A stretch of 52,224 bases of DNA, taken from Parcubacteria group bacterium (GTDB lineage: Bacteria > Patescibacteriota > JABMPQ01). A program made the translations under genes and the position numbers. The DNA lies in assembly GCA_013202585.1 (NCBI GenBank), contig JABMPQ010000006.1, forward strand, positions 1 to 52,224. Reading direction: 5' to 3'. The notes beneath the pieces are model-generated. The model made no database searches and had not been told where the DNA came from. It saw nothing but the letters and a program-made list of their open reading frames with translations. Shown piece by piece: positions 1 through 52,224 of the stretch (the stretch's first letter is position 1; every line of letters begins with the position of its first letter).

Positions 1-133
1 ACTAACAGATAAAGACGTATACACTATCCAAGAGAAGCTTAACAACAGACCAAGGAAATCACTTAACTATCTAACCCCTAACCAAGTTATTGCTCAGGTA
101 ATGGACAATGAAGGTGGGGCAATAGAACCTTGA
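1..133 (+). mobile_element. IS30-family transposase, C-terminal fragment (cut by window edge)
   Basis: An open frame enters from the left edge (codons in frame from base 2) and stops at TGA 131-133. Its residues include the block EKLNNRPRKSLNYLTPNQV, which matches the conserved end of IS30-type DDE transposases, where an asparagine-arginine-proline-arginine stretch precedes a TPxxV motif. Only about 43 residues are visible, so it is unclear whether the element is intact upstream. A short palindrome (ATTCAC-G-GTGAAT, 134-146) follows the stop and may be part of the terminal repeat, but no full inverted repeat can be defined from one end. Confidence 0.75.
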
Positions 134-174
134 ATTCACGGTGAATATTGATACTACCTATCTGATGATGGTTT

Positions 175-183
175 TGATATAAT
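175..183 (+). promoter_or_regulatory. Extended -10 promoter of the glycosidase-like gene
   Basis: TGATATAAT is a match to the extended -10 element, with TATAAT at 178-183, 23 bases before the start codon at 207. No -35 box at proper spacing is visible, as is common for extended -10 promoters. Confidence 0.5.
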
Positions 184-206
184 AGAGAAAACAGTAATCA
201 TATTCA

Positions 207-1709
207 ATGAAAAAAATCACTGCTGTCATTATCATTTTTTTAGCAGTTTTGTTTTTAGCGGGAGCAGCGGCCGCTGGCTATTTTTGCTATCAAAAAATTA
301 GCCAAGAATCCCAGGATAAAGAAACTTCTCAATCGGTTACTGAATCGGATGAGTCTCAGGAAAGCAAGTTAGAAGTTGAGAAAGTCGAATTATTGAAATT
401 AGATCCTACCAAAGAGGCTACTCATCTTTCTAAAGTGGCTGACGCTAAAGGTGCCTATTGGGCTAGGTATTTTGATGTTGTCTGGAATGATGTTGAGGAA
501 GTTAAGGGCGAGTTTGATTGGTCGCGTACTGATGAGCAGATGAAACATTTACAGCAGCAAGGAATTTATCCACTGGCCAATTTAAAGCCTTTTACTAATT
601 GGGATCAAGACACCTGCCATCCGGAAGCGAAGTATGAAGCTGAGGGTGCTAAAGGCAGAAGTAAAGTAAAAGTGGGTAAACCTTGCGATATGACAGCTTA
701 CACTGACTTTTTAGCCAAAGTGGTAGAGAGATATGATGGTGATGGGCAGGATGATATGCCAGGCCTAGAAATCCCGTTAAAATATTGGGAAATTATGAAT
801 GAACCTACAATGCAAGGTGGCTCACTCGGTGGAGCGGGTGAAGATTTGAAATTTTTCGTGGGCACCTCGCAGGAATATTTAGATATTCTTAAGGCTTCGT
901 ATCAGACTATTAAGGAAGTCGATTCCGAAGCTAAAGTTCTCCCGGCGGGAATGGCCGGGGTGAATCAAGAATTTCAAGATTTCTGGCGACCAGTGCTGGA
1001 GAATGGAGGTGGGGACTATTTTGATATTGCCAATATTCATACTATCGGTACGAACGAGCGTCGAGATGATTTGTACATAATAAAGTATAAAAAGTTTTTG
1101 GAGCAGTATGATATTAGAGATAAACCGATTTGGATTACGGAGGTACAGTATGGGGATCTAATGGGTAAGCCTCAGGATGTAGTGGGCTTGGAAAAACTGA
1201 TGGCCAGAAGTACAGCGTTTTCTCTAGCGCAAGGAGCGAACGTGCTATTTTACATTGAAAACTGGTTGTATTGGGACGAGGAAGATCATTACCTTAAGCC
1301 AGATAAAGAGCTGGAGAAATTGGAGGAGAAAGAATCTCCTGATGCAGTAGATATGAAGGAAGAAGAGAAAAAGAAGAAATTTAAAGAAGGTGACCCGGCT
1401 GCTTTGGATAGTTCCACTCATAAAGTTTATCTAAATCTGGTAGATAAACTTAATGGCTTTGATCAGATCGAGACGATTAAAGAGGAATACCAGGAAAACC
1501 CCAGCCAGCATGATGGAGCAACTTCTACGGTGGGGCAATATAAATTTGTTAGCGGCGAGGAATCAGTTTACGTTTTATGGGGTCAGGCGGAATTGCCAGC
1601 TGAAATAACCGGTAAAGTTTTAGTCACGGATATTTATGGGGAAAGTGAGGAGAGGGAAGCGAGCGAGATTGTTTTGAGTGACAGCCCGGTTTTTGTCGAA
1701 ATGCGTTAA
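207..1709 (+). CDS. Membrane-anchored clan GH-A glycoside hydrolase-like protein
   Basis: A 500-residue protein. Residues 5-28 form a signal anchor, followed by a Ser/Glu-rich linker to about 60, so the catalytic part should lie outside the membrane. From about 75 to 365 it reads as a TIM-barrel glycosidase of clan GH-A (GH39/GH5-like): the strand-4 motif WEIMNEP places the presumed acid/base at Glu199, and WITEVQYG places the presumed nucleophile at Glu312. A Lys/Glu-rich insertion (about 370-400) precedes a small C-terminal beta domain. It sits alone after the transposase remnant with its own promoter and a long gap before carA. The substrate is not evident; polysaccharide or glycoconjugate trimming at the cell surface is an inference. 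Confidence 0.7.
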   Translation: MKKITAVIIIFLAVLFLAGAAAAGYFCYQKISQESQDKETSQSVTESDESQESKLEVEKVELLKLDPTKEATHLSKVADAKGAYWARYFDVVWNDVEEVKGEFDWSRTDEQMKHLQQQGIYPLANLKPFTNWDQDTCHPEAKYEAEGAKGRSKVKVGKPCDMTAYTDFLAKVVERYDGDGQDDMPGLEIPLKYWEIMNEPTMQGGSLGGAGEDLKFFVGTSQEYLDILKASYQTIKEVDSEAKVLPAGMAGVNQEFQDFWRPVLENGGGDYFDIANIHTIGTNERRDDLYIIKYKKFLEQYDIRDKPIWITEVQYGDLMGKPQDVVGLEKLMARSTAFSLAQGANVLFYIENWLYWDEEDHYLKPDKELEKLEEKESPDAVDMKEEEKKKKFKEGDPAALDSSTHKVYLNLVDKLNGFDQIETIKEEYQENPSQHDGATSTVGQYKFVSGEESVYVLWGQAELPAEITGKVLVTDIYGESEEREASEIVLSDSPVFVEMR

Positions 1710-1735
1710 AGAGCTCAAATGTGGACAAAATTCTT

Positions 1736-1764
1736 TTGACACTTTTGTTAAGTTGACTTAAACT
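1736..1764 (+). promoter_or_regulatory. Promoter upstream of the carA leader
   Basis: TTGACA (1736-1741), a 17-base spacer and TAAACT (1759-1764) form a good sigma70-type promoter. It faces carA but is separated from it by a hairpin-T-run terminator and a palindromic element, so it probably makes a short leader transcript or an attenuated carA transcript. Confidence 0.5.
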
Positions 1765-1797
1765 AGAAGAAATATAAATTATTCCCACGACTGACCA

Positions 1798-1842
1798 ATG
1801 AATTTAAATATCAGACAGCCTGAATCACCCACGGAGGGGTGA
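1798..1842 (+). promoter_or_regulatory. Possible 14-codon leader peptide overlapping the terminator
   Basis: ATG at 1798 opens a 14-codon frame (MNLNIRQPESPTEG) whose stop TGA (1840-1842) lies inside the 3' arm of the terminator hairpin at 1823-1850. A leader frame ending within a terminator just upstream of a pyrimidine gene recalls coupled-translation attenuation such as E. coli pyrBI. There is no SD sequence, and the frame could exist by chance. Confidence 0.25.
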
Positions 1843-1850
1843 TTTTTTTA
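1823..1850 (+). terminator. Intrinsic terminator/attenuator upstream of carA
   Basis: AATCACC (1823-1829) pairs with GGTGATT (1838-1844) around a GC-rich loop and is followed by a run of T residues. It lies between the promoter at 1736 and carA and could end a leader transcript. Confidence 0.7.
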
Positions 1851-1851
1851 A

Positions 1852-1973
1852 AGGATTTTTGTGGTTGGCACACTTCTTCGTTAGAAGCTGCGGGGCTCGC
1901 TCAATGTATGTCAAAATACATCTCGCTTCACTCCTCGCTTCTGCCTCGAATTGTACTCAACCCCAAAAATCCT
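1852..1973. repeat. Long imperfect palindromic element before carA
   Basis: The outer arms are 1852-1871 (AGGATTTTTG...) and 1953-1973 (...CAAAAATCCT), inverted with few mismatches. Inside is a smaller palindrome (ATGTATgtcaaaATACAT) flanked by TCGCT-type repeats. No coding frame is apparent. It resembles a non-autonomous palindromic insertion or a REP-like unit; the family is unknown. Confidence 0.55.
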
Positions 1974-1989
1974 CTGAAAATTAATTCTT

Positions 1990-3066
1990 ATGACTCAACC
2001 CCAAAAACCAGCTAAAATTATTCTTAAAGACGGCTCCACTTTTACGGGGATTTTTTTTGGTCAACCAAAAGCAGTGGCCGGTGAAGTTGTCTTCAATACC
2101 GGCATGGTGGGCTATCCGGAAACTCTGACGGATCCTTCCTATCGCGGTCAGATATTAGTTCTGACTTATCCACTGATTGGTAATTACGGTGTTCCCGGCA
2201 AGGCCAAAGAAGACGGCCTACTCAAGTATTTCGAATCAGACGAGATTCATATCCAAGGTTTGATCGTAGCTGATTATTCCGCTAATTATTCTCATTGGAA
2301 TGCCAAGAAATCGTTAGGGGAGTGGTTGCAGGAACATGATATACCAGGGGTGACAGGAATTGATACGAGAGAATTGACGAAAAAGTTGCGCGAGCAGGGA
2401 ACGATGTTAGGTAAAATAGTTTACGGTCGACATAATATTGAATTCATCGATCCGAATAAGAAAAATTTGGCGGCCGAAGTCAGTGTCCAGCAGCCTGTTT
2501 TATATAAAAAAGGCCGGCGCCGGATTATTTTAATAGACTGTGGCACTAAAAACAACATTATTAGATCATTTTTACGTCGGAATATTTCTGTGCTACGAGT
2601 GCCCTGGGATTATGATTTCACGCGGGAAAAAGCTGACGGCATTGTTATTTCCAACGGGCCGGGAGATCCTAAAATGTGCCAGAAAACAATCCGCAATGTT
2701 AGAAAAGCTCTAAAAGGAAACACACCTATTTTAGGAATATGTTTGGGAGCACAAATTCTGGCTTTAGCGGCTCGGGCAAATACCTATAAGCTAAAATACG
2801 GACATCGGGGTCAAAACCAGCCTTGTCTCGAAGTCGGCACCAAGAGATGCTATATCACTTCCCAGAATCATGGCTATGCGGTTGATTCACGTTCCATTCC
2901 TCGCGGCTGGCGTGAATGGTTTGTGAACAATAACGATCAGACTAACGAAGGCATTATTCATACGACCAAGCCTTTTTACGGAGCGCAGTTTCATCCGGAG
3001 GCCTCACCGGGACCAGACGACACCGAGTTTATTTTCGACGCTTTTGTCAAAGCAGTAAATATGTGA
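1990..3066 (+). CDS. carA: Carbamoyl-phosphate synthase small (glutaminase) subunit
   Basis: 358 residues, usual length. The N-terminal CarA domain (1-150) contains the typical block VFNTGMVGYPETLTDPSY. The C-terminal half is a class I glutamine amidotransferase with nucleophile Cys251 in GICLGAQ and His335/Glu337 in FHPEA. The position after GICLG is Ala rather than the common His. It supplies ammonia from glutamine to CarB for carbamoyl phosphate, feeding both the pyrimidine and arginine genes nearby. carB follows after a 160-base palindromic spacer. The start lies 14 bases after the last repeat arm and has no SD. Confidence 0.96.
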   Translation: MTQPQKPAKIILKDGSTFTGIFFGQPKAVAGEVVFNTGMVGYPETLTDPSYRGQILVLTYPLIGNYGVPGKAKEDGLLKYFESDEIHIQGLIVADYSANYSHWNAKKSLGEWLQEHDIPGVTGIDTRELTKKLREQGTMLGKIVYGRHNIEFIDPNKKNLAAEVSVQQPVLYKKGRRRIILIDCGTKNNIIRSFLRRNISVLRVPWDYDFTREKADGIVISNGPGDPKMCQKTIRNVRKALKGNTPILGICLGAQILALAARANTYKLKYGHRGQNQPCLEVGTKRCYITSQNHGYAVDSRSIPRGWREWFVNNNDQTNEGIIHTTKPFYGAQFHPEASPGPDDTEFIFDAFVKAVNM

Positions 3067-3210
3067 ATTCGGAAATCCTCACATTTTTAGTCCCTGAGCT
3101 TATCTGTAGTGAGCTTGTCGAACCTATCGAAGGGTTAAAAATGAGTCAAAAAGTTATCCTTCGACAAGCTCAGGAAATAACTTTTGGCTTTAAGCATAGT
3201 TTCCGGATTC
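3067..3210. repeat. Palindromic insertion between carA and carB
   Basis: TGAGCTTGTCGAA (3110-3122) is inverted exactly at 3160-3172 (TTCGACAAGCTCA), and the outermost bases 3067-3075 and 3200-3208 are also near-inverted. CCTTCGACAAGCTCAGG is a widely scattered bacterial intergenic palindrome core. It starts directly at the carA stop and ends before carB, so it may be a dispersed element inserted in the operon. Confidence 0.6.
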
Positions 3211-3226
3211 AGGCAATAAATAAGTA

Positions 3227-6200
3227 ATGAAGAAAGTACTAGTACTAGGTTCAGGAGCTATCAAAATCGGCCAAGCCGGTGAATTTGACTATTCTGGTAG
3301 TCAGGCCATCAAAGCTTTAAAAGAAGAAGGGATCAAGACGGTTTTAGTAAATCCAAATATTGCTACTATTCAGACCTCTGACTATTTGGCGGACGAGGTC
3401 TATTTTTTGCCGATAGATGTTCACCATGTTACCAAGATTATTAAGAAGGAGAAGCCGGATGGAGTGTTGTTGAGTTTTGGTGGTCAGACAGCTTTGAACG
3501 TAGGAATCGATTTAGACAAAAAGGGCATATTGAAAAGACATGGTGTTAAAGTGCTGGGCACGCCAGTTAAAACTATAATGGACACAGAGGACCGGGATCT
3601 TTTTGTTAGGAAGCTGCGTGAAATTAAACTTAAAGCGCCGACTAGCAAGGTGGCCACTTCGGTGGAACAAGCAGCGAAGATTGCTGATCAGATTGGCTAT
3701 CCGGTAATGTGTCGGATCGCTTTTGCTCTGGGCGGGTTAGGCTCGGGAGTTGCTTATAATCAGCAAGAGTTAACTGACTTAGTTAAGAAGGGATTTTCTC
3801 ATGCCAAACAGATTTTGATTGAAGAGTATCTAGAGGGCTGGAAAGAGCTGGAATACGAAGTCGTCAGAGACCAGGACGATAATTGTATTGTTGTTTGCTC
3901 GATGGAAAATATTGATCCGATGGGAGTGCATACTGGAGAGAGCGTGGTGGTGGCGCCCGTGCAGACTTTGACGGCGACGGAAAATTTTCGGCTGAGAGCG
4001 TTAGCGATTAAAACTATCAGACATCTGGGAGTGATCGGGGAATGTAATATCCAATTTGCCTTTGATCCGCGATCGGATGATTATCGTATTATCGAAGTCA
4101 ATGCTCGACTTAGTCGTAGTTCCGCTTTAGCCTCGAAAGCGACCGGTTACCCGCTGGCTTTCATTGCGGCTAAATTAGTATTAGGAAAAAATCTAACTGA
4201 GCTGGAAAACTCTATTACCAAAGTAACCTCAGCTTGTTTCGAACCAGCTCTAGATTATATTGTGCTTAAGTTCCCGCGCTGGGACTTGAAAAAATTTCGC
4301 AAAGTCAGTGATAGTCTGGGTTCAGAAATGAAATCGGTGGGGGAAGTAATGGCGATCGGGCGAAACTTTGAAGAAGTGCTGCAAAAAGCGATTAGAATGT
4401 TGGATACGGGGATGGTGGGATTAGTGGGTAACCAGAAAAAATTTCGTAATCTCTCCGAAGCAGTGGCCAAGCCAACGGAAAGGCGACTTTTTGCCATTGC
4501 TCAGGCGATTAGGAGAGGCTACTCGCTTGATAAAATTTACCAACTGGCGAAAATCGATCGCTGGTTTTTAGGTAAAATCAAAAATATTGTCGAGGTTGAG
4601 CGAGAAGTAAAAAAACACCGCCTGCAAAATTTACCTAAGCCGCTGCTAAAAGAAGCCAAGCGTCGGGGCTTTTCTGATGTGCAAATAGGCGCCTTGACGG
4701 GTAGCGTGGAAACAAAAGTACGGCAAAAGAGAAAAAGAATGGGTATTGTGCCGGTTGTAAAACAAATAGATACGCTGGCGGCGGAATATCCGGCCAAAAC
4801 CAATTATCTATATTTAACTTACGACGGCTCTGGCAACGACCTCGATAGTCGAGCCGGAAAGCAAATTATTGTTCTCGGGGGTGGCCCTTATCGGATCGGT
4901 TCTTCGGTGGAATTCGATTGGTGTTGTGTTAATTCCATTATGACTTTGGAGAAACTGGGCTACAATACAATTATGATCAATTGTAATCCAGAAACGGTTA
5001 GTACTGATTATGATATCTGTGATAAATTATTTTTTGAAGAATTATCGCTGGAGAGAGTTCTCGATATTTGCGATCAGGAAAAGCCGCAGGGGGTGATAGT
5101 GGCGATGGGCGGACAGACACCTAACAATTTAGCTTTGCCGTTGCATAAGGCGGGGATAAAAATCAAGGGAACAACTCCGGGCAACATTGACCGAGCAGAA
5201 AATCGCCATACATTTTCGGGTCTGCTAGATAAACTAGGAATTGATCAGCCGGAATGGAAAGAATTAACTAGTCTCAAGGCAGCCGAGAATTTCGCTAACA
5301 ATATTGGCTATCCCGTTTTAATTCGACCGAGTTATGTTCTCAGTGGCGCGGCGATGAGTGTTGCCCTGAATAAAGAAGAGTTAAAAAAATATCTCAAGAA
5401 AGCCTCCGCTATTAATAAAGAATATCCGGTAGTTATTAGTAAATATATCATTAAGGCCAAGGAGATTGATATCGATGCGGTGGCTGAAAAGGGAGAGCTT
5501 GTTTGCTATGCTATTTCCGAACATGTGGAAAACGCGGGAGTACATTCTGGCGATGCTACCTTAGTGTTGCCACCTCAGCGGACATATTTAGCCACAATGC
5601 GACAGATTAAAAAGATCGCTCGTCAGATCGCCGCCGCTTTGCAGATCACCGGCCCCTTCAATATCCAATTTATTGCCAAAGATAATAGCGTGAAGGTAAT
5701 TGAATGTAATTTGCGCGCCTCACGTAGTTTCCCCTTTATTTCCAAGGTTTTTAAGCTGAATTTTATTGATTTGGCCACTAAGGTTATCATGGGTAAAACG
5801 GTGCCAGCGATCGAAAAATCATCTTTTGCTTTAGATTACGTGGGTGTAAAAGCGCCGCAATTCTCCTTCACTCGTCTCAAAGGTTCCGATCCAGTGCAAA
5901 ATGTAGAAATGACTTCTACGGGCGAAGTAGCCTGCTTGGGGGATGATTTTCAGGAAGCTTTCTTGAAAAGTTTGCAGGCAGTTGGTTTTAAAATGCCTCA
6001 GAAGACAATATTATTATCAACTGGCCCGGTGGAAAGCAAAGCGGACTTTTTACCGAGTGTGAGAAAGCTTGCCGAAATGGGATTTGAGTTTTATGCTACT
6101 AAGGGGACGGCTGATTTTCTGAAAACCCACGGGCTTAAAGCTAAGGTTCTCTACTGGCCGTTGGAAAATAAGGAACCGAGCACTCTTAGCTATATTGCGG

Positions 6201-6403
6201 ACGGAAAAATTGATTTGGTGATCAATATTCCTAAAAATGAGCAGCGAGAAGAATTGGACAATGATTACCTCATCAGACGTAAAGCCGTTGATTTCGATGT
6301 CCCATTGATTACTAATATGCAGTTGGCTAAACGACTAGTAGAAGCTATGTCCGAAAAATCTACCCAAGAGCTGGAAGTTAAAAGTTGGCGTGAGTATGAG
6401 TAA
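3227..6403 (+). CDS. carB: Carbamoyl-phosphate synthase large subunit
   Basis: 1058 residues, full family length. Two homologous ATP-grasp halves are visible: the first opens with VLGSGAIKIGQAGEFDYSG, and the second begins near residue 545 with VLGGGPYRIGSSVEFDWCC. The C-terminal part (about 925-1058) is the MGS-like allosteric domain, which in known enzymes binds UMP or ornithine. It makes carbamoyl phosphate from bicarbonate, ammonia and two ATP. Together with carA and the downstream pyrB, argF and pyrC genes it places carbamoyl phosphate at the centre of the cluster. Because both ATP-grasp halves and the MGS domain are intact, a normal arginine/pyrimidine-responsive CPSase is expected. Confidence 0.97.
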   Translation: MKKVLVLGSGAIKIGQAGEFDYSGSQAIKALKEEGIKTVLVNPNIATIQTSDYLADEVYFLPIDVHHVTKIIKKEKPDGVLLSFGGQTALNVGIDLDKKGILKRHGVKVLGTPVKTIMDTEDRDLFVRKLREIKLKAPTSKVATSVEQAAKIADQIGYPVMCRIAFALGGLGSGVAYNQQELTDLVKKGFSHAKQILIEEYLEGWKELEYEVVRDQDDNCIVVCSMENIDPMGVHTGESVVVAPVQTLTATENFRLRALAIKTIRHLGVIGECNIQFAFDPRSDDYRIIEVNARLSRSSALASKATGYPLAFIAAKLVLGKNLTELENSITKVTSACFEPALDYIVLKFPRWDLKKFRKVSDSLGSEMKSVGEVMAIGRNFEEVLQKAIRMLDTGMVGLVGNQKKFRNLSEAVAKPTERRLFAIAQAIRRGYSLDKIYQLAKIDRWFLGKIKNIVEVEREVKKHRLQNLPKPLLKEAKRRGFSDVQIGALTGSVETKVRQKRKRMGIVPVVKQIDTLAAEYPAKTNYLYLTYDGSGNDLDSRAGKQIIVLGGGPYRIGSSVEFDWCCVNSIMTLEKLGYNTIMINCNPETVSTDYDICDKLFFEELSLERVLDICDQEKPQGVIVAMGGQTPNNLALPLHKAGIKIKGTTPGNIDRAENRHTFSGLLDKLGIDQPEWKELTSLKAAENFANNIGYPVLIRPSYVLSGAAMSVALNKEELKKYLKKASAINKEYPVVISKYIIKAKEIDIDAVAEKGELVCYAISEHVENAGVHSGDATLVLPPQRTYLATMRQIKKIARQIAAALQITGPFNIQFIAKDNSVKVIECNLRASRSFPFISKVFKLNFIDLATKVIMGKTVPAIEKSSFALDYVGVKAPQFSFTRLKGSDPVQNVEMTSTGEVACLGDDFQEAFLKSLQAVGFKMPQKTILLSTGPVESKADFLPSVRKLAEMGFEFYATKGTADFLKTHGLKAKVLYWPLENKEPSTLSYIADGKIDLVINIPKNEQREELDNDYLIRRKAVDFDVPLITNMQLAKRLVEAMSEKSTQELEVKSWREYE

Positions 6404-6481
6404 TTGTGTGCGTCGCCGCCCCGCTCGCGTGCTGCCACCCCATCCGACAAAATTTGTATAAATTAATTAACAACCAATATT

Positions 6482-7408
6482 ATGCCTGCAAAAAGTTTTC
6501 GAGACAGAGACGTCATCTCGGTCAAAGATCTGACCAAGGCGGATATCCAGAAAATTCTCCAAGTAGCCCAGCAGCTAAAAAAGAAGCCCCGTCCGGAGTT
6601 GCTGAAAAACAAGGTAATGGCCAGTTTGTTTTTTGAGCCATCAACGCGAACACGTTTATCATTTGAGACAGCGATGGAGCGGTTGGGTGGGCGAGTGGTT
6701 GGCTTTGCTGAAGCGGGCGTGTCTTCTTCATCAAAGGGAGAGAGCCTCTACGATGCTATGAAGATTGTCGGGCAATACGTTGATGTGATCGCCATGCGTC
6801 ACCCGGTTGAAGGATCAGCCCGGCGAGCAGCGGAGTCTACTGATAAACCAGTTCTCAATGGCGGCGATGGCGCCAACCAACATCCCACTCAGACGTTGTT
6901 AGATCTATTTTCCATCTACGAGACGCAGAAAAAGTTAAATGGCTTAGAGGTGGCAATGGTGGGCGATCTTAAGTATGGTCGGACAGTGCATTCGTTAGCT
7001 TCAGCTTTGACGCACTTTGGCGCGCGACTCCATTTCGTCGCTCCGGAAATGCTGCAAATGCCTAGCTATATTCTTGAAGAGCTAAAAGCCAAAAAGATCA
7101 AATATTCACTACACGAGGAAATCGACGAGGTGATCAACAAAGTGGATATTCTCTATATGACGCGAATTCAGAAAGAACGATTTACTGACCCGCTCGACTA
7201 TGAAAGAGCAAAAGATGTTTACGTGTTGACCAAGGATCATTTGGCGAAAGTCAAAAAGAACCTGCGCGTGATGCATCCCTTGCCACGAGTTAACGAAATT
7301 GCGACGGAAGTAGATGCCACTCCGCACGCCTACTATTTCGAACAAGCCGAAAATGGCTTATATGCTCGGCAGGCGTTGTTGGCTCTAGTATTAGGAAAAA
7401 TTAAATAA
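6482..7408 (+). CDS. pyrB: Aspartate carbamoyltransferase catalytic chain
   Basis: 308 residues. The carbamoyl-phosphate site STRTR is at 54-58, the mobile loop with SSSSKGES and its Lys at 81-88, and HPTQ at 134-137; HPLPRVNEI near the C-terminus is the aspartate-binding loop of ATCases, not OTCases. It condenses carbamoyl phosphate with aspartate. pyrI starts 10 bases after it, so a class B type holoenzyme of catalytic and regulatory chains is likely. A GC-rich 78-base spacer separates it from carB. Confidence 0.96.
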   Translation: MPAKSFRDRDVISVKDLTKADIQKILQVAQQLKKKPRPELLKNKVMASLFFEPSTRTRLSFETAMERLGGRVVGFAEAGVSSSSKGESLYDAMKIVGQYVDVIAMRHPVEGSARRAAESTDKPVLNGGDGANQHPTQTLLDLFSIYETQKKLNGLEVAMVGDLKYGRTVHSLASALTHFGARLHFVAPEMLQMPSYILEELKAKKIKYSLHEEIDEVINKVDILYMTRIQKERFTDPLDYERAKDVYVLTKDHLAKVKKNLRVMHPLPRVNEIATEVDATPHAYYFEQAENGLYARQALLALVLGKIK

Positions 7409-7418
7409 ATTAATAATA

Positions 7419-7922
7419 ATGAAAAAAGATATTAAAATAGAGGAAATGAAAAAGCTACGTCCCTTCCGCGTGTTTGCGATTGAGCGGGGGACGGTGATCG
7501 ATCATATTCCGGCGGGCAAGGCCCTCACTTTAGTGAAGGTACTCAAGCTACCGGCGCATAATAAGATCGTTACTCTAGGGCTAAACTTTAAAAGTAAAAA
7601 AGGGGGACAAAAAGACATTGTTAAAGTGGAAGGCAAGGAATTATCTCAAGAAGAGGTCAATCAAGTAGCCATCTTAGTGCCGACAGCCACCATTAATATT
7701 ATTCGCAACTATAAGGTGGCGGATAAGTTCAAGGCCAAGATGCCAAAGATGATCGAGAAACTGCTAGTGTGTCCTAATCCGAATTGTATTACTCGGCAGG
7801 AAGAGGTCATCACTAAGTTTTATCCGGCAGCTAAAAAGAAAGACGAATACGATTTCCGCTGTCATTATTGCGAACGGAATTTCCCGGAAGAAGAAATTAT
7901 TGCGGAAATTAATAATAAGTAG
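7419..7922 (+). CDS. pyrI: Aspartate carbamoyltransferase regulatory chain
   Basis: 167 residues, slightly longer than E. coli PyrI. The N-terminal allosteric domain (about 10-105) has the IDHIPAGKAL block that lines the nucleotide site in known PyrI proteins. The C-terminal zinc domain holds four cysteines at 118, 123, 148 and 151, which contact the catalytic chain. Feedback control by CTP and activation by ATP are known for the family and inferred here. It is the last gene of the pyr run before an accessory insertion. Confidence 0.95.
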   Translation: MKKDIKIEEMKKLRPFRVFAIERGTVIDHIPAGKALTLVKVLKLPAHNKIVTLGLNFKSKKGGQKDIVKVEGKELSQEEVNQVAILVPTATINIIRNYKVADKFKAKMPKMIEKLLVCPNPNCITRQEEVITKFYPAAKKKDEYDFRCHYCERNFPEEEIIAEINNK

Positions 7923-7937
7923 GGGGTGGGTAAGCTG

Positions 7938-7991
7938 ATGATGAAACGGGGATATGATGATGGTTGAAAGTAAGGCTATTGGTGCTATAAT
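7938..7991 (+). repeat. Promoter-bearing repeat, copy 1
   Basis: About 54 bases starting GATGATG and ending TTGGTGCTATAAT, closely similar to 30595-30648. It contains TTGAAA (7964-7969), a 16-base spacer and TATAAT (7986-7991) preceded by TGC, so it is a strong promoter for the operon starting at 8013. Confidence 0.65.
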
Positions 7992-8012
7992 CCAATCACA
8001 TAATACAACTTT

Positions 8013-8225
8013 ATGAAATCGGGCAATTCCAAAAACAAAAAAGGCTTGAAAGAAAGATTTTTAGAAATTTACGCTAATTTGCCCTTGGGAGTAAGGCGAG
8101 AAATAATATTAGTTTTGGATGATGAAGAGCCAATCACTTGGGAGGTGGCGTTTGTGGAAATAAAATCAGATACTCCTCTGAGTGCAGTTATTTTAAAGAA
8201 GTTAGAAAAATTAGAAATAATTTAA
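8013..8225 (+). CDS. Small conserved-looking hypothetical protein
   Basis: 70 residues, basic N-terminus then a block reading LPLGVRREIILVLDDEEPIT, a short acidic beta segment and a Leu/Lys-rich C-terminal helix. The function is not recognised. It is the first gene of a compact operon (6 bases to the next gene) led by a strong extended -10 promoter. Its last 21 bases recur exactly upstream of the broken BRO-like gene at 30.7 kb, suggesting that the same gene once stood there too. It may be a small regulatory or antitoxin-like protein, but this is only suggested by size and position. Confidence 0.7.
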   Translation: MKSGNSKNKKGLKERFLEIYANLPLGVRREIILVLDDEEPITWEVAFVEIKSDTPLSAVILKKLEKLEII

Positions 8226-8238
8226 TTTTCTATGCCTC
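8205..8238 (+). repeat. 34-base direct repeat, copy 1
   Basis: Exactly identical to 30674-30707. It covers the end of the 70-residue gene, its TAA stop, the spacer and the first codons (ATGCCTC) of the next gene. Confidence 0.8.
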
Positions 8239-8477
8239 GGAAAAGAAATAGAAAAAAGACAAAAAAAATATTATCTGACAAGGCAGTACGCAAGCTCGTA
8301 CTTGCTCGTTTATCAATTCTATCAAAAAATACAGTAATTTCTCTTGGTCAAAAAGGAAGTTTTACGCGCGATGAATTAGTAGAAAAAGTAGAGAAGGGCG
8401 ATGAAGTGGGAGAAAAACTGGCGGAAATTCAATTGGCTTGGTTAAGATCATTTAAAGATAAAACGGAGGAGGATTAA
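8232..8477 (+). CDS. Small basic-to-acidic hypothetical protein
   Basis: 81 residues. The first 20 are strongly basic (Arg/Lys-rich), followed by helices ending in an acidic tail. A segment LGQKGSFTRDELVEKVEKGD could be a small helical DNA- or protein-binding unit, but no family is recognised with confidence. It lies between the 70-residue gene and the caspase-like gene, with 2 bases to the latter, so the three are almost surely co-transcribed. Its end carries GGAGGAGG, which serves as the SD for the next gene. Confidence 0.65.
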   Translation: MPRKRNRKKTKKILSDKAVRKLVLARLSILSKNTVISLGQKGSFTRDELVEKVEKGDEVGEKLAEIQLAWLRSFKDKTEED

Positions 8478-8479
8478 AT

Positions 8480-9121
8480 ATGAGAATAATTGTAACTCGG
8501 CCGCAGCATGATGTTACTACCAGATATCTTGCTGGTTGGGCAGAGGAGATTATTGATTTGGCAAGAAAAAAAGGCGTTACTGTTATTGATTTGAATAAAG
8601 ATAAAGCCAATAAAGATGGTTTTGTAGGAAGAATGAAAAAAGTACAGCCCGAACTGGTATTTCTAAATGGTCATGGAGGTGATAACTGTGTTTGTGGACA
8701 TGATAATGAGCAGTTAGTTAAATCTGGAGAAAATCATAATGTTTTAAAAGATAAAGTTACTTATGCTCTGTCTTGTAATTCCGGGAAGACATTGGGAGAA
8801 CAAGTCGCTAAAAATAGGAATACAACCTATATTGGCTATAAGGATGAATTTATCTTTATTAGCGATGACCGCTATGTGACTAGACCGCTAGAGGATCCAA
8901 GAGCAAAACCGTTTAGGGAATCATCTAATCAAGTGATGATTTCTCTTCTAAAAGGCAAGACTGCGCAAGAAGCATCAGAAAAATCTAAAGAGAAGTTTAA
9001 TAAATGCCGCATAGAAATGTTATCTAGTGGTTCCGACTCTGATTCTCTACAGGCAGCGCAGTTTCTATGGTGGAATGGACGAAATCAAGTGTGTTTAGGT
9101 GATACGGAGGCTAGGTTATAA
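8480..9121 (+). CDS. Caspase/CHAT-like cysteine peptidase-fold protein
   Basis: 213 residues with a strong SD (GGAGGAGG) just before ATG. The pattern fits the caspase-hemoglobinase fold: a hydrophobic strand LVFLNGHGG puts the presumed catalytic His at the end of one strand, and VTYALSCNSGKTLGEQ puts the presumed catalytic Cys at the end of the next, followed by TTYIGYKDEF, a typical following strand. CHAT/caspase-like proteins often act as proteases in bacterial defence or programmed cell death; that role is inferred here from family and operon context. No other domain is present, so any sensor would have to be one of the two small upstream proteins. Confidence 0.6.
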   Translation: MRIIVTRPQHDVTTRYLAGWAEEIIDLARKKGVTVIDLNKDKANKDGFVGRMKKVQPELVFLNGHGGDNCVCGHDNEQLVKSGENHNVLKDKVTYALSCNSGKTLGEQVAKNRNTTYIGYKDEFIFISDDRYVTRPLEDPRAKPFRESSNQVMISLLKGKTAQEASEKSKEKFNKCRIEMLSSGSDSDSLQAAQFLWWNGRNQVCLGDTEARL

Positions 9122-9141
9122 ATTTACGTGAATTTCTGTAA

Positions 9142-9164
9142 AGCCCTTGTTTGAGGGTTTTTTT
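9142..9164 (+). terminator. Intrinsic terminator after the caspase-like operon
   Basis: AGCCCT (from 9142), a short loop and GAGGGT followed by seven T residues (9158-9164). It closes the three-gene operon that starts at 8013. Confidence 0.65.
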
Positions 9165-9265
9165 GGTGTGAAAATGCAATGTCTGTTGATTCAAGTCATT
9201 GACTAGTACGTATAAGGTAGATAGTATAGGTATGTTGGAGAAAGGCATTTTCATAAAAAGCAAAT

Positions 9266-9997
9266 ATGAATATTATTGATAATCAAGAGGAAAATGATCA
9301 AATTCCAGATTATGAAATTAGGGAGGCTTTTATGGCAGAAAAAGAAAGGATTACACAATCACATAATCAGATGAGTAAAGATTACATGGATCTTAGGATT
9401 AGGACCTATTATCATAGACAAGATTTTTTGAAACATATTATTTTAATATCTGCTGGTATTTTAAGTTTGGCTACTTTAATTAGTAAAGCTCAGCAAGGTA
9501 CTATTATATATAGTTATTTTATTATTGGCATATTTCTCTATATGGCAGTTGTTATTTTTTCTTTGTCATATATCAGATGTAAAATCGACAATGATATTGA
9601 GGGTTTAGAAAAAGATAGCTTGCGGTTCAAGGAGGTACATGAGGAGCGAAGGGGGAATGTAGAGAAATTTCTCAAGAAAAATAAACTTACACAGGAATCT
9701 TTGATTGAATATGAGAAAATAAAGGTTTCAACCCCAATGGTTCGAAGATTGATTGAAGATAAGAAGAAGATTGACACCAGCGAAAAAATGGAAGTAAAAA
9801 GAAATATGGACTATTTTCTAGAAGTTGTAATATTTCTATTTTCGTCAGCCTCTTTTTTCATGCTGATCTCATTTATAAATTTCAATATGGAAATCTACGC
9901 TATTATTTTAATGGTTATCATCATTTTTGCTTTTTCCTTCTTTGATTATACAGCTCATTTTTCGAAAGTGATTAATTTTGTTAGAAAAAAATTGTAA
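9266..9997 (+). CDS. Four-helix membrane protein of unknown function
   Basis: 243 residues. A charged, probably cytosolic N-terminus (1-52) leads to two membrane spans (about 54-72 and 78-100), a long charged and likely coiled segment (about 104-180), then two more spans (about 187-207 and 210-229). The layout resembles small membrane effectors or sensors, but no family is recognised. It starts an AT-rich block with the next three genes; the gap to the next gene is 12 bases. Confidence 0.6.
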   Translation: MNIIDNQEENDQIPDYEIREAFMAEKERITQSHNQMSKDYMDLRIRTYYHRQDFLKHIILISAGILSLATLISKAQQGTIIYSYFIIGIFLYMAVVIFSLSYIRCKIDNDIEGLEKDSLRFKEVHEERRGNVEKFLKKNKLTQESLIEYEKIKVSTPMVRRLIEDKKKIDTSEKMEVKRNMDYFLEVVIFLFSSASFFMLISFINFNMEIYAIILMVIIIFAFSFFDYTAHFSKVINFVRKKL

Positions 9998-10009
9998 TTT
10001 TACAGAATT

Positions 10010-10633
10010 ATGGATATTCCATCTATTAAAATTAGATTTGTTGAAAAATTAAAATTATACCATGATTATCTTTCTCCAAATTCCGTTTGGGAAACACAAA
10101 AAAAAGATTACTGGAAGCATGAAAAAATAATTCTTCTGTGGGCGTTTTCTGATTTACATGAGCATCTATATTCTAGCGTTGATACAAATAGGTTGTTAGA
10201 AATTTATAGTTTAGATAAGGAAGGTGAAGAAATTAATAGTTGCTCTGGTCAGTTCATTGAGCTGCAAGAAAAGATGAACATTGACTATCGTGAAGAGATG
10301 AATAACTTAAAGCAAGATTTAAAATTAAATAGTGGTAAAGAAATTGGAAAATTAAATTTTGTCAAAGGAAATTTAGTCGTAAAAGAGTTTGCAGTTGTTA
10401 CGGAGGAGGGATCTCCTAGGGATTCACAAAGTCCCCCAAAAAGAATAAGGATAAATGCAAAAGGACTACTGTTGGGAGAGATGTTGTATGAAGCACATTC
10501 GAACAATACAAAATCTTACTTCTGCAATTTTAGAATATATAAAATGGCAATGGGTTTGCTGTGGTCATTATTTTTAATCGCTATAGGTATTATTGTGATG
10601 CAATTGATTGTCTTAATTGTAGAAATTTACTAA
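10010..10633 (+). CDS. Hypothetical protein with C-terminal membrane anchor
   Basis: 207 residues. The first 175 appear soluble and mixed alpha/beta with no recognised motif; residues about 178-204 form one or two hydrophobic spans, so the protein is tail-anchored in the membrane. It follows the four-span membrane gene by 12 bases and precedes a 54-codon gene. Codon use is very AT-rich, unlike the arg and pyr genes on both sides, which suggests acquisition from elsewhere. Confidence 0.6.
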   Translation: MDIPSIKIRFVEKLKLYHDYLSPNSVWETQKKDYWKHEKIILLWAFSDLHEHLYSSVDTNRLLEIYSLDKEGEEINSCSGQFIELQEKMNIDYREEMNNLKQDLKLNSGKEIGKLNFVKGNLVVKEFAVVTEEGSPRDSQSPPKRIRINAKGLLLGEMLYEAHSNNTKSYFCNFRIYKMAMGLLWSLFLIAIGIIVMQLIVLIVEIY

Positions 10634-10661
10634 TAAAATCGCACAACAATTAATAAAATTT

Positions 10662-10826
10662 ATGGACAAAAAAGAAAAAAAAGAAAAAAATGAACCAGCT
10701 CCCTGGAATCCCATAGACATAAAAAAGTTCAATGAGAACACAAGAACCATTTCGGAAATGTATAGATCAGATCCGGAAAGGATAAAAAGGGCTGAAGGTG
10801 AAAATGATGATGACAAAAATGAATAA
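10662..10826 (+). CDS. Small charged hypothetical protein (54 residues)
   Basis: An open frame of 54 codons, MDKKEKKEKNEPAPWNPIDI at the start and a tail of Asp/Asn/Glu. It is highly hydrophilic with a Lys/Glu-rich beginning. It starts 28 bases after the tail-anchored gene and ends 8 bases before the PIN-domain gene. Its size and place are those of an antitoxin or linker peptide, but sequence alone does not show it. Confidence 0.4.
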   Translation: MDKKEKKEKNEPAPWNPIDIKKFNENTRTISEMYRSDPERIKRAEGENDDDKNE

Positions 10827-10834
10827 TAGGATGC

Positions 10835-11380
10835 ATGTCACAAAGTATATCTCTTGAAAAAAATTGGGTTTTATTTGATACATGTTCTATCTCAAAAATT
10901 TCAGTGATAGGAGATGCTACAAAGATTTTGAGTGCTGTCCAGAGTAGGATTGGTTCATTTACTCCAGCTATAACATCATTAATAAGATTTGAATATTTAA
11001 GACAGTCGAAATCAAAAGATGAATTTGAAGGATTTCGCGATTATTTGAATGATACTTATACAGAGATAGACTTATATTCGAAAGAAGATCTTTTTGATAT
11101 ATATAATTTATCCTCTGAACTTGCTTGCGTATGTCGCTTTGTGAGTTCAAATCACTACAAGCATATTTCTATGGTGGACTTTGTTCATGGTGGCTTATTA
11201 CGCAGATATCCGCGTAATTTGTTTTTGTTAACTTTTGATATAAATGATTTTCTTACTCCGATATTTAAGTTAGTCCATCATGAAAGTATTGAAGTAAACG
11301 GTAAATTAGAAATTTGGGCTTTGTATAGTTTTGATCAGAATGAATTCCATAAATATATTGATATATTCAAAAATAAATAA
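10835..11380 (+). CDS. PIN-domain-like nuclease
   Basis: 181 residues. The order of acidic residues fits a PIN ribonuclease: an Asp in LFDTCSISK near the N-terminus, a Glu in ITSLIRFEYLR, Asp in SMVDFVHGG, and Asp residues in LLTFDINDF. PIN proteins cleave RNA and commonly act as toxins or in RNA processing. No typical VapB antitoxin precedes it; the adjacent 54-residue protein or the membrane proteins could be the partners. It ends the AT-rich insertion before the arg T-box. Confidence 0.6.
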   Translation: MSQSISLEKNWVLFDTCSISKISVIGDATKILSAVQSRIGSFTPAITSLIRFEYLRQSKSKDEFEGFRDYLNDTYTEIDLYSKEDLFDIYNLSSELACVCRFVSSNHYKHISMVDFVHGGLLRRYPRNLFLLTFDINDFLTPIFKLVHHESIEVNGKLEIWALYSFDQNEFHKYIDIFKNK

Positions 11381-11400
11381 GGATAGTAATACCCCTCCTC

Positions 11401-11430
11401 TTGACAACCCACCACTTTTTAACATACACT
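11401..11430 (+). promoter_or_regulatory. Promoter of the arg T-box operon
   Basis: TTGACA (11401-11406), an 18-base spacer and TACACT (11425-11430) form a sigma70-type promoter about 20-30 bases ahead of the T-box stem I. Confidence 0.6.
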
Positions 11431-11450
11431 AAACCTACCTTCACAATTTA

Positions 11451-11749
11451 GGTAAAGCTTACCGAGGAGAATATTAGGAAGTTCATCTAACTCACAGCGA
11501 GCTGGCGATAGTGCGAGTCCAGCAGTAGACGACTTTCGAACGAGCTCCACATCAGGTACGGACCGAAGAAAATCTGACTCAGTCAGATAAGTAGGATCCG
11601 GCGGGTAGTCCCCGTGGCCAAATAGCTCAATGAGTGCTGGCGGTTGTAAACCAACCAAAGGAATCAGGGTGGTACCACGGGAATTCTCTTTTTATAGAAT
11701 CCTCGTCCCTAGGTGAAATTTATTTTCATCTTAGAGACGAGGATTTTTT
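11451..11749 (+). promoter_or_regulatory. T-box riboswitch, arginine (CGA) specifier
   Basis: The T-box sequence AGGGTGGTACCACGGG lies at 11666-11681 with the TGGT bulge that pairs with a tRNA ACCA end. Upstream, stem I can be folded: TACC/GGTA (11460-11463/11555-11558), GGAG/CTCC (11466-11469/11545-11548), then GGAAGT/ACTTTC (11477-11482/11532-11537). Between the last two stems the 3' strand of the specifier loop is GAACGAG (11538-11544), the canonical GAA-codon-purine layout, giving CGA for arginine. The distal hairpin GCTGG/CCAGC with a GATAGTGCGAG loop matches the conserved stem I tip. Uncharged tRNA-Arg should favour read-through into the SerK-like, argG, argH and argF genes. Confidence 0.93.
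11701..11749 (+). terminator. T-box regulatory terminator
   Basis: CCTCGTC (11701-11707) pairs with GACGAGG (11736-11742) and is followed by a T-run. It is the conditional terminator of the T-box and ends 15 bases before the first start codon. Confidence 0.88.
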
Positions 11750-11763
11750 GTTTAGTCAAAATT

Positions 11764-12183
11764 ATGTTGCTACCAATCAAGACAATACCAATCAGCCAAC
11801 TCAAGCCCCACGAGCAGATTTGCCCGGATCACTTGCTTTGTTTACAGCAAAAGATCAGTCGTGACAGAATTTTCACGCATCCAATCGTGATTGATCGTAC
11901 GACCAAAATTATTCTTGATGGACATCATCGTTGCCAGGCACTCAAGCGTCTTGGTCATGCTAAGATTCCGTGTATTTTAGTCAACTATCGTAGCTGCCAG
12001 GTCGCAATCAAATCACGTTGTCATCAGGATATTGATAAAGAGACAGTCATCAAGCACGCCCTCCGGGGTAAGCTCCTGCGACCCAAGGCCACCAAACATT
12101 ATTTGCGGCTGGGCAGCGATCAACTAATTCCATTCGAAAAAATAAAAACCAACACCAAAATCCCTTTATCTCAATTAATTTAA
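11764..12183 (+). CDS. ParB/sulfiredoxin-fold protein, SerK/SbnI-like
   Basis: 140 residues when started at ATG 11764; an earlier in-frame ATG lies inside the T-box terminator and is unlikely. The ParB-type core reads PISQLKPHE then ILDGHHRCQALKRLG. The DGHHR variant is typical of the branch that includes free-serine kinases (SerK, SbnI) rather than chromosome-partitioning ParB, and there is no helix-turn-helix. Serine phosphorylation is therefore possible but not shown. It is the first gene under the arginine T-box and is 5 bases from argG; a link to arginine supply is unclear. Confidence 0.65.
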   Translation: MLLPIKTIPISQLKPHEQICPDHLLCLQQKISRDRIFTHPIVIDRTTKIILDGHHRCQALKRLGHAKIPCILVNYRSCQVAIKSRCHQDIDKETVIKHALRGKLLRPKATKHYLRLGSDQLIPFEKIKTNTKIPLSQLI

Positions 12184-12188
12184 AAATC

Positions 12189-13442
12189 ATGTCAAAATTA
12201 CCACCCAAATCACCTCATTGCGAGGACAACCAGGCCGCCAACAAGAAATGTCTCTTGCTCTATTCGGGCGGAGTAGATACCTCGATTTGTGTTTACTTAC
12301 TCAGTCAGTACTATGGCTACCAGGTTATCACACTAACGATTGATGTTTGCCAGGATGAGGGCGTGTGTCAAAAAATGGCGGACAAAGCGAAAAAACTCGG
12401 TGCGATCAAGACGATCGTCTATGACGCTAAGAAAGAATTCGCCGACAAGTATATTTCGCAGGTTATCAAGGCTAACGGCTTTTACGACGATCATTATCCG
12501 TTGGGAACTTCGCTCGCTCGTCCGATGCAAGCGGCGCTAGCAGTCAAAGTAGCCCAGCAAGAGAAGGTCGATGCTGTTGCTCACGGCTGCAAGGGCAGGG
12601 GAGCGGATGCCTTTCGTCTCAACATGGTTTTCAATTACTTGTTGCCGGATGATATCGAGCTGGTCTTGCCGATCAACGATTGGTGGCCGACGCGTCAGGA
12701 GGAGATCGACTTTGCCTATGCCAACAAGATCCCCGTCCCGGTGCCGCAAGACAACCCCTATAGCTATGACGACAACATTCTCTCCAATGCTATCAATTAC
12801 GGATCGATCGATGACATTAAGGAACAAGCTCCCGAAGACGCTTACAAGTGGACGGTTCCAACTCAGAAGGCGCCTGCTCAGTCGCAACAGATCCAGCTAG
12901 GATTCAAGGAGGGCTTGCCCGTGTCGCTGGACGGCCAGAAGATCAGCCTCGACAAGCTAATGGTCAAACTCAATCAGCTGGGCGGTAAACATGGTGTTGG
13001 CCGTATGGATATGATTGAAAATGGACTTTACGGTAATAAATTTCGTTGGGTCTATGAAGCGCCGGCAGCTGAGATCTTGATCACAGCTCACCAGGAGCTG
13101 GAGAAACTAGCCCTCCCCGCCGAGACGCTCTACTTCAAGCAGGAAATAGCTGACAAAAAATGGGTCAAGCTGGCATACAAGTCGTTCTTTTACAGTCCGC
13201 TGACCAGCGCGCTGATGAAGTTGATCGACGAGACGCAGCAATATGTCACCGGCAAGGTCACTCTTCAGCTCTACAAAGGTAAAGTTTCGGTGATAAAGCG
13301 TGTCTGCGCCAATACCCTGACTCAGCTTGATCCCAAGGACTTAGTGTCTCAGGAAACAATGGACAAGGTGCCCTATGGTTTTGAGGAATATGCTTTCGCT
13401 AGCAAACATGCGGAGGTAATTGGCCAGCATTTTAGTAATTAA
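12189..13442 (+). CDS. argG: Argininosuccinate synthase
   Basis: 417 residues. The ATP pyrophosphatase P-loop SGGVDTS is at 26-32, followed by the expected VAHGCKGRGADAFR block (normally HGCTGKGNDQVRF) that binds citrulline/aspartate. It joins citrulline and aspartate using ATP. It follows the SerK-like gene by 5 bases and precedes argH by 9, so it is under the arginine T-box. The GKGNDQ segment is replaced by GRGADA, a mild divergence, but overall length and order fit the family. Confidence 0.93.
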   Translation: MSKLPPKSPHCEDNQAANKKCLLLYSGGVDTSICVYLLSQYYGYQVITLTIDVCQDEGVCQKMADKAKKLGAIKTIVYDAKKEFADKYISQVIKANGFYDDHYPLGTSLARPMQAALAVKVAQQEKVDAVAHGCKGRGADAFRLNMVFNYLLPDDIELVLPINDWWPTRQEEIDFAYANKIPVPVPQDNPYSYDDNILSNAINYGSIDDIKEQAPEDAYKWTVPTQKAPAQSQQIQLGFKEGLPVSLDGQKISLDKLMVKLNQLGGKHGVGRMDMIENGLYGNKFRWVYEAPAAEILITAHQELEKLALPAETLYFKQEIADKKWVKLAYKSFFYSPLTSALMKLIDETQQYVTGKVTLQLYKGKVSVIKRVCANTLTQLDPKDLVSQETMDKVPYGFEEYAFASKHAEVIGQHFSN

Positions 13443-13451
13443 TTAATCACT

Positions 13452-14912
13452 ATGAGTAAAAAACAAAGTAACATATTCTGGAATGATGGCGAGAACGCTG
13501 ATTTTGGCAAATACGCGGTCGAGTACGCCGCTGGTGAGGACATAGTGCTAGACAAGGAGCTGGTGCAATACGAATGCCAGGTCAACAAGGCGTATATGTC
13601 GATGTTGGCTAAGCAGGGGATATTGAGTCAGGCGCAGGTCGACAAAATCATCACTGTGTTGGATGAGATCGTGCACAAAGATCAGCAGGGTGAGTTTGTG
13701 TTGGATCAGAGCCTCGAGGACGTCCACTCCAATGTCGAAAAGTACGTTATCGATAAGCTAGGCGTAGAGATAGGAGGGAATCTACGCCTCGGGATGGCGC
13801 GCAATGACCAAGTCTATACTGATTTGCGGTTATATATGAAGGATCAGTTGGTGATGACGGTAAAGGCGGCGATCGATACCGCTCGGGCGCTGACTGATGT
13901 CGCTGGTAAGCACCTTAATACGATCATGCCAGGCTATACTCACTTGCGCATTTCCCAACCCATCACTTACGCGCACTACTTGACCAGCAAGATCTATCAT
14001 TTATTGGATGATGTGGATAACTTGCAGCATGATTTTACTCAGGTTGATCGGTGCCCATTGGGGATTTTCGAAATGGCCGGAACTCATCTTGATATTGACC
14101 GTCAGTATTTAAGCGATAAGCTAGGTTTTAGCGGCAGCACGGGTCATAGTCTCTATACCGCTAACACGCGCGGTGAGCTAGAGGCGAAGGTGATTTCTTC
14201 CCTGAGCATGCTAGCGCTACATATCAGGCGCACCATGAATGAGGTTATAATCTTCTCCACCCACGAATTTGGTCTACTGGAGATCGACGATCTCTACGCT
14301 ACTGGTGGCACGGCTCAACCTAACCTCAAAAATCCGGACACGCTTGAAGTGCTGCGGGCTAATATGGCCAAGCTGCCGAGCTTGTATCAAGAGGCGATTT
14401 CGATCATGGACATGTTGCCTTCTGGTTTTATGCGTGATACGCAGCAAACAAAGCCATTAATATTCCAGGCCTTTGCCACGATGTTGCCGGGCTTGGCGAT
14501 GTTTAAAGGAGTGATGGTAAGTCTTAAGGTCAATAAAAAGCGCCTGGCCGAGCTGGCCGAGCAAAATTTTGCCACCGCCCCGGACATGTGTATTCAAATC
14601 GCGCTCAAGACGGGGGTGAGCTTTCGCGAGGCGTATAAAGTGATGAAATATCTGATAAAAGATGGTATATTGAATGAAAGTTTAGCGGAGCTAACACCAG
14701 TTTTGTTGTTAGCTGCTGGCCAGAAAGTGCTGGGTAAAAAATTAGTCATGGCTCAGAAAGAAATTGCTGAGATAGCGGATGCCAAGAGTAGTGTCCAGGC
14801 TCATACTAGTCAAGGTGGACCGGCGCCGACGGAAGTCAAAAAAATGCTGACAGAGATTGGCGTCAAGTTACAAGAATGTGAAGAGTGGGTTAAAAAAGTT
14901 AGTAATAAATAA
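13452..14912 (+). CDS. argH: Argininosuccinate lyase, divergent
   Basis: 486 residues, family length about 460. Conserved features are EDVHSNVE (90-97), ARNDQVYTDLRLY (116-128) and GYTH with His164, the usual catalytic-region histidine. The superfamily signature loop, normally GSSxMPxKxNPD, reads GGTAQPNLKNPD at 285-296: the two serines are Gly and Thr, and Met-Pro is Gln-Pro. The catalytic Ser is thus absent as such, with Thr287 a possible substitute. The protein lies between argG and argF with short gaps, which supports lyase activity on argininosuccinate releasing arginine and fumarate. A different lyase substrate cannot be excluded. Confidence 0.85.
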   Translation: MSKKQSNIFWNDGENADFGKYAVEYAAGEDIVLDKELVQYECQVNKAYMSMLAKQGILSQAQVDKIITVLDEIVHKDQQGEFVLDQSLEDVHSNVEKYVIDKLGVEIGGNLRLGMARNDQVYTDLRLYMKDQLVMTVKAAIDTARALTDVAGKHLNTIMPGYTHLRISQPITYAHYLTSKIYHLLDDVDNLQHDFTQVDRCPLGIFEMAGTHLDIDRQYLSDKLGFSGSTGHSLYTANTRGELEAKVISSLSMLALHIRRTMNEVIIFSTHEFGLLEIDDLYATGGTAQPNLKNPDTLEVLRANMAKLPSLYQEAISIMDMLPSGFMRDTQQTKPLIFQAFATMLPGLAMFKGVMVSLKVNKKRLAELAEQNFATAPDMCIQIALKTGVSFREAYKVMKYLIKDGILNESLAELTPVLLLAAGQKVLGKKLVMAQKEIAEIADAKSSVQAHTSQGGPAPTEVKKMLTEIGVKLQECEEWVKKVSNK

Positions 14913-14927
14913 TTAAATTAGATAAAA

Positions 14928-15881
14928 ATGAAGAAACCAAGACACGTGATTTCCCTGAAAGATTTTACGGCTGAGGAGATAAAAGAAATATTAGCCAAGG
15001 CAGCTGAGATAAAAGCTAATCCGGAGAAATACGCTGAGACTCTGAAAGACAAGACACTAATCATGCTTTTTCAGAAATCTTCTACTCGTACCCGGCTATC
15101 GTTTGAGGCGGGCATGACGCGACTGGGTGGTCACGGAATTTTCTTAGATCAGAAGACTTCGCAATTTGCTTTAACCGATTTTAGTGATGAGATCAAGGCC
15201 GTGTTGCGGTTTGGCGATATTTTGATGTTTCGGGCGATGCAGGCGGCGGACGTGGAGAAAGCAGCTGAAGTTAGCCACATTCCAGTAATCGACGCTTGTA
15301 GTGAGAAATATCATCCTTGCCAGACTTTGGGCGATTTATTAACAATGTCTGAAGATGCCGGCGGGCTAGATAAGATCGAGAAAGTAGCTTGGCTAGGAAT
15401 TCAGAATAATGTTTCTAATACCTTAAAGCTGGCCTGCTCTAAGCTAGGTATTGAGGTTAGCATCATCGCGCCGGAAGTAAATGAGGCTAGTGTGGATGAA
15501 GAGCTTAACAAAATAGCTGATAAAACAGGACTGGTCAAAGAAACTCTTGATCTAAAGGAAGGCCTAGAGGGAGTGCGTTATGTTCACACTGACACCTGGA
15601 TGGATATGGAATATTTTGAGGATGGTAAGGTCAAAGACGAATTCAAAGATGTCTACAAAAAGCGTAAAGAATTATTCAAGCCTTATCAACTCAATGCTAA
15701 GTTGTTGGAAGATAATTGTCCGGAAGCTAAGGTAATGCATTGTATGCCTTGCCATGTTGGTTATGAGATCAGCCGTGATGCTATCGATCACTCTAATTCA
15801 TTAATTTTCGATCAAGCCGAGAATAGAATGCATGCCCAAAATGGCCTGATGGTGTGGCTGATGGAGCAGATGAAAAAATAA
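14928..15881 (+). CDS. argF: Ornithine carbamoyltransferase-like transcarbamylase
   Basis: 317 residues. STRTR (52-56) and HPCQ (129-132) bind carbamoyl phosphate, NNVSNTLK matches the OTC asparagine loop, and HCMPC (271-275) matches the OTC HCLP motif with its reactive Cys. The ornithine loop, usually DxWxSMG, reads DTWMDME (222-228), so the SMG part is changed. Its position next to argG and argH makes ornithine the likely substrate, giving citrulline from carbamoyl phosphate. A modified amino-acid substrate (for example an acylated ornithine) is the alternative to consider. Confidence 0.85.
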   Translation: MKKPRHVISLKDFTAEEIKEILAKAAEIKANPEKYAETLKDKTLIMLFQKSSTRTRLSFEAGMTRLGGHGIFLDQKTSQFALTDFSDEIKAVLRFGDILMFRAMQAADVEKAAEVSHIPVIDACSEKYHPCQTLGDLLTMSEDAGGLDKIEKVAWLGIQNNVSNTLKLACSKLGIEVSIIAPEVNEASVDEELNKIADKTGLVKETLDLKEGLEGVRYVHTDTWMDMEYFEDGKVKDEFKDVYKKRKELFKPYQLNAKLLEDNCPEAKVMHCMPCHVGYEISRDAIDHSNSLIFDQAENRMHAQNGLMVWLMEQMKK

Positions 15882-15902
15882 GCGCCGTTCTAAAATATTT
15901 TC

Positions 15903-17033
15903 ATGCTAAAAGAACTTCCGCTAGTGATTGATCCGCACGTGCATTTTCGAGTGCCGGGAGGGGAACATAAAGAAGATTGGATCACTGCTTCTCGGGCTGC
16001 TTTGGCCGGCGGGGTAGGGCTGGTTTTTGATATGCCGAATACTAGTCCGTCAACTGATTCGCAGGAGCGTCTGACTGAGAAAAAACAACTTATCGATAAG
16101 CAGATAGCTGAATCGGGCTATCCTCTGCAGTATAAATTGTATTTTGGAGCAACGGCTGATAATTGCGAGGAAATTAAAAAGTTACAGCCGACAGAAGTAG
16201 CCGGAGTGAAGTTATTTATGGGTTCTTCTACTGGTGATTTATTAGTAGACAAAGATGAGGATATTGCCAAAGTATTTCAGGCGGCCAAAGAAGCGGACTT
16301 GGTAGTGGCGATACACGCTGAGGATGAGGAGATGATAAAAGAGGCCGCCGGGAGATTCAAAGATGAGAACAAATTTAGTGTTCACTCGCAGGTGCGCAAC
16401 AAAGAAGCGGCGGCCAAAGCAGTCGAGCGAGCGATTAATTTGAGTCGCGAAGTGGGCAATCGGTTATATATTTGCCATGTTTCCTCTAAGCTCGAGCTGG
16501 ATTTGATTCGGGAGGCAAAAAAAGAAGGATTGCCAGTATATGCCGAGGTCTGCACCCATCATTTATTTTTCACGACAGCAGATTATGAGCGGTTAAAAGG
16601 GAAAGTGAGGATGAATCCACCGGTGCGTGATCAAGAAGATATTGATGCTTTGTGGCAGGGGATAAGCGATGGCATAGTTGATACATTAGGTACTGACCAT
16701 GCTCCGCACACGCTTGAAGAAAAAAACCAAAATGTCTGGAACACTCCTTCGGGAGTACCAGGGATTGAGACTTTATTACCGTTGATGTTGAATAGCGTTA
16801 ATCAGGGGAAAGTTAGTTTGGAGAAACTAGCTGATCTGATGCATAATAATGTCGTAAAGATTTTTGGACTAGAGCCGCCGAGCGGAAAGACAATAGTAGA
16901 TATGGATTTAGCTAAAGAGGTGCGAGACGAAGATTTGCAAACTAAATGTGGTTGGTCGCCCTATGCCGGGATGAAGTTGAAGGGGTGGCCGGTGAAAGTA
17001 GAGCTGGATGGTAAAGAATATAATTGTGAATAA
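15903..17033 (+). CDS. pyrC: Dihydroorotase
   Basis: 376 residues, an amidohydrolase-fold enzyme. It begins almost at the metal motif (His12 and His14 in DPHVHFR), so the small N-terminal beta-sandwich strand segment of longer class I dihydroorotases is nearly absent. Lys103 in GVKLFMGSSTG is the likely carboxylated lysine; His138 (IHAED), His192 (CHVSS) and Asp265 (TDHAPH) complete the two-metal site. It cyclises carbamoyl-aspartate to dihydroorotate. It follows argF by 21 bases, joining the arg and pyr halves of the operon. Confidence 0.94.
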   Translation: MLKELPLVIDPHVHFRVPGGEHKEDWITASRAALAGGVGLVFDMPNTSPSTDSQERLTEKKQLIDKQIAESGYPLQYKLYFGATADNCEEIKKLQPTEVAGVKLFMGSSTGDLLVDKDEDIAKVFQAAKEADLVVAIHAEDEEMIKEAAGRFKDENKFSVHSQVRNKEAAAKAVERAINLSREVGNRLYICHVSSKLELDLIREAKKEGLPVYAEVCTHHLFFTTADYERLKGKVRMNPPVRDQEDIDALWQGISDGIVDTLGTDHAPHTLEEKNQNVWNTPSGVPGIETLLPLMLNSVNQGKVSLEKLADLMHNNVVKIFGLEPPSGKTIVDMDLAKEVRDEDLQTKCGWSPYAGMKLKGWPVKVELDGKEYNCE

Positions 17034-17039
17034 AAAAAT

Positions 17040-17963
17040 ATGAACACTAAAATCACGTTTTTAGGCAAAGAATTCGCCAATTCAATCGTGACCGCTTCGG
17101 GTATTTTAGGGGTAACGGGCGCCACTATGGTCAATAATGTCAAAGAAAAGGGAGTCGGGGGAGTAACCATGAAGTCAGTTTCCGTCGAGCCACGCGAGGG
17201 TCATCCCAATCCAACCATTACCACGGGCGAACATTTTATGATCAATGCGGTTGGCCTTTCAAATGCCGGAGTAGAGAATAGCGTTAAGGAAATCAAGTAT
17301 TATAAAGAGAACTGTCAGGCGCCGTTGATTGCCAGCGTATTTGCTGGTGATATCAAAGAATTCGGCGAAGTAACGAAGAAAATTAGCGAAGCCAGCCCTG
17401 ATTTTATTGAAGTAAATATTTCCTGCCCGAACGTTGAGGATGAATTTGGCAAACCCTTTGCCGCTGATCCACAACTCGCGACTGCAGTGACGAAGATTGT
17501 AAAAGAAAACACTGATATTAAAGTGATCGTGAAATTATCGCCCAATGTGGAAAATATCGGTAAGATTGCCCAAGCAGTAGAGGCGGCCGGAGCAGATGCG
17601 ATTTGTGCTGTTAATACTTTCAATGGCACTCTGATCGATGTTCGCACCCGTGAATTTGTCTTACACAATAAATTTGGCGGGGTTTCTGGTCCAGCTATCA
17701 AGCCGATGGCCGTCAAAGCGGTTTATGATATCAGCCAGGCGGTCAAGATTCCGATTATTGGTACCGGGGGAGTGACCACCGGACAAGATGTGCTCGAAAT
17801 GATGCTAGCGGGCGCAACTCTAGTTGGGGTTGGCTCGGGTGTCCACTTCGGTGGCGGCAAGGATGTATTTAAAAATATGATGGGGGAGATTAAGGAGATT
17901 ATGGAAGAAGAGGGGATTGAGGATTTGATGGAGATGATTGGTGGGGTAAAGTCTGATGATTAA
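17040..17963 (+). CDS. pyrD: Dihydroorotate dehydrogenase, class 1B catalytic subunit
   Basis: 307 residues. NISCPN places the catalytic Cys129, which marks class 1 enzymes (class 2 has Ser); Lys45 in MKSVS and GTGGVTTGQD bind FMN and phosphate as in the family. A pyrK homolog one gene downstream indicates type 1B, which passes electrons through FAD and an iron-sulfur cluster to NAD. The start is 6 bases after pyrC. Confidence 0.95.
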   Translation: MNTKITFLGKEFANSIVTASGILGVTGATMVNNVKEKGVGGVTMKSVSVEPREGHPNPTITTGEHFMINAVGLSNAGVENSVKEIKYYKENCQAPLIASVFAGDIKEFGEVTKKISEASPDFIEVNISCPNVEDEFGKPFAADPQLATAVTKIVKENTDIKVIVKLSPNVENIGKIAQAVEAAGADAICAVNTFNGTLIDVRTREFVLHNKFGGVSGPAIKPMAVKAVYDISQAVKIPIIGTGGVTTGQDVLEMMLAGATLVGVGSGVHFGGGKDVFKNMMGEIKEIMEEEGIEDLMEMIGGVKSDD

Positions 17964-18015
17964 CCAGCCAGTATTTTTGCGATTAAAAACAATGTTGCTA
18001 ATTTAATTAACATAT

Positions 18016-18915
18016 ATGGATCCAGAAGGAACGGGCATTGGGCAAGATCCGAAAAGAGACATGGCATTAGCAATGATGCTTGAAAATCGTGGCTATAAGG
18101 ATGTGGCTAGAGCTGATTTGCAAAGCACTCATGACATTTTTTTTGCCTCTAAGGAGGGACAAGAATGCTTTATAAAAATTTACAAACCTCGCACTGAACT
18201 AGGTGAGGATAGTCCCAAAAGGGCTGACACAGAATTGGCTTGCTATCAGAATCTTCCCCCAGACATACTAGTCAATGTCGTAGAGGTTAATGCTGATGAA
18301 CGTTATCTAGCTTTAGAAAAGGTAGAACTCGAGTACACAGGTAAAAGTGAGCAAATGGTGGAAGAATTTGTGGAGTTAGGATTAGAGAGATTTCCCCAAA
18401 TTGACGCCTCTTTTCTGCCAGAAGTACCTTGGGATTATTATGAAGAGATATTCGGGAAGATGAAGGATTTAGAGACGGCTGGATTAATTGATGATGCAAA
18501 GGCGGTAGAAAATTTATTCAGGAGTAAAAGAGGTTTAATAGAAGGCGCGAAAAAAGGTTTTTCGCATCAAGATTTTGGTCGTCGGAATGTTCAAAAAATA
18601 GACGGGGAGTTAAAGGTGTTTGATTTTGAATCGGCACGACAAGATAATGCAATGTTTGATATGGCGACACTGTTTATCGATATCAAAGATCGCGATGAAC
18701 TGGTGAGAATATTCAAAGAAAAAGTTGGGGAAAGTGAACATTTCAACGAAGAATTACTAGACTTAATGATAGTAAGAAGAGCAACAGCTGCTATGCACTT
18801 TTATATGTCAGAATATCCTAATAATGAATCAAGTTTTTTACGAAAAAATCGGGAAATATTTGCCGAAAAAGTTAAACAGCTATTAAGTAGTGAAAGTGAA
18901 GATGAAGGACAATAA
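18016..18915 (+). CDS. APH-family (kinase-fold) phosphotransferase
   Basis: 299 residues. FSHQDFGRRNV gives the Brenner-type catalytic loop (His184, Asp186, Asn191) and VFDFESA the metal-binding Asp203, as in aminoglycoside/choline/homoserine kinase-like enzymes. The N-lobe Lys is likely in CFIKIYKP (about 54-56). The C-terminal helix region fits the family. The substrate is unknown; its position between pyrD and pyrK does not require a nucleotide role and resistance function is not implied. Confidence 0.75.
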   Translation: MDPEGTGIGQDPKRDMALAMMLENRGYKDVARADLQSTHDIFFASKEGQECFIKIYKPRTELGEDSPKRADTELACYQNLPPDILVNVVEVNADERYLALEKVELEYTGKSEQMVEEFVELGLERFPQIDASFLPEVPWDYYEEIFGKMKDLETAGLIDDAKAVENLFRSKRGLIEGAKKGFSHQDFGRRNVQKIDGELKVFDFESARQDNAMFDMATLFIDIKDRDELVRIFKEKVGESEHFNEELLDLMIVRRATAAMHFYMSEYPNNESSFLRKNREIFAEKVKQLLSSESEDEGQ

Positions 18916-18943
18916 ATCTTAATAAAAGTTATCCAAAAACACC

Positions 18944-19738
18944 ATGAAAAACAACAGCCAACAACCCACCATCCTTCCGATCAAAAAAATTGTTCAGGAG
19001 ACGCCCGCGATCAAAACGTACACTTTTGAGCACAAATTAGGAGCTGAGCCGGGTCAATTTGTCATGCTCTGGATTCCGCGGGTAGACCAAAAACCAATTA
19101 GCATCTCGCGTCAGACAGATAGCAGTTTTGATTTATCAGTCTTCAAAGTCGGTAAAGCAACTGAAGCTCTATTCGATATGAAAGAAGGTGACAAGGTTGG
19201 CATTTCTGGCCCTTATGGTCGGGGTTTTAATATTGAGCCGAAAAAAAATATTGTGCTAGTCGGCGGCGGTTGTGGCTCGGCACCATTACGGATGCTTGGC
19301 GAAGAAGCAGAGAAAGCCGGCTGCAAAGTGACTTTTATAACCGGCGCGCAAACAAGTAAGGACGTGTTATTCAAAGATGCTCTATCAGATACCTGCATCA
19401 CCACTGACGATGGCTCAGCCGGTTTCAAGGGATTCACCACGCAGAAGTTAGCAGAAATTCTGACTGAAAATAAAGACACAGACAAAGTGTACACCTGCGG
19501 CCCCGAAGTGATGATGAAGGGCGTAGTTGATGTTTGTGCTAAACATAAAATATCTTGTGAAATTAGTATGGAACGTTATATGAAGTGCGGCTTTGGAATT
19601 TGCGGGCAATGCGCGGTTGATCCGCTCGGAATTTGTATCTGCAAAGCTGGTCCGGTTTTTTCGGGAGAAATGGCTGCCAAAATAACTGAATTCGGCCAGT
19701 ATCACCGCGATAAGGCTGGAGTAAAACATGAGCTTTAA
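18944..19738 (+). CDS. pyrK: Dihydroorotate dehydrogenase electron-transfer subunit
   Basis: 264 residues. The N-terminal FAD domain contains RQTD and GPYGRGF near 56-95, the NAD-binding half has VGGGCGSAP (107-114) and the C-terminal [2Fe-2S] motif has Cys215, Cys220, Cys223 and Cys231 or Cys233 in CGFGICGQC...CIC. It moves electrons from the PyrD FMN to NAD. It is separated from pyrD by the kinase-like gene and overlaps the next gene by 11 bases. Confidence 0.94.
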   Translation: MKNNSQQPTILPIKKIVQETPAIKTYTFEHKLGAEPGQFVMLWIPRVDQKPISISRQTDSSFDLSVFKVGKATEALFDMKEGDKVGISGPYGRGFNIEPKKNIVLVGGGCGSAPLRMLGEEAEKAGCKVTFITGAQTSKDVLFKDALSDTCITTDDGSAGFKGFTTQKLAEILTENKDTDKVYTCGPEVMMKGVVDVCAKHKISCEISMERYMKCGFGICGQCAVDPLGICICKAGPVFSGEMAAKITEFGQYHRDKAGVKHEL

Positions 19739-20621
19739 AGACTCAAAATATTTTGCCTTTATCCTATTAACAGCAGCTTCTATCTGCTGGGGTTTCATGT
19801 ACGTTTTTGTTCGGCTGATGGCCGAGATTGACACTTTGAACATTGCCTTCTTCCGCTATATCTTTGCCTTATTGGCCTTCGCCCCGTTTTATTTTTTATC
19901 GAAGCAAAGAAAGAAAATAAATTGGCGAGGTCGATCTGGTATGGCATTGATTATTTGGATACTGCTAAACAGCGCCCTGGCCACAGTGCTTAATGTTTTG
20001 GCGATAAAACACGCCAATGCTTCAGTGGCCTCTATCCTGATAAATGCTAACCCGTTGTTTATTGCTCTATTAGCTCCTATTTTAATCAAAGAAAAAAATA
20101 GAATAGTTAATTACTTGGGAGCAGTAATTGCTTTTGGGGGTGTCATTCTGGTAATGACGGAAGGAGGCCATATTAGCAAGTTTCTATCTTCACAATTTCT
20201 TTACGGCTATATTTTTGCCCTGGTGTCTGCTTTTTCCATCGGTCTGTCCACTATTTATCTTAAGAAGTACCTGCGGCTTTATGGTAGTTGGGCGATATCA
20301 TTTTATGTATTTCTAATTGGTGCAATTACTTTGACAATCGTTAACGTTCTTTTTGGTAATCTGGGACAATTATTTAGCATTTCTTCGCTGAACTGGCTTT
20401 GGCTAATCTTGTTTGGCTTGGTGTGCACCACTTTCCCCTTTGTTGTTTTTAATTTTGGGGTGGAAAAAATTGGACCGACAAAAGCGGGGGTATTTAAGTT
20501 GCTGATTCCGGTGTTTGCGGTAGTGTTGGCAGTTTTGCTTCTAAATGAGCCACTGACCTGGTATATCGTGGTAGGAGGGGCGGTGACAATTGGTGGGCTG
20601 GCACTGGTGCAGGTGAAGTGA
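19728..20621 (+). CDS. EamA/DMT-family transporter
   Basis: 297 residues with about ten hydrophobic spans arranged as two EamA repeats; the first has WGFMYVFVRLMAE and IKHANASVASILINANPLF, the second FGVEKIGPTKAGVFKLLIPV, both typical of drug/metabolite transporters. The start overlaps the end of pyrK. Substrate unknown; because it sits within the pyr genes, export or uptake of an amino acid or nucleobase is a guess only. Confidence 0.85.
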   Translation: MSFKDSKYFAFILLTAASICWGFMYVFVRLMAEIDTLNIAFFRYIFALLAFAPFYFLSKQRKKINWRGRSGMALIIWILLNSALATVLNVLAIKHANASVASILINANPLFIALLAPILIKEKNRIVNYLGAVIAFGGVILVMTEGGHISKFLSSQFLYGYIFALVSAFSIGLSTIYLKKYLRLYGSWAISFYVFLIGAITLTIVNVLFGNLGQLFSISSLNWLWLILFGLVCTTFPFVVFNFGVEKIGPTKAGVFKLLIPVFAVVLAVLLLNEPLTWYIVVGGAVTIGGLALVQVK

Positions 20622-20680
20622 GCATTTGAGCTGCGGATTTTATGTGTTAAAATTATTTACAACAATTAAGTATTAAAAAA

Positions 20681-21286
20681 ATGGACAAAAAAGAACTAAT
20701 TCTCAAGCTGGCCGAGATCGATGCTATTAAATTTGGTGAGTTCAAATTAAAAACAGGCAGTATCTCGCCAATCTATCTCGATTTGCGCGTGACCGTTTCT
20801 TATCCGGATATTTTGCAAGCGGTGGGAGAAATAATGTGGGAAGAGGTAAAGGATCTAAATTTTGATGTCATTTGCGGAGTGCCCTACACGGCTTTGCCTA
20901 TCGCTACTGCGATGTCTCTGGCGTATAATAAGCCGATGGTAATGCGACGTAAAGAAGTAAAAGACTATGGTACCAAGAATGCCATTGAGGGAGCTTACGA
21001 AAAAGGTCAAAATTGCTTGATCATAGAGGACTTGGTTACTAGTGGTTCTAGCGTGTTTGAGACAATTGAACCATTAGAGCATGAAGGCATGAAGGTAACT
21101 GATATTGTGGTTCTGCTGGATCGAGAGCAGGGAGCCCAAGAAAATGTGAGCGGTAAGGGATATAATCTCCACTCAATTTTCAATATGACTTATTTATTAG
21201 ATGTTTTGCGGGAGGCAGGAAAAATTGAGCAGGAAATGTATGATAAGGTGAAAAAGTATATTGAAGATAACCAAGTAAAGAAATAA
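20681..21286 (+). CDS. pyrE: Orotate phosphoribosyltransferase
   Basis: 201 residues. The PRPP-binding loop LIIEDLVTSGSS (113-124) and the flexible-loop region with RRKEVKDYGTKN (89-100) fit orotate phosphoribosyltransferases. It makes OMP from orotate. The preceding 59 bases hold a weak TGTTAAAAT -10-like element, so a secondary promoter is possible. The stop overlaps the next start (TAATG). Confidence 0.94.
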   Translation: MDKKELILKLAEIDAIKFGEFKLKTGSISPIYLDLRVTVSYPDILQAVGEIMWEEVKDLNFDVICGVPYTALPIATAMSLAYNKPMVMRRKEVKDYGTKNAIEGAYEKGQNCLIIEDLVTSGSSVFETIEPLEHEGMKVTDIVVLLDREQGAQENVSGKGYNLHSIFNMTYLLDVLREAGKIEQEMYDKVKKYIEDNQVKK

Positions 21287-22068
21287 TGAAAGACTTTCTC
21301 GAACAAACAATTCGCGAAGCGGGCGAGATAGCCTCGGACTATTTTGCCAAAGGGGTAAATATCGCGGCCACTAAGCTTGATCCGGATGACGTGGTGTCGG
21401 AGGCGGACAAGGCTCTTAGTAAGTTTTTTACCGAAAAGATTCGCGAGAAATATCCGGAACATGGTATTCAAGATGAAGAACAAGAGGATGTGATCAATCC
21501 GGAAGCCGAATATCGTTGGGTAGTTGATCCGCTTGACGGCTCACGTAATTTTGCCGCCGGGATTCCTTTTTGGTGTCACCTAGTGGCTTTGCGGCAGGGT
21601 GAGGAGACTATCCTGGGCGGAATTTACAATCCTATCTCTGACAGCTTTTTTCTAGCGGAAAAAGGCAAGGGCGCGTATCTTAATGATAGTAAAATACAAG
21701 TAAGCGAGCAAAAGGAGATTGATTATGGCTTTGGTATTTGCACGCGTACGCATCGTCGTGGTCGAGTTAACCTTTATATAAAAGTATTGTCACATTTTGC
21801 TTCTAACACTAAGGCTAGATTGGGGAATTACAGCACTATGTTAGGTTCATGCTATGTAGCAACTGGGGGAGTAGACTTTATAGTCACTAATGGCGGCGTT
21901 GATCACGATTATTTCGCACCCGTCTTATTGTGCCAAGAGGCAGGGGCAAAAGTAACTGACAGTGATGGCAATCCCTGGCAAGCCGGGCGGTCAGATTTAG
22001 TGATGGCGAATCCAACTTTACATGATAAAATTATGGAGCAGATAAAAATCGCAAAAAGTAAATGTTAA
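21286..22068 (+). CDS. Inositol-monophosphatase-family phosphatase
   Basis: 260 residues. DPLDGSRNF (81-89) carries the metal-binding Asp residues, preceded by the acidic DEE (63-65) that corresponds to the family GEE motif, and DHDYFAP (C-terminal half) replaces the usual WDxAA. Members hydrolyse inositol phosphates, PAP, fructose bisphosphate or histidinol phosphate; which one is not visible. It is translationally coupled to pyrE (one-base overlap) and to the transporter downstream (7-base overlap). Confidence 0.85.
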   Translation: MKDFLEQTIREAGEIASDYFAKGVNIAATKLDPDDVVSEADKALSKFFTEKIREKYPEHGIQDEEQEDVINPEAEYRWVVDPLDGSRNFAAGIPFWCHLVALRQGEETILGGIYNPISDSFFLAEKGKGAYLNDSKIQVSEQKEIDYGFGICTRTHRRGRVNLYIKVLSHFASNTKARLGNYSTMLGSCYVATGGVDFIVTNGGVDHDYFAPVLLCQEAGAKVTDSDGNPWQAGRSDLVMANPTLHDKIMEQIKIAKSKC

Positions 22069-23612
22069 TCCAGGTAGGAATCATTGTTTCCTTGGCCATT
22101 ACTGTTCTTATTGGCTGGGTAACAGGCAAGAGAGTCAAAGGTAAGGTAGAAAACTACTACGTGGCCGGGCGGCGATTATCGTTCTTGATGGTCGGAGTAG
22201 CTCTAGTGGCGCAGTCGATTGATGGTAATGCTACCTTAGGAAATTCGTCACTAGGATTTGATTTTGGTTTTTGGGCGGGGGCAGCTTTACCAATCGGGTT
22301 AGCTCTATCTTTGTTTTTACTGGGACTGTTTTTCGCTCCCAAATTGAACTCCCTGAAACTTCTAACTCTGGCAGACTTTTTTAGCCGGAAATATAACCGT
22401 ACCATTGAAGTTTTAGCTTCTTTATTGATGTTGTTGAGCTTTGGCGTATTATTGGCTGGTAACTTAGCCGCAGTCGCCATTCTGCTTAACCTCTTCTTTA
22501 ATATCAATTATCAGACGTCGGTTGTGCTAATCTGCTTGGCAGCTCTTATATATTCAATTCGCGGCGGTATTTTATCAGACATTTTATCCGATTATTTCCA
22601 AGTAGCTTTGCTAGTTATTGGTGGATTGTCAACTTTCGGCTATCTGTTCTTCAAATACGACCTAGCTCAATTTTTCAATTCCGAGATATTTAGTTCCGGC
22701 TTAAGCCTAACTCAGCTGACGCAAAATGCGGACGGTGCTTTAATTAACTGGGCTACTATTTTTGCTCTCGGCTTTGGTAATTTATTAGCAATTGATTTTG
22801 TCGCTCGGACTCTGGCCGCCAAATCAGCTGGCACGGCGCGCAAAGCTTGTTTTCTGGGTGGCGTCTTAACTTTATTACTCGGCATTCCTTTTTCTATTCT
22901 GCCTCTATTGTTGCAATGGTTAAATTTTGTTCCGGCGGGGGAGGCTCCAGTGTTGATGGCTTTTGCTTTGGAGACTATGCCCGCAGTTGTGACTCTCCTT
23001 TTGACTTGCGGAATTATCGGCGTTTCTCTGTCGACTATCGACGGCGCGATGTTAAGTATGGGCAATGTTTTGGCTCACAATTTGCTAAATATTAAGAAAG
23101 ACTTACGCTGGGGGGAAAACAACTCGGTTGAGTCAGAGAAATCCCACCTCTATTTTTCCCGTCTAGCTTTGGTTCCGGTTGCTGGCAGTGCGGTGATTTT
23201 TGCCATGTTGTTGCCATCGCCGGGAGCGTTGATTGCGGTCGCTTTTGACATTATGTTTGCTGGCTTGTTAGTGCCATTTGTTTTTGCTTTTATTTTCAAG
23301 AAAGTTTACGCCAAAGCGGCTTTGTACGCTATTATCGCCGGCGGTCTAGCTCGTTTACTGTTTGTCGCTTTGACTCCCACGTCCTTTGGTATCGATAATG
23401 GATTCTTCTACGTAGAAAATTCAATTATTAGTCCGACCCTAGATGGTCTAGGAACATTTTTGGCTCCGTTAGTTGCTTTATATGTCTATCTGATGGTTCA
23501 CTGCATTATGGTCCTTAAAAATAATAAACAAGAGTCGGCAGCGTTAGTAAATAATCAACCCCATTCCGAGCCGGTAAGGGCTAGCAGTCAAGATTACACC
23601 AACAAGCAATAA
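22062..23612 (+). CDS. Sodium:solute symporter (SSS) family transporter
   Basis: 516 residues with about 13 hydrophobic spans. VENYYVAGRRLSFLMVGVAL is the usual opening of SSS proteins, and the core GTWGI-type region is represented by GVSLSTIDGAMLSMG. It probably imports a metabolite with sodium. The substrate cannot be read; its place between pyrE and pyrF makes a nucleobase, nucleoside or amino acid plausible. Confidence 0.85.
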   Translation: MLIQVGIIVSLAITVLIGWVTGKRVKGKVENYYVAGRRLSFLMVGVALVAQSIDGNATLGNSSLGFDFGFWAGAALPIGLALSLFLLGLFFAPKLNSLKLLTLADFFSRKYNRTIEVLASLLMLLSFGVLLAGNLAAVAILLNLFFNINYQTSVVLICLAALIYSIRGGILSDILSDYFQVALLVIGGLSTFGYLFFKYDLAQFFNSEIFSSGLSLTQLTQNADGALINWATIFALGFGNLLAIDFVARTLAAKSAGTARKACFLGGVLTLLLGIPFSILPLLLQWLNFVPAGEAPVLMAFALETMPAVVTLLLTCGIIGVSLSTIDGAMLSMGNVLAHNLLNIKKDLRWGENNSVESEKSHLYFSRLALVPVAGSAVIFAMLLPSPGALIAVAFDIMFAGLLVPFVFAFIFKKVYAKAALYAIIAGGLARLLFVALTPTSFGIDNGFFYVENSIISPTLDGLGTFLAPLVALYVYLMVHCIMVLKNNKQESAALVNNQPHSEPVRASSQDYTNKQ

Positions 23613-23616
23613 GCAC

Positions 23617-24051
23617 ATGGACACTCGACAAGGAAATACAATTATTATTAAACAGAATATTTTAAAAAATATTACGGTTGTTCTAGTTACAACTTTATTA
23701 ATCCTTTGGGTGCTACCTTACCTGGAAGGACTAGGGGACAGTGGAGTTGATGCGTTTGTTTTATTGAGTATTTTCCCCTTGGGAGCGATGTTTGCTTATT
23801 TTGCTTTCAGTTATGCTAATACCAATATATTCTCCTCCGAGCATCGTATTCTAGCTGATATTACGACTTTTATCCTCTTAATAATAATCTGTTTCTCGAT
23901 ATCTTTGGCTACGATCATTGGCAGCATCAGCATTCCTCAGCTTACTAATCCTCTCATCATTTTGGCTGTATTGCTAGTTTTGGGTTGTTTTACCTATGAT
24001 TTTTGGGATTTGTATTCCAACTTAACTTCGCAGAAAAAAAGCGAAGAATAA
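23617..24051 (+). CDS. Small four-span membrane protein
   Basis: 144 residues with four predicted membrane spans (about 17-35, 45-68, 82-105 and 112-132) and a charged Lys/Glu tail. It follows the symporter by 4 bases and precedes pyrF by 10. It could be an accessory subunit of the symporter; no family was recognised. Confidence 0.6.
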   Translation: MDTRQGNTIIIKQNILKNITVVLVTTLLILWVLPYLEGLGDSGVDAFVLLSIFPLGAMFAYFAFSYANTNIFSSEHRILADITTFILLIIICFSISLATIIGSISIPQLTNPLIILAVLLVLGCFTYDFWDLYSNLTSQKKSEE

Positions 24052-24061
24052 TTAAAAAAAT

Positions 24062-24826
24062 ATGTCCACTTACGCCGAACGTGCCGAGCAGTGCACCAAT
24101 CAAACTGCCAAGAAGCTACTAAGCTTAATGGAGGAGAAAAAGACTAATCTGGCTGTGTCGCCAGATGTGACTTCTGCCGCTGAACTCTTGGATATATTGG
24201 ATAAAACTGGTCCGGAGATTTGCTTAGTTAAAACCCACATTGATATTATTACTGATTTTAGTCCGGAGCTGATTAACAAGATGGTTGAGCTTAAAGAGAA
24301 GCACAACTTTATGATCTTCGAGGATCGCAAATTTGCTGATATTGGCAATACGGTGCAAATGCAATACGCGCAGGGTATTTATCACATTGTTGACTGGGCT
24401 GATATGGTTAATGCCCATGCCGTGCCTGGCCCGGGGATCATTGACGGTCTCAAAGAGGTGGGTGAGTCAAAGGGGCGGGGATTGATTCTGTTAGCGGAAA
24501 TGAGCTCGGAGGGTAACCTGGCTACAGGCGAGTATACTGAGAAAACTCTACAAATGGCTAAAGATAATCCGGACTTTGTGATTGGCTTTATTACGATGAA
24601 AAAGCAGCTCGATGATCCGAATTTTATTAATTTTACGCCTGGAGTGAAGTTAGTTGAAGGTGGCGATGATTTAGGGCAGCAGTATAATACTCCCGCTAAA
24701 GTAATTGGTGAGCAGGGAAGTGATGTGATTATTGTGGGACGGGGGATATATGGCGCGGATGATCCAGCGGCGGAGGCGAAGAAGTACCGCGAAGAAGGTT
24801 GGAAGGCTTATGAGGGGAGATTGTAG
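24062..24826 (+). CDS. pyrF: Orotidine-5'-phosphate decarboxylase, eukaryote-like (URA3-type)
   Basis: 254 residues. The catalytic array is Asp35 (SPDV), Lys57 (VKTH), and Asp88, Lys90, Asp93 in FEDRKFADIG. Nearly the whole length parallels yeast Ura3: the opening ERAxxxxxxxAKKL, TNLxxSxDV, FEDRKFADIGNTV, the WADxxNAHxVxGPGI block, TGEYT, FVIGFI, TPGV, LGQQYxT and IIVGRGIYG. Usual bacterial PyrF proteins are more divergent from this form. It completes UMP synthesis and ends the cluster. Confidence 0.95.
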   Translation: MSTYAERAEQCTNQTAKKLLSLMEEKKTNLAVSPDVTSAAELLDILDKTGPEICLVKTHIDIITDFSPELINKMVELKEKHNFMIFEDRKFADIGNTVQMQYAQGIYHIVDWADMVNAHAVPGPGIIDGLKEVGESKGRGLILLAEMSSEGNLATGEYTEKTLQMAKDNPDFVIGFITMKKQLDDPNFINFTPGVKLVEGGDDLGQQYNTPAKVIGEQGSDVIIVGRGIYGADDPAAEAKKYREEGWKAYEGRL

Positions 24827-24890
24827 TTTGTCATCGGAAGCGTAGCTACCGAACAATAAAGTTGTTCAGAGCCGTGGTGGAGAGTTTTTG

Positions 24891-24909
24891 GCTATAGATA
24901 GCGTTTTTT
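24891..24909 (+). terminator. Weak terminator after pyrF
   Basis: GCTA/TAGC with a four-base loop, followed by G and six T residues (24904-24909). The stem is short, so this is tentative. Confidence 0.3.
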
Positions 24910-25045
24910 GGCAACTAGTTTTATAGTGTTAATTATGGTTTTTTGGTGGGAAAATGGCTTTTTCTGTCCCCAAGATTTCCCTTAATTTACTATTGCTTTA
25001 TTTAGCGGTTTGTGGTACAAATATAGTAGTTGAATTTTGCAAATA

Positions 25046-25064
25046 ACAAGCGCTAGACGCTTGT
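25046..25064. promoter_or_regulatory. Inverted repeat before the Cys-rich lipoprotein
   Basis: ACAAGCG-ctaga-CGCTTGT, perfect seven-base arms, lies 9 bases before the SD AAGGAGAG. It could be an operator or a 5' mRNA hairpin. Confidence 0.45.
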
Positions 25065-25084
25065 CACAAAAAAGGAGAGAAACG

Positions 25085-25465
25085 ATGAAACGCTTGGTTT
25101 TGGCTGTAATGGCGATGTTGTTGCTCGTCGGCTGTGGTGGACGGGAGATCGTTTCTGAGTCGGTCGGACCCACCGAGGGAGAGCTGATTACACAGACGAC
25201 GAAGGACTGCCGGAGCATCGACAGTTGCACGGCTGTCGGGCGGTGCGTCTACGATGCGAGCATCGACGTTTGCATCGTCAGTTCCGACGCGGATTGCCTG
25301 TGGGCAGATGTCTGCCTCTTGGGTGGTCTCTGTACCGTCAAGGTGCACGCTATCGATCCGGGCTGGAACAAATGCATCGCAGCCAGCGACGCCGACTGCC
25401 GACTGGGAGAAGTCTGCACCAAGGACGGCTACTGCACGGCCAAGAACGACCGCTGCGTCAAGTAG
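25085..25465 (+). CDS. Cysteine-rich repeat lipoprotein
   Basis: 126 residues from ATG 25085, chosen because AAAAAAGGAGAG lies just upstream. A lipoprotein signal is clear: basic start, hydrophobic run and lipobox LVGC with the acylated Cys at 17. Then come three repeats of about 27 residues with regularly spaced cysteines (pattern DCxxxxxCxxxGxC...C), two complete and one shorter. Such Cys repeats are usually disulfide-linked extracellular modules. The coding region is much richer in GC than its surroundings, hinting at recent transfer. A terminator follows. Function unknown. Confidence 0.8.
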   Translation: MKRLVLAVMAMLLLVGCGGREIVSESVGPTEGELITQTTKDCRSIDSCTAVGRCVYDASIDVCIVSSDADCLWADVCLLGGLCTVKVHAIDPGWNKCIAASDADCRLGEVCTKDGYCTAKNDRCVK

Positions 25466-25498
25466 CTGCCCCCCTGCCCTTTCGCCCCTGTTCCCACT

Positions 25499-25531
25499 TT
25501 CCAGGACCCTCTTTGGCCCTGGAATTTTTTT
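25499..25531 (+). terminator. Intrinsic terminator of the lipoprotein gene
   Basis: TTCCAGG (25499-25505) pairs with CCTGGAA (25518-25524), followed by seven T residues. Confidence 0.85.
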
Positions 25532-25625
25532 ATTACAAATTATTTCAATTTACATCCCTCTCTCACTTCCCCCCGCCAACCAAATCTGCTACAATCAAGT
25601 ACAAATAAGAGTAATCGAAAATTAC

Positions 25626-26702
25626 ATGCTTTTTAATTTAAACGAGTTCATCCCAGCCGAACTAGCGGCGAACACTCCGCGTGACTATATGATCGCTGGC
25701 CTAATAGTCTTGGCTTCTATTTTAATTCTCTGGCTGTTCAAGTATGTCCTTATCAAGCGAGCTAAGCGAGTGGCCGAGCACACCAAGAGTAAATTAGATG
25801 ACGCAGTCGTGGCTACCTTGAACGCTTTCAATTGGCCCTTTTATATTGTAATGGCGCTCTACGTGGCTTCGTATTTTCTCCAGCTGCCGGAATATGTGCA
25901 TCGGGTAGGAGTTTATGTAATCCTGGTTGTAGTTGTTTACTATATCGCCAAGGCGGTGCAGTATTTGATCAGTTACGGCTTCAAGCACTCGATCGACAAA
26001 CATCAGGAGGCCGACCCAGATTTTAATCCGGCTTCATTGGACTTTGCTGGTCGATTGGCTAAAGGTGCGATCTGGATAGTAGCGGTGATTCTGGTGATGC
26101 AAAATCTTGGCTACGAGATTACAACACTAGTCGCCGGCCTTGGTATTGGTGGCGTAGCGGTCGCTTTTGCCTTGCAGAGTGTGTTGACGGATATTTTCGC
26201 CTCATTCTCAATCTACTTTGATAAGCCATTTCAAATCGGTGACTATATTGAGATTGGCAAGGACAAGGGACATGTGAAAAAGATTGGCATTAAATCCACT
26301 CGCCTGGAAACTTTACAGGGTGAGGAGTTGATTATTTCCAACCAAGAACTGACTGAGTCGCGGGTGAGCAATTTTAAGAAAATGGATAAGCGGCGGGTGA
26401 TTTTCAGAATTTATTTGGAATACGGGACGCCCCAGGAAAAGCTAGAATTAATTCCGGACTTAATGAAGAAGATTATCAATGGTGTTGATCAAGCTTCTTA
26501 TCATAAGACTTATTTCAAGCAGTTCTCCAGTTCGGGTTTGGAGTATGAAACGTTGTATTATATCGCCACCCGCAAGTATGATGTCTGGCGAGATACGCAG
26601 CATCAAATAAATATGGCGGTCAAAGAAGAATTTGAGAAAGCCGGCATCGCGATCGCTGACCCAACGGATTTTGCGACTTTTAAGGATAGTATTAGTAAAT
26701 AA
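25626..26702 (+). CDS. MscS-type mechanosensitive channel
   Basis: 358 residues from ATG 25626; the frame stays open far upstream through the lipoprotein gene, but that part is a shadow and has no membrane character. Three to four spans occupy residues 20-170, the pore helix region reads TLVAGLGIGGVAVAFALQSV, and the beta domain has FDKPFQIGDYIEIG, both MscS hallmarks. It releases solutes on osmotic downshock in known relatives. Confidence 0.92.
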   Translation: MLFNLNEFIPAELAANTPRDYMIAGLIVLASILILWLFKYVLIKRAKRVAEHTKSKLDDAVVATLNAFNWPFYIVMALYVASYFLQLPEYVHRVGVYVILVVVVYYIAKAVQYLISYGFKHSIDKHQEADPDFNPASLDFAGRLAKGAIWIVAVILVMQNLGYEITTLVAGLGIGGVAVAFALQSVLTDIFASFSIYFDKPFQIGDYIEIGKDKGHVKKIGIKSTRLETLQGEELIISNQELTESRVSNFKKMDKRRVIFRIYLEYGTPQEKLELIPDLMKKIINGVDQASYHKTYFKQFSSSGLEYETLYYIATRKYDVWRDTQHQINMAVKEEFEKAGIAIADPTDFATFKDSISK

Positions 26703-26718
26703 AAATTAACATAAAAAA

Positions 26719-27474
26719 ATGATTGCAGTTATTCTCCTGGGGATTGCAGCCTTCCTAGTTCTGGCCGGTGGCCTGGCAGCTTTTATCATTATGCTAGTGA
26801 AGAAAGTAAAGTGGTGGGGTTCTTGCCTAGTATTAGTAGGGGTATTGGGTTTGACTGGCTTATTAGTCTCAGCCGCCGTCGGATTCTGGGTGTATGAGAA
26901 AAGCGGTGACAAAATTGATTCCGCCAAGGATTTCTTTGGTGAACTGGAGGATTTTCAGGAGGAAGCGGAAGAGGCGATGAAAGAAGCGGAGAAGGTGAGT
27001 GATGAGCTGGACAAAGTAAATACCAACACTTCAACCAATACCAATACAAGCAGCGACAAATCTGAGTCGACTACCAAGGACGCCGATTATTACAAAGACC
27101 AGGGCATGATTGAGAATACGGATTATAGTTTTCTGATTACAGTGGGCGAAGACAAGGCGAAAAAGATCACCCAAAAAGAGACCGTACCACTTGAGGGAGT
27201 GACGGCTGCCTATCTGTATTGTCATCAGACGACAGATAACAGCTATGGTTCCTCTGAATGTCCAACGGGAACGGTCGAAATTTTTCGTATTAGCGTTTAT
27301 ACCGTCAGTCAGTGGAATGAGGTCAAGGATTCTCCTTTCGCCGGGACGTCAATGGGGCAGGACGGTGGTTATTACTTTATCTTTTCTCACCCTAATGGTC
27401 TTATGCCAAGCGATGTATCTATTAGTGGTGAATTCTATAGTGGCGTGATTACCAGTATTGATTTTGCGGACTGA
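26719..27474 (+). CDS. Membrane-anchored hypothetical protein
   Basis: 251 residues. Two spans (about 2-27 and 35-57) are followed by an acidic helical segment (65-97), a Thr/Asn/Ser-rich linker and a C-terminal domain (about 120-251) with mixed beta character and two cysteines (YLYCHQTT and SSECPTG) that could pair outside the cell. It starts 16 bases after the MscS gene and is followed by a terminator. No family recognised. Confidence 0.65.
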   Translation: MIAVILLGIAAFLVLAGGLAAFIIMLVKKVKWWGSCLVLVGVLGLTGLLVSAAVGFWVYEKSGDKIDSAKDFFGELEDFQEEAEEAMKEAEKVSDELDKVNTNTSTNTNTSSDKSESTTKDADYYKDQGMIENTDYSFLITVGEDKAKKITQKETVPLEGVTAAYLYCHQTTDNSYGSSECPTGTVEIFRISVYTVSQWNEVKDSPFAGTSMGQDGGYYFIFSHPNGLMPSDVSISGEFYSGVITSIDFAD

Positions 27475-27500
27475 GGGGTTAACTAAAATCATCAATCATT

Positions 27501-27533
27501 AAATAGCTTTTTAGGAGGGGGAGCTATTTTTTT
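27501..27533 (+). terminator. Intrinsic terminator
   Basis: AAATAGCT (27501-27508) pairs with AGCTATTT (27522-27529) and runs into seven T residues. Confidence 0.85.
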
Positions 27534-27601
27534 ATATATTTTTAGACGAAAGTGGAGATTTGGTAAAAAAGTTATTAACAGGGGAGTACAATTCTAACAA
27601 G

Positions 27602-27632
27602 AAAAAACAGCTTCCAAGATTGGGAGGCTGTT
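27602..27632 (-). terminator. Intrinsic terminator of the minus-strand lipoprotein gene
   Basis: Read on the minus strand, AACAGCCTCC pairs with GGAAGCTGTT, followed by a T-run (A-run 27602-27607 on the plus strand). It lies 57 bases past the stop of the minus-strand gene. Confidence 0.75.
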
Positions 27633-27688
27633 GATAAGGAGCTGGTAAGTCTAGTTTTTGTAAGGATGTTTCTTTGACAGTGTCTCGA

Positions 27689-28690
27689 TCACGGGCTGTA
27701 GCGGAGAATTGTTCCTTTTTCTCCTACGACGAAGACATTTTTTGGACCGCTGCCCCAGATAGCCTCAAGATTAACCTTTGTGCCTGAATTCATCTTAGAC
27801 CAGGAGTTGCCGTCGTAGTGAATAATTCTTCCACTCAAACCCACGGCAAAGACGTTGTTCGTGCCGCTGCCCCAGAGGGCTTCAAGATAGGATTTAGTTG
27901 GGACGTTGTCCATTTTAGACCAGGATTTGCCGTTGTAGCGTGCAATGTATGTCTCATCACTGTATAGACCGGTCCCTACAACAAAGACATTGCTGGCGCT
28001 ATTCCCCCATACATCGTGTATGAAGCTGTATGCACCGGGCAAAGCTGTTTTGGTCCATACTTTGCCATTGTAGTGACTGAAGCAGCTGCTCCATGCAGCG
28101 AACATGTTGCTCGGGCTGCTTCCCCAGAGTGACTTGGCACTACAGGGTAGATCAGTGTTTAACTGACGACAGCGTTCACTATCGCAGCGGAAAGTAGTAT
28201 TGTTACTACCCACCGCGTAGACGCTAGACGAGTCGAATCCCCACAGAGAGTAAATGTCAATGAGAGCAAACGAAGACTTACTAACTAGTAATTCATCCCA
28301 AACTTTGCCGTTATAGTGTAGAACGTTAATGCCTTTGAATTGAATGTTACACTCGCCCGCGGCGAAAAAGTTTTTTGCGCTTGTCCCCCATAGTGTGTAT
28401 AGGGTATCACTAACACCTGATTTCATCTCGGACCAAGCTTTACCGTCGTAGTGTAGGATGGTACCGCTCTCACCAGCAGCGAAAACACTGTTTGGGCTGT
28501 CACCCCAAACAGCATATAGATCATTACTGGTACCCGATGTCATTTTGGACCACGTTATGGGCAGGGAATTGTTGCCACTATCGGGAGTAAAAGGCCCATC
28601 GCTACAACCCCATGTTGCCAGGGCGAAGAGGGTGTACAGTAGTATTAGGGGTAACATTGCGACTCGGTTGAATGTCAGCTTTTCCTGCAT
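27689..28690 (-). CDS. Lipoprotein with beta-propeller-like WG repeats
   Basis: 333 residues when started at 28690, where AAGGAGAAAAGTT precedes ATG; an in-frame ATG 21 bases upstream has its SD inside the frame and is less likely. The signal peptide ends in a lipobox-like ATWGC. The rest is six or so repeats of about 45 residues of the form WGxxxxNVFAVGxxGxILHYDGxxWSxM, as in RCC1/beta-propeller-like surface lipoproteins of Myxococcota and relatives. It is the only minus-strand gene recognised in the window and, with the Cys-rich lipoprotein, one of two SD-led secreted proteins here. Role unknown. Confidence 0.85.
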   Translation of the reverse strand: MQEKLTFNRVAMLPLILLYTLFALATWGCSDGPFTPDSGNNSLPITWSKMTSGTSNDLYAVWGDSPNSVFAAGESGTILHYDGKAWSEMKSGVSDTLYTLWGTSAKNFFAAGECNIQFKGINVLHYNGKVWDELLVSKSSFALIDIYSLWGFDSSSVYAVGSNNTTFRCDSERCRQLNTDLPCSAKSLWGSSPSNMFAAWSSCFSHYNGKVWTKTALPGAYSFIHDVWGNSASNVFVVGTGLYSDETYIARYNGKSWSKMDNVPTKSYLEALWGSGTNNVFAVGLSGRIIHYDGNSWSKMNSGTKVNLEAIWGSGPKNVFVVGEKGTILRYSP

Positions 28691-29005
28691 AACTTTTCTC
28701 CTTTTTCTCATCGATTGGTTGGGTGTTCAGCAAAGCATGAATTAGTCAGCTCTACTGTTTGGTTGGATAAGGAACGAAATGATGCGTTAGGTTACTGTAC
28801 ATTATGGTATTAATGTTTATTAAAATAATCAATGGGTTATGCTTAATTTGTCGTTCTAAAGAGAAGTTTTTCCCCTTCTACAAAGGCTTCTGGGTCTGCC
28901 ATCGGGGCGGGGATCAGGAGTTTTTTTATTTGGTCGAATGAGTAAGTAATCAAAGATTCTTAATCTTTATTTCCCTCGCCTTTTTTATGCGCTATACTTG
29001 TTTAG
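28691..29005. other. Divergent intergenic region
   Basis: 315 bases between the minus-strand lipoprotein and the helicase. It holds the lipoprotein SD at its left end and a TATACT -10 box (28993-28998) so close to the helicase start that its mRNA would be almost leaderless. No convincing gene or RNA was seen in the rest. Confidence 0.5.
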
Positions 29006-30583
29006 ATGCCAAAGAAGAAACTCAAGACAAAAATAGAAATTAACCAGCAATTTAAGGCTGCGCTGGAAATCATGGAAGATACTGACTCCCACGCTTTTAT
29101 TACTGGTAAAGCGGGTACGGGCAAGTCGACTTTGCTAGAATATTTTCGCTCGCAGACTGAGAAAAATGTGGCCATCCTTGCTCCGACCGGTGTGGCAGCG
29201 CTAAATGTCAAAGGGCAGACAATCCATTCATTTTTTCAGTTTCCACCGCAGATCACCAAGGAAGAGATAAAAAAGCAGCGACTATCGACCAAGCGGCGAA
29301 AATTATACAAAGAGCTCGAGACGATCGTGATCGATGAGGTCTCGATGGTACGGGCAGACCTCTTAGACTATATTGATCAGGCGCTGCGCAAGTTTCGCAA
29401 CAAGAAAAAAGAACCCTTTGGCGGTGTGCAGATGATTTTTATTGGTGACTTGTATCAATTGCCGCCGGTGGTAGCGGGTCAAGAGGAGCGCGATCTTTTT
29501 ACTAATCATTATAAAAGCCCGTATTTTTTTAGTGCGGAGATATTTGCTGATTTGCCGATCGAGATGGTGGAGCTGGAAAAGATTTATCGACAAAAGGATC
29601 AGAAATTTATCAATCTGCTCAATAAAATTCGCAATAACTCAGTTGAGGAGAAGGATATGAAGATACTCAATGCGCGCTACCAGTCGGATTTTAAGCTGAC
29701 CGCTGATAGTCAGTACATTACTCTGACCCCGACCAATAAGGCTTCGGACGTTATCAATCGACACAAGTTAAATAAGCTCAAGACTAAGCAAAAATATTAT
29801 CAGGGCGCAGTTGATGGTAAATTTGGCGACAGTCATTTGCCGACGATGCTGGATCTCAAATTGAAGCAGGGCGCGCAGGTCATGATGCTCAACAATGACC
29901 CTGATGGCAACTGGGTCAATGGCAGTATTGGGACGATCGTTGGCATTGAGCCGGGTGATAAAGAAGAGCATGATATCTTAAAGGTAAAGTTGACCAGCGG
30001 GAAGATCGTGACGGTGGAGCGGCATACCTGGAATGTGTATGAGTATTTTTTTGATGTTAAGAAGGGGGCGCTGGATGTGCGGACGCTCGGTTCTTTCATA
30101 CAGTATCCGCTGCGTTTGGCTTGGTCGGTGACGATCCACAAGAGCCAGGGGAAGACATTTGATAAAGTGATAATAGATATCGGGCGGGGGACGTTTGCGC
30201 ACGGGCAGACTTACGTGGCGCTGAGTCGTTGTCGGAGCTTGGAGGGGATAGTGCTCAAGAAGCCGATTTTAAAAAACCATATCTGGATGGACTGGAAGAT
30301 TGTGCGGTTTCTGACGCAATTTCAATACGACCGGTCGGAAGAAGGGATGTCGTTGGCTGATAAGGTGAGTTTTATTGATAAGGTGATTGGGAAAAAGGCG
30401 ACGCTGAAGATGACCTACTTGCGTGCCAATGATATCAAATCCCAGCGCGTCATCGAGCCTTATAAGGTGGGGGAGATGGAGTATCAGGGTAAGTCATATA
30501 TGGGCATGAAGGCGCATTGCCAGAAGCGGGGAGAGGACAGAACTTTCCGCGTCGATCGGATCTTGGAGATGGAGAAGGGGTAG
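29006..30583 (+). CDS. Pif1/RecD-like DNA helicase
   Basis: 525 residues, superfamily 1. Walker A GKAGTGKS at 34-41, Walker B with IDEVSM (109-114), a Gln-containing motif III (IFIGDLYQLPPV), motif IV LEKIYRQKD, and the C-terminal UvrD_C_2-type block TIHKSQGKTFDKVIID followed by YVALSRCRS. Known relatives unwind DNA 5' to 3'. About 100 C-terminal residues beyond the helicase core have no recognised domain. It borders the defence island but may be housekeeping. Confidence 0.9.
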   Translation: MPKKKLKTKIEINQQFKAALEIMEDTDSHAFITGKAGTGKSTLLEYFRSQTEKNVAILAPTGVAALNVKGQTIHSFFQFPPQITKEEIKKQRLSTKRRKLYKELETIVIDEVSMVRADLLDYIDQALRKFRNKKKEPFGGVQMIFIGDLYQLPPVVAGQEERDLFTNHYKSPYFFSAEIFADLPIEMVELEKIYRQKDQKFINLLNKIRNNSVEEKDMKILNARYQSDFKLTADSQYITLTPTNKASDVINRHKLNKLKTKQKYYQGAVDGKFGDSHLPTMLDLKLKQGAQVMMLNNDPDGNWVNGSIGTIVGIEPGDKEEHDILKVKLTSGKIVTVERHTWNVYEYFFDVKKGALDVRTLGSFIQYPLRLAWSVTIHKSQGKTFDKVIIDIGRGTFAHGQTYVALSRCRSLEGIVLKKPILKNHIWMDWKIVRFLTQFQYDRSEEGMSLADKVSFIDKVIGKKATLKMTYLRANDIKSQRVIEPYKVGEMEYQGKSYMGMKAHCQKRGEDRTFRVDRILEMEKG

Positions 30584-30594
30584 TGGACAAATTG

Positions 30595-30648
30595 ATGATG
30601 ACGCGGGGATATTATGGTGATTGAGGGTAGCATTATTGGTGCTATAAT
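30595..30648 (+). repeat. Promoter-bearing repeat, copy 2
   Basis: Similar over its length to 7938-7991, starting GATGATG and ending TTGGTGCTATAAT, with TTGAGG (30621-30626), 16 bases and TATAAT (30643-30648). It drives the broken BRO-like gene. Confidence 0.65.
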
Positions 30649-30673
30649 GTAGTTGCGCACTACAATTTATTTT

Positions 30674-30707
30674 GAAAAATTAGAAATAATTTAATTTTCT
30701 ATGCCTC
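30674..30707 (+). repeat. 34-base direct repeat, copy 2
   Basis: Exact copy of 8205-8238. Here the 70-residue gene body is missing and only its last bases remain ahead of ATGCCTC at 30701. Confidence 0.8.
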
Positions 30708-31239
30708 AGCAGAAAAATAAATCAGAACAAAACAAAAAAATCGTGCTTTTCCAAAGCCGAAAAATTCGGCGATCTTGGCATAAAAACGAGTGGTATTACT
30801 CACTGGTTGATATTGTAGCGGCACTGACAGAAAGCACCAACCCAACGGATTATTTAAAAAAGCTTCGTAAAAGAGATGAGGAGCTGGGATCCTACCTAGG
30901 GACAAATTGTCCCCAGGTAGAAATGTTGACCGGTACAGAGAAAAAAAGAAAAACACTGGCTGGGAATATAAAAAATATTTTTAGAATTATCCAATCAATC
31001 CCTAGTCAGAAAGCTGAACCGTTTAAACAATGCTAGGCGAAAAGGTAACCACCGAAATTTCTAAAAAAGAAAAGCCAAAAAAGATGCCGGCTAATAAAAA
31101 AGTTGCCAGGCGTGGTGGCGGAGTGGCGGGGAAAGCCCGAAAAGAGACAGAAAAGGAGATAGGGCGAAGTGTGATCTCGGAGGAGAATTTTTTAGGGAGC
31201 GATGATGAGGTAAAAGAATTGAGGTCTTCTCAAGATTAA
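30701..31239 (+). pseudogene. Broken BRO-N/DinD-like phage antirepressor-type gene
   Basis: The first frame (30701-31036, 111 residues) matches the N-terminal part of the intact protein at 41761, ending in IIQSIPSQKAEPFK, then stops. The following frame (31030-31239) matches only the far C-terminus of that protein (GGGVAGKARKETE...V.SEENFL). The middle, about 115 codons, is gone and the frame shifts at the junction, so this is an internal-deletion pseudogene. It may still make a 111-residue N-terminal fragment. A terminator follows. Confidence 0.8.
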
Positions 31240-31282
31240 GATTAATTATAAGCTGATCCGATAGTTGTGGTTTGCGCGGATG

Positions 31283-31317
31283 AGCCCTAAAAGCCTTTAA
31301 ACAAGGGCTTTTTTTGT
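31283..31317 (+). terminator. Intrinsic terminator after the BRO-like pseudogene
   Basis: AGCCCT (31283-31288) pairs with AGGGCT (31304-31309), followed by T residues to 31315. Confidence 0.75.
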
Positions 31318-31375
31318 TTTAGGCAGTTGACTGAAGGGCGCGCAAAGTGTAGTATTAGGGGGAATATAAAAAAGT

Positions 31376-33187
31376 ATGCCGAAGTTAAAAGATATTCCAA
31401 GAGTTGATAGGCCGAGGGAGAGGTTTCTAGAGAAAGGCTCCGATGCGCTGTCTAAAAGCGAGCTTTTGGCTATTTTGATTGGCAGTGGAGTTAAGGGAAA
31501 GAATGTAAAACAGCTTTCTAAGCAAATCGTAAGAAAATTTGGAAATAAGTTTTTGGATATAACAGTTGATGATCTTTTAAAAATTTCCGGGATTGGCAAG
31601 GCTAAAGCTTTGCAGATTGTTTCTGCTCTAGCATTAGTCAAAAGATTTTATGAAGAACTGGAACCAAAAGATAACATTGTTTTGTCTGCGCAAGATGCTG
31701 TTTCTCTAACTTCTGAAATTAGAAATAAAAAGAAAGAATATCTGGTGTGTCTTTATCTTAATGCAAGAAATACTCTACTAAAAAAAGAGATTATTTCTAT
31801 TGGTATCCTAGATAAAAGTATAATCCACCCGCGAGAAATTTTTGGTCCGGCTGTTGAATTGAGAGCAGCGGGAGTTGTTTTGCTTCACAACCATCCTTCT
31901 GGCGATGTAGAGCCGAGCAAACAGGATATGGAGGTGGTAAATAAGATTATTGAGGCTGGGAAAATAATGGGGGTAAATGTTATCGACTTTATTATTGTTA
32001 GTAAAACAGATATTTACAGTATTTTCGCAGACTCACAAACAGCAAGAAAGAAATTGACTTATATTTCTGACGGTATGCAAAATTCTCTTTTTGATCTTTT
32101 GGAGATTGGGCAACCTATTTATAGCCCAACAATCAAGAAAATACACAAGATATATTTTTCTCCAAATAAGCGAGTCACACCAGGCCGCTTTCAGTTACAA
32201 AACAGACGGTTTTTAGGCAATAAATATAAGCTACTTGGTTTTATTGAGGATATAGTGAATGAAAAATGTGATGATTTTAATGTATTTTGCGATATTTTCG
32301 CTGGCACAGGTGTTGTGGGGGAAAGATTTAACGAAAAAGATATTAAGGTGATCGCAAATGACTTTCTCACAAGCAACTACATCCCATTGAAAGCTTTCCT
32401 GGGTACTGTTACAGTCGATTTTGAAGAAATAGAAAAGAAGATAGATGCACTTAATAACTTAGAGGCACACAAGGATAATTACTTTTCTAAGCATTTTGGC
32501 GACACGTATTTTACTTTAGAGAATGCTCGCAGAATCGGAGCCATTAGAGAGAAGATTGATAAAATTACAAATAATGAAAATGAAAAAGCGATTCTGATTA
32601 CATCACTTCTTTGTGCTACCGATAAAGTTGCAAACACAGTAGGTCACTATGATGCTTACAGAAAAAAACTAGACACTGTTAAGCCGTTGCGACTCTTAGT
32701 TCCGGATTTTGAACCGGAAAATAATGTGAATAATGAGATATATAAAGAAGATGCAAACCAGCTCATTAGAAAAATCAGCTGTGATGTTTTATACATAGAT
32801 CCTCCCTACAATTCACGCCAGTATTCAGACGCCTACCATCTTCTAGAAAATCTGGCTACTTGGAAAAAGCCGCTGGTGCATGGTAAAGCAAAAAAAATGA
32901 ATCGCTCGCACATTAAAAGTAATTATTGTTTACAGTCTGCATCAAAAGCATTCGCTGATTTAATCTCAAATGCTAATTGCAAACATATTTTGCTTTCATA
33001 TAATAATACTGGTGAATCCAAAGATGGAAGATCAAATGCTCGAATCAACGATAAGCAAATCATCGATATATTAAAATCTCGTGGCGAAGTAGATATTTTT
33101 GAACGAGATTACAAAGCATTTACTACAGGAAAAAGTGATACTGCTGGACACATAGAGCGGGTTTTTTATTGTAAAGTTACGAAATAA
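31376..33187 (+). CDS. RadC-domain / adenine-type DNA methyltransferase fusion
   Basis: 603 residues in one uninterrupted frame. Residues 1-222 are a full RadC protein: helix-hairpin-helix region with ISGIGKAKA (70-78) and JAMM metal motif HNHPSGDVEPSKQD (His171, His173, Asp184). After a linker, 278-603 are a DNA methyltransferase of the D12-like kind: RRFLGNKYKLL (278-288), FAGTGVVG (308-315) and DPPYNSRQY (475-483). A Met at 234 could allow a separate methyltransferase product. The restriction gene follows by 2 bases, so this is the first methylase of that system. Confidence 0.85.
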   Translation: MPKLKDIPRVDRPRERFLEKGSDALSKSELLAILIGSGVKGKNVKQLSKQIVRKFGNKFLDITVDDLLKISGIGKAKALQIVSALALVKRFYEELEPKDNIVLSAQDAVSLTSEIRNKKKEYLVCLYLNARNTLLKKEIISIGILDKSIIHPREIFGPAVELRAAGVVLLHNHPSGDVEPSKQDMEVVNKIIEAGKIMGVNVIDFIIVSKTDIYSIFADSQTARKKLTYISDGMQNSLFDLLEIGQPIYSPTIKKIHKIYFSPNKRVTPGRFQLQNRRFLGNKYKLLGFIEDIVNEKCDDFNVFCDIFAGTGVVGERFNEKDIKVIANDFLTSNYIPLKAFLGTVTVDFEEIEKKIDALNNLEAHKDNYFSKHFGDTYFTLENARRIGAIREKIDKITNNENEKAILITSLLCATDKVANTVGHYDAYRKKLDTVKPLRLLVPDFEPENNVNNEIYKEDANQLIRKISCDVLYIDPPYNSRQYSDAYHLLENLATWKKPLVHGKAKKMNRSHIKSNYCLQSASKAFADLISNANCKHILLSYNNTGESKDGRSNARINDKQIIDILKSRGEVDIFERDYKAFTTGKSDTAGHIERVFYCKVTK

Positions 33188-33189
33188 TT

Positions 33190-35007
33190 ATGAGAAAAGC
33201 TTGGTCAATTACAACGACACTACGAAATCCCGAGAGATTGAGAAGTTTCTTGGTTGTTTTACAACAGCTTGAAAATTTAGAATGGAACTTAGAAAGTCAA
33301 AAGAAATACCAAATACTTTTAATTCAAAGCAGAACCTATGGGTATGGGAGTAACCAGTTTTATGACGGACTTTCTCAAAATCAAATTAATTTAATTGATG
33401 ATACGTCGAAAGAAATTTCTCTAAAAGAAGCGGAGAGAATTTTCAATGCAAAAAATTATGAAGATCCTGCGATGCGTGGCCGGCAGTCCCTAAACCCACT
33501 TAAGAAAATGGGACTGGTATCAGTAAAGGATGGTAAAGTAGTCATTACGGCGCTGGGAAAGTTACTTTTGAAAGATGATTTTGATTTTGGAGAAATATTT
33601 TTCAGAAGTTTTTTGAAATGGCAAATTCCAAATCCAGATAGCAGTGATTATAAACTCGAAGATGGTTATAACATTAAACCATTTATTGGAGTTTTACATT
33701 TAATCGATGAGGTAAATAAAAAATCTTTAGGTTTGGGAGAAAAAGTAAAAGGAATAAGCAAACAAGAATTTTCTCTTTTTTGTCCAACTCTCATAAACTT
33801 TAAAGATATTGAATTGTATGCTGAAAAAATAGTCAATCTTAGAAAGAAAATAAAAGGAGAAAGAAAACAAGAACAAAAAATAATTTTTGATAACTATAAA
33901 AAAGATTTTGTTCAAGAATTTCTTGGTACATCAAATCGGGAAGAAATCAACGGGTTTTTACAAAATTTGAAAGACTATGGTGATAATGCGATTCGGTATT
34001 TTCGCCTGACGCGATACATTCATATCCGTGGTGGTGGTTTTTATATTGATTTAGAGCCAAGAAGATCGGTTGAAATTGAATCTTTGCTTGGTTTTGATAA
34101 TGCACAATCGAGATCTTTTGAATCAAAAGAAGAGTATTTGAATTATATTTCTGATATTTCAAAACCCCAGCTTCCCTGGGAGACAAAAGAAAAATACATT
34201 GAGATCATTGAAAAACTTATTAATGAAATAAGAGCGGACGAAACTGCTTCGGAAAAAGAAAGCACAGAGATTGAGGACTATCAAGAAATGCAGAATAACG
34301 AATTGAAAAACTACATCGCAAAATTGAGAGCATATAGAAGATCATTACAAGATGAAGAAAATCACAAAAAATCTCAAAATACAGCGCAGATCAAATCTTA
34401 TATCAAAGATCTCGAAAACATTTTTGATTTTGATGATCGTCCAATATTGCTTGAAAAATTATCTACCTTTGGCTTACATGCCCTTAATGATGCATTAAAA
34501 ATACAACCAAACTATCCTGTTGGAGATGATAACGAACCAACTTTTACCGCTCCTGCGAATACTCCAGATATTGAGTGCTTTTATGAAAATTTTAATGCTA
34601 TTTGTGAAGTTACAATGTTGAAAGGTCGAGATCAGTGGTACAACGAGGGGCAACCAGTCATGAGACATCTGAGAGACTTTGAAGACAAGCATCCGGATAA
34701 GACATCTTATTGTTTGTTTATAGCTCCCACACTTCACCGTGATACAATCAATACTTTTTGGGCAGCAATAAAATATGAATACGAAGGGAAACCGCAAAAG
34801 ATTGTACCATTGTCAATAAAACACTTTGTTTCAATTTTGAAAATCCTAGTTCAGATTAAAACAGAAAATAAATTTTTGAAACATAGCGAAATTTCTCGAT
34901 TGTATGATGAAATCTTGAATTCTTCAAATTCTTTTGACGATTCAAGTGGGTGGTTACAAAATATTCCTGGCGTTATTTCCTCCTGGCAAGAAAGCCTTAG
35001 TTTTTAA
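33190..35007 (+). CDS. AlwI-family type II restriction endonuclease
   Basis: 605 residues. The opening WSITTTLRNPERLRSFL and the block NAKNYEDPAMRGRQSLNPLKKMGLV recall the AlwI/BstNBI family, type IIS enzymes with short asymmetric sites. A possible nuclease region in the C-terminal part has TPDIECFYENFNAICEVTML. It sits between two methyltransferases, as expected for an asymmetric site whose two strands need separate methylases. The exact recognition sequence cannot be read. Confidence 0.82.
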   Translation: MRKAWSITTTLRNPERLRSFLVVLQQLENLEWNLESQKKYQILLIQSRTYGYGSNQFYDGLSQNQINLIDDTSKEISLKEAERIFNAKNYEDPAMRGRQSLNPLKKMGLVSVKDGKVVITALGKLLLKDDFDFGEIFFRSFLKWQIPNPDSSDYKLEDGYNIKPFIGVLHLIDEVNKKSLGLGEKVKGISKQEFSLFCPTLINFKDIELYAEKIVNLRKKIKGERKQEQKIIFDNYKKDFVQEFLGTSNREEINGFLQNLKDYGDNAIRYFRLTRYIHIRGGGFYIDLEPRRSVEIESLLGFDNAQSRSFESKEEYLNYISDISKPQLPWETKEKYIEIIEKLINEIRADETASEKESTEIEDYQEMQNNELKNYIAKLRAYRRSLQDEENHKKSQNTAQIKSYIKDLENIFDFDDRPILLEKLSTFGLHALNDALKIQPNYPVGDDNEPTFTAPANTPDIECFYENFNAICEVTMLKGRDQWYNEGQPVMRHLRDFEDKHPDKTSYCLFIAPTLHRDTINTFWAAIKYEYEGKPQKIVPLSIKHFVSILKILVQIKTENKFLKHSEISRLYDEILNSSNSFDDSSGWLQNIPGVISSWQESLSF

Positions 35008-35016
35008 ATAAAAAAT

Positions 35017-35787
35017 ATGAAAAAAAATATTATTTATAACGGAGATTGCATAAAAATACTCAACGCAAAAATTGATAAAAATTCTATTAATCTTATTTTT
35101 GCCGACCCTCCCTACAACCTTTCAGGTAACGGCTTGAAATGGAAGGGTAATAAAACAGGAGGTGATTGGTATATGGTCAATGAAAAATGGGACAAGATGA
35201 CTGCTCCAGAGTATATGCAGTTTACGCGGAAATGGATTGGTGGATGTCATAGAGTGTTAAAAGACAATGGGGCGATTTATATTTCCTGTACTTATCATAA
35301 TCTTGCCGAGGTCATGATTGTACTTAAACAACTTGATTTCAAGATAAATAATGTTATCGTCTGGCAAAAAACAAATGCCATGCCGAATATGACGAAAAGA
35401 GTTTTTACGCATTCAACGGAATTTGTTGTTTGGGCTGTTAAGGGTAAAAAATGGATTTTCAATTATGAGGAGCTGAAAAATATAAATCCAGAAAAGCAAA
35501 AAGACGGCTCACTCAAACAAATGCGAGATGTCTGGGCAATGCCTTTGGTGCAAGGAAAAGAAAGATTACATGGTAGAAATGGGCGTGCTTTACACCCAAC
35601 GCAGAAGCCGGAAGAAATGCTCAAGAGAATTATTATTGCTTCGTCTAACAAGGGGGGGTTAGTTTTGGACCCATTTCTAGGGAGCGGCACAACGACTGTC
35701 GTTGCAAAAAAGTTAGGCAGAAATTGGATTGGAATTGAGAAAAGCAAGAAATATGTTGAGATGGCTAAGAAGCGGGTAGGAGGTTGA
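35017..35787 (+). CDS. Type II DNA methyltransferase (beta-class order)
   Basis: 256 residues. The catalytic motif DPPYN (30-34) comes before the AdoMet motif LDPFLGSGTT (about 223-232), the beta-class order for N6-adenine or N4-cytosine enzymes. It starts 9 bases after the restriction gene and probably protects the second strand of the same site. Confidence 0.9.
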   Translation: MKKNIIYNGDCIKILNAKIDKNSINLIFADPPYNLSGNGLKWKGNKTGGDWYMVNEKWDKMTAPEYMQFTRKWIGGCHRVLKDNGAIYISCTYHNLAEVMIVLKQLDFKINNVIVWQKTNAMPNMTKRVFTHSTEFVVWAVKGKKWIFNYEELKNINPEKQKDGSLKQMRDVWAMPLVQGKERLHGRNGRALHPTQKPEEMLKRIIIASSNKGGLVLDPFLGSGTTTVVAKKLGRNWIGIEKSKKYVEMAKKRVGG

Positions 35788-35860
35788 TTGAGGTTTTTTA
35801 AAGGAGAATTAGAGAGGGAGTAGTTATTATAAAAATGAGTACAAAAGAAAAAGTAAATGA

Positions 35861-37189
35861 ATGAATAGCGATCAAGACATTATTCAATCTTTGAGCATAA
35901 TAGAATCAGCCAAGTTTGAATGCTTGATAAACTTTTTGTTATATCAGGGAGCTTTCCAGAATATATTAGATATTAAAACTCTTATTGATTCTCCTGGGAT
36001 TAATATGGAAGAAAGTAGTACCAGAAAGTCTCCTTCTTTCACTGATGCAGAAATAAAATCTCTCGGCATATACCTTGAACATAGCACAAATAAAAATTGG
36101 CAGAGTAAATTAAAAGAAGATGTCAAAAAAAATAAAGGAAAAAAAATAAAAACTTTTGTTTTTGCCTCTAATCGTGAATTAGGTGATAAAAATATAAAGA
36201 TTAATGGTGTCAGTGTTCCCGCGGACGAATATTGCAAAAAAGAATTAGAGTGTGAAAAAGCTTTTATTATTGGTCGAGATAATTTACTTTTTCCCTTAAC
36301 TGACCCTAAATTTTTTCACATAAGAAGAAATTATCTAAATATGAAAGATGATTTGCTTGTAAATTATGAAAGGTATCAAGAAATTTTACGGGAAGGGGAG
36401 TTTTCTATGGATGATCAGAGGATAATTTCAAGTGATATAGATGAATTAAAATCTGATATTTTTAGTAATAACTCGAAACATTTATTAGTATACTGCATAA
36501 ATTGCAATTTTATTTTGCATTTAATGGGGATGGTCGCTCAAAAAAATTTTGAGGAGCAAAAAACAAACAAGATACTCCAAAAAGATTTTGCATTTATCAG
36601 ATGGCCTTCTCCAGGCATTGATTTAAACAATTATTTACATGAAATTAAGGATGTCCCCGATAACTATACCGTCGTATGGAATGCTCATATAGTGATAAAA
36701 AATTTGTTTGATTATTTAAAGCTTAAAACTAGTAATAATAAATTAGTTTTTGTTACTGACGAGAATAACAAGGATGAGATTATAAACTTTTTCAGAGAAA
36801 ATAATTTACCTTTTGGTTCTATTTGTTTTACAAAAAAACTTGTGGATGTTAAAAAAATTAGCCTGACTGATCATAAAAATCAAATAAGCAGTATTTTTGT
36901 AGAATTAGAGCGAGCAGTATTGGGGTTAGAAGCTTTAATTTATTCTTTCTCTCCTTTTTATGAAGATAATATAGATTTCAGAAAACGTGTAATAAAATAT
37001 TTAGGGATAACCAAATTAGAAGAAAAGTTTATTATTCATAAATTACTAAAAAGTAAAATATTATATAGAACAGGTAATATTTTGTGGTTAAAAAATGCAA
37101 ACACTGGTAAGCAAATATTAAAGAGTTTAATTGATGATGATGTGTTTAAAATAGAGGAGTTGGTTAAATTAAAGAAACATGAAGAATAA
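35861..37189 (+). CDS. Unrecognised protein, possible restriction-endonuclease-like N-domain
   Basis: 442 residues, very AT-rich coding. No family was recognised. The N-terminal part has a stretch NKNWQSKLKEDVKKNKG then IKTFVFASNRELGD and an acidic ELECEKAFIIGRDNL segment; this spacing of Lys-rich helix, hydrophobic strand with Asn-Arg and acidic strand recalls restriction-endonuclease-like modules fused to defence proteins, but catalytic residues are uncertain. The C-terminal 80 residues may be a winged helix (FRKRVIKYLGITKLEEKF). It overlaps the next gene by 11 bases, so the two are translationally coupled. Confidence 0.65.
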   Translation: MNSDQDIIQSLSIIESAKFECLINFLLYQGAFQNILDIKTLIDSPGINMEESSTRKSPSFTDAEIKSLGIYLEHSTNKNWQSKLKEDVKKNKGKKIKTFVFASNRELGDKNIKINGVSVPADEYCKKELECEKAFIIGRDNLLFPLTDPKFFHIRRNYLNMKDDLLVNYERYQEILREGEFSMDDQRIISSDIDELKSDIFSNNSKHLLVYCINCNFILHLMGMVAQKNFEEQKTNKILQKDFAFIRWPSPGIDLNNYLHEIKDVPDNYTVVWNAHIVIKNLFDYLKLKTSNNKLVFVTDENNKDEIINFFRENNLPFGSICFTKKLVDVKKISLTDHKNQISSIFVELERAVLGLEALIYSFSPFYEDNIDFRKRVIKYLGITKLEEKFIIHKLLKSKILYRTGNILWLKNANTGKQILKSLIDDDVFKIEELVKLKKHEE

Positions 37190-39599
37190 CAAAAAAATAT
37201 TTTACACATTGATGAACTTGGAGAGTAAAAAGGCAGATGAATATTTAGCTAAATTTGCCAATGGGATTGAAAGCAAAATTTCAAAAAGTAAAAATAATGA
37301 CGAAATATTTGAAAATTTAGAGTTATTGGAGGAATTTATTTATAAGGTTTCGGACCAAGCCTTGAGGATTGCTAACAATGTTATAAAAGATAAGGAATCG
37401 AATAAAGTCACAATTCATAAAACGAAGTTTGGCGAACATGATGGTAAAACCCATGCAGACCTGGTTTTAAAATGTTTAGAGCTATTAGACAAAATAAGAT
37501 ATATAAAAATCTCGGAAGTTTTTAATTTATTAGTTAAATTATATTCCAGTCAAAATCTAGATGTGAAGAAAAAAGCTGAAGAAGTTTTGAACAGTTTGAT
37601 TAGCTACGATCCTTATACTCTACAAGAAATTAGTTATTTACCACAACGAACTGTTTTGAATATTATCAAAGAATTGGGAGACGAAGAAAAAACTAAAAAT
37701 GTTGAAATTATCAAACTTGCAATAAGCAGCTTTTTAAAACCTTCTTGCGGGGGTCATTCAATGAAAGATTACAAAACACTTGTAGTAACTTCAGGAGCGC
37801 TAAATCCAGATAAGAATTTAATTAAACTTAGAAAAGAATCTATAAAGTTGATTACTACTTTGTATGGGAGTGTCAGAGGTAAGAATAAAGTGAAAACAAA
37901 AATTGACCTATTAAAGTCTTTAGAAAATGCCTCTAGATATCCCTCTCAAGGAGATTATTCAAAGATAAAGGGTGAAATGGATTCAATGATAGTCTCAGAC
38001 ATTAAAAATTTAACGGAATTTTATAGAGAAATAATTTTTAATGAAAAACAGGAAATTGTGGCTGAGATGCCAGTCGTACAAGAAATAGAATCACAGTTGA
38101 TTTGGTTTAACAGAAAGAAAAAAAATATAATATCGGAAGCCGCCAGTTTATTAAAAGAGATTAGAAACGATGATTTCTATCACTTATATAGATTATTAGT
38201 TGGTGATGTTTATGTGTCTTCCGAAGAAAAAAGAGATTTAGAGACCGTAAAGAAAGAAAGAGACAAGGAGATAGATTTAGAATTTAAAAAGATAGGAGAG
38301 GAAAATATTAATAAATGGATTGAGAAATTGAATTTGATTGCCAGAGACCAAGAAATAAAAGAGGATTGGGATTTTATAGAATTTCGGAGGTTTTTAGGTA
38401 GAATTGCCAGTGAAAAAACGGAATTAGCTCAAAAAATACTAGATGATGCTTTTAATTCAAGTAAACACTTGAAGAAATCTATATTATATTTTTTATTTGG
38501 CTTTAGGGAGTGCAATAATACAGAAATTTATGATGATTATGTTAAAAAAATAATTAAAGAACGAGATATAGATTTATTAATAAATGTCCCAGCTTCATTG
38601 GCATACATTGATCCAAAACATGTTAGAAAAGAGGACGTTGATTTGTTAAATGGCATTATTATAGAAAGGCGAGAGGATTTTAAGTTTTTGAAAAAAGTCG
38701 ATAGTAATAAATTAAATTTACTTCATTATAATGTGATGCGGGCGTTGCTACAGTTATACAAAAAGAACGAACTTAGAGTCAGGAGAATGATAAAAAGCTT
38801 AATGAATATAAATGATAATTATATACCTTGGGTCGTAAAAGAATTAGATTTTGCGGAATATAGAAAAAAGATTGATTTATTAAAATGGAGTAAACTGGAT
38901 TTAGTTTCTGTTTTAGATAAAATAGTTGAATTGGAAAATCTGGATTATAATGCTCAGAGATTACTTCTTATTATCGCAAGAGAACACTTCAGAGAGGTGA
39001 TGAATGTATTTATCGAGCGGATTAAAAAAGTAAGTGAATTGAAAATTAAGGGAGATGGGTGGTTTAAGTATGATGCGATACCCCCTCATTTTAATGATGA
39101 TTTAAAGAAATATATAAAGAGGAATAGAGAATACCCCAAATTAGTAGGAAGTTGGATAAAGAGTATGACATCCGATCAGACGGCCTATAATTGGGAATTA
39201 AATAATTTATTACAAGCTATTGGTGGAGTAGATGACATTTTATTAAAGATGGTTAAAGAGGGTGATGAAGATAATTTAAATAAGGTTATAGACTTATCAG
39301 AAGGTGTTCATCCGCCTGGTTTTGATTTCTGTTTTGAAATTATCAAGAAAACGGATGATAAGAAAATATGGAAAAGAGTTGGCGCGGCCATGTATAGGAC
39401 AGGTATGGTTAGTGGTGAGCATGGAATATCTGAGGCTTATAAAAGTAAGTTAAATGAGATTAAGCCTAACGAGAAAGATCATAGAAGGGTCAGGGAGTTC
39501 AAACAGGAAATGATTAAAGACCTAAAGACTAGTATTAAGAAGGCAAGACAGAGAGAAGACGAAGAGATCAAATTAATGAAAATGGATTATGAGGGGTAG
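37179..39599 (+). CDS. Large all-helical protein of unknown function
   Basis: 806 residues, highly charged and predicted almost entirely alpha-helical, with no signal peptide, membrane span, P-loop or nuclease motif seen. The spacing of Leu/Ile suggests tandem helical repeats (HEAT/ARM or TPR-like), for example around 95-190 and 420-600. It overlaps the preceding gene by 11 bases and lies directly downstream of the restriction-modification genes. A scaffold or sensor role with the preceding protein as effector is an inference from context. Confidence 0.65.
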   Translation: MKNNKKIFYTLMNLESKKADEYLAKFANGIESKISKSKNNDEIFENLELLEEFIYKVSDQALRIANNVIKDKESNKVTIHKTKFGEHDGKTHADLVLKCLELLDKIRYIKISEVFNLLVKLYSSQNLDVKKKAEEVLNSLISYDPYTLQEISYLPQRTVLNIIKELGDEEKTKNVEIIKLAISSFLKPSCGGHSMKDYKTLVVTSGALNPDKNLIKLRKESIKLITTLYGSVRGKNKVKTKIDLLKSLENASRYPSQGDYSKIKGEMDSMIVSDIKNLTEFYREIIFNEKQEIVAEMPVVQEIESQLIWFNRKKKNIISEAASLLKEIRNDDFYHLYRLLVGDVYVSSEEKRDLETVKKERDKEIDLEFKKIGEENINKWIEKLNLIARDQEIKEDWDFIEFRRFLGRIASEKTELAQKILDDAFNSSKHLKKSILYFLFGFRECNNTEIYDDYVKKIIKERDIDLLINVPASLAYIDPKHVRKEDVDLLNGIIIERREDFKFLKKVDSNKLNLLHYNVMRALLQLYKKNELRVRRMIKSLMNINDNYIPWVVKELDFAEYRKKIDLLKWSKLDLVSVLDKIVELENLDYNAQRLLLIIAREHFREVMNVFIERIKKVSELKIKGDGWFKYDAIPPHFNDDLKKYIKRNREYPKLVGSWIKSMTSDQTAYNWELNNLLQAIGGVDDILLKMVKEGDEDNLNKVIDLSEGVHPPGFDFCFEIIKKTDDKKIWKRVGAAMYRTGMVSGEHGISEAYKSKLNEIKPNEKDHRRVREFKQEMIKDLKTSIKKARQREDEEIKLMKMDYEG

Positions 39600-39643
39600 G
39601 GCGGAATAATTTATTAAAAAGAAACTATAACCCAACCTCCCCC

Positions 39644-39709
39644 ATGCCCACCATCCTCGGCCTACTGCTAGCCGGAATAGCGGGGGGATTATATCTAGGC
39701 ACTCGCTAG
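39644..39709 (+). pseudogene. Truncated copy of the small membrane protein at 41349
   Basis: Encodes MPTILGLLLAGIAGGLYLGTR then stop. It joins the N-terminal TTVLGLLL and the C-terminal AGLAGGLYMGT of the 97-residue protein at 41349, with the middle deleted, and the flanking bases CCAACTCCC/CCAACCTCCCCC are also alike. Confidence 0.6.
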
Positions 39710-39715
39710 TATAAA
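39710..39715 (+). promoter_or_regulatory. -10 element at the DUF2779 gene
   Basis: TATAAA 5 bases before the start codon, implying a leaderless or nearly leaderless transcript if used. Confidence 0.3.
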
Positions 39716-39720
39716 ATAAT

Positions 39721-41217
39721 ATGCTCACAAAATCAGACTTTATAAAATTCATCCAGTGCAAAAAGTACTTATGGCTTTTTAAGAATAGAAAAGATCTTTT
39801 GCCTGAGGAGGTTGATGAAAACTTGCAGAAGATTTTTGCTGAAGGCTATAAAATAGAAACCTATGCCTACAAGCTTTTCCCCGAGGGCCAAAATGCACAA
39901 GTAGAAGAATTTAAAGAATCTATATTTAAAACTACCAAACTAGTAGAAGAGAAAGCTCCCACCATATTCCAACCCACCTTTTCCGCCAAAAACCTTTTCT
40001 GTCGCTGTGATATATTAAAACTTGCAGATAATGGCGAGTCGCATGATATTTACGAAGTGAAGAGCTCTACTTCTGTAAAAGATATCAATATTTACGATAT
40101 GGCTTTTCAAAAGATTTGCTCGGAAGGTGCGGGCTTGAAAGTCGGAAAGATTTTTATTTATCATATCAATAATAAATATGTACGAGCGGGAGAAATAGAG
40201 CCCGATAAATTATTAGAACTTGAGGACGTAACGGATCAGGTTAAACATTTGGAGGAAGAAACGAAGCTTCAAATAGAAAAAGCGCTTAAGATTATAGAGG
40301 GGAAGGATGAGCCTGATCAGAGGATATTAAAGCAGTGTGATAAACCTTATGAGTGCACTCTCTTAGGCCATTGCTGGAAGGATATTCCTAAGAAGTCTAT
40401 TTACAGTATAGCTGGCAGATTGAATGAAAAGAAGCTGAATATGCTTTTAGATGAGGGGATTGTAGAGATTAAGGATATTCCGGAAGGTGTGGTGACAAGC
40501 AAGGCGGGGCTTCGGCATTTGAATGCGGAAAAAACAGGTGAAGTACATATCGAAAAAGATAATATAAAGGATGAGCTGGAAAAGCTTGAATATCCTTTGT
40601 ATTTTTTGGATTATGAAACTTTTTATCCCGGAGTGCCTTTATTTGACGGCTATCGCCCTTATCAGCACATGACATATCAATATTCTTTGCATGTCCAGGA
40701 AAAGGAAGGCGCTGAATTAAAACATTATGAATATTTAGCCAAGGGATGGGAGGATCCTTCACCAGGATTGGCGAAAGAGTTAAAAAAGCTGATAGGCAAG
40801 AAGGGAACTGTTCTTGCCTGGAATATGAGCTTTGAAAAAGGGTGCAATCGAGAGATGGGGGAGAGGTATCCGGAATTTGCGGAGTTTTTTGAGGATATTA
40901 ATAACAGAATGTTTGATTTGATGTCTATATTTCGCAAAGGCTTTTATGTGCATAAGGATTTCCACGGCGGCGCATCTATTAAGAAAGTATTGCCGGTATT
41001 ATGCCCCGATCTTTCATATTCCGAAATGGATATTCATGAAGGTGCGACGGCGTCGAACAAATGGGGTGATATGATTGATCCGGAGACTTCTAAGCAAGAT
41101 GCGGAAAAGATATATAATGATCTTATTAAATATTGCGAATTGGATACTTTTGCCATGGTAAGGATATTGGAAGAATTAAGGAAAGTGTTTTCTTTGTCAT
41201 CTCGAACTAAGCGATAG
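39721..41217 (+). CDS. DUF2779 protein: Cas4-like nuclease plus DEDD exonuclease
   Basis: 498 residues. N-terminal half: Cys23 in FIQCKKYLW, Asp97 in CRCDIL, and Glu112/Lys114 in YEVKSST are a PD-(D/E)XK core, and Cys206, Cys212, Cys218 could hold an iron-sulfur cluster with Cys23, as in Cas4/AddB. C-terminal half: FLDYET (295-300), AWNMSFEKG and YCELDTFAMV fit an RNase H-fold DEDD exonuclease. The combination matches the DUF2779 family. Function in DNA processing or defence is inferred; it is adjacent to the helical-protein pair. Confidence 0.8.
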   Translation: MLTKSDFIKFIQCKKYLWLFKNRKDLLPEEVDENLQKIFAEGYKIETYAYKLFPEGQNAQVEEFKESIFKTTKLVEEKAPTIFQPTFSAKNLFCRCDILKLADNGESHDIYEVKSSTSVKDINIYDMAFQKICSEGAGLKVGKIFIYHINNKYVRAGEIEPDKLLELEDVTDQVKHLEEETKLQIEKALKIIEGKDEPDQRILKQCDKPYECTLLGHCWKDIPKKSIYSIAGRLNEKKLNMLLDEGIVEIKDIPEGVVTSKAGLRHLNAEKTGEVHIEKDNIKDELEKLEYPLYFLDYETFYPGVPLFDGYRPYQHMTYQYSLHVQEKEGAELKHYEYLAKGWEDPSPGLAKELKKLIGKKGTVLAWNMSFEKGCNREMGERYPEFAEFFEDINNRMFDLMSIFRKGFYVHKDFHGGASIKKVLPVLCPDLSYSEMDIHEGATASNKWGDMIDPETSKQDAEKIYNDLIKYCELDTFAMVRILEELRKVFSLSSRTKR

Positions 41218-41242
41218 CGGAGTCGAGGGATCGCTCCAGGAA

Positions 41243-41335
41243 TTAGTTTTGAAAGATTATAAGGAACGGATAAAGGTTAAAGATTTTACGAAGTATATTA
41301 ATCGGCTAGTGGACGTGATTTTGAAGAAGTTTTAA
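41243..41335 (+). pseudogene. Short orphan C-terminal coding remnant
   Basis: An open frame without a start codon reads LVLKDYKERIKVKDFTKYIN and ends LKKF at TAA 41333-41335. The amphipathic Lys-rich helix looks like the end of a lost gene. The family is not recognised. Confidence 0.3.
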
Positions 41336-41348
41336 TTAACCAACTCCC

Positions 41349-41642
41349 ATGTCAAAAAAATTCCTCAAACCCCTCTACCTCCTCGCCACCACCGTCCTCG
41401 GCCTCCTACTCAGCTTCATCATTCACGCCTCACTCGAATTACTCTACCTTTACCTCGCCACTAGCCGCAACTATACCATCACCTGGAACTCATACCTCGG
41501 CAAGTCCTGCGCGCTGCCGCTGTGGCTACAGATTACCCTCATAGTAGCCGGTCTAGCCGGAGGATTGTATATGGGTACCTTTTGGTATAAAATGGTATAT
41601 ATAGAGGGCAGACACCCACGGTACAAGCCAACAGCCAAGTAA
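41349..41642 (+). CDS. Small membrane protein (97 residues)
   Basis: Two spans (about 8-34 and 57-80) with a basic tail. N-terminal LLATTVLGLLLSFIIHASLE and C-terminal IVAGLAGGLYMGTFWYK are clear membrane segments. A shortened copy lies at 39644, so this is a multi-copy family in the genome. Unlike its neighbours it is C-rich at the DNA level. Function unknown. Confidence 0.6.
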   Translation: MSKKFLKPLYLLATTVLGLLLSFIIHASLELLYLYLATSRNYTITWNSYLGKSCALPLWLQITLIVAGLAGGLYMGTFWYKMVYIEGRHPRYKPTAK

Positions 41643-41663
41643 AAACAACTAAATAACGACGTA

Positions 41664-41760
41664 AAAGGAGGGCGTCAATATGGTTTAGGGTATGGTTCCA
41701 GCCATTCGGGAATTCCGAATAGCTAGAATGTGTAATATTTACTAACTAGGAGGGAAAAAC
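41664..41760 (+). promoter_or_regulatory. Leader of the BRO/DinD-like gene with two GGAGG motifs
   Basis: AAAGGAGGGCGTCAAT (41664-41679) closely matches AAAGGAGGGTGCCAAT at 44608 before the rhuM-like gene. A hairpin ATTCGG-gaatt-CCGAAT (41704-41720) follows, then the true SD AGGAGGG (41748-41754). The shared upstream motif suggests a common regulator or common origin. Confidence 0.5.
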
Positions 41761-42645
41761 ATGACAACAAGTAAAAAAGCAAAAAATAAGGAGAAGGCTA
41801 CTTCGGCAGACAAATCAATTATTCTTTTTGATGACGTGCCAGTGCGGCGAGTGTGGGTCGAAAAGGAAGAGAAGTGGTATTTTTCAATTATTGATGTTAT
41901 AGCTGTTCTTACGAGTCAGGCTAATTTTAAAAAAGCACAAAGTTATTGGACAACGCTTAAAAATAGGCTAAAACAAGAAGGAAATGAGTCTGTCACAAAA
42001 TGTGACAAACTGAAATTACAATCTACTGATGGTAAATTCTATAAAACAGACGTCGCTAATGTTGAAGGTCTTTTCCGCATTATCCAATCCATTCCTTCCA
42101 AAAAAGCTGAGCCGTTCAAGCGCTGGCTGGCCAAAGTCGGCTATGAGAGACTACAAGAAACGGTTGATCCGGAACGAGCAGTAAATCGTGCTCGTCGTAA
42201 TTGGAAAACTGTTGGTCGCTCGACTAAATGGATTGAGCAGAGAATGCGGGGGCAGGAAGTCAGAAATAAACTAACGGATTATTGGGGTGACAATAAGGTC
42301 AAAGAAGGGGTAGAATTTGCCAAATTAACAGATATTATTCATAAAGAATGGGCCGATTTGACAACCCGCGAGCACAAAACTCTCAAAAACTTAAAAACTG
42401 AAAATTTGCGTGATAATATGTCTGAAGCGGAATTGATTTTTACAGCTTTGGCTGAACTTTCGACAACTAGCGTAGCTAAAAAAGATAAGTCTAAAGGCTA
42501 TGATGAGAACGCTGATTCTGCTCATAAGGGCGGCGGAGTAGCTAAGCGAGCGCGGAAAGACTATGAATTACAAACTGGGCAGAAGGTAGTAAGTGGAGAT
42601 AATTTCTTGCCTAGTAATAAAAAGAAGAAAGAATTGGAAAGGTAG
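41761..42645 (+). CDS. BRO-N/DinD-like phage antirepressor-type protein
   Basis: 294 residues, SD-led. The N-terminal BRO-like DNA-binding domain (about 20-125) has RRVWVEKEEKWYFSIIDVIA and LFRIIQSIPSKKAEPFK. The C-terminal part (125-294) has ERAVNRARRNW, WIEQRMRGQEVRNKLTDYW and the block LKTENLRDNMSEAELIFTALAE typical of DinD/phage antirepressor-like proteins. It is the intact relative of the pseudogene at 30701. Such genes are common mobile cargo and may regulate phage or SOS-linked genes; no prophage is visible around it. Confidence 0.8.
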   Translation: MTTSKKAKNKEKATSADKSIILFDDVPVRRVWVEKEEKWYFSIIDVIAVLTSQANFKKAQSYWTTLKNRLKQEGNESVTKCDKLKLQSTDGKFYKTDVANVEGLFRIIQSIPSKKAEPFKRWLAKVGYERLQETVDPERAVNRARRNWKTVGRSTKWIEQRMRGQEVRNKLTDYWGDNKVKEGVEFAKLTDIIHKEWADLTTREHKTLKNLKTENLRDNMSEAELIFTALAELSTTSVAKKDKSKGYDENADSAHKGGGVAKRARKDYELQTGQKVVSGDNFLPSNKKKKELER

Positions 42646-42668
42646 GTGCAGATCACATCTATTTCTAG

Positions 42669-42806
42669 GGAGAATTAACGAAGAACTCAACTTCTGAGGA
42701 ATCCTTAGTAGTTCAAAAAGAGGGTAGTAGGAGAATCAGCGAAAAATTCAGTACGCCGGAAATTCCAGCGCACTACTATCAATGCCAAGAAAAATTAGAG
42801 CGATAA
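42669..42806 (+). pseudogene. rhuM remnant
   Basis: The frame GELTKNSTSEESLVVQKEG parallels GELGKKATTKESLVVQKEG of the intact gene at 44676, including identical bases around GAATCCTTAGTAGTTCAAAA. It then runs for about 24 codons to TAA 42804-42806, whose flank (AAAAATTA...GATAATGGTATAAT) matches the end of the intact gene. About 220 codons of the middle and the N-terminus are missing. Confidence 0.7.
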
Positions 42807-42815
42807 TGGTATAAT
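42807..42815 (+). promoter_or_regulatory. Extended -10 promoter of the heliorhodopsin gene
   Basis: TGGTATAAT, 27 bases before the start codon. An identical element follows the intact rhuM gene at 45638, so the promoter seems to have come with the 3' flank of the rhuM cassette. Confidence 0.65.
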
Positions 42816-42841
42816 ATAAATAACAAAAATTAACAAAAAAA

Positions 42842-43609
42842 ATGGAACAAACCCAACGCTACCCCAAACTCCGCCGTTGGAATCTGGTTATGGCCGCTCT
42901 TCACGCCATTCAGGGTTTTATCGTGCTTTACTTGAGCACTGATTTTAAATTACCACTCACAGCTAGCTATCTTAATTTTAACGTAGCTGCTCAAAAGCTG
43001 GAACCAGCCAGCCAAACATTATTTGACCTCCCGCTGGCGTATCTAGTGGCTGCCTTTTTCTTCATGTGTTCTCTGGCGCATCTGATTATTGCCACTGTTT
43101 GGAAAAGGGGATATGAAAGGGATTTGAGCAAAGGCATGAACCGCGCCCGTTGGTTTGAATATAGCCTGTCAGCTAGTACGATGATGGTAGCGATTGCCAT
43201 GTTAGTTGGTATCTATGAGATTACTCAACTGGCGATGATATTTGGTCTAACAGCGGTGATGAATTTGATGGGACTAGTGATGGAAATTCACAACCAGACG
43301 ACGGAGAAAACTAAGTGGGTTAGCTATATAATTGGCGTATTGGCAGGTGCTATCCCGTGGTTGGTGATAGCGGTTTATTTCTGGACAGCAGCTGCCTATG
43401 GCACAGGTGATATCCCAACTTTCGTTTACTGGATTTATGTTAGTATTTTTGTTTTTTTCAACTGCTTTGCCATCAACATGATCTTACAGTACAAAAAAAT
43501 TGGCAAGTGGCGGGAATATTCTTATGGCGAGTGGATATATATTGTCCTTAGTCTGGTGGCCAAAAGCGCGCTGGCTTGGCAGGTATTTGCTGGGACATTG
43601 CGACCGTAA
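42842..43609 (+). CDS. Heliorhodopsin
   Basis: 255 residues, seven membrane spans. The retinal Lys is Lys241 in SLVAKSALAWQVFAGT and the counterion Glu106 lies in RWFEYSLSAS, matching Lys241 and Glu107 of the type member HeR-48C12. His21 (MAALHAIQG) and His80 (SLAHLI) match the conserved pocket histidines, and NLMGL, FVFFNCFAINM and LQYKKIGKW are family blocks. These proteins bind retinal with inverted topology; they are light sensors or enzyme/transport regulators rather than classical pumps. No retinal or carotenoid genes are in the window. It has its own extended -10 promoter and no SD. Confidence 0.95.
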   Translation: MEQTQRYPKLRRWNLVMAALHAIQGFIVLYLSTDFKLPLTASYLNFNVAAQKLEPASQTLFDLPLAYLVAAFFFMCSLAHLIIATVWKRGYERDLSKGMNRARWFEYSLSASTMMVAIAMLVGIYEITQLAMIFGLTAVMNLMGLVMEIHNQTTEKTKWVSYIIGVLAGAIPWLVIAVYFWTAAAYGTGDIPTFVYWIYVSIFVFFNCFAINMILQYKKIGKWREYSYGEWIYIVLSLVAKSALAWQVFAGTLRP

Positions 43610-43614
43610 AGCGT

Positions 43615-43620
43615 TATAAT
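43615..43620 (+). promoter_or_regulatory. -10 element of the alpha/beta hydrolase gene
   Basis: TATAAT in GCGTTATAATATAAAG, 31 bases before the start codon; no clear -35 box. Confidence 0.4.
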
Positions 43621-43651
43621 ATAAAGAGGCTAAAAAAAACAAACAAAAAAA

Positions 43652-44539
43652 ATGAAAACAAAAGGCGCCCTCATCATCATTTTCCTCCTGATAACTATAA
43701 TCATATCTCTAATTATTACTTTACGTTTTATGGAGAATAAAGAAGAAATCAAGCAGGTAGAGGTCAATGGCATCGAAATGTCTTACCAGACTTTTGGTCA
43801 AGGGGAGCCCTTGGTCATGATCATGGGCTTTAGTGGCACGATGGATTTGTGGCCGCCCGCGGTGATAAATAAGCTGGCGCAAGATTATCAGGTCATAATT
43901 TTCGATAACCGGGGTATGGGCTATACCGAAGCCGGTGCGGAAGAGTTTTCTATCAGACTTTTTGCTGATGACACGGTCGCCTTGCTGGAAGCTTTAGGCA
44001 TCGAGAAAGCGCACGTGTTGGGCTGGTCCATGGGCACCTACGTCGCGCAAGAGTTGGCTCTTAATTATCCGGATAAAGTTAACAAGCTTATTCTTTACGC
44101 GGCGGATTGTGGTGGCGAACACGTGGTTGATCAAAAAGCAGAAGATTTGGCCAAAGTAACTGACACCTCCGGCAGCGAAGAGGAAAGGCTGGAACGGTTA
44201 CTGAGTGCTTTGTTTCCTCCCGAGTGGCTGGCTGCCAATCCCAACCCGGCAGAATATATGCCTGAAGTGAAAGAAGAGGCGACGGCGGAAAATATTGCCC
44301 GCCAAGCTCAAGCTATGGAGGAATGGGTCAGTACCTACGATCGTCTGCCCCAGATAAAGCAGGAAACCTTATTCATTGCTGGTAGCCAAGATATTATCCC
44401 TCCGCCGCGGAATTCCTTCGTAATGGCCGAGCAGATTCCGGCTTCTTCCGTCATTCAAATTAAAAGCAGTGGCCACGGTTTGATTTTCCAGTATCCGGAG
44501 AAGTTTGTTGACACCGTGCGGTATTTTTTGGCGAATTAA
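43652..44539 (+). CDS. Membrane-anchored alpha/beta hydrolase
   Basis: 295 residues. A signal anchor at 5-26 places the rest outside or at the membrane. The catalytic triad is Ser126 in GWSMG, Asp247 in GSQDIIP and His275 in SGHGL. The oxyanion loop region is MGFSGTMDLWPP (58-69). It is an esterase/lipase/haloperoxidase-like hydrolase with unknown substrate. It follows heliorhodopsin by 42 bases but has its own -10 box. Confidence 0.88.
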   Translation: MKTKGALIIIFLLITIIISLIITLRFMENKEEIKQVEVNGIEMSYQTFGQGEPLVMIMGFSGTMDLWPPAVINKLAQDYQVIIFDNRGMGYTEAGAEEFSIRLFADDTVALLEALGIEKAHVLGWSMGTYVAQELALNYPDKVNKLILYAADCGGEHVVDQKAEDLAKVTDTSGSEEERLERLLSALFPPEWLAANPNPAEYMPEVKEEATAENIARQAQAMEEWVSTYDRLPQIKQETLFIAGSQDIIPPPRNSFVMAEQIPASSVIQIKSSGHGLIFQYPEKFVDTVRYFLAN

Positions 44540-44607
44540 TTTTTTGGCTCGCTCTTTGCCTCTTGGACGGAATTGAGTATTTATAATTAACTTAAAAAAC
44601 GGCATAT

Positions 44608-44668
44608 AAAGGAGGGTGCCAATTAGAAAGCGGCGAAAAAGGCGAAGCCATTTATTAATTTAGGAGGG
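44608..44668 (+). promoter_or_regulatory. Leader of the rhuM-like gene with two GGAGG motifs
   Basis: AAAGGAGGGTGCCAAT (44608-44623) repeats the motif before the BRO/DinD-like gene, followed by the SD AGGAGGG (44662-44668) seven bases before ATG. Confidence 0.5.
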
Positions 44669-44675
44669 AAATTTT

Positions 44676-45629
44676 ATGAAACCAAGAAACAACCAGGTTA
44701 TTCTTTACAGTACCGAAGACGGACAGACAAAAATTGAAGTTCAATTGGAAAATGAGACAGTTTGGCTCAGTCAAAAGCAAATGGCTGAGCTTTTTGATTG
44801 CACGGTAGAAAATATCATTTTTCATCTACAAAATGTATTTAAAAGTGGTGAATTAGGCAAAAAAGCAACTACTAAGGAATCCTTAGTAGTTCAAAAGGAA
44901 GGTGGTCGTGACATAAAAAGAGAGGTTTCTTTGTATAATTTGGACATGATTATTTCCGTCGGCTATCGTATCAATTCTCTCCGCGGCACCCAATTTCGCA
45001 TCTGGGCAACGCAGAAATTACGAGACTATATCATCAAAGGCTTTGCCATGGATGATGAGCGCCTATCTGATGGCCGGGTAGCCAGGACATACTTTGTCGA
45101 ATGGGAAGAGCGGATTAGGAAAATCAGAACCTCGGAGGCTAATTTCTACCAAAAAGTGAGGGATGTCTTTGCCACTAGCGTAGATTACAATTCTAAAGCT
45201 GATTATGCTAAGAGATTTTTTGCCATGGTGCAAAATAAATTTCATTTTGCCATTACTGGTCTGACTGCGGCGGAGCTTATCAGTGATCGAGCGGATAGTA
45301 AAAAAGAAAACATGGGGCTGACAAATTGGCGGGGAGAAATAGTCACTCGAGAGCAAGCTCAGATTGCCAAAAATTACTTACAGGAATTAGAACTTAAAAG
45401 GCTAAATTTATTAGTAGAACAATTTTTATCCTTTGCTGAATTGCAGAGCGTAGAGCAGCGGGTGATGTATATGAATAATTGGATTGAAAAACTTGATGGT
45501 TTTATAGTTCTCAATGATAAAGAAATATTGAGAGATTCTGGCAATGTTTCCCATTTGGAAATGGAAAAAACTGTCAGGGAGAAGTTAGGGAAATACAACG
45601 AGCACAAACGATTATCCGAGAAAAATTAA
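44676..45629 (+). CDS. rhuM: RhuM-family protein
   Basis: 317 residues. The family is recognised by the opening VQLENETVWLSQKQMAELF (a helix-turn-helix-like segment), then FHLQNVFKSGEL, LYNLDMIISVGYRINS, GTQFRIWATQKLRDYI and the C-terminal FAELQS..RVMYMNNWIEKLDGF. RhuM was named from a Salmonella pathogenicity island, but relatives are widespread in mobile DNA and the biochemical role is not settled. It is SD-led and shares its leader motif with the BRO/DinD-like gene; a decayed copy lies 1.9 kb upstream. Confidence 0.88.
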   Translation: MKPRNNQVILYSTEDGQTKIEVQLENETVWLSQKQMAELFDCTVENIIFHLQNVFKSGELGKKATTKESLVVQKEGGRDIKREVSLYNLDMIISVGYRINSLRGTQFRIWATQKLRDYIIKGFAMDDERLSDGRVARTYFVEWEERIRKIRTSEANFYQKVRDVFATSVDYNSKADYAKRFFAMVQNKFHFAITGLTAAELISDRADSKKENMGLTNWRGEIVTREQAQIAKNYLQELELKRLNLLVEQFLSFAELQSVEQRVMYMNNWIEKLDGFIVLNDKEILRDSGNVSHLEMEKTVREKLGKYNEHKRLSEKN

Positions 45630-45637
45630 GGCAATAA

Positions 45638-45646
45638 TGGTATAAT
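45638..45646 (+). promoter_or_regulatory. Extended -10 promoter after rhuM
   Basis: TGGTATAAT, 35 bases before the start at 45682; the same element as at 42807. Confidence 0.6.
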
Positions 45647-45681
45647 GTGGGTGACTGAAAGATCATAAATAACAAAAAACC

Positions 45682-46605
45682 ATGGAGCAAAAACAAAACA
45701 TCCCGACAGAGATGCCGGGGCCTGATGAACATGCAGACCAAACTGAACAGCCGACCAAGCTAGATCCAATGGAAGCCCTCGATCCCAACAACCAACCCAA
45801 GAATCCCAAAAACAAGATCAAGATTTTCTGGATGATTGTGATAATCGTCCTGTTACTATTATTAGTGCTTGGTGTAGTTTTTTACTTTGTTCTCTCCGAT
45901 CGTGACGGCACGGCTGGTATTTTTGGCAGCAAAGACAAGTCAGAAGAGCAAACGCAAGAACAGCAAACAGAACAAACAGAAGAAGCAACCAAAGTCGATC
46001 TCAGCCAATACGATGGCAAAGTATTAAAAATTACCTCCGATAAGGACAACATCGAAGGCAAAGTCTGGCTAACCTACGACAGCGAAGACGATAGTCTCAA
46101 AGCTCAATTCCACGCTCTGCTAACTGCCGATTTACCAGTCAATGGTACTTGCGGTGGTTCAGTTGAAGGCGCAACTGGATGTCAGGATATGATCCGTCAC
46201 GAATATGCCCAGAAGACTATTTCACAAAAGAATAGCAGCAATAGCTTTGGCGTTTTCCTCTATCCTGTCTTGTGTAATAAAACTAAGCAGTTGGACAAAT
46301 CAGAGTGGGACACAAAGTTTGAAATTTACGGTGCCAAAGCTTGCGGAATAGACACTCATAGCCAAGAAAAGACTTCGACCTTCTTGATTTGGGGGCAGAT
46401 CTATTATGATTCCTACGAAAAGATTTTAGGACTTTATGACGTGACAGTCTATGACTCTTCGCAGTACTGGATCGAGACGACGAAAACAAAGCCTGAGGGG
46501 CTAGCAGACGATCCGGAAGGCTCGCGGACTTTTGAGCTGGAAAGTGAAAAATCTATTGTGCCTGAGAATAAGGTTAGTGATTACGTGATGGAATTTAAGG
46601 AATAA
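45682..46605 (+). CDS. Membrane-anchored hypothetical protein
   Basis: 307 residues. An Asp/Pro/Gln-rich cytosolic start (1-48), one membrane span (about 50-73), a Glu/Gln/Thr-rich linker (85-105), then an outer domain (about 108-307) of mixed beta character with cysteines in NGTCGGSVEGATGCQD and further on in VLCNKT and GAKACGID. Disulfides are plausible given the redox genes just downstream (13 bases to the next gene). No family recognised. Confidence 0.65.
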   Translation: MEQKQNIPTEMPGPDEHADQTEQPTKLDPMEALDPNNQPKNPKNKIKIFWMIVIIVLLLLLVLGVVFYFVLSDRDGTAGIFGSKDKSEEQTQEQQTEQTEEATKVDLSQYDGKVLKITSDKDNIEGKVWLTYDSEDDSLKAQFHALLTADLPVNGTCGGSVEGATGCQDMIRHEYAQKTISQKNSSNSFGVFLYPVLCNKTKQLDKSEWDTKFEIYGAKACGIDTHSQEKTSTFLIWGQIYYDSYEKILGLYDVTVYDSSQYWIETTKTKPEGLADDPEGSRTFELESEKSIVPENKVSDYVMEFKE

Positions 46606-46618
46606 GTTTACCCAAATT

Positions 46619-46885
46619 ATGAAAATCCTCAAATTTGGTGCCGTTTGGTGCCCGTCTTGTATCATTATGAAATCCCGTTGGGAAAAGGTGGAAAAAGAGC
46701 TACAATGGCTACAGACGGAGTATATCGACGTCGACACAAATGAAGAGCTAGTGGCAAAATATAATCTGGAAGATTATCCGGTTTTTGTTTTTTTGGGTCA
46801 GGATGGCGAGGAGATTTTGCGGCTACAAGGCGAGATAGATCGGAAGGAGCTTATTAAAATAATTGAGGAAAATAAAGATAAATGA
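46619..46885 (+). CDS. Small thioredoxin-like protein
   Basis: 88 residues with the active site WCPSC (Cys11, Cys14), a cis-Pro segment EDYPVFVF and the usual GxxDRKEL end. It has no signal peptide, so it is cytosolic. It overlaps the next gene (ATGA), suggesting that it reduces the membrane protein encoded there. Confidence 0.9.
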   Translation: MKILKFGAVWCPSCIIMKSRWEKVEKELQWLQTEYIDVDTNEELVAKYNLEDYPVFVFLGQDGEEILRLQGEIDRKELIKIIEENKDK

Positions 46886-48159
46886 AGCTAGGAATTAAGG
46901 GGAAAATATTTTTGCTGATGGCGGCTGTTTTTTTGCTAGCCGGTTTTTTTGTTTTTTCAGGCTCGGCAGTCAAGGCCGAAGAAAACCAAGCTGAAACAGT
47001 AACCGAAGAGGCCGCAACCAACGATGTTACCATCTATTTCTTTTGGCAAGAGGGCTGTCCGCATTGCGAAAAGGAAAATGAGTTCCTCGATAAATTTGGT
47101 CCAGAGCATCCGGAGGTGGAGATCAAGCGCTACGAGCTACGGGGTAGCGCCGACAATCGCCAGCTATTATCCAAACTGAGCTCGGAGCTGGGACTGAAAA
47201 CTTCCTCGGTGCCGGTAACTCTGATTAACAGTATGGTCGTCTATGGCTATATGGATGATGAGGTTACGGGCAAGCAAATCGAGCAGGCCGTCAGCATGTG
47301 TCAGACGCAGGGCTGTGATGATTTAGTCAAAGACATCATTGGTGGAGATGGTAAAGAGGACGTTGCCAAAGTTGAAGTCTCAACTGATATTGAGAATAAG
47401 CAAACTATTCCGGAAAAAATTGATTTGCCGGTGTTCGGTGAAATCGATACTAAATCCATTTCTATTCCGGCGCTCACGATTATTATCGCCGCTATTGATG
47501 GCTTCAATCCTTGCGCGATGTGGGTGCTGCTTTTTCTGATCAGCTTGCTACTCGGCATGAAGAATCGGCGGCGGATGTGGGCGCTCGGTATTGCTTTTAT
47601 CGTCACTTCGGCGGCCAGCTATTTCTTGTTCCTGGCGGCTTGGCTAAATGTATTTCAATTTTTAAGTTTTGTTACTTGGATTCGCGTGGTTATCGGTCTG
47701 ATAGCGGTGGGTAGCGGTCTTTATCATCTCCGTGACTATTGGAAAAATCGAGATCGGGGCTGTGTGGCGGCGGGCGGGGAAAAGCGTAAAAAAGTATTTG
47801 ACAAATTACGTCGATTTTCTAGCAGCGAGAAATTCTGGGTAGCTCTGGGTGGTATTGTCCTGGTAGCTTTCTCGATTAATCTGGTCGAGCTAGTCTGCTC
47901 AGCGGGGTTGCCAGCCATTTACACTAATATCTTAAGCTCGTCGGAGTTGCCGACCTGGCAGTACTATTCCTATTTGTTGCTCTACATTTTCATCTTTATG
48001 CTGGATGATCTAGTTGTCTTCTTTATTGCTATGATTACTCTGAAGGCTGTCGGAATTAGTAAAAAATATAGTCGATTTTCCAGTTTGATTGGCGGGATCG
48101 TGATATTGATTCTCGGTGTTTTACTGCTACTGCGGCCGGACTTGTTGATGTTTGGTTAG
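46882..48159 (+). CDS. Thioredoxin-fold plus CcdA/DsbD-like membrane thiol transporter
   Basis: 425 residues. Signal or first span (8-30), an outside thioredoxin-like domain with GCPHC (Cys59, Cys62) at 48-150, then about six membrane spans (195-425) beginning with IIIAAIDGFNPCAMWVLLFL, the NPC motif of CcdA/DsbD proteins, and a second conserved Cys in LVELVCSAGLPAI. It should carry reducing equivalents from the cytosolic thioredoxin to outside disulfides. It is coupled to the thioredoxin gene by a 4-base overlap. Confidence 0.85.
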   Translation: MKLGIKGKIFLLMAAVFLLAGFFVFSGSAVKAEENQAETVTEEAATNDVTIYFFWQEGCPHCEKENEFLDKFGPEHPEVEIKRYELRGSADNRQLLSKLSSELGLKTSSVPVTLINSMVVYGYMDDEVTGKQIEQAVSMCQTQGCDDLVKDIIGGDGKEDVAKVEVSTDIENKQTIPEKIDLPVFGEIDTKSISIPALTIIIAAIDGFNPCAMWVLLFLISLLLGMKNRRRMWALGIAFIVTSAASYFLFLAAWLNVFQFLSFVTWIRVVIGLIAVGSGLYHLRDYWKNRDRGCVAAGGEKRKKVFDKLRRFSSSEKFWVALGGIVLVAFSINLVELVCSAGLPAIYTNILSSSELPTWQYYSYLLLYIFIFMLDDLVVFFIAMITLKAVGISKKYSRFSSLIGGIVILILGVLLLLRPDLLMFG

Positions 48160-48178
48160 AAAATTAATTTATATTTAT

Positions 48179-48997
48179 ATGCCACTTTCTGAAGCACAAT
48201 CGGAAGAAGAGATCAGCGGAGAAGCTGTAGAGTCTACTGGTGAGGGAGTTGAGGCACCAGCAACTGAGTTGCCAGAGACAGCTGAGGGATTAGATCAGTT
48301 CACCCAGCAACACGTGCAGGAAATTCAGCGCCAAGGCGATGAAGTAGTGGGACGAGGAGAAATTGTTTTGGCGGAAGGGGCGCAAAGACTAGCTGGAGGC
48401 GAAGCAGAATTAACTGGAGAACCGACGGAAGGGGAGGAAATGCCAGCCGAGCTTGCCGTAATTGATCAAGATGTTAATGGATTAACTACTGCGGCTACAT
48501 TTGAAATGAGTGGGATGGTTACTTATGATCCAGGACAACAACAATTTAGAGCAGTCACCGAGAGAGAAATGGCAGAGATGATTGCAGTGGGAGATCTGGT
48601 TAGTGATTTAGTTGAAGAGATGATGGAAACTCACGATGAAGACTCTTTTGACTATGAGGGTATGAAACAAACTTTAGATTTGACTCTTGAGGCTGCCACA
48701 GGGGAGCTTATGACAAAGGGCGCTAATGTTGATTTAATAAGTAGGGAAGCAGATACGCGTCTTCAGATGCTTTGTTTTGATAGAGCTATGGAAAATTTTG
48801 GAAAGATTCCTGGATTCTCTTTAGCTGAGGATGGTGATTTTCAAGCTGCTAAAGAAGGAATTGCAGAACAAACTGGCTTACCAGCTGAATATGTCTCAAG
48901 CGGATTATTTGGGCTAAAAATACAAGAGTTGGCAAGAAGCAACAATCATAATGATGTCATGACAGCCTTTAGAGAAGAAGGTTATGTCGAACAATAA
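48179..48997 (+). CDS. Acidic hypothetical protein with shared N-terminal module
   Basis: 272 residues from ATG 48179; a TTG start 27 bases earlier would overlap the previous gene. The first 90 residues are Glu-rich and helical, with GLDQFTQQHVQEIQRQGDE and VLAEGAQRLAGG, a module repeated at the N-terminus of the protein at 49204. Residues 105-272 form a separate mostly helical domain without a recognised motif. It overlaps the next gene by 14 bases. Confidence 0.65.
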   Translation: MPLSEAQSEEEISGEAVESTGEGVEAPATELPETAEGLDQFTQQHVQEIQRQGDEVVGRGEIVLAEGAQRLAGGEAELTGEPTEGEEMPAELAVIDQDVNGLTTAATFEMSGMVTYDPGQQQFRAVTEREMAEMIAVGDLVSDLVEEMMETHDEDSFDYEGMKQTLDLTLEAATGELMTKGANVDLISREADTRLQMLCFDRAMENFGKIPGFSLAEDGDFQAAKEGIAEQTGLPAEYVSSGLFGLKIQELARSNNHNDVMTAFREEGYVEQ

Positions 48998-49202
48998 AAA
49001 AATGCCTCAAGTAAAAAACAATCTAACTCCTGCAGAAATAAAGCAGAAAGCGGCCGAGATCCAGAATATTTATAATATATATATGGCAGAATTGAAAAAA
49101 CTGAAAGAGAAACAGAACAAAGTTATCGATGAGCATATGAAAAAACTAGAGCAGAAGAAGATAGCGGAAACCAAAGATATCTTAAATAATTTGGATCAAT
49201 AG
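48984..49202 (+). CDS. Small coiled-coil protein
   Basis: 72 residues, almost all helical and Lys/Glu-rich from about 15 to 68, with a heptad-like pattern. It overlaps the preceding acidic protein and ends one base before the next gene, so it belongs to a three-gene unit. It may bridge the two acidic proteins; function unknown. Confidence 0.6.
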   Translation: MSNNKKMPQVKNNLTPAEIKQKAAEIQNIYNIYMAELKKLKEKQNKVIDEHMKKLEQKKIAETKDILNNLDQ

Positions 49203-49203
49203 A

Positions 49204-50427
49204 ATGCCAGCTAGCAATCAAGAATCAGATCCAGCAACATCCCCACCAACCGAAGCAACAGAAGTTGGAGCAACACCAGAAGTTACTTCCGAACAAGAAG
49301 CTCCTGGCCCAGAAACCACTGCTGAACTGGGCGGATTTATTAATAGCCAAGTTGAGGCTGTCCAGGGACAAGCTCAAGAAGCAATCACCAGCAGTGAAGA
49401 AGTATTAACGGAAGGAGCAGCTCGGCTAGGAGAGGAGTCGGCTGGTGAACCTTCTGAATTGGCTGACATTAAAGGAGCAATTACGGGACTGGCCGAACAG
49501 GCAGCCACTGACATTAAGCAGCAGGGAGAAGTAGCAGCCGAAGGTCAATCTTTGGAGGTACCTCGACTACCGACAGTCGGAAAAATTTACGAAATGTATG
49601 GTTATCAACCGCCGCAACGTGAAAAACAAGCTGCTGCTCGACCTCTAGAAGTGAAGTGGAGAGATGAGCAAGTCACAGCGGGAATACAGCAAGCAGCCGA
49701 ACAAATATTAGCTAGCCTAGAACAACAGCAAGATGAATTCATTGAAGTTGCTAGTGGTGATGACCAAGCAGTTTTTCAAGTCTCAACTTGGAAGAGTGTT
49801 AATGACGAAAGGAGATTTGTTGACCTAAAGTTGCAAGAGACCGATGATGGCAAGAAAGTGGCTAATTTTTATTGTTCGGTGCAACCAGAAGAGCAAAGAT
49901 GGGAACTGGCTCATAACTTAGTTGCTAAGGAGCATCGAGGACTGATCGTTGGACCGAGAATGATGGAGATGATGGAGAATTGTGCTAAGGTACAAGCTAA
50001 TCGGACAGGTGAAACTCAAACTATCGTTATTTCGGCTTCCCAAGTTGAGGTAGCTGCGTTTGCTCAAGGCCTGAAATACCAGCCAGAATTAGCGGAGGAC
50101 GCTAGGCGATTGCAGCTGCTAGCAGAAGGTAATAGTGATGAGTTTAAGGTGGTAACTGCTAATGGTTATAATAATCAGGGTGGAGATAGAGAGGGTTGGC
50201 TATTGTCGCTTGAAGAATATAGAGATATGTTCGAACAGGAGTTCACGGAACAATATGAAGGCAGTGAAGAAGATAAAGCAGCAGCCTACACTAAATATGA
50301 GCAGCAGAGATGGCCAGAAATCACTAGTCAGGAAATAAAACAAGCTTTAGGCCATGATCCCTCAGAATTCGAAGGTCGTTGCTATTCCATCAATTTTAAG
50401 AAAAAGATTCCGCCGGATGAAAAATAA
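49204..50427 (+). CDS. Acidic protein with shared N-module and possible GNAT-like domain
   Basis: 407 residues. The N-terminal 100 residues are acidic and helical and align with the protein at 48179 (ELGGFINSQVEAVQGQAQE, VLTEGAARLGEE). The middle (about 150-310) may be an acetyltransferase fold: a strand with VANFYCSV, then LVAKEHRGLIVGPRMMEMME in the place of the acetyl-CoA loop and VEVAAFAQGLKYQP near the end, but the motif is imperfect. The C-terminal 90 residues are Glu/Gln-rich. Not assigned to a family. Confidence 0.6.
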   Translation: MPASNQESDPATSPPTEATEVGATPEVTSEQEAPGPETTAELGGFINSQVEAVQGQAQEAITSSEEVLTEGAARLGEESAGEPSELADIKGAITGLAEQAATDIKQQGEVAAEGQSLEVPRLPTVGKIYEMYGYQPPQREKQAAARPLEVKWRDEQVTAGIQQAAEQILASLEQQQDEFIEVASGDDQAVFQVSTWKSVNDERRFVDLKLQETDDGKKVANFYCSVQPEEQRWELAHNLVAKEHRGLIVGPRMMEMMENCAKVQANRTGETQTIVISASQVEVAAFAQGLKYQPELAEDARRLQLLAEGNSDEFKVVTANGYNNQGGDREGWLLSLEEYRDMFEQEFTEQYEGSEEDKAAAYTKYEQQRWPEITSQEIKQALGHDPSEFEGRCYSINFKKKIPPDEK

Positions 50428-50466
50428 CCGACGTAGTTAAGGTGGCTATTTCATAATTTAACATCT

Positions 50467-51021
50467 ATGCTAACTGTTGTTGCAATCGACATCTTTTTTT
50501 ACTATTTTGTACTAATTACAGCTCTCGCGCTCCTTCTCGGCAGTGCTGTTTTTATGTTTTATCGTACTTACGCCATGATCTCGGGTGCGCCTTACGCCGG
50601 GACAAAAAAGGTGCGAGTAGACAAGATGATAGAGCTAGCTGATCTCCAGGATGGACAAAAAGTAGTTGACCTTGGTTCCGGTGATGGTCGCATTCTGATC
50701 GCCGCCGCCAAAGCCGCCAAAGTAAAGTGTGTCGGCTACGAGCTAGATTTTCTAATGTGGCTGTGGTCAATATATAAGGTGAAAAGAGCCGGCTTAAGTG
50801 ATAGAATAAAAATATATCGGCGCAGCTATTGGCCGGCGGATTTGCGTGATTTTGACACCGTATTTTTATTTCTCATTCCCTATAAAATGGGACGGATGGA
50901 AAAGAAATTGCAGAGTGAATTGTGTCCGGGCACGCGAGTAATTTCCCACGGTTTTAAGTTTCCTAATTGGCAACCGGAGAAAAAAGAGGAGAGAATTTTG
51001 GTATATCAGATGACTAGCTAA
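50467..51021 (+). CDS. Membrane-anchored class I methyltransferase, ATPSC-KMT/FAM173-like
   Basis: 184 residues. A strong N-terminal span (8-32) precedes the SAM motif VVDLGSGDGRILIAAAK (residues 65-81) and GYELD. The order APYAGT, DLGSGDGRI, then CPGTRVISHGFKFPNW resembles lysine methyltransferases of the FAM173 group, which modify the ATP-synthase c-ring in eukaryotes. Substrate here is unknown. The next gene starts 8 bases later. Confidence 0.78.
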   Translation: MLTVVAIDIFFYYFVLITALALLLGSAVFMFYRTYAMISGAPYAGTKKVRVDKMIELADLQDGQKVVDLGSGDGRILIAAAKAAKVKCVGYELDFLMWLWSIYKVKRAGLSDRIKIYRRSYWPADLRDFDTVFLFLIPYKMGRMEKKLQSELCPGTRVISHGFKFPNWQPEKKEERILVYQMTS

Positions 51022-51029
51022 ATATATTC

Positions 51030-52094
51030 ATGTCGGAAAATTCATTCACTAAAGACATTACAGCCTTCAAAAAGCTGTTTGATCAACGGTTACAGAGATT
51101 TTTTGTCCAAAAACAAGCGGAAGCGCAAAAAGTCAGTGGAGAATATGCTGTCTTAGTACGCTATTTAGCAAAATATACTTTGGCGGGTGGTAAACGTTTG
51201 CGACCTTTTTTACTATGTCGCGGTCGGAGAATCGTAGGAGCCAAGAGCAGCGTCAAAGCTAATCAGGCAGGCTTAGCCTTAGAGTTGTTTCATAATTTTG
51301 CTCTCATTCACGATGATATTATGGATGGAGCTGACTCACGACGGGGGCAGCCTACTTTACATCAGCAATTAACTCAATGGCACCAGCAGAAAAAGTGGCG
51401 GGGAGACAGTCAAGAATTTGGTGTAGGAATGGCCATTCTTGGCGGCGATATGTTATTCACCTGGGCAGACGAGCTAATTAACGGCCTAGATAATAAAGCC
51501 GTCTCACGCCTATACCACGAAATGAAAAGCGAGTTGATGATCGGACAAGCCGAAGATATGTTTCTCAGTAAAATTAATAAAACTCCGTCCCGATCGAGAA
51601 TTATCAATACCGCTATTCTAAAATCAGCCCGCTATTCAGTAGAGAAACCTTTACTCTTAGGAGCAGCGGTAGTCGGTCAAGAAAAGAAATTTCACTCGTT
51701 TTTTCAGACGCTAGCTGAGCCATTGGGATTAGCTTTTCAACTGCGCGATGATGTCCTAGGGGTATTTGGCCAGCAGTCGAAAATAGGTAAATCAGTCAGT
51801 AGCGATATCACCGAGGGCAAAATGACTCTTCTGATTCATTATGCCTTGAAATATGGTATTATACCCAAGAAGCTGTTAAGAAAGACTTGGGGTAATGAAA
51901 AAGCAACTAGTCGAGATGTAGCCGAGTTTAAAAAACATTTAAAGCAAAGTCGCGCTGTGACTGAAGTGGAAAAAGAAATTGCTGGTCAACTAGATCGAGC
52001 CGCCAAAGTTATTAAAAATACTAAACTAATCAAAGAAGCGGAGAAAGATATGTTTTTAAGTTTGCTAGAGTTTTTTGCCCAACGAAATTTTTAA
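51030..52094 (+). CDS. Short-chain polyprenyl diphosphate synthase
   Basis: 354 residues. GGKRLRPFLL (53-62) and the first Asp-rich motif DDIMD (95-99) are clear; the second is RDDVLG in FQLRDDVLGVF. Phe90 stands five residues before the first motif, an aromatic position that in known enzymes limits products to C15-C20. It makes farnesyl or geranylgeranyl diphosphate from IPP, which may serve lipids, quinones or carotenoids. The product cannot be fixed from sequence. Confidence 0.9.
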   Translation: MSENSFTKDITAFKKLFDQRLQRFFVQKQAEAQKVSGEYAVLVRYLAKYTLAGGKRLRPFLLCRGRRIVGAKSSVKANQAGLALELFHNFALIHDDIMDGADSRRGQPTLHQQLTQWHQQKKWRGDSQEFGVGMAILGGDMLFTWADELINGLDNKAVSRLYHEMKSELMIGQAEDMFLSKINKTPSRSRIINTAILKSARYSVEKPLLLGAAVVGQEKKFHSFFQTLAEPLGLAFQLRDDVLGVFGQQSKIGKSVSSDITEGKMTLLIHYALKYGIIPKKLLRKTWGNEKATSRDVAEFKKHLKQSRAVTEVEKEIAGQLDRAAKVIKNTKLIKEAEKDMFLSLLEFFAQRNF

Positions 52095-52117
52095 GCTAAT
52101 TTTTATGAAAAGTTTTA

Positions 52118-52224
52118 TTTGCGAAGTGAGTGAGAAAAGAACAAAAACTTGTTTTTGTTCTTTCGAACGAACGAGCAGACAAGAGACGAAGTCTCTTATT
52201 TGCGAAGTCCTGCCTGCCGGCAGG
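52118..52224. repeat. Cluster of palindromes at the right edge
   Basis: AAGAACAAAAAC-tt-GTTTTTGTTCTT (52137-52162) is a perfect inverted repeat, AAGAGAC-gaa-GTCTCTT (52181-52197) another, and CCTGCCTGCCGGCAGG ends the window. TTTGCGAAGT occurs on both sides (52119-52128 and 52199-52208). It is likely a dispersed repeat element continuing past the edge; the first hairpin may end transcription of the prenyl synthase gene. Confidence 0.6.

Follow-up and report, generated by a model that had tools for sequence, protein, structure and literature searches.

T-boxes have been described as mainly elements of the Firmicutes and Actinobacteria, and were tallied in 2008 in Firmicutes, Actinobacteria, Chloroflexi, Deinococcus and two Proteobacteria (PMC2494555). 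The TBDB contains 23,535 T-boxes; among its arginine specifiers CGA makes up 1% and CGC 52% (PMC7778990). A literature search yielded no report that joins T-boxes with Patescibacteria, Parcubacteria or CPR, although its coverage was partial. Entries in databases may exist as well, and the lack of a report is weak evidence. One paper on riboswitches and Patescibacteria was set aside, as it concerns synthetic tools.

The arginine T-box found in front of argG, argH and argF in the stretch of DNA analysed here (52,224 nucleotides, termed the window) is genuine, and judging from its sequence it is very probably functional in the host. We hold with strong confidence that the leader belongs to the class I (transcriptional) T-box riboswitches and has tRNA-Arg(UCG) as its ligand.

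Host genome

The host genome is a draft of 1.22 Mb in 78 contigs and is 79% complete. A search for ribosomal protein uL30 gave no match in the host. In all, this protein was not found in 37 of the 38 genomes searched, the host included, and it is present in 13 of 14 controls. The relatives of the host have genomes of 0.5–2 Mb and fall into very many families. A search of a collection of named genomes with ArgG, meant to place the host, gave two archaeal loci only. The lack of uL30, the small genomes and the many families together form what we take to be the picture of the Patescibacteria (CPR), and on these grounds we infer that the host belongs to this lineage.

The single genome among the 38 that has uL30 is G025 (2.0 Mb; uL30 at G025:C5:55747–55899), which is unexpected for a Patescibacterium. 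Several T-boxes are present in it too.

The T-box leader

A covariance search with the Rfam T-box model RF00230, which the sequence-only reading had proposed as a check, shows a full-length match (model positions 1–219; 62.6 bits, E = 2.4e-13). This is the only T-box found in the genome by the search. The score is lower than the curated gathering cut-off of 93 bits, and an Rfam scan at the gathering level gives no match. It should be noted that the 93-bit bar is a database threshold and not a biological feature: of the 5 control genomes that have T-box matches, 2 clear it, as do 13 of the 380 genomes from the phylum, and it excludes most T-boxes of the phylum. At E ≤ 0.001 no RF00230 match is present in the other nine controls (E. 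coli, Caulobacter, Synechococcus, Bacteroides, Thermotoga and four archaea), thus false matches at that level are few. The fold of the leader is more stable than those of all 100 shuffled sequences (z = −3.2).

Apart from the T-box, no RNA family scores convincingly on the leader in an Rfam E-value scan. Matches of miRNA, snoRNA and KRAS models to the terminator hairpin were rejected; they are marginal and represent chance matches to a perfect hairpin.

Table 1. Features of the leader and of the genes that follow it (positions in the window)
Feature	Position	Strand	Basis
Likely promoter: TTGACA, 18-nt spacer, TACACT	11401–11430	+	consensus scan, 10/12, best plus-strand site of the region; inferred from position
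T-box leader	11458–11713	+	RF00230 full-length match
Stem I, closing helix GGAG/CUCC (11466–11469 with 11545–11548)	11466–11548	+	Rfam alignment and free folding concur
Stem I distal tip, conserved, AGCGAGCTGGCGATAGTGCGAGTCCAGC	11496–11523	+	aligned to RF00230 tip
Specifier loop GAA-CGA-G	11538–11544	+	read from sequence; RF00230 alignment
Specifier codon CGA (arginine), GAA before, G after	11541–11543	+	aligns with CGA and CGC of relatives' arginine T-boxes
Stem II, purine/S-turn motif CCGAAG...AAGTAGG	11559–11600	+	RF00230 alignment, fold
Stem IIA/B region, F-box-like CCGTGG	11601–11620	+	RF00230 alignment
RRRNG (GAGTG)–Stem III (GGTTG/CAACC)–AA motif	11632–11663	+	base identities; motif definition from PMC7778990
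T-box motif AGGG-UGGU-ACC-ACG	11666–11679	+	base identities
UGGU acceptor-binding sequence	11670–11673	+	variable base U, discriminator A predicted
Antiterminator: A1 AGGG/CCCT, bulge TGGTACC, long A2 ACGGG.ATTC/GAAT.CCTCGT	11666–11710	+	predicted fold, A1 co-variation
Intrinsic terminator AATCCTCGTC/GACGAGGATT, 10 bp, six T	11698–11749	+	predicted fold, base identities
SerK/ParB-like ORF, 139 aa, putative first regulated ORF	11764–12183	+	NCBIfam NF053625, E = 2e-16, partial, below cut-off
argG, argininosuccinate synthase	12189–13442	+	TIGR00032, above cut-off
argH, argininosuccinate lyase	13452–14912	+	TIGR00838, above cut-off
argF, ornithine carbamoyltransferase	14928–15881	+	TIGR00658, 272.4 bits, just below equivalog cut-off of 280.85; PF02729/PF00185
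pyrC and pyrD	15903–17963	+	TIGR00857 (pyrC), PF01180 (pyrD)

The features are shown in Table 1. The sequence-only reading had named a T-box motif, a conserved Stem I tip, a GAA-CGA-G specifier loop, a terminator and the downstream genes argG, argH and argF, and each of these is present. A perfect TTGACA −35 box begins at position 11401, where that reading also began; the first ATG downstream of the leader is at position 11764. The motif formed by RRRNG, Stem III and AA is also complete (GAGTG ... AA).

The A1 strand has its partner, CCCT, at positions 11707–11710. The strand at positions 11698–11710 is common to the antiterminator and the terminator, which makes the two hairpins mutually exclusive. 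In predicted folds the isolated antiterminator has −11.1 kcal/mol versus −24.9 kcal/mol for the terminator. Since the terminator fold is much stronger and a strand is shared, termination would be the default and antitermination would need help.

The Stem I K-turn (UGA/GAG) is absent, its positions being deletions in the alignment to the Rfam model. The 5′ strand of the specifier loop reads AUUA in place of AGUA in the RF00230 alignment and departs from the AGUA/GAA loop-E pattern. The K-turn and loop-E are typical of T-boxes but not universal among them, and some T-boxes have no K-turn. The loss of the K-turn, the AUUA strand, the score below the cut-off, the lack of an encoded CCA in the tRNA gene and the lack of conservation within the genus (see below) were counted as points against a class I T-box for tRNA-Arg(UCG).

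Cognate tRNA and use of CGA codons

ARAGORN was run on the loci around 34 matches to the tRNA model in the host genome and shows tRNA-Arg genes with anticodons UCG, GCG and CCU. A tRNA-Arg(ACG) was not seen by ARAGORN in this incomplete genome, thus CGA codons are presumably read by the UCG species.

The sequence-only reading had called for a tRNA-Arg with anticodon UCG and discriminator A. The genome has such a gene at G000:C34:6845–6916 (GCCCTTG...CGAGGGC-A), and the U of the leader UGGU would pair with A73 of this tRNA. The CGA specifier fits both tRNA-Arg(UCG) and the arginine pathway genes argGHF. No CCA is encoded after the tRNA gene; it would be added post-transcriptionally.

That CGA is rarely used, as was also stated, applies to T-box specifiers but not to codons of the host, as CGA makes up 28 of the 161 arginine codons counted in twelve genes of the window. 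In the genes predicted to be under T-box control (positions 11764–15881), CGA accounts for 2 of 41 arginine codons, versus 26 of 120 in the genes around them (p = 0.016). This low usage is suggestive only; it comes from a single unplanned test on a small sample and possibly reflects foreign gene composition.

Genes downstream of the leader

The leader lies in front of argG, argH and argF as the sequence-only reading described, with the qualification that a SerK-like open reading frame, which it did not list, sits before argG. Gaps of 5, 9 and 15 nt separate this open reading frame, argG, argH and argF; those between argF and pyrC and between pyrC and pyrD are 21 and 6 nt, respectively. A sequence scan displays no convincing terminator-like site between argF and pyrC, and pyrC and pyrD are possibly in the same transcript as the arginine genes. 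Thus arginine shortage may also raise expression of the pyrimidine genes.

The SerK/SbnI/ParB-like protein consists of the N-terminal half only and has a DGHHR motif. In G044 a homologue with 38% identity follows a Cys-type T-box (UGC, UGGA) at a distance of a few kb, and this locus holds genes for PLP enzymes of cysteine/methionine metabolism.

The segment of the window between pyrI and the T-box (positions 8000–11380) is AT-rich, with a GC content of 0.32 versus 0.44–0.46 on the flanks, and contains open reading frames, of which two have no Pfam match. It looks like an inserted island.

T-boxes in related genomes

RF00230 matches are present in 20 of 58 relatives and, in a sample of 380 genomes from the phylum, in 127. 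With matches in about one third of the sampled genomes, a T-box is typical of the phylum and no oddity in the lineage. Of the two grounds on which the locus had been called notable, the rarity of the CGA specifier (1% of TBDB arginine specifiers, PMC7778990) is borne out and the presence of a T-box in this lineage is not unusual.

Specifiers of the relatives were read by eye, and several of the weaker RF00230 matches were unreadable. In the phylum T-boxes examined, the specifier usually fits the downstream gene. Examples are TGG before trpE-type genes (L036, L037), CAC with a UGGG bulge before a histidyl-tRNA synthetase gene (L127), and CCU before two class II synthetases (L105, L115), whose prolyl type was read from Pfam domains. 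Among arginine cases, CGC is found before argS (L107) and argG (L112), and AGA before argG (L110) and argS (L117). A T-box close to argG occurs in at least nine of the genomes that encode ArgG (the host, G013, G044, G061, G209, G226, G297, G372 and G377).

A complement of A1 is present downstream in 69 of 73 phylum T-boxes. It lies in the expected register in 54 of the 73, versus 1.3% when the A1 sequence of a different T-box is substituted. In seven arginine cases the discriminator is matched by UGGN, six by Watson-Crick pairing (U/A in G000, G013, G115 and G297; C/G in G237 and G246) and one by a G-U wobble (U/G in G226). The specifier, A1 and UGGN tests do not depend on the window locus, and these sequence comparisons support a probable T-box function across the group.

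Two loci (L117 at G237:C14 and L119 at G246:C4) display a T-box with an AGA specifier and UGGC directly upstream of genes for tRNA-Arg(UCU), (GCG) and (UCG), with discriminator G where this was read. The tRNA genes are followed by an open reading frame with an arginyl-tRNA-synthetase domain, which in L119 has a B3/4 domain ahead of it. Shortly behind the terminator lies a TATAAT-like sequence, which may be the tRNAs' own promoter. A third locus (L120, G301:C8:65404–65684 and downstream) has a T-box, with UAC (Tyr) as specifier and with UGGU, directly before a tRNA-Tyr(GUA) gene.

A wider proposal, which we put forward only tentatively, is that Patescibacteria widely use T-boxes to sense amino acids, in genomes that otherwise have few regulators, and that this use has traits peculiar to the lineage, namely arginine switches without a K-turn, CGA specifiers and T-boxes before the sensed tRNA genes (three tRNA-Arg and argS in G237 and G246; tRNA-Tyr in G301).

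Alternative explanations

The leader might be a decayed T-box, i.e. one that descended from a T-box and no longer responds to tRNA, with a terminator that merely lowers expression constitutively. The score below the cut-off, the lost K-turn and the change from AGUA to AUUA speak for such decay. However, the pairing elements on which function depends (the specifier, the UGGU, both antiterminator helices, the competing terminator and the RRRNG–Stem III–AA motif) are all intact, and the cognate tRNA-Arg(UCG) fits at both contacts. In addition, the T-box of a relative (L051 in G013) likewise has no evident UGA/GAG K-turn. Decay is considered highly improbable.

A T-box for another tRNA would result if the specifier were one base off, reading GAG (Glu) or ACG (Thr). 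The genes downstream are argG, argH and argF, and in the arginine T-boxes of relatives the aligned position is taken by CGA or CGC, both of which speak against such a shift, although the TBDB permits a frame shift by one (PMC7778990) and tRNA-Glu(CUC) and tRNA-Thr(CGU) are present in the host genome. The tRNA-Thr(CGU) moreover has discriminator U, with no fit to UGGU. We regard a shifted specifier as barely credible. The terminator alone would also serve other forms of arginine control, e.g. a leader peptide, an arginine-binding RNA or a protein repressor. The T-box core, the specifier and the matching tRNA would then be coincidences, and the T-box is the one RNA family that scores convincingly here, so that control of this kind is given very little credence.

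Proposed mechanism and significance

In the class I T-box scheme that we propose for tRNA binding, switching and operon extent, RNA polymerase would start downstream of position 11430 and transcribe Stems I–III, and the CGA specifier would pair with the UCG anticodon of tRNA-Arg. When tRNA-Arg(UCG) is uncharged, its free ACCA end would pair with the UGGU bulge and stabilize the weak antiterminator, which would allow readthrough into the serK-like open reading frame, argG, argH and argF, and probably pyrC and pyrD. The end of a tRNA charged with arginine could not pair; the much stronger terminator would form and transcription would stop at the T run.

The presence of T-boxes in about one third of the sampled genomes of a phylum of reduced, host-dependent bacteria is relevant to the question of whether the mechanism is ancient or has spread sideways. 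These T-boxes also make it possible to read from sequence the amino acids that such cells monitor. Those few members of the phylum that make arginine appear to guard the arginine pathway repeatedly by a T-box.

Relationship to known systems

The single genome of the same genus that was compared has an ArgG with 40% identity and no T-box match, thus the genus does not conserve the arrangement. Genomes with a clear ArgG match are scattered (31 of 380), and the matches outside the host show about 28%–43% identity to the host ArgG. This pattern suggests that the operon and its leader may have been subject to lateral exchange.

The T-box of G013 (L051), a divergent relative within the phylum, shares with the leader the CGA specifier loop TTTCGAACGAG, the UGGU bulge, the long A2 and the presence of argH and argG downstream. 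The tRNA-Arg(UCG) of G013 has discriminator A followed by CCA. The gene order differs (acetyltransferase-argH-argG), the G013 ArgG is 41% identical to that of the host, and no SerK-like open reading frame is found in the G013 genome.

With the arginine T-boxes of the TBDB the leader shares an arginine specifier and a discriminator matched by UGGN; it differs in its CGA specifier (1%), versus CGC in 52% (PMC7778990). With the class I T-boxes of RF00230 it shares a Stem I with distal tip, a GAA-NNN-R specifier loop, Stems II, IIA/B and III, the UGGN bulge and an antiterminator that overlaps the terminator. It differs from them in its score below the curated cut-off, the missing K-turn, AUUA for AGUA and the long A2 helix. 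The kind of T-box is already well known, and its context is a phylum in which T-boxes are common yet little discussed.
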